Source: Rubripirellula sp. | GTDB lineage: Bacteria > Planctomycetota > Planctomycetia > Pirellulales > Pirellulaceae | Length of the DNA: 64,000 nt | NCBI GenBank assembly: GCA_028823035.1 | Contig: JAPKCI010000005.1 | Coordinates: 1 to 64,000, forward strand | Reading direction: 5' to 3' | Part shown: piece by piece, positions 1 through 64,000 of the stretch | Numbering within the stretch: position 1 is the first letter of the stretch | Layout of the letters: each line of letters begins with the position of its first letter | Program-made: the position numbers and the translations under genes | Notes under the pieces: model-generated | Databases searched by the model: none | The model's input: only the letters and a program-made list of their open reading frames with translations | What the model was told of the DNA's origin: nothing

Positions 1-586
1 GGTCAAGACGATTCGAGTCTCGGTGATGTTGCCAACCAGCTATTACGAGAAACTGCATCTCAAGAGTTCCTTGCAAAAGGATCCCACACTGATAGCGGCC
101 GACATCGTGCTGGATGATGCGACTCTGCAATCCTTACGGGATAAGACAGAAAAGAAGATTCAGGAAATAATCAGCCCACTGCTGCCGCAGGGTGCGGTCG
201 GAGCCGATCCCGTTTCTCTGGTAACGGTCCGGGACGCACCCGATCTTCCCCATCCTGCACAAGCCGCGCCCTTGGTGAGTAGTCGGGCTTTGACTTGGCT
301 TGCCGAATCTTGGCAAACCTTGGCGTTGGTCTTTCTGGGCCTCGTGGCTTTGTTGGTGGCCCGATCGGCCGCCAAGTCCACTGGGAATGCAACGCCCGTC
401 GATTTTCAGGAGGGGTTCGGATTGGAAATGCCCGGACCACCCAAATCTGAGCAGGAAATTGAGGAAGACAAAGATCGGATGACGATCACCGGAGGGTCTT
501 TGAAAGAGGAATTGTTGATTCTGGTGCAGGACAATCCCGAGGTGGCTTCCAATGTGATTCGGGGTTGGGTCGGGGAAGCAGCTTGA
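1..586 (+). CDS. fliF: Flagellar MS-ring protein FliF, C-terminal part (5' end outside window)
   Basis: Only the last 194 codons are present; the reading frame is open from base 2, so the gene begins upstream of the window. FliF forms the inner-membrane MS ring and its cytoplasmic tail binds FliG. The fragment starts in the periplasmic ring-building region (VMLPTSYYEKL). It then has a transmembrane helix (WQTLALVFLGLVALLVARSA), an acidic linker, and a family-typical tail (LKEELLILVQDNPEVASNVI, then RGWVGEAA) that docks on FliG. fliG follows after a gap of about 260 bases and the rest of the fli/flg operon after that, which settles the identity. Nothing looks damaged. Confidence 0.93.
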   Translation, partial: VKTIRVSVMLPTSYYEKLHLKSSLQKDPTLIAADIVLDDATLQSLRDKTEKKIQEIISPLLPQGAVGADPVSLVTVRDAPDLPHPAQAAPLVSSRALTWLAESWQTLALVFLGLVALLVARSAAKSTGNATPVDFQEGFGLEMPGPPKSEQEIEEDKDRMTITGGSLKEELLILVQDNPEVASNVIRGWVGEAA

Positions 587-844
587 TTCGGGTCGTGCTT
601 TCGGTGGATCACTAATCCTGCCCGCGGCCTTGGTACTGGCGGTGCTTGCCAAGTGCAGGGTCTGATTCGCGCAGAAAGCCTGGCAAGCTGATATGAAACG
701 CAGCGAATTTCATCTGCTGATTTCCTCTTTCAATTTGTCCTCAAGTTCGACTACAAGAGGGATGTGAAATTCGTCCGCGATGGATTGTGGAGGAACTTTC
801 CAGGATAGGACAGATTTCGCATTATCGTGAAGGAGCGACCCTCA

Positions 845-2179
845 ATGGCGAACGGATGGAACTCAGGATCGGATCGTGAAGCGATGTTGCGTCGCGTAGC
901 TATCGTTCTGAGTAGTCTGCCCGGGCCAGTCGCCGCTGATTTACTGGGCGAGATTGACGCGGACACCAAGAAGGCTGTTCGCCGCACCATGGCATCGCTG
1001 ACAGATGTTGATCCATTGGAACAAAAACGCGCCTTGCACGCGTTCAAAATTTCCGTTCAAAAACCCGATGAATTGCCAGACCGATTTCAATCATCTGTTG
1101 ATGGCAGAACAGAGACAGGCGATACGGTTCAGATTCGGCAGCAGCAGGTTGGGAACCCCGGATCGCGGGTTGTACCATCGAGTATGGACTCCTCAAAATC
1201 GGCAGACCACGCGCCGCACGATCCGCAAAACAAAACTCAACCGTTTGCGTTCATTGAACATGTAAGTGAACAGGCTGTGGTGCATTTACTAGGGATCGAG
1301 CATCCACAAACCGTGGCCATTGTTCTTGCGTCAATCCAGCCCGACCAGGCTGCTCGAATTCTGCCACGGCTCGATAGTGGACTGCAGCAGGAGGCCTTGG
1401 CTCGAATCGGCAGGCTTGGAGAAATCCCTGCTGCTTCAATTGCTGATGTAGCTGAGCAATTTCGCAATTCCCTAGCCAATGAATCAGCAGGTTCCAATGA
1501 TTCCGTGGGCCGCCGCGCTCTGGACGCCATTCTGGCTGCGATGCCGAATGCGAATGGACAACATGACGATGGGTCGCCACAACCAGCGTCGAACACACAT
1601 CACGTTCATGCTGCAAATCGATCCCGGAGTTCGGTGTATGAAACTACGCAACACTCCAGTTCGGAAAAAGAGAGATATCCGTCTGCTGTTAACGCTGCAC
1701 AGGCTCTGAGTTCTAAACTTCGTATTGCCGAAGGAACCATATCGACACCGTCAAGCGAGACATCGTATTCGCAGGCTTCCAATGCCCTGGATGGATCCGA
1801 CGTAGGTCTGGACTTTTATCAAGCTTCGGTCGATGCGGAGGCTTCGTTACCCACCGAAGCTGCCAATACTTTTGGTGAGACGGGTTCATTTCCATCCACG
1901 GATTCGATTCATCAACATTTATTGAAATTATCACCACAGCATCTCTGTGAAACTCTGGGCAGTGTGGAAACCAGAACAGCCATGCTGGCTTTGTGTGGAC
2001 TACCAAATCAGGTGACATCCGCAGTACTGGCATTGCTTCCCAAAGCACAGTCAAGGAAGGTCGGGCAGGCGATGAATTCACTTGGCGCGTTGCAACTTCG
2101 CGAAATCGATCAGGCCAAAGAAGCAATTGCATATGCATCGCGAAATGTGGTCAATCAATCGGTTCCCAAAGCTGCCTGA
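845..2179 (+). CDS. fliG: Flagellar motor switch protein FliG, divergent, with a long internal linker
   Basis: FliG is the C-ring protein that couples FliF to torque generation. The protein is 444 aa, against about 335 aa for typical FliG. An N-terminal helical domain is followed near residue 152 by the EHPQ motif (IEHPQTVAIVLASIQPDQAA) of the middle domain. A FliG_C-like domain occupies about residues 354-440 (MLALCGLPNQVTSAVLALLP). Between them lies about 150 aa of Ser/Thr/Asn-rich, low-order sequence that ordinary FliG lacks. ATG 845 is preferred over the in-frame GTG at 827 because AAGGAG at 830-835 is well spaced for it. The stop is 13 bases before fliH. The C-terminal domain is weakly conserved, but gene order makes the call secure. 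Confidence 0.88.
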   Translation: MANGWNSGSDREAMLRRVAIVLSSLPGPVAADLLGEIDADTKKAVRRTMASLTDVDPLEQKRALHAFKISVQKPDELPDRFQSSVDGRTETGDTVQIRQQQVGNPGSRVVPSSMDSSKSADHAPHDPQNKTQPFAFIEHVSEQAVVHLLGIEHPQTVAIVLASIQPDQAARILPRLDSGLQQEALARIGRLGEIPAASIADVAEQFRNSLANESAGSNDSVGRRALDAILAAMPNANGQHDDGSPQPASNTHHVHAANRSRSSVYETTQHSSSEKERYPSAVNAAQALSSKLRIAEGTISTPSSETSYSQASNALDGSDVGLDFYQASVDAEASLPTEAANTFGETGSFPSTDSIHQHLLKLSPQHLCETLGSVETRTAMLALCGLPNQVTSAVLALLPKAQSRKVGQAMNSLGALQLREIDQAKEAIAYASRNVVNQSVPKAA

Positions 2180-2192
2180 TGAGGGGTGAATC

Positions 2193-2879
2193 ATGGCTAT
2201 CGTACTGAAGGCTGGCAGTAGCGACGACCAGAAAAAAGCGGCGCGAAAAACATCTGCAATTGCAGGTTTTAATCTCAGGGATATCGCTGACGAGGGGCGT
2301 ACACGTCTGGAGGAATGTCGGGTACAGAGTCAGCAAATACTCGAACAGGCAAAGCGGGATGTCGATGAGATCCGCAAGGCTGCTGAACAGCGTGGTTATC
2401 AGGAGGGATTGGATCGCGCTGCGGTAGATGCCGACAAAAAACTTAAGGCAGAAGCTGAGCAGCAAGCCAAGTCAAGCACGCAGGTAATGCAGAAAGCGGT
2501 AGCGAAACTGTATGAAGCACACACAGAATGGATGGAACAGTACAGTAGCGTGTTGACGAAAACAGCCCTGTCTGCGGCCGAAAAGATCGTTCTTCGGAAA
2601 TTAGAAGACGAGCCCGAATTGCTGGTGCGTTGGGCAGACGAAGCGATGCATAGCACGCGATCGGCAACACGTTTGACGCTTGTGGTACATCCCGAAACAC
2701 TCGCTCAAGCTGGACCATCTTTCGAAGCCCTGATCGCATCGCCCGCTTTGCCAGAGAAAACACATCTCGACACGGACGAAAGTCTAGATAGAAACGAGGT
2801 CGTTGTTCGTCAGGATGGTGGTGAAATCCATGCAGGTCTGACTGCTCAGATTCAACGACTTCAGGAGTTGTTGCAGTGA
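2193..2879 (+). CDS. fliH: Flagellar export ATPase regulator FliH
   Basis: FliH is the stator-like protein that binds and restrains the FliI ATPase at the type III export gate. This 228-aa protein has the FliH/YscL layout. A charged N-terminal segment is followed by a long coiled coil at about residues 30-110 (ILEQAKRDVDEIRKAAEQ, then GYQEGLDRAA). The C-terminal globular domain (ALSAAEKIVLRKLEDEPELL) ends in LQELLQ. GAGGGG at 2182-2187 lies a few bases before the ATG. The stop overlaps the fliI start (GTGA), so the two are probably translationally coupled. Identity rests on the coiled-coil pattern and on its place directly before fliI. Confidence 0.88.
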   Translation: MAIVLKAGSSDDQKKAARKTSAIAGFNLRDIADEGRTRLEECRVQSQQILEQAKRDVDEIRKAAEQRGYQEGLDRAAVDADKKLKAEAEQQAKSSTQVMQKAVAKLYEAHTEWMEQYSSVLTKTALSAAEKIVLRKLEDEPELLVRWADEAMHSTRSATRLTLVVHPETLAQAGPSFEALIASPALPEKTHLDTDESLDRNEVVVRQDGGEIHAGLTAQIQRLQELLQ

Positions 2880-4321
2880 GTGACACAGAGATTGACGATT
2901 TCGAAATCGATCTGCCACGCTTACCCGATGCCGAGGTAACTGACGCATTAATTCAACAGGCTGTTTCGCATCAGGTGCAGGGTCGTGTAGCAGCCGTTGC
3001 TGGTGAGTCTGTAGAGATTGAGGGCATGACTGCACCGATTGGCGCGATCTGCGAGTTGAAATCGCAGGATGGTGCAATATCGCGTTCACGGGTGATCGGA
3101 TTTCGGGGTGTCCGTCCAATACTCGCACCGCTGGAACGACTCAATGCACTCTCAGCCGGAGACTCGGTTCGTCTGATAGACGCAACTTTGAAACTTCGAG
3201 TCGGGCCTTCCTTGTGTGGTCGCGTGATTGATGCCTTTGGTCAGCCTATTGATGGCAAACCATTGCCGAAAGATTTATCCATCGTTGATGCGGATCGTGA
3301 ACCGCCAGAATCACTGGAAAGACCACCCATCGACACTGCCCTGCATACTGGCGTTCGCGCGATCGATACGATGCTGACCTGTGGTCAGGGGCAACGCTTG
3401 GGAATCTTTGCCGGTTCAGGTGTTGGGAAAAGTACTTTGTTAGGAATGTTGGCACGTGGTTCGATTGCAGATCGAATTGTGATCGGGATGGTTGGAGAAC
3501 GAGGTAGAGAAGTACAGGAATTTCTCAATCGCTCTTTGGGTGAAGCTGGGATTGCACGAAGCGTGGTGGTTGTTGCAACCAGTGATCGTCCCGCCGCACA
3601 ACGTGTTTCAGCTGCCTGGACAGCAACGGCCATTGCCGAAGCGTTTCGGGATCAGGGAGAAAACGTGCTGCTGTTGATCGATTCGATCACGCGATTTGCA
3701 ATGGCACAACGGGAACTTGGTTTGGCGGCCGGGGAACCGCCCACCACCCGCGGATATCCCCCGAGTGTATTCAGTCTGCTGCCCAGACTAGTGGAGCGGG
3801 CCGGACGTACTGAGCGGGGTTCGATCACTGCATTCTATACGGTGCTGGTAGAGGGGGATGATCACAATGAGCCGATCGCTGATTCCCTGAGGGGACTGCT
3901 TGATGGTCACCTCGTCCTCAGCCGACAATTGGCTGCTCAGGCACACTGGCCCCCGATTGATGTGCTGCAAAGTCTAAGCCGCCTGCAACCTCACCTTGTC
4001 TCACGAGAAACCATGCAGGCGACAGCCCTCGCGCGTCAGCATTTGAGTGAGTACCATCAGCATTCCGACTTGATTTCCATTGGTGCGTATCGGGCGGGCA
4101 GCGATCCCCGTATCGATGCAGCGATTGCCCTACGAGAACCGATCAGGCAGTTTCTTCAGCAAGATGCAACGCAGATTACACCGCTGGAGGAATCATGCCA
4201 GCTGCTCATGCAGCTCATGAGCACGCAAGCTGTAAATCATCAACCAAATGCAGATGTTCCAGCCCAAACCATGCCAGCAGGAAGTATGGTTGAGAATAGC
4301 CCGGGGGTCGTGGTGAGCTGA
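2876..4321 (+). CDS. fliI: Flagellum-specific type III export ATPase FliI
   Basis: FliI is the F1-beta-like ATPase that energises delivery of rod, hook and filament subunits. The protein is 481 aa. The P-loop (AGSGVGKSTLLGM) is near residues 178-190, the Walker B strand (VLLLIDSITRFA) near 263-274, and the GERGREVQEF motif lies between them. The central TRGYPPSVFSLLPRLVERAG stretch is diagnostic of FliI/YscN/HrcN ATPases. The GTG start at 2876 overlaps the fliH stop by four bases. The C-terminal extension of about 35 aa (after LMQLMSTQAVNHQPN) is Pro/Asn-rich and unconserved. A non-flagellar type III ATPase is excluded by the fli/flg neighbours. Confidence 0.97.
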   Translation: MSDTEIDDFEIDLPRLPDAEVTDALIQQAVSHQVQGRVAAVAGESVEIEGMTAPIGAICELKSQDGAISRSRVIGFRGVRPILAPLERLNALSAGDSVRLIDATLKLRVGPSLCGRVIDAFGQPIDGKPLPKDLSIVDADREPPESLERPPIDTALHTGVRAIDTMLTCGQGQRLGIFAGSGVGKSTLLGMLARGSIADRIVIGMVGERGREVQEFLNRSLGEAGIARSVVVVATSDRPAAQRVSAAWTATAIAEAFRDQGENVLLLIDSITRFAMAQRELGLAAGEPPTTRGYPPSVFSLLPRLVERAGRTERGSITAFYTVLVEGDDHNEPIADSLRGLLDGHLVLSRQLAAQAHWPPIDVLQSLSRLQPHLVSRETMQATALARQHLSEYHQHSDLISIGAYRAGSDPRIDAAIALREPIRQFLQQDATQITPLEESCQLLMQLMSTQAVNHQPNADVPAQTMPAGSMVENSPGVVVS

Positions 4322-4364
4322 GTCTGCACTGCCAATCACTGTTCCATGACCGCGAGGATTTCTT

Positions 4365-4811
4365 TTGCCATTTGAATTTCGATTCGCTGCTCTGCTCGAA
4401 CTACGTCGTCAGGAACGCGACGAGGTAGGCGCAGCTGTGGGGCAGGCAAACGCCGCCATTGATAAAGTCAATGAGCATGTTGATGAAAAACAGCATGAAC
4501 GGATGCTATTGCGAGATGGATCCAACGTGAGCCGGCGGGGAGACGTTTCTGTCGATGCTCTGCTGTCACTGGGGCGGTATGACTTGCAGCTTCAAGCAGA
4601 TATCGAAGCCTTGAATTTGACACTCGGTGAATTGATCACCGAGTTGGAACGACGGCGGGGGAAGTTAGTTGACGCTGAGGCGGAACTTAAACGTTTCCAG
4701 AAATTAAGAGATAACGCTGAGTTGGAGTTCCGGGCATTGGAAACCAAACGAGAACACGCAGAGGCCGACGAAGTGACGACGCGACGTTATACCATTCAGC
4801 GACAACGGTAA
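4365..4811 (+). CDS. fliJ: Flagellar export chaperone FliJ-like protein
   Basis: FliJ is the small coiled-coil protein that fits in the FliI hexamer like the gamma subunit of F1. This 148-aa product is almost entirely charged coiled coil, beginning MPFEFRFAALLELRRQERDE, as FliJ does (aromatic/basic N-terminus, then long helices). A TTG start at 4365 with GAGGA at 4354-4358 is chosen because no in-frame ATG lies before well inside the coiled coil. It sits between fliI and a MotE/YlxF-like gene, the canonical fliJ position. Sequence similarity alone would be weak; the call depends on context, length and helix pattern. Confidence 0.82.
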   Translation: MPFEFRFAALLELRRQERDEVGAAVGQANAAIDKVNEHVDEKQHERMLLRDGSNVSRRGDVSVDALLSLGRYDLQLQADIEALNLTLGELITELERRRGKLVDAEAELKRFQKLRDNAELEFRALETKREHAEADEVTTRRYTIQRQR

Positions 4812-4817
4812 CCGATC

Positions 4818-5474
4818 ATGATTTCAAAACTCTCTAGAGCCTTGGTTGCCTTCTGTGTTGCCACCGTTCTGACCCAGATGCTTCTGATGAGCTACTTCCT
4901 GATCCGTGGAACCCTGAATCGAAAATCCGCTACCAAATTAATTGCATTGGTTAACGGGATCGATATCACGGGCAATCGACTGCAGGAAATCATGAAGCAG
5001 ACCGAGGATTTAGAACAACCCAGTTTCGATGAAATCCTCGCAGAACGGAAAATGAAAAGTCTGGACATGGACATTCGTCTGCGAAGCCAACAAGAATTTC
5101 GAGATGAACTGAGTCTCATGTTGTCTGAACTAAAAGATGACCAAGATCGGTTCAGTAATCGGTTGCTAGCATTTAGGACGGAACTGAAAGAAATGGGAAC
5201 CGAAGCACAGGAAAGTGGTCTGCAGGAGGTGCAGCGAACCCTTCAGTCGCTCGATCCAGAGCAGTCAAAAGAGCAATTGCTGATAATGTATGCTGATAAA
5301 AGAATTGATGACGTTGTCACAATCCTTCAAGCCATGTCTACCGATGCACGAAAAGACATACTGGCAGAGTTCAACACTCCGGAAGACGTGGAGATCCTTT
5401 CCGACATTTTGCGTCGGATTGGTGAGGGCATGCCAGTTTCATCATTGATCAAAGAGACGGACGAAAATCTTTAG
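4818..5474 (+). CDS. MotE/YlxF-like membrane-anchored flagellar protein
   Basis: This 218-aa protein has one N-terminal membrane helix (about residues 8-29, ALVAFCVATVLTQMLLMSYF) and a long charged coiled coil. It ends in a C-terminal segment resembling the MgtE intracellular N domain (IMYADKRIDDVVTILQAMST, then ARKDILAEFNTPEDVEILSD). That arrangement matches MotE and the Bacillus YlxF product, which lie between fliJ and fliK and act as motility chaperones or stator-associated factors. The gene begins six bases after the fliJ stop and is followed by fliK, reproducing that order. I infer a periplasmic (or paryphoplasmic) flagellar accessory protein; the exact partner is not visible from sequence. 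Confidence 0.75.
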   Translation: MISKLSRALVAFCVATVLTQMLLMSYFLIRGTLNRKSATKLIALVNGIDITGNRLQEIMKQTEDLEQPSFDEILAERKMKSLDMDIRLRSQQEFRDELSLMLSELKDDQDRFSNRLLAFRTELKEMGTEAQESGLQEVQRTLQSLDPEQSKEQLLIMYADKRIDDVVTILQAMSTDARKDILAEFNTPEDVEILSDILRRIGEGMPVSSLIKETDENL

Positions 5475-5560
5475 TCTTCGGTTCTGATTGCTAGCATGCC
5501 AAAAACATGCTGCATTTCTCCGTTGACTGGCTTTCCGGCCGTCACTGGGGGGAGCCAGAG

Positions 5561-7096
5561 ATGAGTGATTTGGAGTCAGTGCGTCGCACGCACGATGCAA
5601 CAATCACCGCGGTTGCCGGGGGAAAACTCCGCGCACTCGCTGACGCCAGTGGATTGCGTTCGCCCAGCGAGGGATTGCTGGATGCTTTTGCTGAGGTCTT
5701 CGCACGGATGTCCGAGATAACGATGGCGGCAGTCAGTCAGGACGAGCCAAGCCTACCGGACGAGTCGCCCGAGGTGAATTCCGAGCAAAAAGATGAGTCG
5801 GAATCAGAGCCAAAGGGTGATGATAATCCGAGCGGATGTCTGGCTTTGAAGCAGGAGGAATTGGTAAAAGAAGAAGTCGACCTTCCAACTGCTTTCACGC
5901 CACAACCTGATGTCATTACGGAATCAGTGCCCCAAAATGCTGGGGAGACTGAAGAAATTGTTCTCGTTGATTCAGAAACCCTAGTCACTGCGCCTGTGGC
6001 AGCTGAAGGCGCCACGCTTGAAGTAAAAGAGGTGGGCGCCAGCGAAGAACCCGAACGCCACGTTTTGCCCCGAGAAGATGCGCAGAATGGCATGAACCAG
6101 AGGCGGAAAACAAAGCAAACAGACCAAATTAAACCTGAAGTGAAGCCGTTACACGTGGTTCAGGACGTTGATGCAGATGCGACAGATGAGGTTGAGCTTG
6201 GTTTGGTGACCGAGGAGACGGAAGAGTTTTCTGAACCGAAGGCAGATGATTCCACAGGTGAATTGCGACGTTCACGAAGGAATCGACATAGTGGGTTGCA
6301 GCAGAGTCATCAGCCTGTCACGCAGTCTGGGCAGCGTTATGCGACCGGAAATGGGGTGGTGCCTGTGAATCCAGACGTGATCGACGCCGCTTCAATCACG
6401 GAACAGCCGCAAGGCATCAGCCCTGAACGACACGCGGCGGCCTTGACCAATCGCATCGCCGGTGGGCCTGCCGTTGCCAGTCCTGTTAAAGCGACAACCA
6501 ATGCATCGCGATTTGCTTCAGCAGGCGTAAGTGGAACCCGCGAGGGTGTGCTCAATCTACCCTTGGATGCTGCGTCCAAAGCTCCTAACCGACCTGCGGC
6601 TGATTCTCTCGCCAAAAAGGGAGAAACAACATCTACGCTTGCACGGATCAAATTGATTCAACGAGTCAGCAAGGCGTTTCAGCATCTTGGTCCGGATGGG
6701 GGTGTCGTTCGTTTGCGTTTGGCCCCTGCAGAAATGGGGTCGGTGCGTGTGGAGATGCGAATTCAGCAACGGAAAGTTTCAGCCAGGGTCATTGCCGAGA
6801 CCGAAGCGGCAAGTGCTGCCCTCAGGGAACATCTCCCCGATTTGCGTGCTCGACTGGAATCGTTCGGGATGCAGGTTGAACAACTTGATGTCGAGATGGA
6901 AACCCCCGGGAAGAACGCGGGTTCACCATTCGACGACGCCGACGCGCGTGACGAAAGATGGCAGGAGCCACAGCAAAGGTCACGGCGTGACTCGATCAAA
7001 CGGGCTCAGCCCGAGACGGTCGTCGACGTTTCACAGAATGTTCCACACGGGCTGGTTTCTGCCGCGACTGCAATCGGTATTGATGTGCATCTTTGA
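5561..7096 (+). CDS. fliK: Flagellar hook-length control protein FliK
   Basis: FliK is the exported ruler that switches the export apparatus from hook to filament substrates. The protein is 511 aa. Residues 1-350 are acidic, low-complexity and poorly ordered, as usual for the ruler part. About residues 360-450 carry the Flg_hook domain (VVRLRLAPAEMGSVRVEMRI, then LREHLPDLRARLESFGMQVE). ATG 5561 is preferred to ATG 5507 because the run GGGGGGAG ends six bases upstream, while the earlier start has no ribosome site. flgD and flgE follow. The C-terminal motif makes this secure; the N-terminal half cannot be compared by eye. Confidence 0.9.
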   Translation: MSDLESVRRTHDATITAVAGGKLRALADASGLRSPSEGLLDAFAEVFARMSEITMAAVSQDEPSLPDESPEVNSEQKDESESEPKGDDNPSGCLALKQEELVKEEVDLPTAFTPQPDVITESVPQNAGETEEIVLVDSETLVTAPVAAEGATLEVKEVGASEEPERHVLPREDAQNGMNQRRKTKQTDQIKPEVKPLHVVQDVDADATDEVELGLVTEETEEFSEPKADDSTGELRRSRRNRHSGLQQSHQPVTQSGQRYATGNGVVPVNPDVIDAASITEQPQGISPERHAAALTNRIAGGPAVASPVKATTNASRFASAGVSGTREGVLNLPLDAASKAPNRPAADSLAKKGETTSTLARIKLIQRVSKAFQHLGPDGGVVRLRLAPAEMGSVRVEMRIQQRKVSARVIAETEAASAALREHLPDLRARLESFGMQVEQLDVEMETPGKNAGSPFDDADARDERWQEPQQRSRRDSIKRAQPETVVDVSQNVPHGLVSAATAIGIDVHL

Positions 7097-7222
7097 TGCA
7101 CTGAGCTGTCCGAAGGGAAAACATGATTGCTCTCGCGTCCTGCGACCGCTGGTAAGTACAACGCTGACATCAGGGATGTATTGAAACATCGCGATGTAAT
7201 GCGGCGACATTCGGAGAGAATC

Positions 7223-7669
7223 ATGTCACAAATCGGACAACCAGCGACTTCAAATGTTGCGGCGCAACAATCCACTGCATCGACTGGCCAATCAAGTGGA
7301 AACTTTAATGAGCTGGATATCGATGACTTTCTGAAGTTGTTGATCAGCGAGATGCAAAATCAAGATCCTCTTGATCCAATGGACAATAGCGAAATGGTCC
7401 AGCAGATCGGTCAGATCCGAGGGATCGGAGCGACAGATCAGTTAACAAAAACGCTCTCAGCATTGTCTTCGAGCCAAGAATTAGTCACCGCTAGCAGTCT
7501 GATTGGGAAGTCGGTTGAGGGACTCGCGGTGGACAGTAGTCCTGTTGATGGCATTGTCGATCGTATCACTGTCGAGACAAGTGGTGAAAACGATACACGA
7601 ACAGTCAAAGTTCACGTGGGTGGAAAGACGATGGATATTAAAAACATCAGAGAAATACACACTGGGTAA
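7223..7669 (+). CDS. flgD: Flagellar hook cap / assembly protein FlgD
   Basis: FlgD caps the growing hook. The 148-aa product has the diagnostic N-terminal core (DFLKLLISEMQNQDPLDPMD, then NSEMVQQIGQIRGI). It also has the downstream SSLIGKSVEGL and a short beta-rich C-terminal part. It is short for the family (about 220 aa is common) and appears to lack the full Tudor/FNIII pair. The start is ATG 7223 with GGAGAGA at 7213-7219; in-frame TTG codons upstream are not needed. The intact stop (TGGGTAA) and the downstream flgE indicate a functional short FlgD rather than a truncation. Confidence 0.92.
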   Translation: MSQIGQPATSNVAAQQSTASTGQSSGNFNELDIDDFLKLLISEMQNQDPLDPMDNSEMVQQIGQIRGIGATDQLTKTLSALSSSQELVTASSLIGKSVEGLAVDSSPVDGIVDRITVETSGENDTRTVKVHVGGKTMDIKNIREIHTG

Positions 7670-7785
7670 ATTCTGCCGATTACTGATTGCCAGCATTCAT
7701 GTCTTGAAATGCTTGCAATGGAGGCCGCTGCAAAGGCCGGCCATCGGCGGAATTGAACCGGGCATTCACTCGGAGGTCGACGTCG

Positions 7786-10221
7786 ATGGGACTTACATCC
7801 GCCCTTACTACCGCGCTCACTGGTCTTAACGCTGCGGAAACGCAGATTGATGTGATTGGTAACAATCTTGCCAATTCACAGACGGTTGGGTTCAAATCTT
7901 CAGATGTGATCTTTGGAACCCAGTTTCTTCAGACGCTTTCATTAGGTGCGGGGCCCTCGCAGAATAGCGGTGGTATCAACCCTCGGCAGATTGGCTTGGG
8001 TGTGCAGGTGGCCGAAATCGCGGCCAATCACAATCAAGGCACCATTGAAATCAGCAGCAGTTCTTCTGACTTGGCGATTCAAGGAGACGGATTTTTTATT
8101 GTTGAGGGCGGAGAAGGCGAACGTCTTTATACCCGCAACGGTATTTTCAAGCTCAACAGCGATGCGGAACTCGTCAGTGTCACTGGACAGCGTTTGCTGG
8201 GTTACGGTGTAGACGAGCAGTTTCGATTGCAAAAGACAGAACTGGTTCCACTTTCCGTGCCACTTGGAAGTGAAAGTGTTGCCAAGGCGACCGAGAATGT
8301 GACATTCGAAGGTACGCTGACTCCAGAGGGTGATTTGGCAACTGTCGCACAGGTGATTCAGTCCAGCAAGTTGGGAGACTCGAAAGTTCCCCGCCCGGAT
8401 GGGACCAGTGTTGGGAGTTCGGCTGCTCCCTTGTCGGATGCCGGGGCGGTGATCGTCAACAACGGAGGTGTAGGCACCTTGGCTGCCGGTACTTACCAGT
8501 ATCGTTTTGCATTGGTTGATGCAGCAGGGGCCGAAGCAACGCCGAGTGTTTCGTTGGATTCAACAGTTGGTGCTGGTGGACGCATCCAGCTAAGCAACCT
8601 GCCTCAGGAGGGTACTGGGAATTATCCGACTGTAAATATCTACAGGACAGCACCCTCTGGAAGCGACTTTTTCTTCTTAGGTTCGGCCGCGGCTGGCGGC
8701 GCATTCGATGATGATGGATCGACTGCGTTATCGGGGACCGCTTTGGATGAGACGACCCTGACAGGCAACTATTCCTACATGGTGACGTACTACCGAAGCG
8801 GAGAGGTTGAGAGTCGCCCGAGTGAACTGATCGGCCCGCAGAATGTGGTCAATGGGCGAATCTCTTTGACCAATTTACCGGTTCCACCAGTGCCTGGACC
8901 TGAAAGCGGGTTTCCTTCTTATGACGAGATTCGAATTTATCGAAACCTGTCCGGTGACCAAAACAATTACTACCTCGTTGACACTGTGGCACCTGGGTCA
9001 AACTACACCGATTCAAAGTCGGATGCCGATATCGCAGATCTTGCAGTGGCGGGCAATCAGTTGATTGATCTTGATGGTCCCACGATCACTAGTAACACGC
9101 TTTTAACGGATGTGTTGAAGCGGGATGGTTTGACTTACCAGAGTGCATTCGAAGTGGGCAGCCTCAGTTACAGCGGCCGAAAAGGAGGTCGTGCTCTGGG
9201 TACCAAGGACCTTGAAATTGTAACAACCACAACGGTTCAGGACTTTGTTGATTTTCTTGAGTCATCCTCGGGTATTCAGAGTTTGATCGTCGATTCGCAG
9301 AATCCGATTCTGCCTTCGGAAAACAATATCCCGGGTGAAACCGGGGATTTGATTCCGGGTGGATACATTCAGGATGGAACGATTCGTTTTGTCAGTAATA
9401 CCGGTGAACTGAATGCTCTCGAAATTGACCTGTCGGCATTTCGAGTAGAAACAGCTTTGGGAGAAGTGACGACTCCCAATCTTGCCTTTGGAATCCTGCA
9501 GGAAGCAGAGGGCCAAAGTGCGGTCAGTGATTTCGTCGTTTATGACTCGTTGGGTGTTCCCTTGAATGTACGGGTCACCGCCACTCTGGAAGGGCGTACC
9601 AACGAACAGACCATCTACCGGTGGTACGCAGACAGTCCTGAAAACCAGCCGCTTTCCGGTACGGATATTTCCGTTGGAACAGGCTTGCTGCGTTTTGATG
9701 GAAATGGCAACTTCGTTTCAGCGACGAACGATAATGTCGCGATTGCCCGTGTTGGAGTTCCGAGTGTGAACCCACTGCAGTTCAATTTGGACTTCAGTCA
9801 GGTTTCAGGTTTGGCAACTCAGGAAGCAAGTTTGGCGGCAACCCGTCAGGATGGTAGTCCTCCGGGTGTGCTCACAAGTTTTGTGGTGGGTGAAGACGGG
9901 ACGCTTCGCGGTGTGTTCGGAAACGGGGTGACACGCGATCTTGGCCAGTTGCAACTGGCCAGGTTTGCCAACCCGGTTGGCTTGGAATCCCGTGGTTTGA
10001 ATGTCTTTTCGAAAGGCGTCAACACCGGTTTGCCGGTTCAGGGGGCTCCCGGAGAAAATGGAATTGGGGGAGTGATTGGTGGTGCGTTGGAATTGAGTAA
10101 CACCGACATTGGAAAGGACCTCATTGAACTGGTGATGGCAAGCACCCAGTACCGGGGAAACAGTCGTGTGATTACCACCAGCCAGCAACTTCTGGACGAA
10201 CTGCTGAATTTGCGTCGTTAG
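7786..10221 (+). CDS. flgE: Flagellar hook protein FlgE with a duplicated beta-domain insertion
   Basis: The hook subunit polymerises into the curved joint outside the cell. At 811 aa it is about twice the length of enteric FlgE. The N-terminal rod/hook signature (LNAAETQIDVIGNNLANSQT, VGFKS) is at residues 13-38, and the C-terminal helix (LIELVMASTQYRGNSRVITT, SQQLLDELLNL) ends the protein. Between about residues 230 and 425 lie two similar units of about 95 aa. They share a YQYRF/YSYMV strand, an RIQLSNLP/RISLTNLP strand and a VNIYR/IRIYR strand, and look like FNIII- or Ig-type folds. GGAGG at 7772-7776 fixes the ATG. This closes the flagellar operon. Confidence 0.94.
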   Translation: MGLTSALTTALTGLNAAETQIDVIGNNLANSQTVGFKSSDVIFGTQFLQTLSLGAGPSQNSGGINPRQIGLGVQVAEIAANHNQGTIEISSSSSDLAIQGDGFFIVEGGEGERLYTRNGIFKLNSDAELVSVTGQRLLGYGVDEQFRLQKTELVPLSVPLGSESVAKATENVTFEGTLTPEGDLATVAQVIQSSKLGDSKVPRPDGTSVGSSAAPLSDAGAVIVNNGGVGTLAAGTYQYRFALVDAAGAEATPSVSLDSTVGAGGRIQLSNLPQEGTGNYPTVNIYRTAPSGSDFFFLGSAAAGGAFDDDGSTALSGTALDETTLTGNYSYMVTYYRSGEVESRPSELIGPQNVVNGRISLTNLPVPPVPGPESGFPSYDEIRIYRNLSGDQNNYYLVDTVAPGSNYTDSKSDADIADLAVAGNQLIDLDGPTITSNTLLTDVLKRDGLTYQSAFEVGSLSYSGRKGGRALGTKDLEIVTTTTVQDFVDFLESSSGIQSLIVDSQNPILPSENNIPGETGDLIPGGYIQDGTIRFVSNTGELNALEIDLSAFRVETALGEVTTPNLAFGILQEAEGQSAVSDFVVYDSLGVPLNVRVTATLEGRTNEQTIYRWYADSPENQPLSGTDISVGTGLLRFDGNGNFVSATNDNVAIARVGVPSVNPLQFNLDFSQVSGLATQEASLAATRQDGSPPGVLTSFVVGEDGTLRGVFGNGVTRDLGQLQLARFANPVGLESRGLNVFSKGVNTGLPVQGAPGENGIGGVIGGALELSNTDIGKDLIELVMASTQYRGNSRVITTSQQLLDELLNLRR

Positions 10222-10243
10222 TAAAACCATGATGTGATTATTG

Positions 10244-10261
10244 GCAGGCATTGATGCCTGC
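10244..10261 (+). terminator. Hairpin after flgE, possible end of the flagellar transcript
   Basis: GCAGGCA and TGCCTGC form a perfect 7-bp stem around a TTGA loop, 22 bases after the flgE stop. No T-run follows, so it is not a standard intrinsic terminator. It could instead be a 3'-end stability hairpin or part of a Rho-dependent site. Confidence 0.35.
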
Positions 10262-10400
10262 TTGGCACCCTGTTCAAAGCCGATCAGGCACTGGATCCAT
10301 GTTCGGCGTTGGGATTCCTGGTCAGTTCGGCAAATCTTTGACAGCAGGTACCCTAGTGTAGTGCAGCCCAAGTCAGCACAATTTGCATTCAGTGAGTCAC

Positions 10401-10460
10401 GACCAGCGGTTACTCCTGACCAGCGGTTACTCCTGACCAGCGGTTACTCCTGACCAGCGG
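10401..10460. repeat. 17-bp tandem array, 3.5 copies
   Basis: The unit GACCAGCGGTTACTCCT occurs three times without a mismatch (10401-10417, 10418-10434, 10435-10451), followed by the first nine bases of a fourth copy. The unit is not a multiple of three and the array lies in non-coding DNA upstream of proS. Confidence 0.95.
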
Positions 10461-10545
10461 GCGATTAACAACTGATCAGGCGTGCCCCTTCCCGGCGTGA
10501 TTCATGCTTCCCAAATTTATCCCCTCCGAAAGGTAGAACTTTCCG

Positions 10546-12054
10546 ATGGCAAAAGCTCCCAAGAATGCAATCAGCCCCTCAAGGGCCGAAGACTATCCTG
10601 AATGGTATCAGCAGGTCATTCGAGCCTCAGATTTGGCTGAGAATAGTCCGGTCCGAGGTTGCATGGTGATCAAGCCCTGGGGCTATCGGCTCTGGGAGAA
10701 CATGCAGCGTGCCCTGGATGACATGTTCAAGGCGACGGGGCACCAGAACGCTTACTTCCCGCTCTTGATTCCGATGAGCTTCCTTGAGAAGGAGGCTGAG
10801 CACGTTGAGGGGTTTGCCAAAGAGTGTGCTGTGGTGACGCATCATCGTCTAGAACCCGATCCAGACGGGGGTCTGCGACCGGCTGGCAAGTTGGAAGAAC
10901 CATTGATTGTTCGCCCAACCAGCGAAACCATCATTGGGGCTACTTATGCAAAGTGGGTTCAGAGTTACCGTGACTTACCGATTTTGATCAATCAGTGGGC
11001 CAATGTGGTGAGGTGGGAATTGCGAACGCGTATGTTCCTAAGGACCGCCGAGTTCCTCTGGCAGGAAGGTCACACGGTACATGCCACCAGTGAAGAGGCA
11101 ATCGCCGAGACAGAGCAGATGATTGATGTTTATGCTGACTTTGCTGAGAACTGGATGGCAATGCCAGTGATCATTGGAAGCAAGACGGCAGATGAGAGAT
11201 TTCCCGGTGCGGTCGAAACGTTGTCCATTGAGGCAATGATGCAGGACCAGAAGGCTTTACAGGCTGGCACGAGTCACTTCTTGGGGCAGAATTTTTCGCG
11301 AGCACAGGAGATCGCATTTCAGGCAGAAAATGGTGAACGGGAATATGCTTGGACGACAAGTTGGGGTGTGTCGACACGACTGATCGGCGCTCTCATCATG
11401 AGCCATAGCGACGATGATGGTCTGGTTATTCCTCCTCGGTTGGCGCCAGCTCAGGTGGTGATTCTGCCAATTTATCGTGAGCCATCGCAACGAGCTGATG
11501 TCTTACAGTATGTCGAGAAAGTCAGGGCCGAGCTGACCGCGCAGCAGTATGCCGGTAGTCCTATTCGTGTTGAAATTGACGACCGTGACATTCGCGGTGG
11601 AGAAAAGAAATGGCATCACGTCAAACGAGGCGTTCCCATCCGTTTGGAAATCGGCCCAAAGGATATTGAAAAAGACGCTGTGTTTCTCGGACGGAGGGAT
11701 CAGCCAAAAAGTGTTCCCATGAATCGGAGTGAGTTGGTTGCCAATATCGGTGAATTGCTCGCGGAAATGCAGCAGTCTCTGTTCGATGCGGCTTCGAAAT
11801 TGCGAGACGACAATTCATGTGTGATTACGAACGAATCTGAATTTCGTGATTTCTTTACACCGGCCAATGAGCAGGACATCCACGGCGGATTCGCTCACTG
11901 CCACTTTGCGTCGGAAGAAGAATTGCAACCGTTGCTGAAAGAACTCAAGGTCACGATACGTTGCATTCCCCGTGATGGGAATGACGAACCGGGGACTTGC
12001 TTCTTTACAGGTAAACCGGCTGAGAAAAAAGCGATATTTGCCAAGACATACTAG
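10546..12054 (+). CDS. proS: Prolyl-tRNA synthetase, archaeal/eukaryal type
   Basis: This class II aminoacyl-tRNA synthetase charges tRNA-Pro. The protein is 502 aa and lacks the long editing insertion of standard bacterial ProRS. It ends in the C-terminal Tyr (KKAIFAKTY) seen in the archaeal/eukaryal-type enzyme. The motif 2 region (WELRTRMFLRTAEFLWQEGH), TSETIIG and the motif 3 region (SHSDDDGLVIPPRLAPAQVV) are intact. The C-terminal zinc-binding-like domain (CHFASEEELQ ... PGTCFFTGKPA) is present in reduced form. It stands alone between a repeat-bearing intergenic region and the convergent ruvA gene. Confidence 0.96.
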   Translation: MAKAPKNAISPSRAEDYPEWYQQVIRASDLAENSPVRGCMVIKPWGYRLWENMQRALDDMFKATGHQNAYFPLLIPMSFLEKEAEHVEGFAKECAVVTHHRLEPDPDGGLRPAGKLEEPLIVRPTSETIIGATYAKWVQSYRDLPILINQWANVVRWELRTRMFLRTAEFLWQEGHTVHATSEEAIAETEQMIDVYADFAENWMAMPVIIGSKTADERFPGAVETLSIEAMMQDQKALQAGTSHFLGQNFSRAQEIAFQAENGEREYAWTTSWGVSTRLIGALIMSHSDDDGLVIPPRLAPAQVVILPIYREPSQRADVLQYVEKVRAELTAQQYAGSPIRVEIDDRDIRGGEKKWHHVKRGVPIRLEIGPKDIEKDAVFLGRRDQPKSVPMNRSELVANIGELLAEMQQSLFDAASKLRDDNSCVITNESEFRDFFTPANEQDIHGGFAHCHFASEEELQPLLKELKVTIRCIPRDGNDEPGTCFFTGKPAEKKAIFAKTY

Positions 12055-12111
12055 CGATCAAGCAGTATGAATATCTCTCGCTGGGCAAACGCTGAACCAT
12101 AGCGAGGTTGA

Positions 12112-12738
12112 TCAATTTGAACGTTGATAAATGGCCGTCAGCAGCGATTCGGTGTCTTTGAATTTCTTGCCGCTTGCCATGGTTTCATCGATCAGTTTAC
12201 GGGCGTCCGCTTCGTTGTGCCCCAGCGTGGTCAGTGCATCGAAGGTCTCGCTGATGACCGATGATGCAGCGGTGTTCTCATCGGTGCCGACTGTCTGTCG
12301 TTCGACCATCAGTGCGAATCGCGGCATTTTGCGTCGTAATTTGGCGATCACACGTTCACTTGTGGCCGGTCCGATTCCGGGCAAGGCAGAAAGTCCTTTC
12401 GCATCCTGTTCTTCGATCAGAACGGCAAGTTCCTTCACCGGACGGACCATGGCCCGGAGGGCTTTCTTGACGCCCACACCATCAACACTGCAGAACAGGT
12501 CAAAGAACTGACGTTCGGGTTCTGTCATGAACCCGATCAGACGTGGTGTCAGGCGACCACCCTGAGCATTTCCCTCGATGTAATCCAGGGTGTGAAGGCG
12601 CGTGTTCTGGCCGATGCTGTTTTGGAGCATGCGACGCGTATAGTCGGCTACCAGAACCTCGTATTCGAAGGGAGTCGCTTCAATGGTGACGGCAGTTTCG
12701 TTGACGCGAACCAGTTTTCCGGCGATGGTGACGATCAA
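12112..12738 (-). CDS. ruvA: Holliday junction branch-migration protein RuvA
   Basis: RuvA tetramers bind four-way junctions and load RuvB. The 208-aa protein has the OB-fold N-terminus ([20 protein letters not shown]). The tandem helix-hairpin-helix region follows ([16 protein letters not shown]). The C-terminal UBA-like domain III that contacts RuvB is present ([18 protein letters not shown]). The start is TTG at 12738, with GGAG about ten bases upstream. ruvC lies 108 bases upstream in the same direction; ruvB is not in the window. The gene is convergent with proS. Confidence 0.95.
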
Positions 12739-12846
12739 GAGAAAGTACTCCAGGACTTTGGAAACCTGAATTTAATGCTGGTTTGCCCAGATAGATGCAG
12801 GTAACCGAAACGATGTATTGCGGGGTGACGAGCAGGTCTCATCACA

Positions 12847-13422
12847 TTAGGACAAATTGGTGAGCTTTGACATGGATGTAGCGCTACCGAGGTGGTGACC
12901 GCAAAGAGCGATTGCCAAGGCATCGGCCACGTCGGCCGGTTCTGGGATCGTTGGCAGACCTAGCTGAATTTTGACAGCCAGTTGGATCTGGTGCTTGGGT
13001 GCATGCCCATTGCCAGTCATGACTTTTTTTACACGGGTAGGTTCAAAGTGAACGACTTCGATGTTGGATTGAGCAGCTGCAAGACAGATGACGCCTCTGG
13101 CATGTCCCATCAGAATCGCTGTGCGTGGACGTTCGTAGTGCGAAAACAGTTGCTCGACTGCAAGCAGCTCTGGGTGGTGGGTTTCGATGACTTCACGCAC
13201 CCCGGTATAGATCTCCTTCAGACGGGATTCGATGCTGCCTTTGGCTTTGCTGCGGACGATTCCTGCTTCGATCAAACGAATCCCGCCGTTCAGTGGTAAA
13301 GGGCCACCTTGATGTCCGGCTTGCCCCACTTCAATCACACCGTAGCCTGTGGTATTCAAGCCTGGGTCCACCCCGAGAATTCGCCGGGTTGGGGTACTTG
13401 GTGTCACGAGCTGCGTTCCCAA
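12847..13422 (-). CDS. ruvC: Crossover junction endodeoxyribonuclease RuvC
   Basis: RuvC resolves Holliday junctions as a dimer. The 191-aa protein shows the catalytic carboxylates in order: Asp in [15 protein letters not shown], Glu in LLAVEQLF, and the Asp pair near [12 protein letters not shown]. The [15 protein letters not shown] segment matches the DNA-contacting region. The TTG start at 13422 is supported by GAAGGA about five bases upstream. This makes the 5' end overlap the cysS 3' end by 19 bases; a GTG five codons later is the alternative. Arrangement with ruvA and upstream cysS suggests one transcript. Confidence 0.95.
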
Positions 13423-15029
13423 CTGGTTCCTTCTTTTTTATCCAGTAAGGCGACCCCCAGATCGGACAAACGGTCGCGAATCGCATCACCCGTTGCATAG
13501 TCTTTTCGTTCCCGAGCCTCTTTACGCAGTCCGATTAGCAGATTGACAACATTGTCAAGCAACTCGGCGTCCGCCTCATCTGCTCCCCCGCCAGCAAGTG
13601 TTGGCTTGAGGAATAGTCCCAATACGCTGGTCAGTTCACGGATGACGGCGGTGGCTCTGATCAGGGAGCCGACAGCAGGCGAATCGAGATCTGCAGCTGG
13701 CCCAATTGAATGCTGGTCAATGTGCCGGTTCAGTATTCGAAGAGAATCGAATAGCACGCTGATTGCTGCGCCTGTGTTGAAGTCATCATCCATGGACGCG
13801 AGAAACTTCTCTCTCGCCGAATGCATCTCAACCAGCAACGAATCATCACCGGGTTCGAATCCACCCTGAGTACGGAATGTTGCCGACGGCAGTTCATAGA
13901 AATACTTCTCTGGGTACTGGCTGCTTTCCTGCTTCGAAGTGATTTCGTTGAACCGGTCAAAGAAACGATAAAAGGCTTCCAGCGATGTGCCAGCCTCCTG
14001 AAGACCGTCCTCGTTGTAAACAATCGTTGATCGATAGTGGGTTCTCAACAGGAAGAATCGAATCCGTTCGCCCGTGTGCTTGCGGATGACATTGGATAGT
14101 CCTCCGTCACCTTTGCTCCGGCTGATTTTGCCAGCCGATGCCTCTTCGGCTGATTCCTCGCGATCGCTCTTGCCACCAACTTTACCCTTCTCGCCAGCCC
14201 GCATCAGGCCGTTGTGCATCCAGTACTTCACCATCGGTGCGTCGTGGCAGCAACCACTTTGAGCACGCTCGTTCTCATGATGGGGGAACATCAGGTCGAG
14301 TCCGCCGCCGTGAATGTCGAAAGTATTTCCCAGGATTTCATGACTCATCGCAGAACACTCAATGTGCCATCCGGGACGTCCAGGTCCCCAGGGACTATCC
14401 CATGCGATCGCATCTCCCTTTCCGCTCTTCCAAAGAGCAAAGTCACCAGGTGAACGCTTTTTGGCCGCAGCCTCACCACCTTCACCTTGTTGTGCATCCG
14501 TGCTGCGATTGGACAATTGGCCATAATTGGTGTCCTTGGCCACATCAAAGAAGACGTCACCGTCGACTGCATATGCGTAATCCTTTTCCTCCAATGATTG
14601 AATGAAGGAAATGATTTGTGGCATGTGATCCGTGGCACGCGGCAGATGATCGATTTGGTTGACGCCGAGTTCTCGCAGGTTGGACAGGTAGTCTGCTGTC
14701 ATCTCGCAAGCGATCTGACTCATCGGAATGCTTCGTTCTCGGCTCTTGGCAATCAACTTGTCATCCACGTCGGTGATGTTCACCACCCAAGTCACGTCAT
14801 ATCCGCTGTAACGCAAATAGCGTTTGATTGTGTCGAAAATGACAGGGCCAACCATGTGTCCGATGTGCGACTCCGCATAGACCGTTGGTCCGCACAGGTA
14901 GATTCCAACTTTGGGTGGATGAAGCGGTTGGAACGGCTCCTTGGTCTTGCTGAGCGTGTTGTAAACACGGATTTCAGGTTTGTCGGTTGACGCGTCAGAA
15001 TCGTTGTGGCTTGCAGTCGCGGTGCTCAT
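13404..15029 (-). CDS. cysS: Cysteinyl-tRNA synthetase with altered KMSKS region
   Basis: This class I synthetase charges tRNA-Cys. The protein is 541 aa. The HIGH motif is SHIGH in [15 protein letters not shown]. The zinc ligands look intact: Cys in YLCGPT, Cys in WHIECSAMS, and the PHHENE His/Glu. The second signature reads KISRSKG instead of KMSKSLG, near residue 302. It is preceded by an extra charged stretch of about 20 residues ([20 protein letters not shown]) not found in enteric CysS. The start is the ATG before [10 protein letters not shown]. ispF lies upstream across a 340-base gap, and ruvC overlaps downstream. Confidence 0.95.
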
Positions 15030-15369
15030 CTTTACCGTCTGAGAGAAATGGATCGCGGTGGAAAATTGTATGCAGGAACAGAAGCATGGTTTTGAGGAAT
15101 CAATCGACCACTGGCTAGTGGGGCGAATGGCTGCCGTTTTCGATGCTGAGGTGTCCTGCCCGTTAAACTGCGGGATTATAGAGGCAGATCGATTTTAAGC
15201 AGAGGGCGATTTTTGGCCGCCTGGAGCGAGGGGGATGATGCTTGGAGTGCACCCACGCTCCCAGAATTGACCCACCCCGTCCACGGGTCTCCATTGGCGA
15301 AAGCAAACCCGCTGGAAGGACGCCAAGCCCGGTTTCAGTAATGCTCAGCCCCGTTTCAGGCACCGTAAT
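15030..15369. other. Intergenic region between ispF and cysS
   Basis: 340 bases with no credible gene. On the minus strand a TATAAT hexamer lies at 15175-15180, about 145 bases upstream of cysS, without a good -35 partner at 17 bases. Near 15326-15362 there is an imperfect direct duplication (AGCCCGGTTTCAG and AGCCCCGTTTCAG). Confidence 0.5.
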
Positions 15370-15864
15370 TCAGATTTTGTAGACCAAAATTACAACGCGG
15401 GCGGCGATTGCCTCGCCGTGGCCAATTGGGCCGATGCTTTCTCCCGTCTTTGCTTTGATACCAATTCGATCTACGGGAATGTCGATAATCGCCGAAATCG
15501 CCCTTTTCATTGCGTCGATGTGTTTGGCTATTTTGGGTCGTTCTGCCAGAATCACACAGTCCAAATTCACGATCTCCATACCGTGGTGTCGCAGTCGCCT
15601 GACTGCCTCACGCAAGAAATCGGCACTGTCCCGATCGCAGTTTTCCTCGGCGTCGTCGGGGAAAAGTCGCCCAATGTCTTCTTCGGCGATTGAGCCCAGA
15701 ATGGCATCGGTAATCGCATGCAGCAGAACATCGGCGTCACTGTGACCGATACTGTGTACCTCGGCAGCGATATCGATACCACCAATTCGCAAGGGGCCGC
15801 CATTGCCGAGCCGGTGGGTGTCGTAGCCAAGCCCCACTCGGATCGGTGGAATCGATGATGTCAT
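15370..15864 (-). CDS. ispF: 2-C-methyl-D-erythritol 2,4-cyclodiphosphate synthase IspF
   Basis: IspF forms the cyclic diphosphate of the non-mevalonate isoprenoid pathway. The 164-aa length is typical. The zinc site is visible as Asp and His in GLGYDTHRL and His in GHSDADVLLHA. LGSIAEEDIGRLFPD, a form of the family motif GDIGxxFPD, and the C-terminal KAKTGESIGPIGHGEAIAA, which builds the CDP pocket, follow. No ispD or other isoprenoid gene adjoins it. It is the first gene of the minus-strand set leading into cysS. Confidence 0.96.
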   Translation of the reverse strand: MTSSIPPIRVGLGYDTHRLGNGGPLRIGGIDIAAEVHSIGHSDADVLLHAITDAILGSIAEEDIGRLFPDDAEENCDRDSADFLREAVRRLRHHGMEIVNLDCVILAERPKIAKHIDAMKRAISAIIDIPVDRIGIKAKTGESIGPIGHGEAIAARVVILVYKI

Positions 15865-16037
15865 GGCAATTTTTTCATCTGTAGACCTTTGAGTTGGATC
15901 AAGCCCGGTTCCTGCGGTGTTAGCCGCTTCTCAATGGTCCGCTGCGTGGATGGGGTAGGTAAATTCCAAGGTTGGCCTGCAAGTCGATATTACTGGCCAC
16001 GAAGTGTGCGACGGCTTTGAACATTGGGCTGGGTACT

Positions 16038-16043
16038 TACAAT
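16038..16043 (+). promoter_or_regulatory. Possible -10 element upstream of the ABC ATPase gene
   Basis: TACAAT lies 35 bases upstream of the ATG at 16079, with TTGAAC at 16017-16022 (15-base spacer) as a possible -35. Similar GG-TACAAT or TATGAT hexamers precede several other genes in the window. Confidence 0.35.
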
Positions 16044-16078
16044 AACGGACTTTCCTTCCTCTGCGAGCCACACAGCCC

Positions 16079-17077
16079 ATGCCAATTATCGAAGTTCGGC
16101 AGTTGGCCAAGTCCTATCGCGTTTACAACAAGCGTGAGGGGTTGGGTGATAGTATTCGGGGGCTTTTTAATCGCCAGTACAAGGAAGTGAAGGCTGTTCG
16201 GGGAATTGATCTGGATGTCGAACAGGGCGAATTCGTCGCCTTTCTCGGTCCCAACGGAGCCGGAAAAACCACCACTTTGAAGTTGCTTAGTGGCGTCATC
16301 AATCCTACCAGCGGAGCAGCAACCGTGATGGGATTCACTCCGTGGCAAAGAAAGAATGCCTATCGTCGTCGCTTTGCGTTGGTGATGGGGCAGAAGAACC
16401 AGCTGTGGTGGGACTTACCCGCTCAGGAATCCTATCGACTTCATCAACAAATCTATGGGGTGCCAGTCGACGAATTTGATCGCACTCTCGCTGAACTCAC
16501 AGACTTGCTGGATGTAGGCGGTCTGTTGAGTCGGCCTGTCCGGGAGCTTTCCCTTGGTGAACGGATGAAGATGGAACTCATTGCCGCGTTGCTCCATCGC
16601 CCAGAAGTGCTCTTTTTGGATGAGCCAACGATTGGTCTGGATGTCATTGCCCAACACAACATTCAACAATTCCTGAAGTACTATCAGGAAAAACGTAAGA
16701 TCACGATCCTGTTGACCAGTCATTACATGAAGGACATCGCGGCACTATGCCAACGTGTTGTCATCATCGCGGGCGGGCGAATTGAGTACGACGGTTCGCT
16801 ATCGGGAGTGATCGACAAGTTCTCAGGACACAAGGTGATGACATTGCAATTTGCTGCGGGCCATCAGCCGACGTTATCTCATTTGGGCGATGTTCTCGAA
16901 GAAACATGGCCCAAAGTCCGCTTACGAGTGGATCGCAGTGATGTGCCCAGAGTGCTTGCTGAGGTGCTGCGTGACAATCCAATCGAGGATGTTGCTGTGG
17001 AGGATGTGCCACTCGAAGAGGTGATTGCTGAGCTGTTTCGTAAGACGAGTCAAAAATCAGCAGTTGAAAGTGGCTGA
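16079..17077 (+). CDS. ABC-2 type transporter ATP-binding protein, no adjacent permease
   Basis: The 332-aa product is a complete nucleotide-binding domain. Walker A (GPNGAGKTT) is near residues 58-66, the Q-loop is VMGQKNQLWWDLP, the signature is LSLGERMK near 157, Walker B is VLFLDEP near 179-184, and the switch His is in LLTSHYMKDI. The QKNQLWWDLP motif and the C-terminal extension are typical of the COG4586 group, which powers two-component ABC-2 exporters. Those genes are usually followed by two membrane permeases. Here the next gene is an unrelated DUF1559 remnant, so partners must be elsewhere or lost. Substrate unknown. Confidence 0.85.
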   Translation: MPIIEVRQLAKSYRVYNKREGLGDSIRGLFNRQYKEVKAVRGIDLDVEQGEFVAFLGPNGAGKTTTLKLLSGVINPTSGAATVMGFTPWQRKNAYRRRFALVMGQKNQLWWDLPAQESYRLHQQIYGVPVDEFDRTLAELTDLLDVGGLLSRPVRELSLGERMKMELIAALLHRPEVLFLDEPTIGLDVIAQHNIQQFLKYYQEKRKITILLTSHYMKDIAALCQRVVIIAGGRIEYDGSLSGVIDKFSGHKVMTLQFAAGHQPTLSHLGDVLEETWPKVRLRVDRSDVPRVLAEVLRDNPIEDVAVEDVPLEEVIAELFRKTSQKSAVESG

Positions 17078-17211
17078 TACCTCTTGGCATACTTGAATTA
17101 CGTCGCCTGCTACGGGGGGATTCAAGGTTTTTGTCATTTGGCCATGTTCAGCATTAGGGACGGTTAAACTACGGTGTTCCGTTTCTAATCTCTGCTGCGA
17201 TGGGTGTTACC

Positions 17212-18172
17212 ATGGGCCTACAGATTCGTCAGCCAATCGTGGCTCGACAGAATCAGGCGAGAACCGGCTTTACCCTGGTGGAGTTGCTGGTCGTGCTTGC
17301 AATCCTGGTGGGGCTGCTGTTACCTGCCGTGCAGGCCGCTCGCGAAGCGGCGCGTGCAATGTAAGAATAATCTGCATCAAATCGGGTTGGCGCTCCACAA
17401 CTACCACAACAGCTTTCGGCGCTTTCTACCCCAAAAAACACGGGATGGATTTCATGGATGGGCAGTGTTCACGCTTCCGTACATCGAAAAGCAGAACATT
17501 CGTGCCATCTATCGAATGAACTATCGCTGGAGTGCACCTGAAAATGCGGAGGCCGTTTACGCAATCATTCCTACGTTTCAGTGTCCGACTTCACGCTTGG
17601 CAGGAACTGCGAGAACACACGTCGCTGGGAACCGTTGGGCTGCCTCCAACGACGATGCTCCGCCCGGCAAGGTATCGACCCGTTTGGTATCAGCCGGTTT
17701 TATCCGATCGCGAAGCTCATATATTGGACTCATGGCAGGTTGGCAGCGGATTGGGTTTCGAGATGCATTTGACGGTTTGTCGAACACTGTCTTGTTCGCT
17801 GAGGATACAACGCGTCCTGATTACTACCGCACGGGAAAACGACTGGGGCCACCGAATAGCCATGCCAGCGGCGGCAATTTTGGTGTGACTAATGGAACTA
17901 ATGGAGTAGTCAAGGGAGCCGCATGGGCAGGCGCCCGCAACGCCATTCCCATGCATGGCTTCACCCAGGATGGGGTTTCGTCCCCCGGGCCGTGCCCGAT
18001 CAACTGTACCAATAATAACGAAATGTACTCCTTTCATTCTGGCGGTGTTCATTGTGTGCTGGCTGATGGGGCGGTGCGGTTTCTCTCTCAGTCGATCGAC
18101 ATCGACACGATGACCTCCCTGATCACTGCCAAAGCGCACGAAGTGATTCCACTAGAAGATTACGTGCGGTGA
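17212..18172 (+). pseudogene. DUF1559 prepilin-like protein, frameshifted near its N-terminus
   Basis: DUF1559 proteins are planctomycete secreted proteins with a type IV prepilin leader and a C-terminal H-x9-DG signature. From ATG 17212 the frame gives [20 protein letters not shown], then [20 protein letters not shown] and [10 protein letters not shown], but stops at 17362-17364. The rest of the family sequence ([17 protein letters not shown] onward) continues in another frame from 17357 to 18172. It ends with SFHSGGVHCVLADGAVRFLS. The usual RRMQCKNN junction is missing about five bases. The hydrophobic helix also lacks about three residues found in family members. The downstream body is intact, so the lesion is either recent or a sequencing error. 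Confidence 0.82.
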
Positions 18173-18260
18173 ATCCGATCTCGCACGGTCTAGACCAAAT
18201 GGCTCGGTTGAGTTCTGCTGGGGCGAATCTGATTCTCTCTCCCGCTTGATTTACAGCAGC

Positions 18261-20057
18261 ATGCCACTCGTTTCCATCGACGATCTTTCCATTGGTTTTC
18301 GCGGTCCAGCACTGCTGGATGGAGTTTCTGCGACTATCGACGCTGGCCAGCGGATTGGTCTGTTGGGCCGAAATGGCGCTGGCAAGACCACGTTGATGCG
18401 ATTGTTGGATGGTAAAATTCAGGCAGATTCGGGGACCATCAACTTGGCCCCCGGAGCGACGATTGCCCGTTTGACTCAGGAGGTGCCCCGCGACCTTCAT
18501 GGAACGATTTACCAAATTGTAACGAATGGTCGGTTGAATACTGACGACCCCGAATTGCAGTGGCAGATTCAACATTTGGTTGACTCGACGCTCTCACGAA
18601 TGCAGCTCGAGCCCGAGGCTCCGTTTCAAACGTTGTCCAGTGGGATGAAACGTCGAGTTCTGTTGGCGCGGGCGATTGCATCTGATCCAGATGTGCTATT
18701 GCTGGATGAACCAACCAACCACCTCGACATCCCATCCATTCTGTGGCTCGAAAAATTTCTTTCGCGATGGAAGAGCACATTGATCTTTGTGACGCACGAT
18801 AGGTCTTTTCTGCAAAACCTCGCCACTCGAATCTGGGAAATTGATCGTGGACGACTGTTTGACTGGTCCTGTGACTACTCGACTTTCTTAAAACGAAAAG
18901 AGTCGGCGATTGCGGCTGAGGAAAAACAGAATGCGCTGTTTGATAAGCGACTGGCGGAGGAAGAAGTTTGGATTCGACAGGGTATCAAGGCACGCCGTAC
19001 ACGCAACGAAGGACGAGTGCGTGCGTTGAAATCCATGCGGGTGGAGCGGTCCCAGCGGCGTCAGGGCGAAGGGAAAGCAAAAATTCGGTTGACGGTGGCT
19101 GAACGTACCGGTGCTTTGGTTGCAGACGTCAAAGAAATTTCGTTTGGTTATGGCGACACAAAAATCATTGCTGATTTCACCACGATGCTGATGCGTGGAG
19201 ACAAGGTCGGAATCATCGGTCCGAACGGGGCTGGCAAGACGACCTTGCTAAAGCTTCTGTTGGGGCAACTCAAGCCGGACGAGGGCACCGTGCGGATGGG
19301 AACGAATTTGCAGATTGCCTATTTTGATCAACTGAGGGATACGCTTGATCCTGACAAGACCGTTGTCGATAACGTTAGTGAAGGAAGTGAAAAAATTCAG
19401 ATTGGTAACAAGTCAAAACACATCATGGGGTACCTGCAGGATTTTCTGTTCACTCCTGAAAGAGCGCGTACCGAGGTGAGATTTTTGTCAGGTGGAGAAA
19501 AAAACAGGGCTCTCTTGGCACGCTTGATGACAAGGCCAGCCAACGTCATCGTGCTGGATGAGCCAACCAATGATCTCGACAGTGAAACACTCGAACTGCT
19601 CGAGGAACAGTTGACTGACTTCAAAGGAACGCTGTTGATGGTAAGCCATGATCGAACGTTCCTGAACAACGTTGTAACCAGCACGATTGTCTTTGAAGAT
19701 AGCGGCGTTAACGAGTACGCCGGTGGCTACGAAGATTGGCGAGAAACCGTCGCTCGCAGACAATCTGAGCAACAGGACACATCGCAACGTACCACCGGCA
19801 ACAACAAACCTGAAAAAGTGAAATCGGCTGCTCTTGAAGTCAGAAAACGCTCCTACAGCGAAAAGCGGGAACTGGAACAACTGCCAGGGAAAATCGAGTC
19901 GATGGAAATCGAGATTGCCTCGATTCATGAGGTGATGGCAGATTCAGGCTATTATCAACAACCAGCTGATAAGATTGCCTCAGACGCCTCACGTCTTAAA
20001 CAGTTGCAGGACAGTCTGGCGTTGGCTTTTTCGCGTTGGGAAGAACTCGAGGCATGA
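18261..20057 (+). CDS. ABC-F family ATPase, Uup-like
   Basis: ABC-F proteins are cytoplasmic twin-ATPase factors that act on ribosomes or, for Uup, affect transposon excision and replication. The protein is 598 aa. Walker A sites are GRNGAGKTT (near 36) and GPNGAGKTT (near 319). The signatures are LSSGMKRRVLLARA and LSGGEKNRALLARL, each followed by LLLDEPTNHLD or IVLDEPTNDLD. A charged inter-domain linker and a C-terminal coiled-coil tail (about residues 515-598) match Uup. No transmembrane segment is present. ATG 18261 is chosen; the TTG five codons earlier is possible. It stands alone after the DUF1559 remnant. Confidence 0.93.
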   Translation: MPLVSIDDLSIGFRGPALLDGVSATIDAGQRIGLLGRNGAGKTTLMRLLDGKIQADSGTINLAPGATIARLTQEVPRDLHGTIYQIVTNGRLNTDDPELQWQIQHLVDSTLSRMQLEPEAPFQTLSSGMKRRVLLARAIASDPDVLLLDEPTNHLDIPSILWLEKFLSRWKSTLIFVTHDRSFLQNLATRIWEIDRGRLFDWSCDYSTFLKRKESAIAAEEKQNALFDKRLAEEEVWIRQGIKARRTRNEGRVRALKSMRVERSQRRQGEGKAKIRLTVAERTGALVADVKEISFGYGDTKIIADFTTMLMRGDKVGIIGPNGAGKTTLLKLLLGQLKPDEGTVRMGTNLQIAYFDQLRDTLDPDKTVVDNVSEGSEKIQIGNKSKHIMGYLQDFLFTPERARTEVRFLSGGEKNRALLARLMTRPANVIVLDEPTNDLDSETLELLEEQLTDFKGTLLMVSHDRTFLNNVVTSTIVFEDSGVNEYAGGYEDWRETVARRQSEQQDTSQRTTGNNKPEKVKSAALEVRKRSYSEKRELEQLPGKIESMEIEIASIHEVMADSGYYQQPADKIASDASRLKQLQDSLALAFSRWEELEA

Positions 20058-20521
20058 TGCTCTGATGCGTAGGTCGTACCCTGTTCCATGCAGCAAATCT
20101 GCAATATTTCGCGTGGGTTATTTAGAAGACAGCAGAAACAGCCGTAACGATGAGTGTTGAGGTTCCTGCTGGAATTCTGCCCAGCGGGGTAGAAACGGCC
20201 GAGTCATTGGCCACTGGCTTTACTATCGGATTTTCCGTTATTTCACCGTTCTGATCGCGTGAAACATGTGGCCTTCGAGGATTTGGACGGACGTCCACCC
20301 GCAGTCCACCCTGTATTTGCTTTGAAGACGGTGAATCTCTGTTAAACTGAGGGTCCCCGATGCGGTTTTTCCACCCACTGCTGATTTTTGCTCAGGACAG
20401 GTTTGCAGGACCGTCACCACAGAAATTGAGATCGATCTTGAGACTTAATTTCGGAACTGAGTACATGCGGAGTTGCAGAACTCACTCCCTTCCCTTCCCT
20501 CATTTCCCGATTCGAATTTTC
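20058..20521. other. Intergenic region upstream of the DUF1549/DUF1553 gene
   Basis: About 460 bases. A 34-codon ORF at 20150-20254 is too short to support alone. TTAAACT near 20342-20348 resembles a -10 element but has no convincing partner. I see no repeat, hairpin with T-run, or RNA gene. Confidence 0.45.
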
Positions 20522-23500
20522 ATGAACTTGTTTGTTCGGTATTGGACCGCTCAGCCCCACTTTCTTGTTGTCCCCGTTTTATGGTTGACACTCACTGTGT
20601 CGGTCAAGGCTGACGACGGGGAGGTTGATTTCAACTCGCAGATTCGACCGCTGCTGTCGAATAATTGTTTGACATGTCATGGCCCGGATGAGGAAGAGAG
20701 GGTCGCTGGGTTACGATTGGACACCGAAGCGGGGTCCAGGCACGATCTTGGTGGGTACGCCGCGATTGTTCCGGGGGATTCAGTTGCCAGCCAGATGATT
20801 CAACGTCTCGTCACCGATGACGAAGAATTACGGATGCCGCCAGAGGGAAAAGGCAGGCGATTGAACCCATCTGAGGTCGAGTTGGTTCGTCGGTGGATTG
20901 ACCAAGGTGGCAGCTACGCAACGCACTGGGCGTACACCAAGCCGGAACGCCCTGCTCTGCCGACTGTGCGTCACGCTGATTGGCCTCGTAATGCCATCGA
21001 CTATTTTGTGCTCGCCCAGTTGGAATCGCGTGGCCTCAAGCCATCTCCAGAGGCAGATCGTTGGACGCTGGCCAGACGTGTTTCGCTGGACCTGACAGGC
21101 TTGCCGCCAGCTTGGGATGAAGCTCAGGCCTTTGTTGAGGATCCTCGGCCCGATGCCTATGAGTACTACGTTCGCCGCTTGATTGCAAAAACATCCTTCG
21201 GCGAAAGATGGGCGAGGGTTTGGCTTGATCTGGCACGCTATGCAGATTCATCGGGTTATGCTGACGATCCAGCTCGAACGATCTGGGCCTTTCGAGATTA
21301 TGTGATCAGGTCGTTGAACGATAACAAGCCCTTTGACCAATTCACCATCGAACAGATCGCGGGCGATCTGCTTGATAATCCGAGTCAGGAACAGTTGATA
21401 GCCACAGCCTTCCATCGCAACACGCTTACCAACAATGAGGGCGGAACGAATGACGAAGAGTTTCGTAATGTAGCGGTCGTCGATCGGGTCAATACAACGA
21501 TGGCAGTTTGGATGGGAACAACGATTGCTTGTGCACAATGCCACACGCACAAGTATGATCCCATCACGCATGAAGAATACTTCAAGTTCTTTGCAATCTT
21601 CAACAACAGCCAGGATGCGGACAGAAGAAACGAAAGTCCTGTCATCAGTGTCTGGACGGATGAGCAGGATGCAGAGAAGACACGGTTGTCCGAAAAAATA
21701 GCATCCTTGCAACAGATGCTGGATACCGGGACTCCTGAACTGGAAAAATCTGAACAGGAATGGTTGGCGGGGTTGGCGGGTGAACCGACATGGACCACGC
21801 TTCAACCGTCAAGTTTGTCCGCACAGGGACGGGAATTGAGCGAGGACGATGGCTGGATCATCGCCAGTGGTGAGAAGCCCGATACGGATCAATACACTCT
21901 GAGTTACCCGGTCAAGAACATGAACCTCGTTGGCTTGCGTCTTGAGGTACCGGCTGACCAGACCGACAATTTTGTAATTTCCAGTGTGTCCGCGACGCTG
22001 AAGAACAAAGGAAAAACGGCGATTGACGCGCAATATGTACGTGTGGATCTGCCGGGTACCGGAAAAATGATCCATCTGGCTGAAATACAGGTGTTTGTTG
22101 GCAGCAAGAATGTTGCCCCGGCAGGAACGGTGACTGCGAGTTCGGTCGATTTCGGAGGCAAAAATGAATTTGTAAACGACGGCAACACCGATGGTACTTT
22201 CAGCAATCGTTCCGTCAGCCACACGAAGATCGAGAAGGATCCGTGGATTGAAATTGATTTGGGAGCGATAAAGTCGATCGATCGCATCGCCCTGTGGAAT
22301 CGAACTGATGTCCAAATCACCGCTCAGCAACGTCTGAAGGGTTTTCGGGTTTCACTGCTCAATGCAAATCGCGATGTGGTGTGGAAGGAAATGCCGGCTG
22401 ACGTTCCTATGCCCAGTTCCGAGTACAACACAGGAGGACCATTTCAGTTACCGCTGGCAATTGCCTTCGCAGATCATGAGCAGGCGGGTTTTCCCGCGAA
22501 TGCCGTGCTTCAGAATCCAGTGGCAGCCGACCAGGGTTGGGCGATTTCCCCGCAACAGGGTCGCCCACATGCACTGATCCTGCTGCCGAGGCAACCGGTG
22601 ATGTTGGAGGACGTCGAGTTGACACTTCGTATTGATCAGGTCTCGAAGCATCCACGGCATTTACTCGATCGCTTCCGGGTGGCAGCGACCTCGGACACGG
22701 GATTGTCGCGGTGGGCCGAGATTCCTCCGGCGGTACTCAAACTTGTTCGACGTCGGCAAGCGAAGCAGAAACTGAGCGAGCAGGAGTCAGCCCAACTGTC
22801 GGCGTACTACCGGCGTGTTACACCTCTGCTGAAATCCCAGCGTGAACAGTTGAAACAGGCAAACGACAGTTTGGCGGCGATGAAGCCGGCGACGACTGTC
22901 CCAGTGATGGCGCAGTTGGCAGATTCGAAGCTCCGCGAAACTCGCATTCAAATTCGTGGTAACTACAAAAATACGGGAGACGTTGTTGACCGGGGTACGC
23001 CCGTGGCGTTTCACGCCTTGCCGGACGATATGAAAGTGGACCGTCTTGCCTTGGCAAAGTGGTTGGTTGATGAAGAAAATCCCTTGACTGCACGAGTCAT
23101 CGCCAACCGACACTGGGAAGAAATTTTTGGTGGGGGAATCGTGCAGACCAGCGAAGAATTCGGATCGCAAGGTGAGTTGCCAACACATCCGCAATTGCTC
23201 GACTGGCTGGCAGCTGAATTGCAGGGTGGGGGTTGGGACTTGAAGGAGCTACTGACTGTCTTGGTGACTTCTGCAACTTATCGACAGAGTTCTTTTTCGA
23301 GTCAGGAAATCCGAGCTGCTGATCCTTCCAATCGCTATTATTCGAGGGGGCCACGATTCAGGATTTCAGCAGAGATGGTTCGTGATCAGGCCTTGTTTGT
23401 CTGCGGACTATTAAGCGATCGGATGTATGGTCCACCCGTCAAGCCTCCCCAGCCGGCGATGGGACTGAAGGCTGCTTTCGGATCGACTACTGATTGGCAA

Positions 23501-23977
23501 CCGAGTACTGGTGAGGACCGTTATCGACGTGGTCTTTACACAACATGGCGACGATCCAGCCCCTATCCCTCCATGGCACAGTTTGATGCGCCCAACCGTG
23601 AGGTGTGTACGGTCCGACGCATTCGCACCAACACACCGTTACAGGCGCTGGTGACTTTGAACGATCCCGTTTACGTGGAAGCCGCTCAGGCACTGGCTCG
23701 GGCGATGATCGTGCACGGTGACAGTCCAGCTGACAGAATACAGCATGCGTTTCGACGGTGTCTGCTTAGAGATCCATCCGAAGCCGAAGTGAAACGAATC
23801 ACTGAGTTGTCTGAGACAGTGTCTCGGAAATTCGAAGGCCAGCCGCAGGAGGCTGAGCAGATGGCGACTGTGCCAATCGGCCCCTTGCCCGAGGGTGGCA
23901 ATGCAGTCGAGTTTGCAACGTGGACCGTGATCGGTAACGTGATCTTGAATCTGGATGAGATGTTCATGAAACGGTGA
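20522..23977 (+). CDS. Secreted PSCyt1-DUF1549-DUF1553 protein with discoidin-like domain
   Basis: This 1151-aa planctomycete-type protein has an N-terminal hydrophobic segment (PHFLVVPVLWLTLTVSVKA) suiting export. The PSCyt1 heme motif CLTCHGP is near residue 49, in the context FNSQIRPLLSNNCLTCHGPD. A DUF1549 domain follows (TGLPPAWDEA ... WARVWLDLARYADSSGYADD). A middle F5/8C-like region is at about 520-610 (DPWIEIDLGAIKSIDRIALW). A DUF1553 domain is at about 835-1090 (NPLTARVIANRHWEEIFGGG). Such proteins are abundant in planctomycetes and thought to act in extracytoplasmic redox or polysaccharide degradation; the function is unproven. ATG 20522 begins the signal-like sequence. A DUF1501 gene follows 54 bases on, the usual pairing. 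Confidence 0.9.
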   Translation: MNLFVRYWTAQPHFLVVPVLWLTLTVSVKADDGEVDFNSQIRPLLSNNCLTCHGPDEEERVAGLRLDTEAGSRHDLGGYAAIVPGDSVASQMIQRLVTDDEELRMPPEGKGRRLNPSEVELVRRWIDQGGSYATHWAYTKPERPALPTVRHADWPRNAIDYFVLAQLESRGLKPSPEADRWTLARRVSLDLTGLPPAWDEAQAFVEDPRPDAYEYYVRRLIAKTSFGERWARVWLDLARYADSSGYADDPARTIWAFRDYVIRSLNDNKPFDQFTIEQIAGDLLDNPSQEQLIATAFHRNTLTNNEGGTNDEEFRNVAVVDRVNTTMAVWMGTTIACAQCHTHKYDPITHEEYFKFFAIFNNSQDADRRNESPVISVWTDEQDAEKTRLSEKIASLQQMLDTGTPELEKSEQEWLAGLAGEPTWTTLQPSSLSAQGRELSEDDGWIIASGEKPDTDQYTLSYPVKNMNLVGLRLEVPADQTDNFVISSVSATLKNKGKTAIDAQYVRVDLPGTGKMIHLAEIQVFVGSKNVAPAGTVTASSVDFGGKNEFVNDGNTDGTFSNRSVSHTKIEKDPWIEIDLGAIKSIDRIALWNRTDVQITAQQRLKGFRVSLLNANRDVVWKEMPADVPMPSSEYNTGGPFQLPLAIAFADHEQAGFPANAVLQNPVAADQGWAISPQQGRPHALILLPRQPVMLEDVELTLRIDQVSKHPRHLLDRFRVAATSDTGLSRWAEIPPAVLKLVRRRQAKQKLSEQESAQLSAYYRRVTPLLKSQREQLKQANDSLAAMKPATTVPVMAQLADSKLRETRIQIRGNYKNTGDVVDRGTPVAFHALPDDMKVDRLALAKWLVDEENPLTARVIANRHWEEIFGGGIVQTSEEFGSQGELPTHPQLLDWLAAELQGGGWDLKELLTVLVTSATYRQSSFSSQEIRAADPSNRYYSRGPRFRISAEMVRDQALFVCGLLSDRMYGPPVKPPQPAMGLKAAFGSTTDWQPSTGEDRYRRGLYTTWRRSSPYPSMAQFDAPNREVCTVRRIRTNTPLQALVTLNDPVYVEAAQALARAMIVHGDSPADRIQHAFRRCLLRDPSEAEVKRITELSETVSRKFEGQPQEAEQMATVPIGPLPEGGNAVEFATWTVIGNVILNLDEMFMKR

Positions 23978-24031
23978 TCTCGAAGCTGAACAGTCCTTTC
24001 TAATAACACAACGATGTTCTCTTAATTAGCC

Positions 24032-25483
24032 ATGAAACAAATTCTCGAACAATTGCAGCAGCAAACACGCCGGCACTTTTTTCAACATTCAGCGGCCGGT
24101 CTTGGTGGGATCGCCTTGAATAGCCTGCTGGCTGGTGAGAGTACCGGTTCTGAGAGAACACCGGATGGTCCATTGGCGCCCCAACAACCACACTTTGCGC
24201 CCAAGGCAAAGCGTGTGATTTATTTGCACATGACCGGTTCACCTCCGAATCTGGACATGTTCGATCACAAGCCTGAACTGGTCAAACGGAATGCTGAAGA
24301 TTGCCCAGACGAATTCCTAGCGGGACGCAAGTTCGCATTCACTTCAGGAGTGCCAAAACTGATGGGGTCGCCGCGTAAGTGGTCCCAGGTCGGCGAATCA
24401 GGTATGTGGATGTCCGATGCAATTCCGAATTTTCACGAAATTGCGGACGAGATGTGTGTGGTTCACTCGATGCACACAGACCAGTTCAACCATGCACCGG
24501 CGGAATTGCTCGTCTACACGGGTTCACCCCGTTCCGGGAGGCCCTCGATGGGGTCTTGGGTGACCTATGGTTTGGGAAGTGAGAATGAAAATTTACCCGG
24601 GTTCGTCGTGCTGATTTCAAGTGGTGTCCAGCCCAACGGGGGAAAGAATTCATTTGGCAGTGGCTTTCTTCCCTCAGTCTATCAGGGTGTGCAGTGCCGT
24701 TCCAAAGGCGACCCAGTTCTCTATGCCTCAAATCCAAAAGGCATGGATCGCAATATGCGTCGTTTAAGTTTGGATGCTCTCAAAGATCTGAACGAGATGC
24801 AGGCGAACGATTTGGGACACCCTGAGACATTGACCCGGATTTCACAGTATGAATTGGCGTTTCGGATGCAAACAGCGGTCCCGGAAGTCATGGATATATC
24901 GCAGGAGTCTCAGGCAACTCTCGATCAATATGGTGCCACCGTGGGTGGTTCCAGTTTGGCAAACAATTGCCTGCTGGCGCGGCGCTTGGTTGAATCTGGC
25001 GTTCGATTCGTGCAGTTGTTCGACTGGGGTTGGGATTTCCACGGTACAGGGAAAGCTGAAGGACTGACCGAGGGTTTGACCAACAAGTGTGCGACGATGG
25101 ACAAGCCGATTTCTGCGCTGGTCAAGGATCTGAAACAGCGAGACTTATTGAAAGACACATTGATTGTCTGGGGCGGCGAGTTCGGGCGTACGCCATTTCG
25201 GGAGGGTCGCACCGCCAAAGGCAATGTATTGGGACGCGATCACTACCCGGATGTATTCACCATGTGGATGGCCGGTGGTGGGGTTAAAGGGGGATTCGAT
25301 TATGGAAGCTCCGATGAATTGGGTTTCAGTCTCGCTGAGAATCCAGTGCACGTTCACGATTTACAGGCCACGATCCTGAACCAACTTGGATTTGACCACG
25401 AGAAACTGACCTATCGTTTTCAAGGACGTGACTATCGACTGACTGATGTCCATGGCAAGGTCGTTAAAGATCTGTTGGCCTGA
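24032..25483 (+). CDS. Tat-exported DUF1501 protein (sulfatase-like fold)
   Basis: The 483-aa protein starts with a Tat-like leader (TRRHFFQHSAAGLGGIALNS). DUF1501 members resemble alkaline phosphatase/sulfatase folds. Here HMTGSPPNLDMFDHKPEL, VHSMHTDQFNHAPAELLVYT, QLFDWGWDFHG and IVWGGEFGRTPF carry the expected metal-ligand-like Asp/His positions. It is the standard downstream partner of DUF1549/DUF1553 genes in planctomycetes, and both are likely in one transcript. The pair is probably exported together; the substrate is not evident. A near-perfect 18-bp tandem array begins about 115 bases after its stop. Confidence 0.9.
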   Translation: MKQILEQLQQQTRRHFFQHSAAGLGGIALNSLLAGESTGSERTPDGPLAPQQPHFAPKAKRVIYLHMTGSPPNLDMFDHKPELVKRNAEDCPDEFLAGRKFAFTSGVPKLMGSPRKWSQVGESGMWMSDAIPNFHEIADEMCVVHSMHTDQFNHAPAELLVYTGSPRSGRPSMGSWVTYGLGSENENLPGFVVLISSGVQPNGGKNSFGSGFLPSVYQGVQCRSKGDPVLYASNPKGMDRNMRRLSLDALKDLNEMQANDLGHPETLTRISQYELAFRMQTAVPEVMDISQESQATLDQYGATVGGSSLANNCLLARRLVESGVRFVQLFDWGWDFHGTGKAEGLTEGLTNKCATMDKPISALVKDLKQRDLLKDTLIVWGGEFGRTPFREGRTAKGNVLGRDHYPDVFTMWMAGGGVKGGFDYGSSDELGFSLAENPVHVHDLQATILNQLGFDHEKLTYRFQGRDYRLTDVHGKVVKDLLA

Positions 25484-25598
25484 TGTACGTGGCATCATTA
25501 TCACCGTTTGGCGGAGCGGAAAAGATTTCTGAACGTCTCTGTTGGGCGGCGACTGTCGTAGGAAATGTGACTGCTGCCCACGCTGGGGTGCAGTTCAC

Positions 25599-25678
25599 CA
25601 CTGGGTTTGTCAGCAGCACTGGGTTTGTCAGCAGCACTGGGTTTGTCAGCAGCACTGGGTTTGTCAGCAGCACTGGGT
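25599..25678. repeat. 18-bp tandem array, 4.4 copies
   Basis: The unit CACTGGGTTTGTCAGCAG is repeated four times without a mismatch (25599-25670), with eight bases of a fifth copy. It sits in the 300-base gap between the DUF1501 gene and the GSDH gene. Open frames run through it on both strands because 18 is a multiple of three, but the encoded peptides resemble nothing. Confidence 0.95.
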
Positions 25679-25737
25679 GAACTGGATTGTCCGAACGCGT
25701 TCCTGTTTCCGCGTGACTCGTGGTGATTCTGCTGGGC

Positions 25738-25743
25738 TACAAT
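25738..25743 (+). promoter_or_regulatory. Possible -10 element upstream of the GSDH/heme gene
   Basis: GGGCTACAAT places TACAAT 41 bases before ATG 25785. This supports that start over ATG 25761, which would leave almost no leader. No convincing -35 is seen. Confidence 0.35.
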
Positions 25744-25784
25744 CGGGGACTTTAGAATCCATGCTTTCGTGCGAGTGGTTTGCG

Positions 25785-28550
25785 ATGCGTTACCAATTCA
25801 TTTTGATCCTCAGTGTTGCTCTTGCTGTACCCATTCTGGGAAACGGAGCGGAGCGTGAGATCTGGACCAGTTCGCGGGTGACAGGTTCACCCGAACCACC
25901 CAAACCGTTCCGTGTGCAACGTGTCTATCCAGGTTTGCAATTCAATCAACCTGTTGAATTGATGTCGGTCCCTGGGACGAGCAAGATGATGGTTCTTGAG
26001 GTGACCGGAAAACTCTTTTCCTTTGACGACGATGCGGCTTGCGATCACGCAGACCTTGTGATCGATTTCCATCCGCTGATGAAGGATTTTCGTCGGGCTT
26101 ATGGGTTCGCCTTGCATCCGGAATTTGAAACCAATCGTCAATTGTTCGTTGCTTATGCTGGGGATCCTGTAGCACGACCGGACGGCACGCAATTGTCACG
26201 TTTTGTCGTCAGTGAAGACGAGCCGTTGCGAGTGGATCCAGCCAGCGAAGAAGTCTTGATGACCTGGCCTTCGGGCGGCCACAACGGCTGTGCGATACGT
26301 TTTGATTCCAAGGGTCTGCTGTATTTTTCAACGGGAGACGGTGCGAGACCATTTCCACCCGACGAGTACAACGTCGGTCAGAATCTTTCTGATTTGCGGT
26401 CATCCATTTGCAGGATCGATGTCGACCACCCTGCTGATGGTAAGAAGTACTCGATTCCAGCAGACAACCCCTTTGTAAACGTGCCAGATGCCCGAGGTGA
26501 AATCTTTGCTTTTGGATTCCGTAATCCGTGGCGATTTACCATTGTTCCAGAGACAGATCAGATCATTTGTGGTGATGTTGGTTGGGAACTTTGGGAACTC
26601 ATTTTCGATGTTCAACGCGGTGGAAATTACGGTTGGAGCATCTTCGAGGGGCCACAGCCAATTCGCAGTGACGTCAAACAGGGACCAACGCCAATCCGCA
26701 AGCCACTGGTGGCCTATCCACATGCGGTAGGTCAATCGGTAACAGGTGGCCATGTCTACCGTGGAAATGAAATACCAGAATTGCAGGGGGCCTATCTTTA
26801 TGGCGATTACGTGACCGGCTTGCTGTGGGGACTAAGGCATGATGGTGATCAGGTGACTTGGAATCCAGTCTTGGCAGAGACCGGTTTACCGATCATTACC
26901 TTTGCTGAGTCACCAGACCATGAAACGCTGGTGGTGGGGTACGACGGTGGGATTTATCAATTGATAAGAAATCAGCCGATCGACTCGGCGAGTCAGTTTC
27001 CGCGGCAGTTGAGTGAAACTGGTCTTTTCACGAATACACCTCAAATGATCCTGGCAACAGGCGTCATCCCCTACGTTGTCACGGCACCCTGTTGGGAAGG
27101 TGGCGCAACAAGCGAGTACCTGTTGGCGATGCCAGGCCCGGAACCGATACAGATTGCCCGTCAGCAACGGGGCTGGAAATACCGGCCAGGCACGGTGTTC
27201 GCCAAGACAATGTCGCTCGGCAATGTGCGGGTCGAAACGCAGTTATTGCACTTTGACGGAATCAATTGGCAGCCGTACAGCTATCTCTGGAACGATGGCC
27301 AAACCGACGCCCAGTTAGTCGATGCTAAAGGGACCGAGAAACAAATTCATTACACGCAGGCTGATGGGCGCGTTGCGACTACGAATTGGCAGATTCAAAA
27401 TCGTGCTCAATGTCGCGCATGTCATGGTCGACAGAATGGAGGGGCCGTCGGTTTTACCCTCGAAAACCTAGGTGATGCGCAAGTTTCCCAATTCATCGCG
27501 ACCAAGGTCATGGACCGTGCTGCACCCAGTCAGTGGGGAATCGTTTCCATGGTGAGCCCCGATGACGCATCGGAAAAACTCGAGATGCGTGCCCGATCCT
27601 ATTTGGCAGCAAATTGTGCTCATTGCCACCGACGTGGAGGTGGCGGGACAGTGCCCGCAGATCTCGCTCTTTCGTCATCTGTTGATCAGATGAACGTGGT
27701 TGGTGTTGGGCCAAGCCAAGGTGACTTTGGAATCTCTCAAGCCAAGGTCGTCGCTCCGGGTCAGCCCTTTCGTTCGACTTTATTTTATCGCATGGCCACC
27801 AGTGGTACCGGGCACATGCCAAAGTTGGGAAGTTGGGAAAATGATTCATCGGGATTGCGTCTGGTGCACGAGTGGATTGCTTCGATGGAACCACAGTCCG
27901 TCACCTTGCCGGTAGGTGATGAATCAGACACGTCGGAAGCTCTGAAGCGGTTTTCCGAACTCCTTTTCAACGACCAAGCGACAGTCTTGCAGCGACAGGA
28001 AATTGCGAGGCGGGAACAGACTTCGGGAAATCTTTTGACGGCAGCTTTGTTCGAACGGTTTCTACCACTGGAAGAGCGACGCAAGCGTCTGGGTGCCAAT
28101 ATTGACACACAGGCGTTGCTTAACCTTCCAGCAGATGCGATTCGTGGTCGTGAGCGTTTTCTTGATGGCCAGACAATGCAATGTTTACTGTGTCACCGGG
28201 TGCAGGGGAGCGGACAGAGTGTTGGTCCTGACATGGACGGCCTTGGAAAGAAACGATCGAGACAGGAGTTGTTGGACAGTATTTTGGAGCCGTCCAAAGT
28301 GATCGATCCAAAATACAGCAGCCATTTGGTGCTGACAGTCGATGGACAAGTGGTGAACGGACTGATGGTGCGAGACGCAGAAACAGAAATTGTGATTCGT
28401 TCGGCAGATGGCAAAAACCACCATATTTCAACCGATGAAATTGAGTCACGCCGGTTGCAGACCGAGTCGTTGATGCCCAAGGGACTAGCCGCAGAGATGA
28501 CGGCCCAAGAGTTGGCCGACCTGATTGCTTTTCTTGAGTCCCTGAAGTGA
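25785..28550 (+). CDS. Secreted glucose/sorbosone dehydrogenase-like protein with three CXXCH motifs
   Basis: The 921-aa product has a signal peptide (MRYQFILILSVALAVPILGN). A GSDH-type beta-propeller runs from about 35 to 400 (GGHNGCAIRFDSKGLLYFST, FGFRNPWRFTI, GGNYGWSIFEG). The second half carries c-type heme motifs: CRACH near 543, CAHCH near 611 and CLLCH near 799. The last sits in the planctomycete heme-binding context (VQGSGQSVGPDMDGLGKKRS). The reading is a periplasmic PQQ-type dehydrogenase joined to its own electron-accepting hemes. ATG 25761 is an alternative start. It follows the DUF1501 gene on the same strand and converges with an ABC permease gene. Confidence 0.88.
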   Translation: MRYQFILILSVALAVPILGNGAEREIWTSSRVTGSPEPPKPFRVQRVYPGLQFNQPVELMSVPGTSKMMVLEVTGKLFSFDDDAACDHADLVIDFHPLMKDFRRAYGFALHPEFETNRQLFVAYAGDPVARPDGTQLSRFVVSEDEPLRVDPASEEVLMTWPSGGHNGCAIRFDSKGLLYFSTGDGARPFPPDEYNVGQNLSDLRSSICRIDVDHPADGKKYSIPADNPFVNVPDARGEIFAFGFRNPWRFTIVPETDQIICGDVGWELWELIFDVQRGGNYGWSIFEGPQPIRSDVKQGPTPIRKPLVAYPHAVGQSVTGGHVYRGNEIPELQGAYLYGDYVTGLLWGLRHDGDQVTWNPVLAETGLPIITFAESPDHETLVVGYDGGIYQLIRNQPIDSASQFPRQLSETGLFTNTPQMILATGVIPYVVTAPCWEGGATSEYLLAMPGPEPIQIARQQRGWKYRPGTVFAKTMSLGNVRVETQLLHFDGINWQPYSYLWNDGQTDAQLVDAKGTEKQIHYTQADGRVATTNWQIQNRAQCRACHGRQNGGAVGFTLENLGDAQVSQFIATKVMDRAAPSQWGIVSMVSPDDASEKLEMRARSYLAANCAHCHRRGGGGTVPADLALSSSVDQMNVVGVGPSQGDFGISQAKVVAPGQPFRSTLFYRMATSGTGHMPKLGSWENDSSGLRLVHEWIASMEPQSVTLPVGDESDTSEALKRFSELLFNDQATVLQRQEIARREQTSGNLLTAALFERFLPLEERRKRLGANIDTQALLNLPADAIRGRERFLDGQTMQCLLCHRVQGSGQSVGPDMDGLGKKRSRQELLDSILEPSKVIDPKYSSHLVLTVDGQVVNGLMVRDAETEIVIRSADGKNHHISTDEIESRRLQTESLMPKGLAAEMTAQELADLIAFLESLK

Positions 28551-28630
28551 TGCAATGATAGATGTTGCCATGCCAGTGGCACTGATGGGGCTGTCAAACT
28601 TTCTTCGGTGGCTGCGTTTGATTGCTAGCG

Positions 28631-29953
28631 TTATTCCCGTCTCAGTGCCTCAATGGGATCCATCCGAGCTGCGCGGATTGCGGGGTACAATCCGAAGAAT
28701 ACGCCGACAGCGACAGAAATTGCAAAAGCGAGCGGAATCGACCAGGGCACAATTTCGGGCGTCACATTCCGTATTGCGTCCGGAAGATTATTCATTGCGT
28801 CGGGAATCCAATTCTGCAGAAGCTGGCGCAGTAAATTCATCATCATTGGACAGGTCAATCCACCCGCGACTCCCGCCACGCCCCCAACGGCGGCTAGCAC
28901 GACCGTTTCTGCCAGAAACTGTCGTGTAATGTCGCTTTGCTTTGCACCTAGTGCGCGGCGAATGCCAATTTCCCGGGTTCGTTCTGTCACGGTTGCCAAC
29001 ATGATATTCATGATCCCAATCCCACCCACAAGGAGTGTTACGGCCGCGATCATGCCCATGAATACCATGAACATCAGACGTGTCGTCTTGGCTTGCTCAA
29101 GTAGTTCCAGTGGGACGACGACGGCATAATCTTTTTCGGCATGCATTTTTTGCATTGTCCGCTCGATGGCATCTGCTGTTGGAATCACATCACGTATTGA
29201 TTCAATCTGAAATGTGATTTGGCTCAGTTCAACTTCCTCGCCAGTCCGCTGTCCGGATTGAACAAACAGAACGCGATCCCCGATTCTCTGCCAGAACGTT
29301 TCCAGAGGGATGTAAATATCCTTGTCAAAGTCCTGTGCTGCGATTGAACCACCAATGCCAGCGGTAGGATTCCGGGCATGCATTATTCCGATAACGACGT
29401 ATGGCAATTCCCGAATCCGGATTGCTTTGCCCATCGGATCTTCGGTGGTGAAAAAGAGATCGGCTGCCTCAGCAGCCAGCACACAGACATTTGCTTTCTG
29501 TTCCACATCAAGGTCCGAGATGAACCTGCCGCGATCGACCGTCAGACGCATGATATCGGCGTACTCGGGGGTGCAGGCGACCAGATGACTGGCAAGCGTC
29601 ACGGGGCCATAATGGGCCTCTCGTTTTGTTTCACGAATGCGTACTGCGTTCTTGATCGTTGGGATTTCAACCAGTGCTGCTACATCTGCTCGGCGAATTC
29701 CGTATTGAACGTAGAAAGAGGATTCATTCACCGAGTCATCAGGCGGCATCACCGAACGTAGAATGATGTTCTTTGCACCAAGTTCAGCGATTTGACGCTG
29801 GGCTTCGCGACTGATTCCTTCACCGATGGCAAGCAGCCAAACAACACTGGCAACACCGATGAATATCCCAAGTACAGTCAGCAACGACCGCATGGGGTGC
29901 AATAGCAGGCTCTTGATCCCAAGTTGCCAGATGCGAGGATGCAGGAGTTTCAT
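28631..29953 (-). CDS. MacB-type ABC transporter permease
   Basis: The 440-aa protein has the MacB layout. A first membrane helix (MRSLLTVLGIFIGVASVVWL) is followed by a large periplasmic domain (about 50-290). An FtsX domain has three more helices near the C-terminus (FMGMIAAVTLLVGGIGIMNI, the AAVGGVAGVAGGL segment, SIPLAFAISVAVGVFFGLYP). The conserved TERTREIGIRRALGAKQSDI loop that touches the ATPase is present. No ATPase gene adjoins it; the upstream gene is a membrane-fusion adaptor overlapping by four bases (ATGA). Together they suggest a tripartite efflux or export pump whose ATPase and outer-membrane partner are elsewhere. Confidence 0.9.
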   Translation of the reverse strand: MKLLHPRIWQLGIKSLLLHPMRSLLTVLGIFIGVASVVWLLAIGEGISREAQRQIAELGAKNIILRSVMPPDDSVNESSFYVQYGIRRADVAALVEIPTIKNAVRIRETKREAHYGPVTLASHLVACTPEYADIMRLTVDRGRFISDLDVEQKANVCVLAAEAADLFFTTEDPMGKAIRIRELPYVVIGIMHARNPTAGIGGSIAAQDFDKDIYIPLETFWQRIGDRVLFVQSGQRTGEEVELSQITFQIESIRDVIPTADAIERTMQKMHAEKDYAVVVPLELLEQAKTTRLMFMVFMGMIAAVTLLVGGIGIMNIMLATVTERTREIGIRRALGAKQSDITRQFLAETVVLAAVGGVAGVAGGLTCPMMMNLLRQLLQNWIPDAMNNLPDAIRNVTPEIVPWSIPLAFAISVAVGVFFGLYPAIRAARMDPIEALRRE

Positions 29954-31545
29954 GTTCCAGGATCAGCTTGGTCTGCTTCGGCCTCGGTCGTGGTGAGTTG
30001 TTTCGTGTTCCTTGTGTTTTGATTGTTCTGGCCGTCGGCGCTCTGGCCTTTAGTTTTCCGGCCTTTAGTTTTCTGGACCGGGGTTTTCTGGCCGGTGATG
30101 GTATTCGGTTGACCGAGTTCAGGGGTTTGCGCAAGTCCCTTGGGCGCCGCGACTGGCAAGTCGGAACGCTTGATAAAACGAAATGGTGTCAAAGTGACTT
30201 CATCACCCTCAGAGATGCCGTCGAGGACCACGACCTGATTGTTGTTGTTGGGGCCGACTTTGATGGGTGAAGCCCGCCAGTTCTGTCCATCACGCACGAG
30301 GCAATAATGCGATTTTTCATGAGCAATCACTGCCGCCAGAGGGACCAGTAATACTGACTGCTCCGCTTCGAAAAATATCTTTACCTTGGCTCGTAACCCG
30401 GGACGGATGGACGGTGGTGGATCATGGATCGTGATTTCCACGCCATATTCCAATGGGGCACCATGCCAGCGCATCGGGAACGGGTAGGGAGCCACTGTCT
30501 TAACTTCGCCGTAAAGCGTGTTGACTGGATCCGCGTCCAGAGTGATCTCAGCCCGCATCATAAGTCGGACACGATTGATGTGTGATTCGTTGATTTTCAC
30601 ATCGACTTGCATCTTCTTGATGTCGGGCAGCTTGGCAATAATCTGGTTGAACCGAATCTGACTGCCTTCTTCGATTACAACGGATTCGCCTCGTTGGCCT
30701 TTGCTCGCGTAAACCACCTGACCATCTGCCGGCGCTTGAATGGTGCAATGTTCGATTTGTTCAGCGAGTTCGGCAAGTCTTTGAGTGCTCAATTCCAGGG
30801 TGAATGTTGCAGCCTCGAGATTCGCTTTCTGTTTTTCAATCTCGGCGTTGAATGCTCCAACTTTCCGCTCTCGAGTAAATCGTCGGAACACATCAATCGC
30901 ACGCTTGCTGGCGGCAACATCCTTTCTTGATTTTTCCAATGCGAATTCACTTGCTGAAACCTGCAGTTGATTGATCAAACCCTTAGCAGCCATCCGCCGA
31001 TTGGAGGCAAGTTCAAGCTGTTTCCGCCGCAGAGCCTCCTCTGTTACAAAAACAGCGCTTTCAAGAACTTCGATCTCCTGTTGGAACAAGCCATCCACAT
31101 ACTCACGCAGGGTTCGTTCGGCGTTGGCCAGATTGCTTTCTGACTGAATGGAAGCTGATTTGTCTTTCGCGACTTCAATTTTTTGGGCGATCAATTCGTT
31201 TTGAAGGACCGAGTCATCGAACTGCACCAACAGGTCTCCTGTGGTAACCTCGGCTCCCTCTTTACAAAGGTCCACGATGGTGACCCCCGCCGACCCTCGG
31301 GATTTAACTTTGCAGCGCACCTCAACATTGCTGCTGCTGGTGACGTCTCCAGGTTCCGTGACAAAGGCTTCGAAATCGTTGCGTTCAACCACGTGTACCA
31401 GAATGGTGTTATCGGAATTTCCCTGTCTGAGTGCACCGGGGCTATACATGAAAATGAGTATGGCGATTCCGATTGCCAACAGCAGACACGGCACGATGAT
31501 GGGAATCCGCCCAATACGTTTTATGGCCCAACGTCTCGCGCTCAT
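29950..31545 (-). CDS. HlyD/MacA-type membrane-fusion adaptor
   Basis: This periplasmic adaptor links an inner-membrane pump to an outer-membrane channel. The protein is 531 aa with one N-terminal helix (PIIVPCLLLAIGIAILIFMY). It has a barrel/lipoyl half, a long coiled-coil hairpin (about residues 115-250), and the returning lipoyl motif (CTIQAPADGQVVYASKGQRG). A beta-barrel domain with GLRAKVKIFFE and a C-terminal domain follow. The last 50 residues are polar and include a three-fold KTPVQ/KTKGR/KTKGQ repeat (30045-30089). ATG 31545 is preferred; the in-frame extension upstream is poly-Pro/Gly from a G-rich tract. The stop overlaps the permease start. Confidence 0.9.
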   Translation of the reverse strand: MSARRWAIKRIGRIPIIVPCLLLAIGIAILIFMYSPGALRQGNSDNTILVHVVERNDFEAFVTEPGDVTSSSNVEVRCKVKSRGSAGVTIVDLCKEGAEVTTGDLLVQFDDSVLQNELIAQKIEVAKDKSASIQSESNLANAERTLREYVDGLFQQEIEVLESAVFVTEEALRRKQLELASNRRMAAKGLINQLQVSASEFALEKSRKDVAASKRAIDVFRRFTRERKVGAFNAEIEKQKANLEAATFTLELSTQRLAELAEQIEHCTIQAPADGQVVYASKGQRGESVVIEEGSQIRFNQIIAKLPDIKKMQVDVKINESHINRVRLMMRAEITLDADPVNTLYGEVKTVAPYPFPMRWHGAPLEYGVEITIHDPPPSIRPGLRAKVKIFFEAEQSVLLVPLAAVIAHEKSHYCLVRDGQNWRASPIKVGPNNNNQVVVLDGISEGDEVTLTPFRFIKRSDLPVAAPKGLAQTPELGQPNTITGQKTPVQKTKGRKTKGQSADGQNNQNTRNTKQLTTTEAEADQADPGT

Positions 31546-31554
31546 GGGTGGCCT

Positions 31555-31581
31555 GGGGATGGGGGATGGGGGATGGGGGGG
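31555..31581. promoter_or_regulatory. Four-run G-quadruplex motif in the adaptor gene leader
   Basis: On the plus strand, runs of 4, 5, 5 and 7 Gs are separated by AT dinucleotides; the tract is also a 7-bp GGGGATG repeat with three copies. It covers the 10-36 bases upstream of the minus-strand start at 31545. The Shine-Dalgarno zone of that mRNA is therefore C-rich, while the template strand could fold. Confidence 0.6.
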
Positions 31582-31646
31582 ACGCCACAACGGTATTGAC
31601 CAATGTCGCCAATGTCATTGTAGGATTAGTAGGTTGGCTCGAACGC

Positions 31647-31662
31647 CGGCTCAAATGAGCCG
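31647..31662. repeat. Perfect short palindrome between ilvD and the adaptor gene
   Basis: CGGCTCAAATGAGCCG is a 6-bp stem with an AAAT loop. No T-run follows on either strand. A further CCGGC-containing inverted pair (GCCGGC at 31645-31650 and GCCGGC at 31674-31679) flanks it. It may be a REP-like element or a minor termination hairpin after ilvD. Confidence 0.4.
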
Positions 31663-31804
31663 ACATGCCCGCAGCCGGCATTCTCTGGCCATATAACCGT
31701 TTGGTTTCACCCAGCATTCCAGAGGTTCGCAGTATAACTCAATGCCAAGACCGATTGCGTCACGGTTTGTATTCGTGCTGCCAATGCGCCGAGGTAGAGT
31801 ACAA

Positions 31805-31836
31805 CAGGTTGGTCACTCGTCAGGTTGGTCACTCGT
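31805..31836. repeat. 16-bp duplication across the 3' end of ilvD
   Basis: CAGGTTGGTCACTCGT occurs twice in direct succession (31805-31820, 31821-31836). The second copy contains the ilvD stop and last codons; the first lies just outside the gene. The gene is not disrupted. Confidence 0.92.
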
Positions 31837-33508
31837 CGGTGACGCAGCCTTCACTGGCTGTTTTGACAGTCTTGATGTACTTGTAGAGTGTTCCGCGTCT
31901 TGCTTTCAGTGGTGGGGCTGACCACGCTTTGGCTCGCTCGGCCAATTCGTCGTCGCTGACATCAACGTCCAGACGGTTGCCTTTGGCATCGATCCTCACC
32001 ATGTCCCCATCTTTGAGCAGTGCCAAGGGACCCCCGAGTTGAGCTTCCGGAGTAATGTGCCCAACGATGAATCCGTGGCTTCCACCACTGAAACGCCCAT
32101 CGGTCAGCATCGCAACATCAGACCCCAGTCCCGCTCCCATAATGGCGCTGGTGGGTGTCAGCATCTCGGGCATGCCGGGGCCTCCTGTGGGACCTTCGTA
32201 ACGAATCACAACCACATCCCCTTTTTGGATCTGGTGTTGTTCCAATGCTCTGAGCATGTCCTCTTCACTGTCAAAGCAGCGTGCTGGTCCATTGAAAGTC
32301 AGTCCTTCCTTGCCGGTGATCTTGGCAACGGCTCCATCGGGAGAGAGTGAGCCTCGGAGGATTCGAATGTGTCCCGAATCTTTGAGTGGGTTCTCAATCG
32401 GGCTGATGATAGTCTGTCCTTCTTTCAGGCCCGGTAAATCTCTGACATTTTCTGCCAGCGTCTTGCCCGTTACAGTCATGCAGGACCCATCCATCAGGCC
32501 TTTTTCCAGCAGGTACTTCATGACGGCGGGGGTACCCCCGATGGAATGTAGGTCTTCCTGCACGAATTTCCCACTAGGTTTCAGGTCCGCCAAGTAGGGG
32601 ATGCGATCACTCACGGACTGGAAATCGTCGATAGTAAGGTCCACGTCAACACTTCGGGCCATTGCTATCAGGTGCAGCACAGCATTGGTGCTGCCACCTA
32701 ACGCCATCACCGTGACCATGGCGTTTTCGAAGGCGGTTCGGGTCATGATATCCCGTGGTTTGATGTCGGCTTCGAGGAGTACCAGAATGGCATCCCCGGC
32801 ACGCCGGCACTCTTCTTTCTTTGCTTCCTCTTCTGCCGGGATACTGGCGGAGTATGGCAATGACATCCCGAGCGCCTCGATGGCTGTTGCCATGGTGTTG
32901 GCTGTGTACATGCCTCCGCATGCACCGGCACCCGGGCAACTGCGGCGAACGATTTCTGATCGTTCTTCTTCACTGATTTGCCCTGCGATGAACTGCCCGT
33001 AACATTGGAATGCACTCACGATATCTAGCTTCTCGTCCTTGAATCTGCCAGCCTTGATCGTGCCTCCATAAACCATGATGGCGGGTCGATTGAGGCGGCC
33101 CATGGCCATCAAGCAACCCGGCATGTTTTTGTCACATCCGGGTAATGCAACCAGACCGTCGTACCACTGGGCACCCATGATCGTCTCGATTGAATCGGCG
33201 ATCAAATCACGGCTCTGCAGGCTGTAGCTCATCCCGTCAGTTCCCATCGAAATTCCATCACTAACGCCGATGGTGTTGAATCGCATGCCGACCAAGCCTG
33301 CATCTGTCACCCCTTTCTTCACCTCCGCGGCCAGTTCAAGCAGATGCATATTGCAGCTGTTTCCCTCGTACCAGACGCTGGCAATGCCGACCTGAGCCTT
33401 GTTCATGTCTTCCGGTTGCATGCCGGTGGCATACAGCATCGCCTGAGATGCGCCCTGGCTTTTTGGTTGGGTGATTTGGCTGCTGTATTTGTTCAGTGGC
33501 TGGTTCAT
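31829..33508 (-). CDS. ilvD: Dihydroxy-acid dehydratase IlvD
   Basis: IlvD makes 2-oxo acids in valine, leucine and isoleucine synthesis using a 2Fe-2S cluster. The 559-aa protein is full length. Cluster cysteines are in [34 protein letters not shown] and [20 protein letters not shown]. The substrate-binding C-terminal half shows [23 protein letters not shown] 33508 ([11 protein letters not shown]) is chosen; the longer in-frame extension begins [10 protein letters not shown] and is not family-like. No other branched-chain genes adjoin. A 16-bp direct duplication spans its 3' end. Confidence 0.97.
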
Positions 33509-33612
33509 GACGCTACTTTTTTGGGCTTCGTTGCAACAGGAGGAACGCTTCCGATTATGATCATCGGCAAACAATTGAAAAAGGGACTGCGTTTTTAACC
33601 GGGAGACTTACC

Positions 33613-34275
33613 ATGATTCGATCAGTTTTTGCCGCTGTGGGTATTGTTTTTTTCGCCCAAATCACAGGGATTGATACTCGTGCTGCTGATCCAATTGATG
33701 ATTTTGTGGAATTTTCACTCCCGCTGTTCGACGGAAAGTCACTGTTGGGCTGGGAAGGCAATGGATATTGGTTTCGTGTCGAGGACAAGGCTGTGGTGGC
33801 GGGCCGTCTGACCGAGAAGATTCCGCATAACGAATTTCTCTGCACAACGCAGAATTATGATGATTTTGAGCTGCGTTTTGAGGCAAAACTGGTCGGAGAA
33901 GGAGAGAATGCCGGTGTCCAGTTTCGGTCCGAGCGAGTACGAGGTGGCAGCGAGGTTTCTGGCTATCAGGCAGATATTGGAGTCGCGTGGGATCGACCTG
34001 TCTGGGGAGCTTTGTACGACGAGTCGAGGCGGCGGAAGATGTTGGCCGAACCGGGAGCCGATCTGGGAAAGAAACTGGTCAAAACCGGTCAGTGGAATGC
34101 CATGCGAGTGATCTGCAAAGGGCCACGCATTCAGATTTTTGTCAATGGCGAGCGGACGGTCGATTACACCGAGATGGATGATTCGATTCCACGCCATGGA
34201 AAAATTGGGTTGCAAATTCATAGCGGGAAACCTACCGAAGCCTGGTACCGCAATATTCGCGTTCGCCAGTTGTAA
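33613..34275 (+). CDS. Secreted DUF1080 protein (putative glycoside-active)
   Basis: The 220-aa product has a signal peptide (MIRSVFAAVGIVFFAQITGI) and a single DUF1080 (3-keto-disaccharide hydrolase-type) lectin-like fold. Motifs include LFDGKSLLGWEG, NYDDFELRFEAKL, NAGVQFRSE, GYQADIG and RHGKIGLQIHSG, ending WYRNIRVRQL. Such proteins are very numerous in planctomycetes and are linked to keto-sugar or polysaccharide turnover; the substrate is not readable here. It starts 104 bases from the divergently oriented ilvD gene. A HAD phosphatase gene follows but is probably independent. Confidence 0.88.
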   Translation: MIRSVFAAVGIVFFAQITGIDTRAADPIDDFVEFSLPLFDGKSLLGWEGNGYWFRVEDKAVVAGRLTEKIPHNEFLCTTQNYDDFELRFEAKLVGEGENAGVQFRSERVRGGSEVSGYQADIGVAWDRPVWGALYDESRRRKMLAEPGADLGKKLVKTGQWNAMRVICKGPRIQIFVNGERTVDYTEMDDSIPRHGKIGLQIHSGKPTEAWYRNIRVRQL

Positions 34276-34356
34276 TGCAAGCCGCCAGTGTGCCACAATT
34301 GTAACTTTTGCACTTGAAACGCAAACCTGACCGTCTGTCCTTCATTCGCAGTAACC

Positions 34357-34995
34357 ATGAGTCACGACATTGAATTCGTTTACTTCGATTTGGGCAACGT
34401 TTTGCTCGCCTTTGATCCGAATATTGCGTGCAGAAATCTTGCTGAACGATTTGACATAGTCGTCGATCAGCCGTGGGCAGCGGTCTACGAAAGTGGAGCT
34501 CAGGATCGATTTGAACATGGCGAGCTGAGTGGCGAAGAATTCGCGGAACAGATTCGTCAAGCAGTCAGTTTGAATGCGGATCAAATGCCCACGCCTGAAA
34601 TCCTCGATGCGGTCAGTGATATGTTCACGCCCATCAATTCCATGGCTGCAGTTCTGAACGCTGTGCAATCGCGTGGACTTGGAGTTGGATTGTTGTCCAA
34701 TACCTGCCACGCCCATTGGGATTGGATCTGCCGCCAACCGTTCTATCTGAATGAATTCCGCTTTGATGTGACGATTCTCAGCTTTGAGATCGGATCAATG
34801 AAGCCTGATCAGAAAATCTACCACGCCGCTGAACAAAAATCAGGTGTGTCTGCCGGTGGCCTGCTGTTCCTGGATGACAAGCAGGAAAATGTAGATGCCG
34901 CTGTTGCCCGAAAGTGGAATGCGGTCCGGTGCCATGGTGGCCCAGAAGCAAGTCTTGCGTTGCAGGACTATCAGGTACTGGAGTCAAGCTTTTGA
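34357..34995 (+). CDS. HAD-superfamily hydrolase, YihX-like
   Basis: This 212-aa protein is a haloacid-dehalogenase-type phosphatase. Motif I is YFDLGNVLLAFD, with the nucleophile Asp at residue 11 and the DxG form typical of YihX-type sugar phosphatases. An alpha-helical cap follows, with motif II Ser/Thr near LLSNTCHAHW, Lys in GSMKPDQKIY, and the acidic motif LLFLDDKQENVDAA. The natural substrate cannot be read from sequence. The stop overlaps the TTG start of the downstream transporter, so the two are probably coupled, although no functional link is obvious. Confidence 0.85.
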   Translation: MSHDIEFVYFDLGNVLLAFDPNIACRNLAERFDIVVDQPWAAVYESGAQDRFEHGELSGEEFAEQIRQAVSLNADQMPTPEILDAVSDMFTPINSMAAVLNAVQSRGLGVGLLSNTCHAHWDWICRQPFYLNEFRFDVTILSFEIGSMKPDQKIYHAAEQKSGVSAGGLLFLDDKQENVDAAVARKWNAVRCHGGPEASLALQDYQVLESSF

Positions 34996-35975
34996 GACCT
35001 GTCTTTCGATCACTGCTGTTTTGGTTGGTATTCACCTCTGCTTTGGCTTACCTGTGGCCAGTGCAGCAATTGGCTTTCGATCCTTTTACGCCACCTGCTT
35101 CCATCAAGACCGAGTTCATTTGGACTTTGGTGGCTGTTGCGATGTTTTTTCTGGGGACGTTGGTGCGTCGAGATGAACTCATCCCTTTGTTTCAGCGTCC
35201 ATGGTGGGTCGGTTTGGGAGTTCTTACCCAAGTGCTGGTGATGCCAGCGGTGGCTTGGGGAGTAACACGCGTGATCCCAATGGAAAGGGACCTTGCTGCT
35301 GGAGTGATTCTTGTCGGTTGCGTGCCTGGCGCCATGGCGTCAAATGTATTGACGAGCACAGCTCGTGGCAGTGTTGCCTATTCAGTCAGTTTGACCAGTG
35401 TTTCCACTCTGCTTTCTCCACTTACTGTCCCACTTGTATTGTGGATTGTTGCGGGGGCCGAAACCGAACAGTCGCTCGCATGGTCCTCGTTGAGATTGTC
35501 AGTGTTGGTCGTGCTGCCAACCATTGTCGGCTTCACTGTTTGTCGGATTTGGAAACGTTGTCAGGGTTGGGCACAGGTTTGGAGTTCAAGAATCGCGTCG
35601 GTCACCTTGCTGTGGATCATTGTCATTGTGGTGGCAAGCAATCGTGCAAACTTGATGAACGTAGGATTGGTGCTCGCCATGGCATTGCTGTTGATCAATG
35701 TGATTGGCTACCTGGCGGGGTGGATTGTCGGGGGGGTGGCGAACCTACCCGAAGCGTGTCGTCGAGCACTGACGTTGGAGGTCGGGATGCAGAATGCCGG
35801 GCTTGGCACAGCACTGGCATTGACGCTTTACGGTGAGGACACATTGGCAACGATTCCGACTGCGGCCTACACGTTTGGATGCATGCTTACGGGAACGATT
35901 TTGGCTGTAGGCTGGCAAAAACAGGGTAAATGCGTTGAAGAAACGGACATGCCCATCGCCGCCGCTGAGGATTGA
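34992..35975 (+). CDS. BASS/SBF family sodium-coupled symporter
   Basis: The 327-aa integral membrane protein has about nine hydrophobic segments. It shows the family's hallmark pattern (GVILVGCVPGAMASNVLTST; LEVGMQNAGLGTALALT), which forms the two crossing helices and sodium sites. BASS proteins move organic anions such as bile acids, pantoate or keto acids with sodium. The TTG start at 34992 overlaps the upstream stop (TTGA) and has GGAG at 34980-34983, eight bases upstream. The longer in-frame extension would run inside the HAD gene and is rejected. Substrate unknown. Confidence 0.9.
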   Translation: MRPVFRSLLFWLVFTSALAYLWPVQQLAFDPFTPPASIKTEFIWTLVAVAMFFLGTLVRRDELIPLFQRPWWVGLGVLTQVLVMPAVAWGVTRVIPMERDLAAGVILVGCVPGAMASNVLTSTARGSVAYSVSLTSVSTLLSPLTVPLVLWIVAGAETEQSLAWSSLRLSVLVVLPTIVGFTVCRIWKRCQGWAQVWSSRIASVTLLWIIVIVVASNRANLMNVGLVLAMALLLINVIGYLAGWIVGGVANLPEACRRALTLEVGMQNAGLGTALALTLYGEDTLATIPTAAYTFGCMLTGTILAVGWQKQGKCVEETDMPIAAAED

Positions 35976-36048
35976 GTGTTTTGGGGCTGTATCTGTCGGA
36001 TGCGCCAAGAACTGTTGATCGGGCTGTAGGTGTTTTCGAGGGTAGCGG

Positions 36049-36054
36049 TATGAT
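36049..36054 (+). promoter_or_regulatory. Possible -10 element upstream of the Ppx/GppA gene
   Basis: GCGGTATGAT gives TATGAT 42 bases before ATG 36097. The -35 region is not convincing. Confidence 0.3.
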
Positions 36055-36096
36055 AGTGACCCCCTATCGATATGCCGCGAGCATCCCAGAAATCAG

Positions 36097-37677
36097 ATGT
36101 CCACTTTGACTTCGAGCCCGAATTTTCCCGTCGAACACGGTGCACCACGGGTTGCTGCCGTGATTGATATCGGGTCAACCAGCATTCGCATGGCCATTGC
36201 CGAAATAAATCTTGGTGGGGAAGTTCGAACGCTAGATAGACTTTCGCACCCATTGGATCTGGGGCGTGAAGCTTTCGAGAATCGACGTTTATCGCGAAAG
36301 AGTATCGAAAAGTCAGCAGCAGTCCTGCAGGGTTATCAACGTGTTCTTCAAGAGTACGGCATCAAGCCTGCTGATGTCCGGGTGGTTGCTACCACTGCGG
36401 TGCGGGAAGCATCGAATCGATTGGCTTTCGCAGACCGCATTTTTGTGGCAACAGGGTTGAACGTCGAACCGATTGACGAGGCTGAAGTCAATCGAATCAC
36501 TTACATGGGCGTCATGCCCCATTTGCAGGCCCATCCTAATTTGGCTGATGGCAAATCATTGGTGGTCGAAGTGGGTGGCGGGAACACCGAAATGCTGCTG
36601 GTGCGTGGCGGTAATGTGTTGAAAAGCCAGTCGTTCCGGCTAGGTTCGCTCCGCTTGTTGCGAACGCTCAAAGAGATCCGTTTGAGTGCAACGCGACGTC
36701 GGGCGATGATGGAAAGCCATATTCGTCGGGCTTGGACACGTTTGACAGATGATATGCAGGATGGGACACCCGTTCATGTTGTCGCGATTGGTGGCGATAT
36801 CCGCTTTGCCGTCAAGCATTTGCTGAAAGAAGGGGATGGTAATTCGTTGGCTGAATTGTCAACCAGCAGCTTAGAAAAATTCACTTCCAAAATCCTGACA
36901 CTTGACGAAGATGCCATTGTCAGACGCTATGGTGCGAGTTTTTCGGAAGCGGAAACTCTCGGACCGGCGCTGTTGGTTTACACCATGCTCGCCAGGCATT
37001 TCTCACTGGATCAGATTTTTGTTTGTGATACGAACTTGAGAGATGGTTTGCTTCACGATATGGCTTTGGGGGGAGGTTGGACGGCTGAATTCCGGAATCA
37101 GATTGTCCGTTCGGCGATTTCGCTGGGCCGCAAGTTTGATTTTGATGAATCGCATGCACGGAATGTTGCTGAACTGGCTCGCAAGCTCTTTAACCAACTC
37201 CAGAACGCGCACCTGCTGGACAACCGGCATGAAGTCATTCTGTTTGTTGCTGCGCTGCTACACGAAATTGGGTTGGTCGTGAATGTGCGGAGTAATCATA
37301 AGCACTCGCTGTACCTGATTCGCCACAGTGAACTGTTTGGGTTGTCCGAGGCCGAGTTGTTGCAGGTCGGGCTTGTTGCACGATATCACCGCCGTGCTTT
37401 TCCCCAGCCATCGCACGAGGACTACGGAGCACTGGCACAGGAATATCGTGTTGTGGTTGCAAAGTTGGCTGCGATTCTGCGTCTTGCCATTGCATTGGAT
37501 GATACTCGCAGCGGTCGAATTCTAGAGATTGAATGCAGTATCGAGGGCAAGCAGTTGGTCATCAATGTTCCGGGAGTAGACGATGTTTCCTTGGAACAGA
37601 TTGCGATGGGTGAAAATGCTGGTCTGTTCCGTGACGTCTTTGGTATGCCGGTGCTTCTTCGCGCACGACGCTCATGA
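36097..37677 (+). CDS. Ppx/GppA-type phosphatase with C-terminal HD-like domain
   Basis: The 526-aa protein combines an ASKHA-fold exopolyphosphatase/pppGpp phosphatase with a C-terminal HD-type domain. The ASKHA phosphate-binding loops are VIDIGSTSIRMAIAE and LVVEVGGGNTEMLLV, and VATTAVREASN is typical. The C-terminal domain (about 350-520) shows AALLHEIGLVVN, HKHSLYLIRHS and VARYHRR. It should act on polyphosphate or guanosine penta/tetraphosphate. The stop overlaps the following DUF72 start by four bases, so they share a transcript. Nothing in the gene looks damaged. Confidence 0.92.
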   Translation: MSTLTSSPNFPVEHGAPRVAAVIDIGSTSIRMAIAEINLGGEVRTLDRLSHPLDLGREAFENRRLSRKSIEKSAAVLQGYQRVLQEYGIKPADVRVVATTAVREASNRLAFADRIFVATGLNVEPIDEAEVNRITYMGVMPHLQAHPNLADGKSLVVEVGGGNTEMLLVRGGNVLKSQSFRLGSLRLLRTLKEIRLSATRRRAMMESHIRRAWTRLTDDMQDGTPVHVVAIGGDIRFAVKHLLKEGDGNSLAELSTSSLEKFTSKILTLDEDAIVRRYGASFSEAETLGPALLVYTMLARHFSLDQIFVCDTNLRDGLLHDMALGGGWTAEFRNQIVRSAISLGRKFDFDESHARNVAELARKLFNQLQNAHLLDNRHEVILFVAALLHEIGLVVNVRSNHKHSLYLIRHSELFGLSEAELLQVGLVARYHRRAFPQPSHEDYGALAQEYRVVVAKLAAILRLAIALDDTRSGRILEIECSIEGKQLVINVPGVDDVSLEQIAMGENAGLFRDVFGMPVLLRARRS

Positions 37678-38438
37678 GTTTAAAATCACTTGATCTGCCG
37701 ATCTTTCTCGGGTCTCCCGTGTGGGCATGTGGGCACTGGGGCGGACAGGTCTATCCTGCGGGAACACCCCGCAGTGGGTGGCTTTCTTGGTGCTCCGATA
37801 CCTTCAACACGGTTGAGGGCAATAGTACGTTTGATGCTTTACCAAAGCCCGCTGCCATTCAACGGTGGGCAGAGCAGACCGCAGAGGAATTCCGCTTTGC
37901 ACTCAAGTTTTTCCGAACCATTTCGCACGATCTGCAGTTGGGAAGTTTGCAGGCTGCGACCCGGAATTTTCTAAGCCACATCGAACGCCTATGGGCAGCC
38001 GGACGTTTGGGCCCTGCGTTTCTGCAATTCGGGCCATGGTTCGGCCCAAACCGTTTTTATGTCCTTGCTCATTTTCTCATGCGGCTGCCTCGGGATTTTT
38101 CCTGGGCTGTTGAATTGAGGCATGTCGACTGGTTTGACTCTGGCGATCATGAAAAACGGGTTAATGCGATTTTTCAGCAGCTCGAAATCGACAAGGTGTT
38201 GTTCGATAGTCGACCTCTTTTTCAATCGCCTCCAGATGATCTCATTGAAAAAGTTTTGCAAGAGCGCAAGCCCCGAACTCCAGTCCGGAAAACGGTAACT
38301 GGCAAGCATGCCATACTCCGACTCGTAGGCAGGAACCGTGTTGAGTTGACTGACCGTTTTATGGATCAGTGGGCGGCGATCATTGCGGGCTTGGTTCAGC
38401 GGGCAGCGCAGCTATTTTTTTGGCCATGCACCCGATGA
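37674..38438 (+). CDS. DUF72 family protein
   Basis: This 254-aa DUF72 (YecE-type) protein has a TIM-barrel-like fold. Family motifs are visible: GSPVWACGHWGGQVYP at the N-terminus, FNTVEGNSTFDALP, FALKFFRTISHDLQL, LGPAFLQFGPWFGPN and FSWAVELRHVDWF. The biochemical role of DUF72 is unknown. It overlaps the Ppx/GppA gene by ATGA, suggesting co-translation. The C-terminus (AQLFFWPCTR) is a little short but intact. Confidence 0.9.
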   Translation: MSLKSLDLPIFLGSPVWACGHWGGQVYPAGTPRSGWLSWCSDTFNTVEGNSTFDALPKPAAIQRWAEQTAEEFRFALKFFRTISHDLQLGSLQAATRNFLSHIERLWAAGRLGPAFLQFGPWFGPNRFYVLAHFLMRLPRDFSWAVELRHVDWFDSGDHEKRVNAIFQQLEIDKVLFDSRPLFQSPPDDLIEKVLQERKPRTPVRKTVTGKHAILRLVGRNRVELTDRFMDQWAAIIAGLVQRAAQLFFWPCTR

Positions 38439-38596
38439 TCAGTTCACGCCGACGTTGGCGGCACGCATACAATCCAAGATGCCCCAGAGTAATTTGACCA
38501 TTCCACTGCCACCGACTGCGGCACGACAGTTTTCCCTACTGAATGAAACTGCTGAATGAAAATGATCGATCGTGAAGGTTGCGATTCTTCGCTGTC

Positions 38597-39841
38597 ATGC
38601 TTGGACAGCGCATCAGGCAAAATTGCAGGGGCCTCAAGTTGTCCTTGTTGATTCTTTCTGATGGCTCTGACTCTGCCGATCCATACCGGGAGGCCCGTCA
38701 TCAATTGGTGGTAGAACAAATTGCTACAGCAGGTGTGACCGACACGCGTGTTCTGCATGCCATTCTTAATACACCGCGTCATGAGTTTGTTCCCAACGAA
38801 CAGAGAGAGCGGGCGTACCTTGACATGGCGTTGCCCATTGGTGAAGCGCAAACCATCAGCAGTCCCTTCACGGTTGCTCTGATGACAGAGACGATCGATC
38901 CTCGCGAAAGTGATCGGGTCTTGGAAATCGGCACAGGAAGCGGTTACCAAGCGGCAGTACTCAGCCCGTTGGTCACGCACGTCTACTCAATCGAAATTGT
39001 CCCGGAATTAAGTCACCGAGCCTCGTCTATCCTGTCACGATTGAAATACGAGAATATTTCGACGCGAGTCGGGGATGGCTGTTCAGGCTGGAAAGAGGCT
39101 GCGCCTTTTGACAAGATCATTGTCACCTGTAGTCCTGAAGCTGTTCCCGAGGCATTGGTCGAACAGCTTCGTGAAGGCGGCACCTTGATCATTCCGGTAG
39201 GCGAGCGTTATCAGCAGACTCTGTTTCGGATGACCAAGCAGAATGGTCGGTTGGTGCGTGAAGCTCTGAGGCCAACGCTTTTTGTCCCCATGACGGGCGA
39301 GGCCGAAGAGGATCGGCAATTGCTGCCCGACGCAGGGAATCCGCAAGTCGTTAATGGCGATTTTGAGACCAGACTTAAGGTGGAACCTGAGTTCCATCGC
39401 AACCAAGTACCCGGTTGGTACTACGGCCGTCAGGTCAGTCTGGTCCTCGGCAATCCCCAGCAGCCGGCCGCCACGGGAACGTCATTTGTCCAATTTTCCA
39501 ATCAGGTACCGGGGCTCAGTTCACATCTGCTTCAGGGGATTCCAATGGATGGCAGGCAGGTACGTCGTATCCGCTTGAGTGGTCTGGCGAGAACTCGGGA
39601 TGTGTGTCCTGGCCCTGCGACCGACGCCGTTCCCATGATTTCGATCAGTCTCTATGACGCATCACGATCCGAGCTGGGGGTGTTTTGGCTCGGTCCGTTT
39701 GGGCAGCAGCAGGGCTGGCAAGCCGAACTGCGGGTGATTGACGTTCCAGAGCCAAGCCGCGAGGCAATCCTTCGGGTGGGGTTATTTGGAGCAACCGGGA
39801 CCGCGGATTTCGACGACATCCGGCTCGAGAGAGTTGTATAG
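38597..39841 (+). CDS. Protein-L-isoaspartate O-methyltransferase with C-terminal beta-sandwich domain
   Basis: PIMT methylates isoaspartyl residues for repair of aged proteins. The first 240 residues carry the family motifs: RHEFVPNEQRERAYLDMALP, GEAQTISSPFTVALM, VLEIGTGSGYQAAVLSPLV (near 109) and LREGGTLIIPVGE. Residues about 248-414 form an extra domain resembling carbohydrate-binding jelly rolls (VVNGDFETRL, QVPGWYYG, GTSFVQFSNQ, TADFDDIRLERV). Ordinary PIMT is about 210 aa. ATG 38597 is used; TTG 38579 is an alternative. The segment after the start (RIRQNCRGLKLSLLIL) is faintly signal-like, so an exported form is possible but unproven. Confidence 0.88.
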   Translation: MLGQRIRQNCRGLKLSLLILSDGSDSADPYREARHQLVVEQIATAGVTDTRVLHAILNTPRHEFVPNEQRERAYLDMALPIGEAQTISSPFTVALMTETIDPRESDRVLEIGTGSGYQAAVLSPLVTHVYSIEIVPELSHRASSILSRLKYENISTRVGDGCSGWKEAAPFDKIIVTCSPEAVPEALVEQLREGGTLIIPVGERYQQTLFRMTKQNGRLVREALRPTLFVPMTGEAEEDRQLLPDAGNPQVVNGDFETRLKVEPEFHRNQVPGWYYGRQVSLVLGNPQQPAATGTSFVQFSNQVPGLSSHLLQGIPMDGRQVRRIRLSGLARTRDVCPGPATDAVPMISISLYDASRSELGVFWLGPFGQQQGWQAELRVIDVPEPSREAILRVGLFGATGTADFDDIRLERVV

Positions 39842-40023
39842 GCGACAAACGTTGATTTGTGAACCAATTCGTCGGTATATCCGCACCTTCCGAGTCTTCC
39901 TGATCGGTAAAAGTTCACCAGGGATGCTTGCTTGCCTAGATTGCTTCGTTATCCTAGTCGTTAAGCCGCAACCATACAGATGTGGCGTCACTTACTGCTG
40001 GTCGAACTTGGAGATTTGAAATC

Positions 40024-41247
40024 ATGAGGTGTTTAAAGTTCTTGGCCTTCGCCGGCGCGATTGCCGTATTTGCTGGGACGGCGGAAGCAGGTGGTTCTTG
40101 GGGAGGCTCCTCGGGCGGAAATGCTTCCTCAGGCGGCTATGCCTCTTCCGGCGGCTATGCGTCTTCTGGCGGCGGCAGTGGTGGTCTGGTAGCCCACTGG
40201 CGGGCTAAACATGCAAACGGCTCCTCGGGTGGATCGACTGGTGGTTACGCTGCTTATTCGTCCTATGGTTCTTCAGGCGGTAGCAGTGGAGGTTCATCAG
40301 GCGGAAGCACTGGGCATGTCGGCCCATTGAGGCGGCTGTTTGCCAACATTCACGCTGCCAAAGCAGCGTTCCACAATCGCGGTAGCAGTGGTGGTTCTTC
40401 GGGCGGTTACACGGTGCGAGCGTACGGTTCTTCAGGTGGATCTTCCGGAGGCAGTAGCGGTGGGTATTCGGCCAATCGTTATTCTTCTCCCCGCGTCATG
40501 CCTTCAGCCGGATTGGGGTCAGCCACTTATGAGTCAGCCACGGTAGAACCCGCTCAGGTGGAAGAGATTGTCATTGAAGAGGCTGCTCCTGCGGCCCAGC
40601 CCCCAGCCGCTGATGCTCCTGCGGCCCAGCCCCCTGCCGCTGCTGCTCCTGCGGCCCAGCCCCCTGCCGCTGATCCGCCTGCGAAGCCAGCAGATGCTGA
40701 TTCTACGGCAGTTGAGTCAGATGCAGCATTGCTGACGGTCTCAGTGCCTCTTGACGCTTCTGTCGTTGTGAACGGTTATATGACACAGGCTGTAGGTTTG
40801 GTTCGTCAATTCAAGTCGCGTGGATTGAAGCCTGGATTCGTTTACACCTATGTAGTCGACGTAACTTACACCGTCGACGGTTCCGAGCTAACGGAGAGCA
40901 AGTCTGTCAAGTTGCGCCCTGGTACCAGTGAGCTCATCGAATTCGCTGCCAGCACCACGGTTGCAGTAGAAACAGAAAATCAGGATCTGACAACAGTTGT
41001 ACAGCTTCACGTTCCTGCGGATGCCAAGATTACCTTGGCTGGCAATGTTACTGATGGCGATGGCGAACTGAGAACGTATCGGACGCATCAGCTGACAGCA
41101 GGCGAAGTTTGGTCCGGTTACACCGTCCGGGTGACCACCGAGATCAACGGCAAGGCAGTAAGCAAAGAGCGAACGCTTGACTTGGTTGCAGGTAGCACCA
41201 ACGATTTGACATTTGAGTTCGGTGTCAATGAGCTTGCGAGCCGATAG
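40024..41247 (+). CDS. Secreted Ser/Gly-repeat protein with two TIGR03000-type domains
   Basis: The 407-aa product starts with a signal peptide (FLAFAGAIAVFAGTAEA). Residues about 22-160 are dominated by SSGG and GGYASSGG repeats broken by basic islands (HWRAKHANG, RRLFANIHAAKAAFHNRG). A Pro/Ala segment of three 10-residue repeats follows (PAAQPPAADA type, 40585-40674). Two similar domains at about 237-310 and 322-400 match the planctomycete TIGR03000 pattern (LTVSVPLDASVVVNGYMTQA ... GLKPGFVYTYVVDVTY; VQLHVPADAKITLAGNVTDG). GGAGA lies upstream of ATG 40024. The gene ends at a strong terminator. Probably a cell-surface or matrix protein. Confidence 0.87.
   Translation: MRCLKFLAFAGAIAVFAGTAEAGGSWGGSSGGNASSGGYASSGGYASSGGGSGGLVAHWRAKHANGSSGGSTGGYAAYSSYGSSGGSSGGSSGGSTGHVGPLRRLFANIHAAKAAFHNRGSSGGSSGGYTVRAYGSSGGSSGGSSGGYSANRYSSPRVMPSAGLGSATYESATVEPAQVEEIVIEEAAPAAQPPAADAPAAQPPAAAAPAAQPPAADPPAKPADADSTAVESDAALLTVSVPLDASVVVNGYMTQAVGLVRQFKSRGLKPGFVYTYVVDVTYTVDGSELTESKSVKLRPGTSELIEFAASTTVAVETENQDLTTVVQLHVPADAKITLAGNVTDGDGELRTYRTHQLTAGEVWSGYTVRVTTEINGKAVSKERTLDLVAGSTNDLTFEFGVNELASR
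40585..40674 (+). repeat. 30-bp in-frame tandem repeat, three copies
   Basis: Units start at 40585, 40615 and 40645 (GCTCCTGCGGCCCAGCCCCC type) with a few substitutions. They encode PAAQPPAADA-like decapeptides between the Ser/Gly region and the first TIGR03000 domain. Confidence 0.93.
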
Positions 41248-41276
41248 GCCGCAGTAAAAAAACTCGTCGATTCAAG

Positions 41277-41312
41277 AGCCGCGTTTCAGGCAATCGGAAA
41301 CGCGGCTTTTTT
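41277..41312 (+). terminator. Rho-independent terminator after the TIGR03000 protein gene
   Basis: GCCGCGTTTC (41278-41287) pairs perfectly with GAAACGCGGC (41297-41306) around a 9-base loop. Six Ts follow (41307-41312) and As precede the stem. It lies 30 bases after the stop at 41247. Confidence 0.9.
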
Positions 41313-41457
41313 CGTGCGATTGCTTGCCCAGTACTCCATCAATCGTCCCAAGAGAGGGTGCAACACGACTTGCTGCACCAAGCTCCGCTGTACATGATTG
41401 GGCCATGGACTACGGTAATAGGTAACCGAGTCGACCATCTACCCTTTTGATGTGCCC

Positions 41458-42090
41458 ATGGCTTCCGATCCAAATGTTCTGACCAAACAAGGGCGTCTGC
41501 TGATTAGCATTCTGATCATTGGGCATCTGCTGGCCGTTGTTCTGCCGCCCTTGTCGGTGCAAACCCGCGGACCCATCGGTCAGTCGCCTTCGATCGTGAC
41601 AGCTTTAGGGCTGATTGAGCGTTACAGCCAAATGCTCTACATCGATCGTGGTTACGCGTTTTTTGCTCCGGATCCGGGGCCCAGTCACCTGATCCAGGCG
41701 GCGGTCACTGATCAGAATGGGAAGCGTGTCGAGTGGATGTATCCAGATCGTGAGCAGCATTGGCCTCGCCTGCTGTATCACCGGCACTTCATGCTGAGTG
41801 AGTTCATGGAAGAGATTTATCAACCGCCCGGACCCCCGCCTGAGCTTCGGGCTCTGAATCGTGACGAAGCGATATACTGGGGTGAGGCGAGGAAGCGATA
41901 CGAGCATGTTCGAAGATCTGTCGTCGATCATTTGAAGTACGAAAACCCCGATAAGGAGGTGGCCATCCGGCGTGTTGAGCATCTGTTGCCTGACCTGATC
42001 GAATACCAAATTGCGCCCATTGAACTCACCGATGAGCGGCTCTACCGGGTTCTACTTGACCAGAATGTTCAGGAGGCAACCTCCGAATGA
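41458..42090 (+). CDS. Membrane-anchored protein of unknown function, partner of HTTM protein
   Basis: The 210-aa product has one N-terminal membrane helix (LLISILIIGHLLAVVLPPLS). A soluble part of about 170 aa follows, rich in Arg, Glu and Tyr (FFAPDPGPSHLIQAAV, MYPDREQHWPRLLYHRHFML). I do not recognise a named domain. It overlaps the downstream HTTM gene by ATGA, so the two are almost certainly co-translated and probably act together at the membrane. ATG 41458 is chosen over GTG 41452. No enzyme motif is visible; it may present the substrate of the HTTM protein or stabilise it. Confidence 0.8.
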   Translation: MASDPNVLTKQGRLLISILIIGHLLAVVLPPLSVQTRGPIGQSPSIVTALGLIERYSQMLYIDRGYAFFAPDPGPSHLIQAAVTDQNGKRVEWMYPDREQHWPRLLYHRHFMLSEFMEEIYQPPGPPPELRALNRDEAIYWGEARKRYEHVRRSVVDHLKYENPDKEVAIRRVEHLLPDLIEYQIAPIELTDERLYRVLLDQNVQEATSE

Positions 42091-43085
42091 GAACCTTGGG
42101 TTCTGACGTGAAAAACTGGTGCACCGGTTATGTCGAAGCGTGGGATCGTTTTTGGTTCACACCCCGACTACCCCATACACTGTCGGTCCTGCGCATCATT
42201 ACGGGAGTGATGTTGCTGTACTCACACGTTGTGTTGGCAACCGACCTGACTTCGTTTTTGGGCGAGACAGCCTGGGTCAACAACGAAACGTCCCGGCAAC
42301 TTCACGACGGCGCTTTTGGTTTTTCTGATTTTGGCAGAACGTACCTTTGGTACATCAGCAGTCCTACGTTGATTTGGGTGCACCACATTTTTACCATTGG
42401 TGTGACCGCATGTTTTGCGATGGGGTTTCTGACCAGAATTACCTCACCGCTCGCGTGGTTCTTGCAGTTGATGTACCTGCATCGACTGACGGGTGTACTT
42501 TTTGGTTTTGATCAGATTGTTACCTACATGACGATGTATTTGATGCTGGCTCCCTCGGGCAGCTGCTATAGCGTGGATTCGTTGATACGTGACCGATTTG
42601 GATCGCCGAGCCGGGGGCGATTTTGGAAGTGGTTGTGGCCTGAATCCACACCAACCATTTCGTCGAACATCGCGACGCGACTGCTGCAGCTGCATTTATG
42701 CGTGATTTACCTGTTTGGAGGTATTAGCAAAGCGCGGGGGCAGACCTGGTGGGATGGAACTGCGGTTTGGTACTCGGTGAGCAACTATGAGTACCAGTCG
42801 ATGAACATGACATGGTTGTATCGCTATCCGCGTTTTTTCAGTGCAATGACTCATGCCACGCTGTTTTGGGAAGTTTTTTACTGCGCCCTCGTATGGCCTC
42901 GTCTGACACGGCCCTTTGTCCTGGTGTTCGCAGTTATGGTGCACGCCGGCATCGCTCTGTTTCTGGGGATGATTACTTTTGGCACGATGATGATCGCTGC
43001 CAATATGATCTTTATCAGCCCCGAATGGGTGCAAGGCAGCCTTGGGAAAATGAGGGCAGGCTCTCCTGAGTCCGGCAATTCCTGA
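42087..43085 (+). CDS. HTTM-domain (vitamin K-dependent gamma-carboxylase-like) membrane protein
   Basis: The 332-aa integral membrane protein belongs to the HTTM group, which resembles the membrane domain of vitamin K-dependent gamma-glutamyl carboxylase. Hydrophobic helices include LRIITGVMLLYSHVVLA, HHIFTIGVTACFAMGF and FVLVFAVMVHAGIALFLGMI. The stretch YLFGGISKARGQTWWDG (Lys at residue 215) lines up with the human carboxylase segment around the catalytic Lys218. The large C-terminal part of animal carboxylases is absent. It overlaps the upstream gene by four bases. The reaction is not known for bacterial members; a carboxylase or quinone-linked redox role is possible. Confidence 0.82.
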   Translation: MRTLGSDVKNWCTGYVEAWDRFWFTPRLPHTLSVLRIITGVMLLYSHVVLATDLTSFLGETAWVNNETSRQLHDGAFGFSDFGRTYLWYISSPTLIWVHHIFTIGVTACFAMGFLTRITSPLAWFLQLMYLHRLTGVLFGFDQIVTYMTMYLMLAPSGSCYSVDSLIRDRFGSPSRGRFWKWLWPESTPTISSNIATRLLQLHLCVIYLFGGISKARGQTWWDGTAVWYSVSNYEYQSMNMTWLYRYPRFFSAMTHATLFWEVFYCALVWPRLTRPFVLVFAVMVHAGIALFLGMITFGTMMIAANMIFISPEWVQGSLGKMRAGSPESGNS

Positions 43086-43437
43086 TCATGGTACGGGGAG
43101 GGATTGTTCCTCTAGCTGCTCAAGTTCATGCCCGATCAATTTTACCACTGCTGTGCATCGAAGCTGTGCGATCAAAGCGTTGCCAATGTTTGACCGTGTT
43201 CCACCTCGACGTTGACAAATGCACGCTCGACGTTGACAAATGCACGCTCGACATTGACAAATGCACGACGCGTTCGCTCTTTACATTTGCTCTCGCATTT
43301 GATGACGGTCCGTGTGCGTCGCATAGCCGACCAGCATCCTGATTGGGATGGCTTTCCCAGCAATCAATGGGAAAGGCATCTTAGAAAAAGGAATCACCTG
43401 GACCCAGAAGATGTCTCTTGAAGCCAGACGCTTTCTC
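43086..43437. other. Intergenic region between the HTTM gene and gpmI
   Basis: About 350 bases with no supported gene. It holds a 21-bp tandem array (separate entry). The 84-codon plus-strand ORF and the 63-codon minus-strand ORF through the array owe their openness to the repeat. Confidence 0.55.
43205..43267. repeat. 21-bp tandem array, three copies
   Basis: Three successive 21-bp units at 43205, 43226 and 43247, each containing GACGTTGACAAATGCACG (third copy GACATTGACAAATGCACG). The third differs by one G-to-A change. Confidence 0.94.
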
Positions 43438-45042
43438 TTAAGGACTGAGTAATGGTTTTCCCGTCATCTGTTCAGGAACAGGTAGGCCCATGAGTTCCAG
43501 CACTGTTGGTGCAATATCGGCTAACCGCCCACCGCTCCGTAATGCATGTCCTTCCAGACCGGGTTCCACGACGATTAATGGGACATCAAACGTTGTGTGG
43601 GCCGTGTGAGGGCCCCCACTTTTCGGATCGATCATTTGTTCACAGTTGCCATGATCGGCAGTCACTACCAGCGAACCACCTTTGGCGAGCGTTGCTTCGA
43701 CAATCCGCCCCACGCAGGCGTCAACCTTTTCGACTGCCTTGACAGCGGCCGCGATGACCCCGGTGTGACCAACCATGTCCCCATTGGCAAAGTTGACTAT
43801 GATCAACGCCGCTTCTTCGGACTCAATTTCGGCGAGAACTTTTTCTGTGACTTTTTCCGCTGACATTTCAGGTTTTTGATCGTAGGTCGAAACGTCCCGA
43901 GGTGATGCAGCCATGCCCCGATCCTCATCAGAGAAAGGGTCATCCCGGTAGTCATTGAAGAAGAAAGTGACGTGGGGATACTTTTCGGTTTCAGCACACC
44001 GGAACTGATGCAAGTGCAGAGCACTGACGTATTCACCGAGGATGTTGGGCATCTTGGCAGGTTTCTCGAAGATGACGTGAACTGGCAAACCGGTTTCGTA
44101 GCCTGTCATGGTGGCAAAATAGAGGTTCCGGATTTGCTCGCCGCGATCGAAGCCTCCGCCATCGATGTTCTTCCATTGATCATCAGGCAGAACAAATGCT
44201 TTCGTAATTTCGCGAGTCCTGTCGCCGCGGTAGTTCAGGAAGATGATGGCATCGCCATCTTTGACCACCGTCGGGCCATTTGGTCCCGGGATGGTGGTTG
44301 CAGTGATGAACTCGTCACCTTTTCGGTTCGAATCAGTTGGCTCGTCGTAATACGACTGGATCGCTTCCAGAGCCGTGCTGGCAGTACTGGCTGCGCCTTC
44401 GGTTAGCATCTGATAAGCCGTGTGCACTCTTTCCCAGCGAAGATCGCGATCCATGGCGTAGAAACGCCCCACCACGCTGGCGACACGACCAACTCCAACA
44501 TTCTTCATTTTTTCTTCCAGCCGATTCACAAAATCTTTTCCGCCCGTCGGTGACGTGTCACGCCCGTCGGTGATCGCATGGACTGCAAACTTGTCGCTAT
44601 CGAGGCCTGCCTGCTTTACCAAATCGACGACGGCAAAGGCATGCTCCAGATCGCTATGAACGCGTCCATCAGACATCAATCCCAATAGATGCAGCGTGCC
44701 CCCACTGGCCTTTACATGGGCGATTGATTCTTGGAGTACCGAGTTGCTGAAGAACGACTCGTCGCGGATGGCTCGCGTGATTCGCATGATCTCTTGGTCA
44801 ACGATCCTGCCCGCCCCGATGTTCTGATGACCCACTTCACTGTTTCCCATTACCCCGGCGGGCAACCCGACGTCTTCACCCGATGTGTGGATCAGGACAT
44901 TCGGGTAATCACGCATCAATGCGTCGGCGACTGGTGTATCCGCCAAATGGACGGCATTGGCGTGATTCCATTCGGGGTTCGGGTTTTCACCCCAACCATC
45001 GCGTACGATCAGGACAACTGGCTTTCGGCGGACTTGAGGCAA
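43438..45042 (-). CDS. gpmI: 2,3-bisphosphoglycerate-independent phosphoglycerate mutase
   Basis: GpmI interconverts 3- and 2-phosphoglycerate in glycolysis without a cofactor and uses two Mn ions. The metal and catalytic motifs are intact: DGWGENPNP, GVMGNSEVGHQNIGAGRIVD with the phospho-accepting Ser, ITDGRDTSP, FLNYRGDRTREITKA, NFANGDMVGHTG and VTADHGNCEQM. The C-terminal TVLELMGLPVPEQMTGKPLL is diagnostic. The ORF extends upstream with no good ATG; TTG 45042 (LPQVRRKPVVLIV) gives the expected length of 534 aa, but the exact start is uncertain. It is transcribed away from pgi, another glycolytic gene. Confidence 0.93.
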   Translation of the reverse strand: MPQVRRKPVVLIVRDGWGENPNPEWNHANAVHLADTPVADALMRDYPNVLIHTSGEDVGLPAGVMGNSEVGHQNIGAGRIVDQEIMRITRAIRDESFFSNSVLQESIAHVKASGGTLHLLGLMSDGRVHSDLEHAFAVVDLVKQAGLDSDKFAVHAITDGRDTSPTGGKDFVNRLEEKMKNVGVGRVASVVGRFYAMDRDLRWERVHTAYQMLTEGAASTASTALEAIQSYYDEPTDSNRKGDEFITATTIPGPNGPTVVKDGDAIIFLNYRGDRTREITKAFVLPDDQWKNIDGGGFDRGEQIRNLYFATMTGYETGLPVHVIFEKPAKMPNILGEYVSALHLHQFRCAETEKYPHVTFFFNDYRDDPFSDEDRGMAASPRDVSTYDQKPEMSAEKVTEKVLAEIESEEAALIIVNFANGDMVGHTGVIAAAVKAVEKVDACVGRIVEATLAKGGSLVVTADHGNCEQMIDPKSGGPHTAHTTFDVPLIVVEPGLEGHALRSGGRLADIAPTVLELMGLPVPEQMTGKPLLSP

Positions 45043-45293
45043 GGGACTGTACTCTCTTGAATGTTGCAAAAAATAGGCTTTGCACGCCGTTCGCATGATG
45101 GCGTGGCACCGCTGGTGCAGCGGGAGTTCAAATAACGTCGTCTCCCGCAGCCCAATCTAGCCGACAATGGTCCTCCTCGGAACGCCCAAAGGAATCCAGT
45201 CTGCCATTCCCCTTAGGCCGCTTCGAGACTCCCCGTCCATGCGTTAATCTAATCGGGACATGGCAAACAAAACTTCCTAGGAATTCTCTGATC

Positions 45294-46712
45294 ATGCCTC
45301 TTCTTCGTTTTGACCCATCCGGCAGTATTAATTCCGATTTTGGTATCACCGAAGATCAGATTGCGGGGCTATCTGATACCTTGGGCAATCTCCGCACCGA
45401 GATGGTTGAGACCGATCAGCAGCAGTATGAGTCGGGTCAGATCCCGGAGAATAAGCAACCGTTGGACGCCCGCTTCTTTTGGCTTCCGGAGGAGCAATTG
45501 GCAGCGTACCAATCAGACCGGGCCGAGTCAGAGTTGGGTCGTATTTTTCAAGTTGCCAACGGCATGCACAACGAGATCGACGCTGTTGTCGTGCTGGGGA
45601 TTGGTGGTTCTTACATGGGTGCGCGGGCGATGATGGAAGCCTGTTGTGATCCCTATCACAATGAATTGACTCGTGCGGCTCGCGGCAGTAAGCCGCGGAT
45701 GTATTTCGAGGGTAACAATGTTGACAACGATGCGAGTAGTGCCTTGTGGCATCGACTCAAGGCAGGTGGGTCTGGGCCTACTGAGGCTGAACAGCGTTTT
45801 GCGATTGTCGTGATCAGCAAGAGTGGTGGGACAATGGAAACAGCTGTTGCCTTTAGACAGTGTTTGGCGGCGTTGGAGGAGTCGCTTGGGGATCAGGCCG
45901 CAAGTCAGTTGGGTCGATTTGTGATTCCGGTGACTGGAGCACAGGGTAAGTTGCACGATTTGGCATCGGCAATTGGCTGCCAGCAGGTTTTCAGCGTTCC
46001 GGAAGGAGTGGGCGGACGCTTCAGCGTGCTTTCCTCGGTTGGCTTGATGCCAGCTGCGATGCTGGGACTGGACTGCATGAAGTTGTTGGAAGGAGCAGTC
46101 GCCATGAACGAACATTTTAGAACTGCGTCCTACGAAGACAATGTCGTTCTGCAATATGTGGCGGTCAATCACTTGCTGGCAAAATATCGTGACAAGTCGA
46201 TTCGTGTGATGAGCGTCTGGAGCAAGGCCCTTGAATCGGTTGGGCTTTGGTACGACCAGTTGCTTGCCGAGTCCAACGGTAAAGAGGGCTTGGGTGTGAC
46301 CCCCCTGACAACGGTAAATACCCGGGATCTCCACAGTCGGCATCAACAGCATCAGCAGGGACGGAATGACAAGGTATTCAATAATGTCATCGTTGAAAAT
46401 TATCGGACTGACCCATTGCCAGTCGGGCACAGCGAAAGAAATCAGGACGAATTGAATGATCTTTCGGATCGTACTCTTCCAGAGATCATGGCGGCTGCCA
46501 TCAAGGGAACTAACGATGCCTTGCACGAAGACGGACGCCCAACAACGGATATTTTGCTTCCTGGAATTGACACGCACGTGCTGGGGCAGTTGTTTCAAAT
46601 GCTGATGATTGCAACAGTGATTGAGGGACGACTGCTGGGCATCAATCCCTATGGACAACCCGGAGTTGAACAGTACAAACGCAACATGAACAAGAACCTC
46701 GGACGGACGTGA
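45294..46712 (+). CDS. pgi: Glucose-6-phosphate isomerase
   Basis: Pgi interconverts glucose-6-phosphate and fructose-6-phosphate. The 472-aa protein has the sugar-isomerase folds: VVVLGIGGSYMGARAM, IVVISKSGGTMETAVAFRQ with the phosphate-binding Ser/Thr, and GVGGRFSVLSSVGLMPAAML. ITGRE-type signatures give way here to SVWSKALESVGLWYDQLLAE, and the C-terminal QPGVEQYKRNM is family-typical. It is shorter than enteric Pgi (549 aa) but similar to Gram-positive forms. ATG 45294 is used. gpmI is divergent upstream and trpA follows 250 bases later. Confidence 0.95.
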   Translation: MPLLRFDPSGSINSDFGITEDQIAGLSDTLGNLRTEMVETDQQQYESGQIPENKQPLDARFFWLPEEQLAAYQSDRAESELGRIFQVANGMHNEIDAVVVLGIGGSYMGARAMMEACCDPYHNELTRAARGSKPRMYFEGNNVDNDASSALWHRLKAGGSGPTEAEQRFAIVVISKSGGTMETAVAFRQCLAALEESLGDQAASQLGRFVIPVTGAQGKLHDLASAIGCQQVFSVPEGVGGRFSVLSSVGLMPAAMLGLDCMKLLEGAVAMNEHFRTASYEDNVVLQYVAVNHLLAKYRDKSIRVMSVWSKALESVGLWYDQLLAESNGKEGLGVTPLTTVNTRDLHSRHQQHQQGRNDKVFNNVIVENYRTDPLPVGHSERNQDELNDLSDRTLPEIMAAAIKGTNDALHEDGRPTTDILLPGIDTHVLGQLFQMLMIATVIEGRLLGINPYGQPGVEQYKRNMNKNLGRT

Positions 46713-46909
46713 TTATCATCGAGTGCTGGATGGGGTGATTTTCTCCGATTGCCTGACGAGCTGGCGGACCAATTCGAATCATGAATTCGGGAAAGAAAAG
46801 CGGTTCCTGAGGTTGTGTTCCGGTCGAGTGGCCCGCTCCAGCGTTGATAGTGAAAGTAAGCAATGGCGGTTGCAGAGCACGCGGCCGGTCCCTTATTTCC
46901 CTTGTTGGG

Positions 46910-46915
46910 TACAAT
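46910..46915 (+). promoter_or_regulatory. Possible -10 element upstream of trpA
   Basis: TTGGGTACAATG gives TACAAT 48 bases before ATG 46964. A -35 at the usual distance is not evident. Confidence 0.35.
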
Positions 46916-46963
46916 GTCCCCCAAGTGCCCTTCCCTGCCCTGAAATCCGGAAATGACTCATTT

Positions 46964-47776
46964 ATGTCAGCTGTCGACCAACTTTTTACCGATTTGCGAA
47001 CGGAGGGCCGAAAAGCACTGATGCCCTTTTTTACGGCTGGTGATCCAGATATCGCTACCACCGCGCGTGTGATACGAGCTGCCGAGGCTGCAGGCGCGAA
47101 TTTGTGTGAAGTGGGAGTGCCCTACAGTGATCCGATTGCGGATGGTCCCGTCATTCAGGCCTCATATCAGCGTGCACTGGATCGGGGGTTTCGTCTTCAG
47201 CAGGTGATGGAGTTGGGAGAAGATGTGAAGGTTGATGTAAGAATGCCCTTGGTCACGATGGTCAGCTACGCCATCATTCATCGCGTGGGGCTGGCCAGCT
47301 ATGTGCAGCAAGCCAAAACTGCCGGTTACTCTGGCGCGATCGTACCCGACCTGCTGGTCGAAGAGGCCGCCCCGTTCTCACAGATTTGTGTTGATGAAGA
47401 TTTTAGTTTGATCCAGTTGGTAACGCCAACGACACCCCAGGATCGTCAGGTTCGCATTGCAGAATCCTCATCCGGTTTTCTTTACTATGTCTCGGTAACC
47501 GGGATCACGGGTGAGCGAACTGCCCTCCCCGACGATCTGGTTGGCAATGTAAAGTGGTTGAGGGAACAAACGGATTTGCCCATTTGTATCGGCTTTGGCA
47601 TCAGCGATCCCGAGACGGCAGCACAGTTAGCTCCCGTGGCAGATGGTTTGATCGTTGGATCTGCTGTGGTTCGCCGAGTGCATGATGCTGTAGCAACCGA
47701 CACCGCGGCGGACCGTGTGACTGACTTTGTGAAATCGTTGCGGCATGCTGTCGACAACGCCCCGTCGGCGATTTGA
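46964..47776 (+). CDS. trpA: Tryptophan synthase alpha subunit
   Basis: TrpA cleaves indole-3-glycerol phosphate and passes indole to TrpB. The 270-aa length is typical. Catalytic Glu and Asp are in LCEVGVPYSDPIADGPVIQA, and the N-terminal LMPFFTAGDPD loop is intact. The phosphate-binding loops are FLYYVSVTGITGER and ICIGFGISDPETAAQL. ATG 46964 (MSAVDQLFTDLRTEGRKALM) fits the family N-terminus; the longer ORF upstream does not. trpB is not adjacent, so the tryptophan genes are scattered here. The decayed Fe-S gene follows 46 bases on. Confidence 0.96.
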   Translation: MSAVDQLFTDLRTEGRKALMPFFTAGDPDIATTARVIRAAEAAGANLCEVGVPYSDPIADGPVIQASYQRALDRGFRLQQVMELGEDVKVDVRMPLVTMVSYAIIHRVGLASYVQQAKTAGYSGAIVPDLLVEEAAPFSQICVDEDFSLIQLVTPTTPQDRQVRIAESSSGFLYYVSVTGITGERTALPDDLVGNVKWLREQTDLPICIGFGISDPETAAQLAPVADGLIVGSAVVRRVHDAVATDTAADRVTDFVKSLRHAVDNAPSAI

Positions 47777-47822
47777 TAGCAGAGTCCCAAAGGGCTGGCC
47801 CGGCTTAAATAAATAGAGTGTC

Positions 47823-48472
47823 ATGACTTCGAAACCCAGAAGAGATTTTCTGAAACGGGCTGCATTAGCGTTGCCGATCGGAGACGGCAGCGGATGTCGC
47901 TGGTGAAGCTATTGAGCAGGCGAAGGGAGTTGAGCAGGCGAAGGGAGTTGAGCAGGCGAAGGGAGTTGAGCAACCAGGGTCGTTCTGGCGGGATCGTATG
48001 ACCGATCCTGACGATGGCAAAAAATATGGATGGTTTGTTGATGCGCGACGTTGCTTTGAGTGTCACGCCTGTGAGGTCAGTTGTAAATCGGAAAACGATG
48101 TGCCATTGGGGAAGTATATTTGTCGAACCATTTATCGGGATGTCGGTAAATTTCCCGACGTGGCTCGTGTGTTCCTGCCCATGCGGTGCATTACAAAAGG
48201 AATCTGAGGGCACAGTTGCAATTGATTACGACACTTGCTGTGGCCACGGATCTTGCGTTGATGCTTGTCCCTACGGTGCGATCTACATGGATCCCGTCGC
48301 CAATCAGGCGGTCAAGTGCCACAACGGTTACCACCGCGTTGAGTCAGGAATGGAGCCTGCGTGCGTTCCGACTTGCCCAGCAGAAGCGTTGCATTTTGGT
48401 GATCTGAACGATCCCGATTCAAAGATCAGCACGGCCATGCAACGCGAATCCTGGTGGACGGACCATTCGTGA
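47823..48472 (+). pseudogene. Decayed Tat-exported 4Fe-4S subunit of a molybdopterin-type oxidoreductase
   Basis: ATG 47823 begins a Tat leader (MTSKPRRDFLKRAALALPIG) that stops at 47904. The next frame, open from 47869, carries the first ferredoxin motif (FVDARRCFECHACEVSCKSE) and FPDVARVFLPMRC, then stops at 48205. A third frame carries ALQKESEGTVAIDYDTC onward to 48472. The join has lost about 15 residues that should hold the second cluster's cysteines. Two more expected cysteines are replaced (CCGHGSCVDACP with His; KCHNGYHRVE with Gly). The family is the DmsB/NrfC/PsrB type, electron-transfer partner of a catalytic subunit. No catalytic or NrfD gene adjoins. Clearly non-functional as written. 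Confidence 0.85.
47914..47972. repeat. 18-bp tandem array, three copies, inside the decayed Fe-S gene
   Basis: GAGCAGGCGAAGGGAGTT is repeated exactly at 47914, 47932 and 47950, then five bases of a fourth copy. It encodes EQAKGV in the middle frame and lies between the Tat leader and the first ferredoxin motif. Confidence 0.95.
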
Positions 48473-48519
48473 ACGCTGGTTGTGGCGAAAGTTGCAATCA
48501 AAATTGGTATCATCTCTAG

Positions 48520-48966
48520 ATGGCAAGACCGACCCCCGAACCGACTGACCCGAGCGAATTGAAAGATTTGGCTTTGGCAGTTTTGCGCAATGACAGATTT
48601 CCGCATTTGGCTTCCATGGACGGTGATCAGGCAAGAGTTCGGCCCGTCTCTCCGGTCCGAACGGATGGCTTCACTGTCTATGTCGCAAACTTGCGGGGCT
48701 ATCACAAGACACAGGAAATCTCAGCCAATCCCAAAGTTGAATTGTGTTACCTCGACAAACAGCATCATCAGGTTCGAATCACGGGGGTTGCGCATCCGGA
48801 AGGGGATCGTGAACTGTTGCATCAAATCTGGGACGAGAACCCATTGCTCCGCAATTATCTGGGGTCGATCGATAATCCTGATTTAATTGTGTACCGCATC
48901 GATCCTCAGAGCGTGCGATACATGCGAGAATGGGCATTGGAATATCATGACGTTGTATGGGATTGA
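48520..48966 (+). CDS. Pyridoxamine 5'-phosphate oxidase-like FMN-binding protein
   Basis: The 148-aa protein has the split beta-barrel of PNPOx-like proteins. Typical segments are FPHLASMDGDQARVRPVSPV, FTVYVANLRGYHKTQEISAN, VELCYLDKQHHQVRITGVAH and VYRIDPQSVRYM. Such small single-domain members bind FMN or F420 and are often general-stress or redox proteins; they are not true PdxH. No RBS of note is visible before ATG 48520. It lies between a pseudogene and a VTT-type membrane protein, without an obvious functional link. Confidence 0.85.
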   Translation: MARPTPEPTDPSELKDLALAVLRNDRFPHLASMDGDQARVRPVSPVRTDGFTVYVANLRGYHKTQEISANPKVELCYLDKQHHQVRITGVAHPEGDRELLHQIWDENPLLRNYLGSIDNPDLIVYRIDPQSVRYMREWALEYHDVVWD

Positions 48967-49008
48967 GTCATCTTCATTGCTCATTTATTGAGGGGAGTGC
49001 ATTAAATC

Positions 49009-49677
49009 GTGCGTGAGTTGTTTCGGACTCTGCCGCTGATGTGTGTTGTTTTACTTTTGCCAATCTTGCCGTTCCTGTTTCTGGGAGGCCAACTAGACGA
49101 TTGGCTAAGAGGGCTAGCAGAGAATCCACCACCGCCGATCGCGACTTTTGCCCTGATCGTTGCGCTGCTGGCGACCGATATTCTGCTGCCGATCCCATCA
49201 AGTGTGATCAGTACTCTAAGTGGATGGCAGTTGGGTTGGTTCTGGGGAATGTTGGCGACGTGGGTGGGTATGAACTTAGGGGCCATGATTGGGTTTGCAT
49301 TGTCCAGACGGTACGGCACGTCCTTTGCAAGTTACTTTTCCCGGGGTCAGGATCTTGAGCGGATCCGAACGGTAAGTGACCGGTACGGACCGCTGGTTCT
49401 GGTCTTGACTCGGGCGATGCCTGTGTTTGCTGAGGCCAGTGTTTTGATGGCTGGCATTCACCAGCTTGCTTGGCGACGATTTCTGCCAGCAGTCATTTGC
49501 AGCAATCTCGGTATCGCGATTGCATACGCTGCCTTCGGGGATTACGCGGAGAGAAACCAGTGGTTGCCGTTGGCACTGGCGGTTTCGGTGGCTGTGCCCA
49601 TCTTGGTTGCGGGGCTCGCCAAGCGGTGGTTGCCGGGGGCCGAGACAAAATTGGATGGCAAGGACACGTCTGCCTGA
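49009..49677 (+). CDS. VTT-domain (TVP38/TMEM64, DedA-like) membrane protein
   Basis: The 222-aa membrane protein has four to six hydrophobic helices and a VTT-type core (FALIVALLATDILLPIPSSV, GWFWGMLATWVGMNLGAMIG, LVLTRAMPVFAEASVLMAGI, WRRFLPAVICSNLGIAIAYA). Such proteins are thought to move or scramble phospholipids and undecaprenyl phosphate, which would suit the nearby cdsA-plsC pair, although that link is only proximity. GTG 49009 is the start because no earlier in-frame ATG is available. A possible small membrane gene and a conserved 140-aa gene follow on the same strand. Confidence 0.82.
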   Translation: MRELFRTLPLMCVVLLLPILPFLFLGGQLDDWLRGLAENPPPPIATFALIVALLATDILLPIPSSVISTLSGWQLGWFWGMLATWVGMNLGAMIGFALSRRYGTSFASYFSRGQDLERIRTVSDRYGPLVLVLTRAMPVFAEASVLMAGIHQLAWRRFLPAVICSNLGIAIAYAAFGDYAERNQWLPLALAVSVAVPILVAGLAKRWLPGAETKLDGKDTSA

Positions 49678-49712
49678 GTCGAAATTCGATTCACGGAAGT
49701 TCATCTGGTTGC

Positions 49713-49943
49713 ATGATGTGCGATTGTGAGCCTCATCGACGCCTTGGTCGTTACAGGTGTTACAACTGGCGGTCTTTCCTGACTGTTACTGCTTTTCTAG
49801 TTGTCAATATTGCTTTAATCCCCCGGGTTCCCGCAATTGGTGTGCTAGGGTTTTTTGCGACCATACCACTCTGTGTTCTTTCTCATCGGGAACACAGAAA
49901 AATTTGGTACTTTCCCACCATCCAAGGACATAGACATGACTGA
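49713..49943 (+). CDS. Possible small membrane protein, 76 aa
   Basis: ATG 49713 opens a 76-codon frame starting [20 protein letters not shown], followed by hydrophobic [20 protein letters not shown] and [16 protein letters not shown], ending in a basic tail. Cysteines near the N-terminus (CDC and C) could bind metal. It starts 35 bases after the VTT gene. Its stop overlaps the start of the next gene by eight bases, as expected of a packed operon. I do not recognise a family, and no strong ribosome site is seen, so it may be chance. Confidence 0.4.
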
Positions 49944-50358
49944 TTCCAACATCGATCAGACCCCTGAAGAGAACGTTCTTACACTTGAGCGACGTGGAGT
50001 TGATCGCCGTACCGAGAATGCTGGAGCGGAAGAGGGAAGTACCGAAAACTTTGAGACGGGTGTCGTCGAGAACTCGCGCCGAAAGAAGCAGCGTCGTCGT
50101 CACATTGATCCTACGACATGTGAGCGTGACTACAGTAATCCCGAGATCGAGTTCATGCGGGCAATGGATGACTACAAACGCGATGCGGGACGCATGTTCC
50201 CAACTTGCAGCGAAGTCCTTGAGGTGTTTCGGTCACTCGGTTACTACAAGCTGACTGCTGAGGAAGCTGCGGAACTGGGTTTGGATGAAGTTTCGAAGCC
50301 GGATATTCAAGAGACTGAGTCACTCAGTGAGGAATCCGACGATTTCATTGACGCCTGA
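49936..50358 (+). CDS. Conserved small hypothetical protein, 140 aa
   Basis: ATG 49936 has AAGGA at 49923-49927, eight bases upstream. The N-terminal half is acidic then strongly basic ([20 protein letters not shown]). The C-terminal part ([20 protein letters not shown], then [16 protein letters not shown]) matches a short motif of the type EFMxAMxxYKRxxGRxFPTxSEVLEVxxSLGY seen in many bacterial hypothetical proteins. The function is unknown; the basic stretch suggests nucleic-acid or membrane contact. The longer in-frame extension upstream is not credible. Confidence 0.8.
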
Positions 50359-50481
50359 TCTCTGCGTCCCATGTCGGTGCGGGCCGACACCTGATCAAAT
50401 CATGAACAGCCTGGAACGACGATTGCATCTATTGTGTAATCGTTTCCGGGCTGTTCTCGGTTTTGGATAGAAGGGCATGCA

Positions 50482-50781
50482 GTGGTGCATTCGGCTTATC
50501 TTTGGCCTCTGCCCTACACTTTGATTGGAATTGCTTGCGGATTGCTTCTCGGTGGACGCTTTCAATGCGTGAATGGAGTGATTGAGATTCACGGCCACCC
50601 CATCGCCGGAGTGTTGAAGCGCTTTCCTGGCCTGGCAGTTGCGATCACTCTTGGGCACGTTGTGCTAGGCCGGAAGAAAATGCTTCGACAAGAAATTAAC
50701 CAGGACAGCAGCGTGTTTGACGCATTCAGGTCCACTCTTCCACAGGTAATTCCGATGCAAGATCATCCATGGCTGCGTTGA
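50482..50781 (+). CDS. Truncated member of a small conserved membrane family
   Basis: The 99-aa product starts at GTG 50482 with AAGGG at 50471-50475. The first 65 residues (WPLPYTLIGIACGLLLGGRF, VIEIHGHPIAGVL, AVAITLGHVVLGR) follow a conserved small family. From memory, that family continues with an HExVHVRQYERWGP-type segment, which is absent here. Instead an unrelated tail (MLRQEINQDSSVF onward) runs 56 bases into the convergent plsC gene. It is probably a truncated, non-functional remnant, though a short functional form cannot be excluded. Confidence 0.5.
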   Translation: MVHSAYLWPLPYTLIGIACGLLLGGRFQCVNGVIEIHGHPIAGVLKRFPGLAVAITLGHVVLGRKKMLRQEINQDSSVFDAFRSTLPQVIPMQDHPWLR

Positions 50782-51373
50782 GTTGGTGCATCAGTTCACG
50801 TTTCTTAAGTTTATTGTCGAGTGGTTCACCAATGAACATGTCGCAGAAGAAAGGAACCAGCAATGCCTCCCCTTTTGGTAGTGCCTTACCGAGGCCGTGC
50901 ATGAACACCGGTATGATGGGGGCTTCGGGATGCCGACGGGCAATGTGGGCGACTCCGGTTTGAAAGTCATCCATCTTTTCTGGCTCACCTCGGGTGCCTT
51001 CCGGAAACAGCAATACGATGCCGTTGCTGTTGAGCACTTCAGAAATGGGGTCCAACGGATGCTTGCCGTTTTCACGACGGACCTTGCTGCGGTCGATCGG
51101 AATGATGCCAACGATCCGTGTGGCAAACCAGCATCGGAGTCGCCGTGTCATGAAATAGTCAGCCGCTGCAACTGGCCGTACCTGAGGTAAACGTTTGAGG
51201 CCCAGCACATTCATGAGGGCAAAAACATCGAGGTGGCTGTTGTGATTTGCAACAATGATGGCCGGTCCAGATGCGGGTAACAGCTCGCCACGGCGGACGT
51301 TGGTCCCCAGCACAACCATCATTAACGGTCGAACAATTAAAGCAAAGAAAGCTGTACGAAGGATGTGATTCAT
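50726..51373 (-). CDS. plsC: 1-acyl-glycerol-3-phosphate acyltransferase-type protein (PlsC)
   Basis: The enzyme acylates lysophosphatidic acid to phosphatidic acid at the membrane. The 215-aa protein has the four acyltransferase blocks: NHNSHLDVFAL (HX4D), GIIPIDRS, LLFPEGTRGEPEK and APIIPVFMHGL. A hydrophobic N-terminus (HILRTAFFALIVRPLMMVVL) anchors it. ATG 51373 overlaps the cdsA stop by one base (TGATG), so translation is coupled; longer upstream extension lies inside cdsA. Product and next enzyme (CdsA) make sense as a pair. Confidence 0.9.
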   Translation of the reverse strand: MNHILRTAFFALIVRPLMMVVLGTNVRRGELLPASGPAIIVANHNSHLDVFALMNVLGLKRLPQVRPVAAADYFMTRRLRCWFATRIVGIIPIDRSKVRRENGKHPLDPISEVLNSNGIVLLFPEGTRGEPEKMDDFQTGVAHIARRHPEAPIIPVFMHGLGKALPKGEALLVPFFCDMFIGEPLDNKLKKRELMHQLNAAMDDLASELPVEEWT

Positions 51374-52344
51374 CAGCTGTAGCAGTAATGGATGAAATGG
51401 AAGAATAGCGGAGCACTGAAAATCAGGTTTCCAACGCGATCCAAAACGCCACCATGGCCGGGGAGTGTTGCGCCGAAATCTTTGATTTTCAAATCGCACT
51501 TCATTGCCCAGATGCATAGTTCACCTGCGAATCCTGAGAATGCGATGATCACGCCAGCTATGACTGAGTGAGTTATGTCCATCGGAGTGATCAGGGGACC
51601 GATCACCGCGGCCAGACAGGCTGTTGAAAGCACGCCGCCAAATAGCCCTGCATAGGTTTTACCCGGGGCTATATTGGGAGACACCTTGGTTTTTCCAAAG
51701 TTTTTTCCCCACGCGTATTGGAAGATGTCGTTCGCCTCGGCCAGCAGGATCAGAAAAATCAGCAAGCCAGGGCCCGGGTGATGAGTGGCAATGACCGTGG
51801 TGTTGAGAGCGGCGGTTGGCAGATTGTCATCGATAGGTATGACAAGCAGGTAAGCCGTGTGCGAAAGACTGTATACCGTGATCATCAGTGCCCACAGCAA
51901 TGTACCGACTGCTTTCACGAATCCACCACCTTCGCCAATCATCCACATTCGAGTGGGTAGCCAGGCAAACATGATCACGGGGATGAAGACAAGAAACATC
52001 TGGTAATGCGCAGCGCCGGCGAAATAGTACTGGGCGACCACCGATAAATAGGCGTAGAAAAGGACACGCCGATCGGCGCGACGCGTGGGAGCCATTGAAA
52101 GAAACTCTTTCAATGCAAGGAAGCTGATGAAACCAAAAAAGATAACTCCTCCATGTGGAGAAATGCACAGCGCCAGCGAGAAGATCCCAGCCAGTGTCCA
52201 CCATGTCCGAATTCGATGTCGTACCAGAATGTCGTCAGGACCGGCGTAGTAGCGAATTTTGATGAACAGCACCAAATTTAAAATCGCAAGTGTCGCAAAG
52301 AGCGAGGCCAGTGTTAAGCGGATTTCGAGTGCGAGGTGATTCAT
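51373..52344 (-). CDS. cdsA: Phosphatidate cytidylyltransferase-like protein (CdsA/YnbB type)
   Basis: CdsA makes CDP-diacylglycerol from phosphatidate and CTP. The 323-aa protein has about eight hydrophobic helices. The signature region is IKDFGATLPGHGGVLDRVG near residue 300, followed by NLIFSAPLFFHFI. Compared with the family pattern (S-x-x-K-R-x4-K-D ... PGHGG-x-x-DR-x-D), the early Ser-Lys-Arg part reads AMKC and the final Asp is Gly. The core PGHGG and first Asp are retained. The YnbB-like length and coupling to plsC support phospholipid synthesis, but the altered signature leaves activity uncertain. Confidence 0.82.
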   Translation of the reverse strand: MNHLALEIRLTLASLFATLAILNLVLFIKIRYYAGPDDILVRHRIRTWWTLAGIFSLALCISPHGGVIFFGFISFLALKEFLSMAPTRRADRRVLFYAYLSVVAQYYFAGAAHYQMFLVFIPVIMFAWLPTRMWMIGEGGGFVKAVGTLLWALMITVYSLSHTAYLLVIPIDDNLPTAALNTTVIATHHPGPGLLIFLILLAEANDIFQYAWGKNFGKTKVSPNIAPGKTYAGLFGGVLSTACLAAVIGPLITPMDITHSVIAGVIIAFSGFAGELCIWAMKCDLKIKDFGATLPGHGGVLDRVGNLIFSAPLFFHFIHYCYS

Positions 52345-53303
52345 CGTTGTGATGTCAATCTACGATTCGATTTTTTGAGCTGCGGATAAATAGTAGCCAG
52401 CGGCAACCTGCGAATTCGGCAACGTGAAAAGCTTCGTCCACTCATGTACTTTGCTGCCTGTTTCTGCCACAGAATATCTGGGGGAATGTGCATCGATATG
52501 TATTCTCGCCATCGCACGCCTCTGTTTCAGAGAATGATGATAATAACCTACAGGCAGTCCACGCTGTCCCCTAAGTGAAAGTGTCGACCGATTTCTGTTG
52601 TTCGACAACACCCACCGGTTGATGGTTATTGAGAAGCGGACAGGGCTGATCAGGAATGTCTGGACGTTGATTCGTCTGGCTGCATCGTGAGGGAATGATC
52701 CTCCGTCGTGATGACCTTAGGCAACAACACGTTTTGATTGGTCGGTTGAATTATCGGTTGATTAAAGTTGTCGTACTGGAGTGGCATTTGGTGGTTTATC
52801 AAGCAAACCAGCGCAAATGATGCCAGTTGAAGGTGCCAGTTTGTGAGCCAGTTCGACGGTAAGTACGTGATCCGCATCAGGCCCTGGGCGAACGGGACTT
52901 GGACAAAGTGGTGTTTTGGACAGCGTTGATGGGAATACGGATGGACGAGTGACCACTGCCTGGTCAGATCTGAGTTGGCTAATTGAGGGCAATTGACGGT
53001 GAGGTCGATCCCGGCGGGTGCAAGTCAGATGGGTAAGGTTCAGCTAAGAGCAACCACCGGTACCAAAATGCTTTCAATTCAAGCATTGCCTGCGTCCTCG
53101 TGGGCGGCTCGGAAAGATTGGCATTCTGACCTTCGATGTCCCTACTTTGTTGTGGTCTCTATCGAGTGTGGTCATTTTGCTTGTTTGGCGTTGTGGTGCG
53201 AGTTGCACTTTTCGTAACGTGCCGTGAACTGGAGTGATTCTCTTGCGAGGTCCGATTGGCCTTGGGGGGGACTTTTTGCATATCAATTGCAAGCGAGGCA
53301 CGG
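52345..53303. other. Gene-poor region of about 960 bases between cdsA and a lipoprotein gene
   Basis: No reading frame here looks like a protein: the short ORFs on both strands have compositions unlike the neighbouring genes. I see no tandem array, rRNA/tRNA signature or hairpin with a T-run. It may hold regulatory DNA or eroded sequence. Confidence 0.4.
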
Positions 53304-54881
53304 ATGTACGCTGCACATTATCGAATTATGACTCTGATCCTGATCACAACAGCCGCCATCGCGGTTGGTTGTCGAGGGTCCCGGAAATTTGGGCGACAGG
53401 TCCAAATCAGTCAAAGTGACGATTTTGAATTGTCTGAGATCGATTCCCCCGTTCAGCGACTAGGGACTTTGCAGCAATCCGGACTTGATGATCAGGGCCG
53501 GACAGGCACGGCTGAGTTGAAAGACGCAGACGAGTTGGAGACACGCACCGCATCCCTCAAGACACGCACCGCCAACTCCGATCCAGACATTTCGGATACC
53601 GATCAAGGTAACGCTGATTCCGCGGCTCGAATTGCCCAGACCATCGGTTCTCAGGCAAGTGGTGAAGCCGATGTCGCGGGTCTCGCTGCGGAATCATCGC
53701 AAGTTGCAAAGTCGGAGAGCAATGCGGGCATGTTGGACGTATTGGAGGAAATGAACCGTTTGCCGCCAGAAGAACGCGAGCGAATCCGCCGACAGCTGAA
53801 AAACGAGCTACTATCCGCAGACCGTACGACGCAACCAAATGCAATTGATTTGGCTTCTGGAACGATGGACAGACTGCCCGAGCTGCCGGCAGCCCGAAAT
53901 ACAACACCTGACGTCACACCTTCGCGGATCGGGCATGGTGCAGGTAGCTTGAATGGGGGTGTGGCAGCTTCACTTACCGATGTTCCGTCAGCTCCTTTAA
54001 GTGAAGATGAAAAGGAGGCTGTAGCGCAGAAACTTCTTCGGAATTATGCTGAAGCGGCCAGTTCAGGGGGTGAGGCGAATCGTGACCAGAGATCCGTCCA
54101 GACAGTCAGTGCAACGCAAAAAGGCGGCGCACACAGCAGGATCGTACAAGCCTTTTCACCTGATCTCTTGTCAGAGTTGTCTCAAGATGTGCTCTATGAC
54201 GCTTTGGCTCAGCAACTAAGTAAGGTTCCAGAGGGTGAGGAGTCCGCAGAAAGATCAGCCAGGTTGATTCGGCTGCGACATCTTCTCGTCTTGTCAGGTA
54301 ATCCGGATGCAGCTGTCGAAAAGATTGATGGCTTGTCAGAGGCCGAGCAGGAGTACCTGAGGCACCAATTGTTGGGGTTGTGGATGATCATCGATCCCGA
54401 CGGTCATCCCACCTCACCGAGTCGACGTTTCACCTCGGCCGTCCCGCAGATCAGAGAGGCTGCCAAGTTTGCTGCTGCTGCAGCCGATGCACTTGAGATT
54501 CGCTCTCTGGCCTTCTGTACCGATATCCAATCCTATGGGCAATTCAAGGCGTTCGAGGGCAACCGTTTTGATTCCGGTCAGCAAGTGATTCTGTACTGCG
54601 AAATCGATAATTTCACGGCCAAAACTGTTGAAGGCGGTTTCGAAACACACTTGCAGGGAAGCTATGACATTTATGATGGCGAAAACCGGAAGGTTCTCAG
54701 TCAGTTGTTGCCCGCAGACCAGCAGGTGTCTGCCAATTACCTGCGGGACTACTTCATTGCCTACCAGATGTTGATGCCTCAGGAATTGCCAGCTGGGACC
54801 TATAAGCTGCGATTGACCATGGAGGATCGTAACGGCAAAAAGTATGGTAACGCCGACATCCCCTTTGAAATTGCCAAGTGA
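53304..54881 (+). CDS. Large predicted lipoprotein of unknown function
   Basis: The 525-aa product begins with a lipoprotein leader (RIMTLILITTAAIAVGC), with the lipid-attachment Cys at residue 23. Residues about 25-230 are Ser/Asp/Glu-rich and little ordered, with a charged stretch LPPEERERIRRQLKNELL. The C-terminal part (about 310-525) is more globular (LRHLLVLSGNPDAAVEKIDG, then GQQVILYCEIDNFTAKTVEG and YQMLMPQELPAGTYKLRLTM). I do not recognise the domain; it resembles secreted planctomycete proteins. GAGG at 53294-53297 precedes ATG 53304. It is convergent with thpR. Confidence 0.8.
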   Translation: MYAAHYRIMTLILITTAAIAVGCRGSRKFGRQVQISQSDDFELSEIDSPVQRLGTLQQSGLDDQGRTGTAELKDADELETRTASLKTRTANSDPDISDTDQGNADSAARIAQTIGSQASGEADVAGLAAESSQVAKSESNAGMLDVLEEMNRLPPEERERIRRQLKNELLSADRTTQPNAIDLASGTMDRLPELPAARNTTPDVTPSRIGHGAGSLNGGVAASLTDVPSAPLSEDEKEAVAQKLLRNYAEAASSGGEANRDQRSVQTVSATQKGGAHSRIVQAFSPDLLSELSQDVLYDALAQQLSKVPEGEESAERSARLIRLRHLLVLSGNPDAAVEKIDGLSEAEQEYLRHQLLGLWMIIDPDGHPTSPSRRFTSAVPQIREAAKFAAAAADALEIRSLAFCTDIQSYGQFKAFEGNRFDSGQQVILYCEIDNFTAKTVEGGFETHLQGSYDIYDGENRKVLSQLLPADQQVSANYLRDYFIAYQMLMPQELPAGTYKLRLTMEDRNGKKYGNADIPFEIAK

Positions 54882-54886
54882 ACGAA

Positions 54887-55462
54887 TCAGGATTCCAGCT
54901 GAATCGTATCCATGACCTGATAGGTCGGTCCTGACTTGTCCAGAAAACTGGCAAACAGTTGCACTGACTGAACCAGCATACTGCCGAGTTCCGTTTTATC
55001 TTCACGGGCAAGTTGGTCCATGACGTCGCTATTGGCGCGTTGCGATCCACTGCGTGTGCGACCGAGTGTCAGATGGGGTGTGTAGTCTCTCGGTTCCTGC
55101 TTGAAGCCCAATTCGGCAAGTGATGTTTCGAGTTGGGTCACGATTTCAGTCAGAGCCCCCGATGCATCATCGACTCCCGCGTATAGAATGCGGGGGCGGT
55201 CAATGCTGGGGAATCCACCGGTACCTCTGAAATGTAGCTGAAATGGTGGATAATTCTGGCATATCTGATGGATCACGCTGCAGACGCCTGGTACTTCCGT
55301 ATTGTTTACATCGCCCAGAAATTTCAGTGTCAAATGCAGGTTATCGGTAGGGACCCACTTGATACCGTCGCCTGACTGACTCAGACGCTGCAGCATCCGA
55401 GTTGCATTGCGATTGACGTCGGCGGCGAGTGGAATTGCGATAAAGGATCGTATGTGTCTCAT
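54887..55462 (-). CDS. thpR: RNA 2',3'-cyclic phosphodiesterase (2'-5' RNA ligase family)
   Basis: The 191-aa protein is a LigT/ThpR-type 2H phosphoesterase. The two catalytic HxTx motifs are HLTLKFLGD and HLTLGRTR. The N-terminal MRHIRSFIAIPLAADV is typical. These enzymes open 2',3'-cyclic phosphate ends of RNA, or join 2'-5' ends in vitro. The start faces the divergent hydrolase gene, whose chosen ATG is 23 bases away, so the two promoters must overlap. It converges on the lipoprotein gene with a 5-base gap. Confidence 0.92.
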   Translation of the reverse strand: MRHIRSFIAIPLAADVNRNATRMLQRLSQSGDGIKWVPTDNLHLTLKFLGDVNNTEVPGVCSVIHQICQNYPPFQLHFRGTGGFPSIDRPRILYAGVDDASGALTEIVTQLETSLAELGFKQEPRDYTPHLTLGRTRSGSQRANSDVMDQLAREDKTELGSMLVQSVQLFASFLDKSGPTYQVMDTIQLES

Positions 55463-55484
55463 GGGGCCAATCGTACACTTAAAT

Positions 55485-56474
55485 ATGCCAGAGTTTGACC
55501 CGCCTCCCTTTGTTCCGCACCCCTTTTATCGTGGCGGGCACCTGCAAACGATTGCTGCTATACGTGGATCGACGGCTCATGTACTGATACCAACACAGCA
55601 TGTAGTACCAGTTTCGGATGGTGATTCAATCGTGCTTCACGAAGATTGTCCGGTCGATTGGGTACTGGGTGACCGTTCGCTGCTGTTGATTCATGGGCTT
55701 TCAGGTTGTCACGCCGCACCCTACATGATTCGCTTGGCAGGGCAGTTTTGTAAGTTGGGGACGCGAGTTTTTCGAATGGACATGCGTGGATGTGGCGCCG
55801 CCCAGTCATTAACCCGTAATCTTGCGCACGCAGGACGCAGTGATGACGTCCTTGCGGCGTTGGATGTGATTGCCGAAAAGACGCAAGCCGGCCCGTTGAT
55901 AGCGGCTGGGGTATCCTTGGGGGCGGGGCAATTGCTGCGGGCGGTTGGACGCATTGGTCGGGGTGATTCAGCAGAGCCGGAGTGGTTTCAGAGACTTGAA
56001 CGGATTGCCGTGGTTGCGCCACCAATGGACTTGATGCGGTGCAGCGAGAATATGCAGCGTTGGAGGTTGCGGCCTTACAACTACTATTTCATCCGGGCTT
56101 TGTTGGGCAGTGTTCCGCCCGGCGTGAAAGCACGCGTGGACTACCCGGCATGCCTCGTGGGAGGGCGGCCAAAAACGCTGTGGGAACTGGACAACCGCAT
56201 TACAGCACCACTGAGTGGTTTTGCCGATGCTGCTGACTACTATCGCCGATCTTCTGCGAACAAGTTCGCACGTTTTAATCCCGTGCCTACTCTGGTTCTG
56301 GCAGCAGCGGATGATCCTATCGTCCCGGTAGGATGTTTTGTTGATGATCCAGACCTGTGGCCGGTTTCAACGCAATTGGTCATCACACCGACTGGTGGTC
56401 ATATGGGATTCATTGACCGCTGCAGACGGTGCTGGATCGACGATGCGATTCTGTCGTGGTTTGAAATGCACTGA
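55485..56474 (+). CDS. YheT-like alpha/beta hydrolase
   Basis: The 329-aa protein has the YheT/ABHD N-terminus (HPFYRGGHLQTIAAI) and an alpha/beta-hydrolase core. The oxyanion loop is LLIHGLSGCHAAPYM, and the nucleophile Ser is in GVSLGAGQLL (GxSxG). The acid is in LAAADDPIVPVGC and the His in TPTGGHMGFIDR. It is probably an esterase or acyl hydrolase; the substrate is unknown. ATG 55485 is preferred; ATG 55461 is an alternative but overlaps the divergent thpR start. The following ferredoxin gene is convergent. Confidence 0.88.
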   Translation: MPEFDPPPFVPHPFYRGGHLQTIAAIRGSTAHVLIPTQHVVPVSDGDSIVLHEDCPVDWVLGDRSLLLIHGLSGCHAAPYMIRLAGQFCKLGTRVFRMDMRGCGAAQSLTRNLAHAGRSDDVLAALDVIAEKTQAGPLIAAGVSLGAGQLLRAVGRIGRGDSAEPEWFQRLERIAVVAPPMDLMRCSENMQRWRLRPYNYYFIRALLGSVPPGVKARVDYPACLVGGRPKTLWELDNRITAPLSGFADAADYYRRSSANKFARFNPVPTLVLAAADDPIVPVGCFVDDPDLWPVSTQLVITPTGGHMGFIDRCRRCWIDDAILSWFEMH

Positions 56475-56510
56475 AATTTACTATTCCGGTGATGCCCCGA
56501 CCGGACAATC

Positions 56511-56873
56511 CTAAGTGGTTGTCCAGACCGGATCGGGAACGATTTTATCTGCAACGGCAGATCCCTGATCCGCACGTCCGCTGCCTGCCAACCCGCTGAT
56601 TACCTCCACTGTCATGTCACTGTCACACGTGATCTGGCAACTCAGTCTGACTCCGGGATCGGTAACTTCACGTGCAGTCAGTGTGTCCTTTTCTGCCTGA
56701 GTGATTTTGTCCGGCTCACCTTCGATAAACTTGATGCGGCAAGTGGTGCACTTGGATTGACCTCCACATGCGTGTAACTGATCAGTGCCAGCATCTTCGA
56801 CCAACGCTTTCACGAGTCGTTTTCCGGCTTCGATTTCGAACTCTCCTACTCCCTGAACAGTTAACTTTGGCAT
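56511..56873 (-). CDS. 2Fe-2S plant-type ferredoxin
   Basis: The 120-aa protein is a single 2Fe-2S ferredoxin. Cluster ligands are Cys36, Cys42, Cys45 and Cys79 (ACGGQSKCTTCRIKF ... RLSCQ). The surrounding beta-grasp segments (MPKLTVQGVGEFEIEAGKRL) are intact. The C-terminal 20 residues are variable. No reductase or oxygenase adjoins, so the electron partner is unknown. The 220 bases upstream, to the coiled-coil gene, hold nothing that I can name. Confidence 0.93.
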   Translation of the reverse strand: MPKLTVQGVGEFEIEAGKRLVKALVEDAGTDQLHACGGQSKCTTCRIKFIEGEPDKITQAEKDTLTAREVTDPGVRLSCQITCDSDMTVEVISGLAGSGRADQGSAVADKIVPDPVWTTT

Positions 56874-57094
56874 GTGTTATGTCTCCTTTGAAAATTGAAT
56901 GACTTTGTGTTGTCTTGAAAATGAAGTTGGATAATGGATGCGAGACCATTTGTCTTGCGTGATGTTCGCATCTGGGCCGTGCAACGCTGATGGACACGCA
57001 GTGCCCGTCAACGTGGAACTCGGTTCGGGGAAGGATAGTGGCATTGGCAACAGGTGTGCAAGCGAAGTGTTTCTTAAATGGAGTGTTTTCGAAA

Positions 57095-57805
57095 TCAGCG
57101 ACTTTTGGAAGTTGGAGGCGGCAATGGCGCGTCTTTCTCAATGCCAGGCCCAGACATTCCCCCCAGTTTCCGCAGTGTTTCCAGGCGTAGTCGCATTAGC
57201 TCGAGTTTTTGTTGGGCAGCATCGATTCCCAATTGAAGTTCTGTCAGAGCCTCCAATCTTGTGTGTCCCTTGGCGGCCAGTCTCTGCTGGAAGGCATATT
57301 CTCTGCCTTTAAGTAAAAACTCTCTTTCGGCCGTGATCACATCCAATTTGCTGAGAATCAAGTTTTCCGCCCGTGACACCCGGGCAATCTGCAATTGACC
57401 TTCTGCACGAGCGATCGCCAGTTGTGCTGTTGCAAGCTGTACCGTTGTTGGCTCGCCGGCTTGGTTTTGCATCTCGTCATGTTGCGCCACTGCAAGGGTC
57501 AAAGCAGCCTCCGCTTCCGCAATGGTCATTGCCGGGTAGTTATACGTTGAAAGCAGTTGTCGTTCGATCCGCGAGATCCGTGATTCAAGTTGTGATGTTG
57601 TAGTATCAACACGGAGAATTTCGGATTGCCGTTGAACGATTTCGTTTCCGATGCTGTTTTGCAGCGCCGCCCCCGTCTGGAAGGGGTTTCGAGTCGGCGT
57701 AGTTGACTGGGCAAGAACATTCGTGCTCAGTAGAGACACTGTCGCGAGGCAGGCGAAGCCCGTGAATAGCCGAATATCAGAGTGTGGCGCTGATGAGTTG
57801 TGCAT
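57095..57805 (-). CDS. Secreted coiled-coil protein of unknown function
   Basis: The 236-aa product has a signal peptide (FACLATVSLLSTNVLA) followed by almost continuous alpha helix rich in Leu, Gln, Glu and Arg. Segments include SQLESRISRIERQLL, EAEAALTLAVAQHDEM and DAAQQKLELMRLRLETL. It ends in a Pro/Lys tail. The helix spacing recalls TolC-type outer-membrane helical bundles or periplasmic scaffolds, but no such domain can be assigned. It lies between the ferredoxin gene and the divergent Gfo/Idh/MocA gene, with no link to either. Confidence 0.7.
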   Translation of the reverse strand: MHNSSAPHSDIRLFTGFACLATVSLLSTNVLAQSTTPTRNPFQTGAALQNSIGNEIVQRQSEILRVDTTTSQLESRISRIERQLLSTYNYPAMTIAEAEAALTLAVAQHDEMQNQAGEPTTVQLATAQLAIARAEGQLQIARVSRAENLILSKLDVITAEREFLLKGREYAFQQRLAAKGHTRLEALTELQLGIDAAQQKLELMRLRLETLRKLGGMSGPGIEKDAPLPPPTSKSR

Positions 57806-57973
57806 ATGATTGTCACGTTGATAGGGTTCTGGCCGAATGGTTACTGCATTTGAGCAGATTGCCGTGGGGCGGTCATTAAGAAAGCTGTTGGTCAGATTCG
57901 GGACTGTGGGTATGGATTAGAATGTGAGTATTGACCAACGAAATATTCAAGGCATACAAAACGGTGGTGATTC

Positions 57974-59173
57974 ATGGATCGGCGTCAATTTTCTGTGGCA
58001 ACGGCTTCGTTACTTGGGGCAACCTCTCGACTTTTCAGTGAAGAAGCGGCAACCAACAAAAGGCAGTGGTCCGTTGGTGTGATTGGACATACGGGGCGTG
58101 GTGATTATGGGCACGGCCTCGATACAGTTTGGGGCCATTTACCGAATGCGACTGTAACAGCTGTTGCTGATGCGAGTGCGTCAGGTCTTGCCAAAGAACT
58201 TGGAAAACTTGGATTGGATTCGGCGCAGGGGTATTTAGATTATCAGCGTATGCTGAAGGAGGCTCGGCCCGAGATCGTAGCTGTTTGTCCGAGGCACCTT
58301 GATCAGCACCACGCAATGATTCTTGCTGCCGTGGATGCGGGTGCGCTGGGTATTTATGTAGAGAAACCATTTGTCCGTACACCGAAGGAGTTGGATGACG
58401 TTGTGGCGGCATGCCGGCAGAATGGCACCAAATTGGCAGTCGCCCACCGAAACCGGTATCACCCGGTGTTAAAACAGATCGATCAGATGATTGCCGAGGG
58501 CAAAATAGGACGGTTGCTGGAGATTCGCGGAAGAGGCAAGGGAGATCATCGTGGTGGATCCGAGGATCTTTGGGTTCTTGGTTCCCATGTTCTCAATCTG
58601 ATCGCCTACTTTGGTGGTACCCCAGAGACTTGCTCAGCAAATCTCTACAGAACCGGTCGCCCTGTCGTAAAGTCTGATGTTGTGCAAGGCGGTGAAGGAC
58701 TTGGTTGGTTGGCTGGTGACGAGTTGCACGCAAGTTTTCGACTTGGAAAGGGAGTTACTGGATACTTTGATTCGATTGCGAACGACGGCACCAATAATTT
58801 TGGCTTCGGTTTACATTTGATTGGCAGCCAGGGAACCATTCAGATTCAATGTGACGATTCGCCGCTTGCCCGGCTGATTCCCGGAAATCCGTATCAACCC
58901 AGTGATTCAGGTCGACCCTGGATTCCTGTTTTTTCGGCAGGTGTAGCTAAGTCTGAGCCGGTTGCAGATCTGCACCAAAGGATCTATCGGCATGTGATCC
59001 CCGTCGAGGACTTGCTCGCCGCGATCATCGACGACCGCGAACCGATCTGTGGCCTCGAGGATGCTGGAATTACTGTTGAAATGATCTGTGGTGTATTTGA
59101 ATCCCATCGACTGGGGCGAACGGTTGAGTTTCCCCTTCAAGAGAGAAATCACCCGTTGTCGCAATTTGGTTGA
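57974..59173 (+). CDS. Tat-exported Gfo/Idh/MocA family oxidoreductase
   Basis: The 399-aa protein has a Tat leader (MDRRQFSVATASLLGATSRL) and a Rossmann fold (WSVGVIGHTGRGDYGHGL). The family's catalytic EKP motif follows (YVEKPFVRTPKELDDV). The C-terminal domain shows LWVLGSHVLNLIAYFGGTPE and the substrate-facing Asp/His positions. Such exported sugar dehydrogenases are very common in planctomycetes and act on sugars, inositols or keto-sugars; the substrate is unread. A TAGAAT near 57917 could be a -10. No operon partner is seen. Confidence 0.9.
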   Translation: MDRRQFSVATASLLGATSRLFSEEAATNKRQWSVGVIGHTGRGDYGHGLDTVWGHLPNATVTAVADASASGLAKELGKLGLDSAQGYLDYQRMLKEARPEIVAVCPRHLDQHHAMILAAVDAGALGIYVEKPFVRTPKELDDVVAACRQNGTKLAVAHRNRYHPVLKQIDQMIAEGKIGRLLEIRGRGKGDHRGGSEDLWVLGSHVLNLIAYFGGTPETCSANLYRTGRPVVKSDVVQGGEGLGWLAGDELHASFRLGKGVTGYFDSIANDGTNNFGFGLHLIGSQGTIQIQCDDSPLARLIPGNPYQPSDSGRPWIPVFSAGVAKSEPVADLHQRIYRHVIPVEDLLAAIIDDREPICGLEDAGITVEMICGVFESHRLGRTVEFPLQERNHPLSQFG

Positions 59174-59315
59174 GCAATGTACTTTTTCTTGTGAGCGTTT
59201 TTTGCTGCGACTTTGCCCTGATTTACCGGGAATTGAGCGGTTCTGACTCAGGAATCGCCAGCATCGTCCTGCTGGGAAATATCCGCCGCATCTTCGCGAG
59301 AAAACAGACCCGTGG

Positions 59316-59321
59316 TACAAT
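59316..59321 (+). promoter_or_regulatory. Possible -10 element upstream of the SWIM-SNF2 gene
   Basis: GTGGTACAATTC gives TACAAT, 20 bases before ATG 59342 of a small leader ORF and 132 bases before ATG 59454. No good -35 is evident. Confidence 0.35.
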
Positions 59322-59341
59322 TCGGGATCACACCTCGACGC

Positions 59342-59473
59342 ATGACTATTCTTGTGTTGTCAGCAAGCGATTCGTCAATTGACGCGGTTGCGCGAGGAAA
59401 ACAGGGGGCATTTGAGGCTCTCCGGGAATCTTACAGGCAGTGGATAGCACAGTATGGATTTGATGTCCGATGA
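59342..59473 (+). CDS. Possible 43-aa leader ORF overlapping the SWIM-SNF2 start
   Basis: ATG 59342 opens a 43-codon frame (MTILVLSASDSSIDAVARGK, QGAFEALRESYRQWIAQYGF, DVR). Its stop at 59471 overlaps the first codons of the helicase by 20 bases in another frame. The composition looks protein-like. Its start lies 20 bases after a TACAAT hexamer. It might be a translation-coupled leader or a small unit; no family is recognised and no strong ribosome site is visible. Confidence 0.35.
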   Translation: MTILVLSASDSSIDAVARGKQGAFEALRESYRQWIAQYGFDVR

Positions 59474-62400
59474 CACGATTGGTGCTCTCGGTCTTCTAGT
59501 TGCGGAGGCTGCAGAAAAACTGGTTGATTCGCACGAGGAGTCACTCGACAAGCGGGCGGCGATGATGATCGTCGACTCTCCAACCTTCAGTAATGACGAA
59601 GGACGGATGCAGTTTTCGTTCAAGGTGAAGGCTAACCGCCAGCAACCAATTGCGGCTTCTATCGAAGTCATGCCCGAACCGCAGGGTGAAGACGAAGACT
59701 TTGATTATTCTCCGCTGAGTGTCGCACTGAATGCGACGCCTGCGTGTACCTGTGATCAATTCAAGTCAGGCCAGAGATGCCCACATACGCTTGCTATCTC
59801 GTGGTGGTTGCAGGAACAGTTGGGGCGACGTTCGATCAGTGAAGTGTTCGAGTTTCTGGGTGAACTCGAGGTGGATGCTGTTGCTGCAGGGCGTCTATTG
59901 GTCAATGAGGTGCTCGGCTTGGCTGCGGATGCCAATCAGCCCCGCGACACCGAGGAGACTCGGTTGCAATGGCGAATCGGTTTGTCCGGTTCCCGATACT
60001 ATTGTCCGATCTCGATCACGCCTTACGAGCAGCGACCTCGCAAGAATGGGAAAGGGTGGACGAAAGGGAAAGAAGTACGCAGTTTTGACTTGCTCCGACG
60101 CGATTTCTCATCCAATCCTCTTGACGGGAAAATCGCAGCGTTGGTAGCCAACCCCAGTTACTCATTCGACGACGAGCATTACGGTGAATTTCAAGCGATG
60201 AATGCTTTGGCTGGGCATTCCGTTGTCGCTTGGGACGACGCCAAAGCGGCGACACTGTCGGTTCATTCCGCTGAGCTTGTCTTGACCTTGGAATCGGTTG
60301 AAATCGATGAAACAGGCAAGAAGACAGAAGAAACCGATCCACAGGAAGAACCTGAAAGAACAACGCTTTTTCGACCTCAGATCCAGGTGAATGGAATCCG
60401 TGTCAATCTGTCTGAGTGCAAGACAGTGTTGGGGCATGCCAGTCCAGTGGAACCTGTTGTCGTTATCGCAGATCAGAAGCATCACCGATTGATCGTTTGT
60501 ATCCTTCGCGACCCACGCGCCACGAAACTGATTCAGCATTTGTTGCGAAGCGATTTCAGCGAAGTCATGCTGGACAGTGATGCGGCTGCCCGGTTCTCGG
60601 TGGGGAGTAGCGCGGTGGACTCCATGATCCGCGTTGATCTGCCGCCGCAGTTGGCCGGTCCGATCCTGCCTGTCCAGGGTGAACTGGTTTTCGAACTGCG
60701 TCCACGACCGGGGGCAGGACTGAAGGTTGCGTTGATGATTCACGAAGAACGCTTTCGGGAATTGCTGGTCCCCGGCCAAAAACCAGATGTGGTTTCGTGT
60801 TTGATCGAATCCGGGCCGGTGCGTCTGCAACGCGATTTTACGAACGAGAAAGAGCGGGTCCAGCAAGTATTGGAGCGGTTCGAATTGCAGAACCTCTCGA
60901 GTGATGGTCTGTATCGTTGGTTAGTGGAAACCGATGAAGTGGCCTTGGACTTGCTCGCTAAATTTTATGGTGGTGGTGATGAAACGCCACGGATTATCTG
61001 GCCCGAAGGTGAGTCACTGCGAGTGCGAGGTGAAATAACACCATCAGCCTTGAAAGTACAGATTGATGACGGTCGTGACTGGTTCGGCCTCAGTGGTTCC
61101 ATTTCGCTTGATGGACGTGATATTCCCCTCGAAGAATTGCTTGCTGCAGTTCGAGACAATCGCTCATTGGTTCAGGTTGGTGATCGGGAATTCGCAAGAA
61201 TCAGCGATGCGTTTCGCCGAAGGCTTCAGCAATTAGGTGACACAGTTGTTGCGGAACGGGGAAAGCTAAAGGTCGCCGACGCAGCAGTGCCCGCAGTCCA
61301 GGAACTGATTGGTGCGGATGTTCCACTTGAGGCAACAGCACGCTGGCATGAGTCGTTGCAGCGTTTGGAGTCACTCGCCGGTTGGAGTCCAGACCAGCCA
61401 GATAACTTGGATGCAACGCTGCGTGATTATCAGTTGGAAGGATATCAGTGGCTGGCCCGGTTGAGTGCTTGGGGTGTAGGCGGTGTTCTGGCTGATGACA
61501 TGGGACTGGGGAAAACCGTTCAGACGCTTGGTGTCCTCGTTGATCGTGGCAGCGGCGGTCCGGCCTTGGTGGTTGCTCCCACCAGTGTTGGAGACAACTG
61601 GGTTCGGGAGACCGAAAAATTTACTCCCGAGTTGCGGGCCCTGCTGTACCGGGATTCTGATCGTGCGCAGTTGGTTGAATCTGCTGGTGAGCATGATCTC
61701 GTGATCGTCAGCTATCAACTTTTGCAGCGTGATGCAAAGCGGTTTGCGTCACGCCATTGGAATACGCTGGTGCTCGACGAAGCTCAGTTCATCAAAAACT
61801 CGCAGACCAAGACCTCGCAAGCTGTTCGACAAATTGATGCTGATTGGCGGATCGGTCTTTCGGGGACTCCACTTGAGAATCATCTTGGCGAGCTTTGGAG
61901 TTTGTTCCGGACGATCAGCCCCGGGCTATTGGGCTCTTGGGAGCGTTTTCGGAGTCGATTCGCAGACCCAATTGAACGTCATAAAGATGATGAGCGTCGG
62001 CAGTCGCTGGCTCGACTCGTTCGCCCATTCATTTTGAGGCGAACCAAGAACAAGGTTCTCAAAGAACTGCCTCCACGAACCGAAATTACTTTGAAAGCCG
62101 AATTGAGTCCCGCTGAGCGAAAACGATACGAAGACACTCGCTTGGCCGCATTGGCTGAATTGAGCGGAGCTGGCGAAGATGCACAGCAAACGGGTCAGAA
62201 ACGGATCCGTACGCTCGCATGGTTGACGCGACTTCGGCAACTCGCCTGCCACCCTCGGCTCGTGGATGCAAGTTGGGCAAAGAGTTCAGCAAAACTCGAC
62301 CTGTTGATGTCCTTGATCGAGGAACTGCGGGATGGCGATCATCGAGCGCTCGTGTTCAGCCAGTTTGTCAAGCATCTCTCAGTGGTCCGCGAAAAACTCG

Positions 62401-62807
62401 ATCAGATGGGGGTGACGTATCAGTACCTCGATGGAGCGACTCCGGCGAAAGAACGACAACGCCTTGTCGACGAGTTCCAGGATGGTAAGGGAGAATTGTT
62501 CTTGATTTCCCTGAAAGCAGGTGGCACTGGTCTGAATCTTACAGGTGCTGACTATGTGATCCATCTTGATCCATGGTGGAATCCAGCGGTGGAAGATCAG
62601 GCTACCGACCGAGCTCATCGGATTGGGCAGGAACGACCTGTGACTGTTTACCGGCTTGTCGCAGAGGGAACGATCGAGGAACAGATCCTGGCTCTGCATG
62701 CGGACAAGCGGGAATTGGTTGCCGGAGTTCTGGACGGCACGGACCGAGCCGCCAAAATGAATACGGAGGATCTGATTCAGTTGATCAAACAGGGTGCGGT
62801 TTCTTGA
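59454..62807 (+). CDS. SWIM zinc-finger SNF2-family helicase
   Basis: The 1117-aa protein is a DNA-translocating SNF2 ATPase. The SWIM finger ACTCDQFKSGQRCPHTLAI (Cys98, Cys100, Cys108, His110) is near the N-terminus. The motor is C-terminal: LRDYQLEGYQWLARL, Walker A DDMGLGKTVQT near 681, DEAQ in VLDEAQFIKN near 773, GLSGTPLENHLGELWSLF, and helicase-C from about 966 (LVFSQFVKHL, SLKAGGTGLNLTGADYVIHL, DRAHRIGQERPVTVYRLV). The region between (about 130-630) is unusual and may bind substrate. The family acts in chromatin, transcription or DNA repair. recA follows 238 bases later, consistent with repair. Confidence 0.92.
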   Translation: MDLMSDDTIGALGLLVAEAAEKLVDSHEESLDKRAAMMIVDSPTFSNDEGRMQFSFKVKANRQQPIAASIEVMPEPQGEDEDFDYSPLSVALNATPACTCDQFKSGQRCPHTLAISWWLQEQLGRRSISEVFEFLGELEVDAVAAGRLLVNEVLGLAADANQPRDTEETRLQWRIGLSGSRYYCPISITPYEQRPRKNGKGWTKGKEVRSFDLLRRDFSSNPLDGKIAALVANPSYSFDDEHYGEFQAMNALAGHSVVAWDDAKAATLSVHSAELVLTLESVEIDETGKKTEETDPQEEPERTTLFRPQIQVNGIRVNLSECKTVLGHASPVEPVVVIADQKHHRLIVCILRDPRATKLIQHLLRSDFSEVMLDSDAAARFSVGSSAVDSMIRVDLPPQLAGPILPVQGELVFELRPRPGAGLKVALMIHEERFRELLVPGQKPDVVSCLIESGPVRLQRDFTNEKERVQQVLERFELQNLSSDGLYRWLVETDEVALDLLAKFYGGGDETPRIIWPEGESLRVRGEITPSALKVQIDDGRDWFGLSGSISLDGRDIPLEELLAAVRDNRSLVQVGDREFARISDAFRRRLQQLGDTVVAERGKLKVADAAVPAVQELIGADVPLEATARWHESLQRLESLAGWSPDQPDNLDATLRDYQLEGYQWLARLSAWGVGGVLADDMGLGKTVQTLGVLVDRGSGGPALVVAPTSVGDNWVRETEKFTPELRALLYRDSDRAQLVESAGEHDLVIVSYQLLQRDAKRFASRHWNTLVLDEAQFIKNSQTKTSQAVRQIDADWRIGLSGTPLENHLGELWSLFRTISPGLLGSWERFRSRFADPIERHKDDERRQSLARLVRPFILRRTKNKVLKELPPRTEITLKAELSPAERKRYEDTRLAALAELSGAGEDAQQTGQKRIRTLAWLTRLRQLACHPRLVDASWAKSSAKLDLLMSLIEELRDGDHRALVFSQFVKHLSVVREKLDQMGVTYQYLDGATPAKERQRLVDEFQDGKGELFLISLKAGGTGLNLTGADYVIHLDPWWNPAVEDQATDRAHRIGQERPVTVYRLVAEGTIEEQILALHADKRELVAGVLDGTDRAAKMNTEDLIQLIKQGAVS

Positions 62808-62946
62808 TTCGGCCTTTGTTTGTTCACCCTGTTGAGAAAAAACAGTGTCCCTTTGACCAGACTTGTCTCGGCTAGCTCGGATACTACCAATGTCGAGGTG
62901 AGATCAACAAGATACTTCACTTGTGGTCGCTTGACACACCCAGTAC

Positions 62947-62952
62947 TATAAT
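62947..62952 (+). promoter_or_regulatory. Possible -10 element upstream of recA
   Basis: TACTATAATTAC gives a perfect TATAAT 93 bases before recA. TTGACA at 62931-62936 is only 10 bases away, too close to be its -35, and no other good -35 is seen. No recognisable SOS box is visible. Confidence 0.4.
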
Positions 62953-63045
62953 TACGTTCACTAGTCGCGGACCCACTAATAATGGGGGTTCCGAATCCGC
63001 GAAAGGGTGGTCTTCAAACAATTGCAATAGGGAAGGGACCAGAGA

Positions 63046-64000
63046 ATGGCAAAGAAGACAAAGGTATCGTCAAAGACAAAGACCAATACCGGTATGAAAG
63101 CCGTGTTCGAGCGTGAGCCGGGTCTGAAGACAACGTTAGAGCAGATCGACAAGACCTTCGGCGAAGGTGCGATCATGCCCTTGGGTGCTTCTCAGCATCT
63201 TAAAATTGATGGGATACAGACCGGCAGTCTTAGTCTCGATATGGCCTTGGGGGGTAAGGGGGTTCCTCGGGGAAGAATGATCGAAGTCTTTGGCCCCGAA
63301 TCGAGCGGTAAGACAACTTTGGCTTTGCACATTGGTGCCGAGGCTCAGAAGAAAGGGGGCATCGCAGCCATCATTGACGCTGAACATGCATTTGATCCTA
63401 GCTGGGCGAAAAAGATCGGTGTCGAGCTGGATACCCTGCTGGTTAGTCAACCCAGCAGCGGGGAAGAGGCCATGCAGATCTGCGAAATGCTGGTCAAAAG
63501 TAACGCTGTTGATGTCATCATCATCGACTCGGTGGCAGCCTTGGTCCCCAAGAAAGAGTTGGAAGGTGAGATCGGTGACAGTCACGTTGGACTGCAGGCA
63601 CGGCTGATGAGTCAGTCGATGCGAAAACTCACTGGAGCGATTGCCAAGAGCAAGTGCACTGTGATTTTCATCAACCAGATTCGTGAGAAAATTGGTGTGA
63701 TGTTCGGTAGCCCAGAAACGACTCCAGGTGGACGGGCATTGAAGTTCTATTGTTCCTGTCGAATCGATGTGCGGCGTATTGGTGCGTTGAAAGATGGTGA
63801 CGAACAGGTTGGCCAGCGTGTGAAAGCGAAGATCGTCAAGAACAAAGTGGCACCGCCATTTAGGATTGCCGAGTTTGACATGATGCACAGCAATGGCATC
63901 AGCTACGAAGGTGATCTTCTGGATCTGGGAACGACCCACAAAGTGGTGAACCGCAGCGGTTCATGGTTCAAGTACGGTGAAACTTATCTTGGACAGGGAA
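63046..64000 (+). CDS. recA: Recombinase RecA (3' end beyond window)
   Basis: About 318 codons are present; the frame is still open at the window end. RecA forms the filament that drives strand exchange and SOS cleavage. The N-terminus is basic ([16 protein letters not shown]), then [17 protein letters not shown]. Walker A is [13 protein letters not shown] near 82 and Walker B is [20 protein letters not shown]. The DNA-binding loop regions are [20 protein letters not shown] and [23 protein letters not shown] 63046 has AAGGGA at 63033-63038. The upstream SWIM-SNF2 gene is on the same strand. Confidence 0.97.

Follow-up and report, generated by a model that had tools for sequence, protein, structure and literature searches.

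Introduction

Most bacterial members of the large superfamily to which human gamma-glutamyl carboxylase (GGCX) belongs are uncharacterised, whereas GGCX itself is well studied. Like the bacterial VKGCs, it combines an HTTM part with a PF22777 domain. As described in the available text of PMC12589487, Lys218 of GGCX is the catalytic base, Asn159, His160 and Tyr395 hold the Glu, and the naphthoquinone site is lined by Phe286, Phe294, Phe299, His160, Val210, Met401 and Trp223. HTTM proteins have also been connected with secreted peptides and proteins. In Bacillus, SdpA and SdpB are needed for the processing of secreted SdpC (accessible sections of PMC6818787), and in linaridin clusters an HTTM protein (e.g. 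crdG) is assumed to help mature the peptide (accessible sections of PMC9927463). Leads on linaridin epimerases showed no tie to HTTM in the accessible portions of the literature searched.

Here we analyse a planctomycete gene pair, A-B, that can be compared with each of these systems. B shares with GGCX and the VKGCs the fold, the base Lys and the Trp223, His287 and Phe299 positions, but it lacks the Asn159-His160 Glu pocket, Asn290 and Phe286 and falls into a separate tree group. Neither A nor B contains PF22777, and the extracytoplasmic part is here a separate, non-matching protein. As in sdpABC (TIGR04034/TIGR04033), as far as the accessible text describes it, a partner gene, an HTTM gene and a gene for a secreted protein lie side by side, but the secreted neighbour of A-B is instead a Gly/Ser-rich TIGR03000 protein encoded upstream. 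The linaridin HTTM protein is likewise a membrane protein, encoded near a peptide substrate, yet with other partner genes; this comparison is drawn from the available text. In the literature searched, with most subscription papers outside its scope, we found no paper on the A-B gene pair and none that uses the word TIGR03000.

Results

The A-B locus

The window, a stretch of 64,000 nucleotides of Rubripirellula sp. DNA (contig JAPKCI010000005.1), holds the genes and elements compiled in Table 1.

Table 1. Positions of the features discussed, in window coordinates
Feature	Position	Strand	Remark
PCMT (isoaspartate methyltransferase family) gene	38579..39841	+	less constant neighbour
Gene for secreted-looking Gly/Ser-rich protein with two TIGR03000 domains	39982..41247	+	directly upstream of A; proposed substrate
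TIGR03000 domain copy 1	40723..40944	+	
TIGR03000 domain copy 2	40990..41214	+	
Intrinsic-terminator-like hairpin with T tail, between TIGR03000 gene and A	41274..41312	+	-20.7 kcal/mol, z -2.6
Gene A	41458..42090	+	210-aa partner protein, N-terminal membrane helix, without known domain
Gene B	42087..43085	+	332-aa HTTM membrane protein, GGCX fold
Lys215 codon of B	42729..42731	+	counterpart of GGCX Lys218, by alignment

A and B are real overlapping genes that share the bases ATGA, with the boundaries assigned to them in the first-pass annotation. A starts with ATG, with a GTG 6 bases upstream, and a Shine-Dalgarno-like AGGAGG precedes B. Neither an Rfam search of positions 38000-46000 nor a sigma-70 promoter scan of 39800-43400 returned a match. 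Directly downstream of B, three near-perfect 21-bp direct repeats (CTCGACGTTGACAAATGCACG) occupy positions 43205-43267.

The A protein has one hydrophobic segment (residues 10-36) and finds no match in Pfam or NCBIfam at E<=10, which agrees with its earlier description as a one-helix protein without a known domain. It carries the motifs GYxFFAPDPGPSHL and PRLxYHRxFML, and in the 42 rows of its alignment (A2, 42 of 43 A proteins) His23, Tyr56, Phe69, Pro73, Pro103, Arg104, Tyr107, His108, Arg109 and Met112 are invariant. B matches the Pfam HTTM model (PF05090) with E 2.3e-5 and 24.5 bits, under the cut-off of 27.7, whereas its orthologue L012 scores above it (40 bits).

Several B homologues are longer at the C terminus than B of this window (406-493 aa versus 332), owing to a tail that by eye looks acidic and coiled-coil-like; it was recognised by sequence in L011, L012, L014, L017 and L019, and by length in L013 and L018. 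At a further locus (L101, 4827-7796) an in-frame fusion joins B to a long TPR region, giving 989 aa, and an internal lipoprotein-like start suggests that two genes may run together there.

Conservation and distribution of the pair

Among 60 genomes, made up of the window's own and those of 59 relatives, 56 gave B-like genes and 51 gave A, and B lies directly downstream of A on the same strand at all of the 55 A matches. Conserved adjacency had been set beforehand as the check on A being a dedicated partner, and this part of the first-pass annotation is borne out. The named loci are the best 80 of 230 found through A; within these 80, B follows A in 79, and the exception, L114, breaks off at a contig edge. 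The 4-base overlap recurs in 63 of the 78 loci of this best-80 set in which it was measured, and at L165 the B reading frame extends 247 bases into that of A. The closest named relatives in the same best 80 include Rhodopirellula and Rubripirellula.

When 294 evenly sampled planctomycetes, among them the window's own genome, were searched and the 9 or 6 top candidates of each genome scored, A was found in at least 6 genomes and a B-like protein in at least 61. Four of the six A-bearing genomes belong to the same family (own included), a fifth belongs to the same class and the sixth is more distant, so that the strict A-B pair looks concentrated in this order.

Fold and active site of B

The searches gave 62 distinct B matches. 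By score thresholds of our own choice, 44 were classed as close homologues (P1, score >190) and 16 as a sister HTTM family (P2, 80-190; loci L083-L097 and L102), and two one-piece HTTM proteins of this genome (L098, L099) were set aside. The B alignment (A1) comprises 41 of the 44 P1 proteins. The predicted model of B (pLDDT 92.6, 41 sequences) matches residues 41-327 of human GGCX with VIA Z 22.2 over 278 aligned residues at 3.3 A rmsd (Foldseek E 4.6e-6), so that its first description as a carboxylase-like HTTM protein proved apt at the level of fold. In the fold search 15 GGCX chains scored Z 19.4-22.2 and one more 15.4, and the best non-GGCX row had 6.5. PDB sequence searches with the B profile, the A profile and the one-piece HTTM protein L098 remained without result.

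Residues of B and GGCX were paired via a planctomycete VKGC (L216), aligned to GGCX by phmmer (E 3e-49) and to B by MAFFT. By this route Lys215 of B, in the context 'GISKARGQTWWDG', corresponds to GGCX Lys218, as had been proposed at the outset. It is conserved more than chance would give, being kept in all 44 P1 proteins, and the Lys is present in all 78 B genes examined in the 80 named loci (74 by pattern, 4 by eye). For the comparison of sites we used 32 VKGC rows with scores >280 (31 distinct, one being a duplicate; L221-L223 scored lower and were excluded), 9 one-piece HTTM rows from 22 loci examined (L098, L099, L230-L249), 44 P1 and 16 P2 rows. Lys occupies the Lys218 position in 32/32 VKGCs, five seed rows of which were chosen by a motif that includes this Lys, in 9/9 one-piece and 44/44 P1 proteins, and in 8/16 of P2. 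The Trp223 position is Trp throughout all four groups. At the His287 position, His is found in 32/32 VKGC, 9/9 one-piece and 44/44 P1 rows, and Trp in 16/16 of P2; Phe at the Phe299 position is likewise complete in the first three groups (32/32, 9/9, 44/44) and present in 12/16 of P2.

The residues that hold the Glu in GGCX are not retained in the same way. The Asn159 position is Asn in 32/32 VKGCs and Gly in 44/44 P1 proteins, and the His160 position is His in 32/32 VKGCs but in none of the 44 P1 proteins (Leu 28, Phe 14, Val 1, Thr 1). The residue that follows is Asp in 44/44 P1 and 9/9 one-piece proteins; P2 has Glu in 14 and Asp in 2 rows. Asn290 is kept in 29/32 VKGCs, compared with Ile in 44/44 P1 proteins, and Phe286 in 32/32 VKGCs, compared with Val, Leu, Met or Ile in P1. 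In terms of B itself, Lys215, Trp221, His286, Phe298 and Asp142 are strictly invariant in P1. These counts indicate that B conserves the base and some of the quinone pocket, but not the Glu grip. Asp142 may take the place of His160 in three dimensions, and the conserved counterparts of Trp223, His287 and Phe299 make a quinone coupling of B possible, as judged from the alignment.

In a 90-row tree the VKGCs form one group (100/99), from which B is excluded, and P2 forms another (100/100). P1 together with one further planctomycete protein (L207) forms a third (98/83) that joins P2 at 99/90; the tree uses 20 of the 44 P1 rows, and its long branches make the deeper joins unsure. VKGC-type proteins with PF22777, the Asn-His pair and the Lys are spread in planctomycetes, occurring in 31 of 246 sampled genomes (loci L216-L220 and L250-L274), and at L217-L220 the gene adjoins a polysaccharide-export-like gene (by eye). 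The genome of the window has no match to PF22777 or VKOR, and MenB is not over its cut-off there (the search did not extend to the futalosine pathway).

A recognisable A-like partner accompanies 12 of the 16 P2 proteins, with none within 300 bases at L083, L084, L089 and L093. As the pair is retained in P2 although half of its members have lost the Lys, it can persist without the base, at least in this family.

Gene A and the wider set of HTTM partners

A and the P2 partner are related at hhalign 99.5% (E 2.8e-22). The profile comparison with distant partners, a set of seven chosen partly since two already matched A, is weaker (91.8%, E 7e-7). These distant partners in turn match the C-terminal domain of one-piece HTTM proteins at 93.7% (E 1.9e-7), or at 11.9% with just two one-piece proteins in the comparison, and A matches this domain directly at 3.1% (E 0.014). 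This chain of profile comparisons, to which the membrane helix contributes, makes it probable that A is an HTTM C-terminal subunit that has become detached. A belongs to a wider set of membrane-anchored HTTM partners that is profile-linked to the one-piece C-terminal domain. The one-piece proteins L098 and L099 of the same genome share the Lys, Asp, Trp, His and Phe with B, and their C-terminal domain, with an FQMF motif, is the one matched by the distant A-like partners. Unlike the split A-B they are fused, and they are not beside a TIGR03000 gene, as the only one found in this genome is that of the window.

We inspected 16 more distant HTTM loci by eye (L200-L215). In eight of them (L202, L203, L205, L206, L207, L212, L213, L214) a TM protein carrying a W/F-x-M/F-F-A-P-like motif is encoded upstream, whereas the motif is missing in the upstream protein of L209, L210 and L211, and L200 and L201 are without such a protein. 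At L204 the partner is masked, the tail of L215 looks fused, and at L208 an A-like gene lies two genes upstream, with a Gly-rich, secreted-looking protein encoded between A and B.

The predicted model of A (pLDDT 85.9, pTM 0.65) has no fold match in the PDB (best E 0.26, no chain at Z >=5); in this search a GGCX chain appeared at Z 3.1, over one 47-residue helical stretch. Two candidate identities were rejected. Despite a similar-looking order of strands and helices, the profile comparison with the VKGC lumenal (propeptide-binding) domain gave 0.5% with 5 sequences and 1.4% with 32, and PF22777 is absent among the families matched by 42 A proteins. SdpA gave no match to A at E<=10, and none of the 60 genomes had a protein over the SdpA cut-off.

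A TIGR03000 protein as neighbour

The TIGR03000 protein of the window has a signal-peptide-like start. TIGR03000 occurs in 57 of the 60 genomes, with exactly two domain matches in 48 of these 57, and in 7 of the 57 it is present without an A match. Its gene lies upstream of A (<=2.5 kb, same strand) at 48 of the 55 A matches; one of the other seven is in G043, where A begins 120 bases from the contig start and its upstream side cannot be judged. Within the named loci (best 80 of 230) it is upstream in 50 of 71 testable cases and missing in 21, with nine more at edges. The neighbour of the divergent second copy, L101, is TIGR03000-like and Gly/Ser-rich. This association of A-B with TIGR03000 is new in this analysis. 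The PCMT gene further upstream was found in 28 named loci (again of the best 80 of 230), with 37 lacking it and 15 at edges.

Of 21 P1 loci, 17 have a gene for a Gly-rich protein ahead of A, compared with 2 of 405 other genes there, and with the same threshold 2 of 12 P2 pairs do; six loci for which the simple gene caller gave no upstream gene (L067, L073, L076, L086, L088, L096) were counted as misses. In five of the 12 P2 pairs (L085, L087, L094, L095, L097) the upstream gene encodes a small Gly- and Cys-rich protein.

Of 17 loci, 12 have a terminator-like hairpin in the gap that separates A from the TIGR03000 gene, a count made without a shuffled control. The automated terminator scan did not list the one in the window, as its loop of 9 exceeds the limit of 8. 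In view of this hairpin, the TIGR03000 gene and A may not be co-transcribed.

Discussion

We tentatively favour a reading in which A-B, as a membrane enzyme of two subunits within the HTTM/GGCX superfamily, modifies a secreted protein with Lys215 as base; the upstream TIGR03000 protein would be the most likely substrate. B would be the catalytic subunit, in which Lys215, at the end of the helix equivalent to TM5, would act like GGCX Lys218, probably on a quinol bound in a pocket with the conserved Trp, Phe and His. A would be a separate extracytoplasmic subunit; oriented outward on its one-helix anchor and in contact with B, it would hold the substrate or close the active site, which in one-piece HTTM proteins may be the task of the C-terminal domain. 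A Lys base would imply GGCX-like chemistry, and the missing Asn-His pair a different acceptor. Since Gly-(Leu/Phe), next to an invariant Asp, stands where GGCX has Asn-His, this acceptor is probably not Glu. By analogy with the SdpABC and linaridin HTTM precedents, A-B would act on the TIGR03000 protein. A more specific version, which we consider somewhat unlikely as a whole, is that a split GGCX-fold enzyme puts a non-Gla modification as its product on a TIGR03000 surface protein by Lys-based quinol or carbanion chemistry, with Asp142 next to the position that the Glu-gripping Asn-His pair occupies in GGCX.

Several findings count against the proposed enzyme, namely the loss of the Lys in half of P2 and of the His287 counterpart in all of it, the Gly-rich upstream gene at just 2 of 12 P2 pairs, the hairpin, the loci without TIGR03000 and the genomes with TIGR03000 but no A, as well as the missing PDB fold match of A, its low values against the one-piece and the VKGC lumenal domains, the lack of VKOR and of a MenB over its cut-off.

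On the unlikely side, although to be weighed foremost among the alternatives, A and B could be a processing or export factor like SdpAB that helps to mature or release the secreted protein, B having no enzyme activity of its own. The sdpABC-like layout suggests this, as does the pair being kept in P2 relatives half of which are without the Lys. B also matches the SdpB model weakly (36.3 bits, E 4.5e-9), but far under its cut-off of 178.4, and A matches no SdpA model; moreover, the strict invariance of the five B residues in P1 argues for chemistry.

It is unlikely that the TIGR03000 association is merely positional and that A-B acts on lipids or something else. The hairpin between the genes and the 21 testable named loci without TIGR03000 are in line with such a reading, but it has to contend with the upstream gene at 48 of 55 A matches, with the two-domain form that recurs in most TIGR03000-bearing genomes and with the TIGR03000-like Gly/Ser-rich neighbour of the divergent copy at L101.

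HTTM proteins with a C-terminal DCC1-like thiol-disulfide domain occur at L203 (PF04134, by Pfam) and, by eye, at L204, L205, L206, L213 and L215; at L203, L205, L206 and L213 the gene adjoins that of a TM protein with a QRWNMF motif. These distant relatives, together with weak DoxD and DoxX matches, would suit a redox enzyme in the membrane that shuttles electrons from quinone to thiols or back and leaves the TIGR03000 protein unmodified. This reading is distinctly improbable here, as a thiol-disulfide domain of this kind is absent from both A and B of the window. A two-piece menaquinol-dependent gamma-glutamyl carboxylase that makes Gla on a secreted protein, the strict form of the carboxylase idea of the first-pass annotation, is a very doubtful reading: in its favour are the GGCX fold, the counterparts of Lys218, Trp223, His287 and Phe299 and a short Glu-containing stretch before the TIGR03000 domains of the upstream protein (by eye), but against it stand the loss of Asn159, His160 and Asn290 in all P1 proteins, the place of B outside the VKGC group, the failure of A to match the VKGC lumenal domain, and a genome without PF22777 or VKOR and with MenB not over its cut-off. 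B thus shares the fold and the base of GGCX, yet two tested features of gamma-glutamyl carboxylases, Asn159-His160 and PF22777, are missing from it.

To return to the two-subunit enzyme that we favour, the first-pass annotation had regarded a dedicated partner as new biology. The partner is present and A-B is strongly conserved, but a partner of an HTTM protein is not new in itself, as SdpA/SdpB sets the precedent; the partner-plus-enzyme arrangement is already known and A-B is a new version of it. The comparison separates two parts of the GGCX site, one shared with these proteins (Lys218, Trp223, His287, Phe299) and one confined, among the proteins compared here, to VKGCs (Asn159, His160 and, for the most part, Asn290). 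It also connects TIGR03000, an orphan domain, with a likely enzyme. With a conserved partner and a candidate substrate in one small cluster, the role of HTTM proteins that are not carboxylases becomes testable. In this group of planctomycetes, A-B suggests an unstudied two-part enzyme that may modify the adjacent secreted protein.
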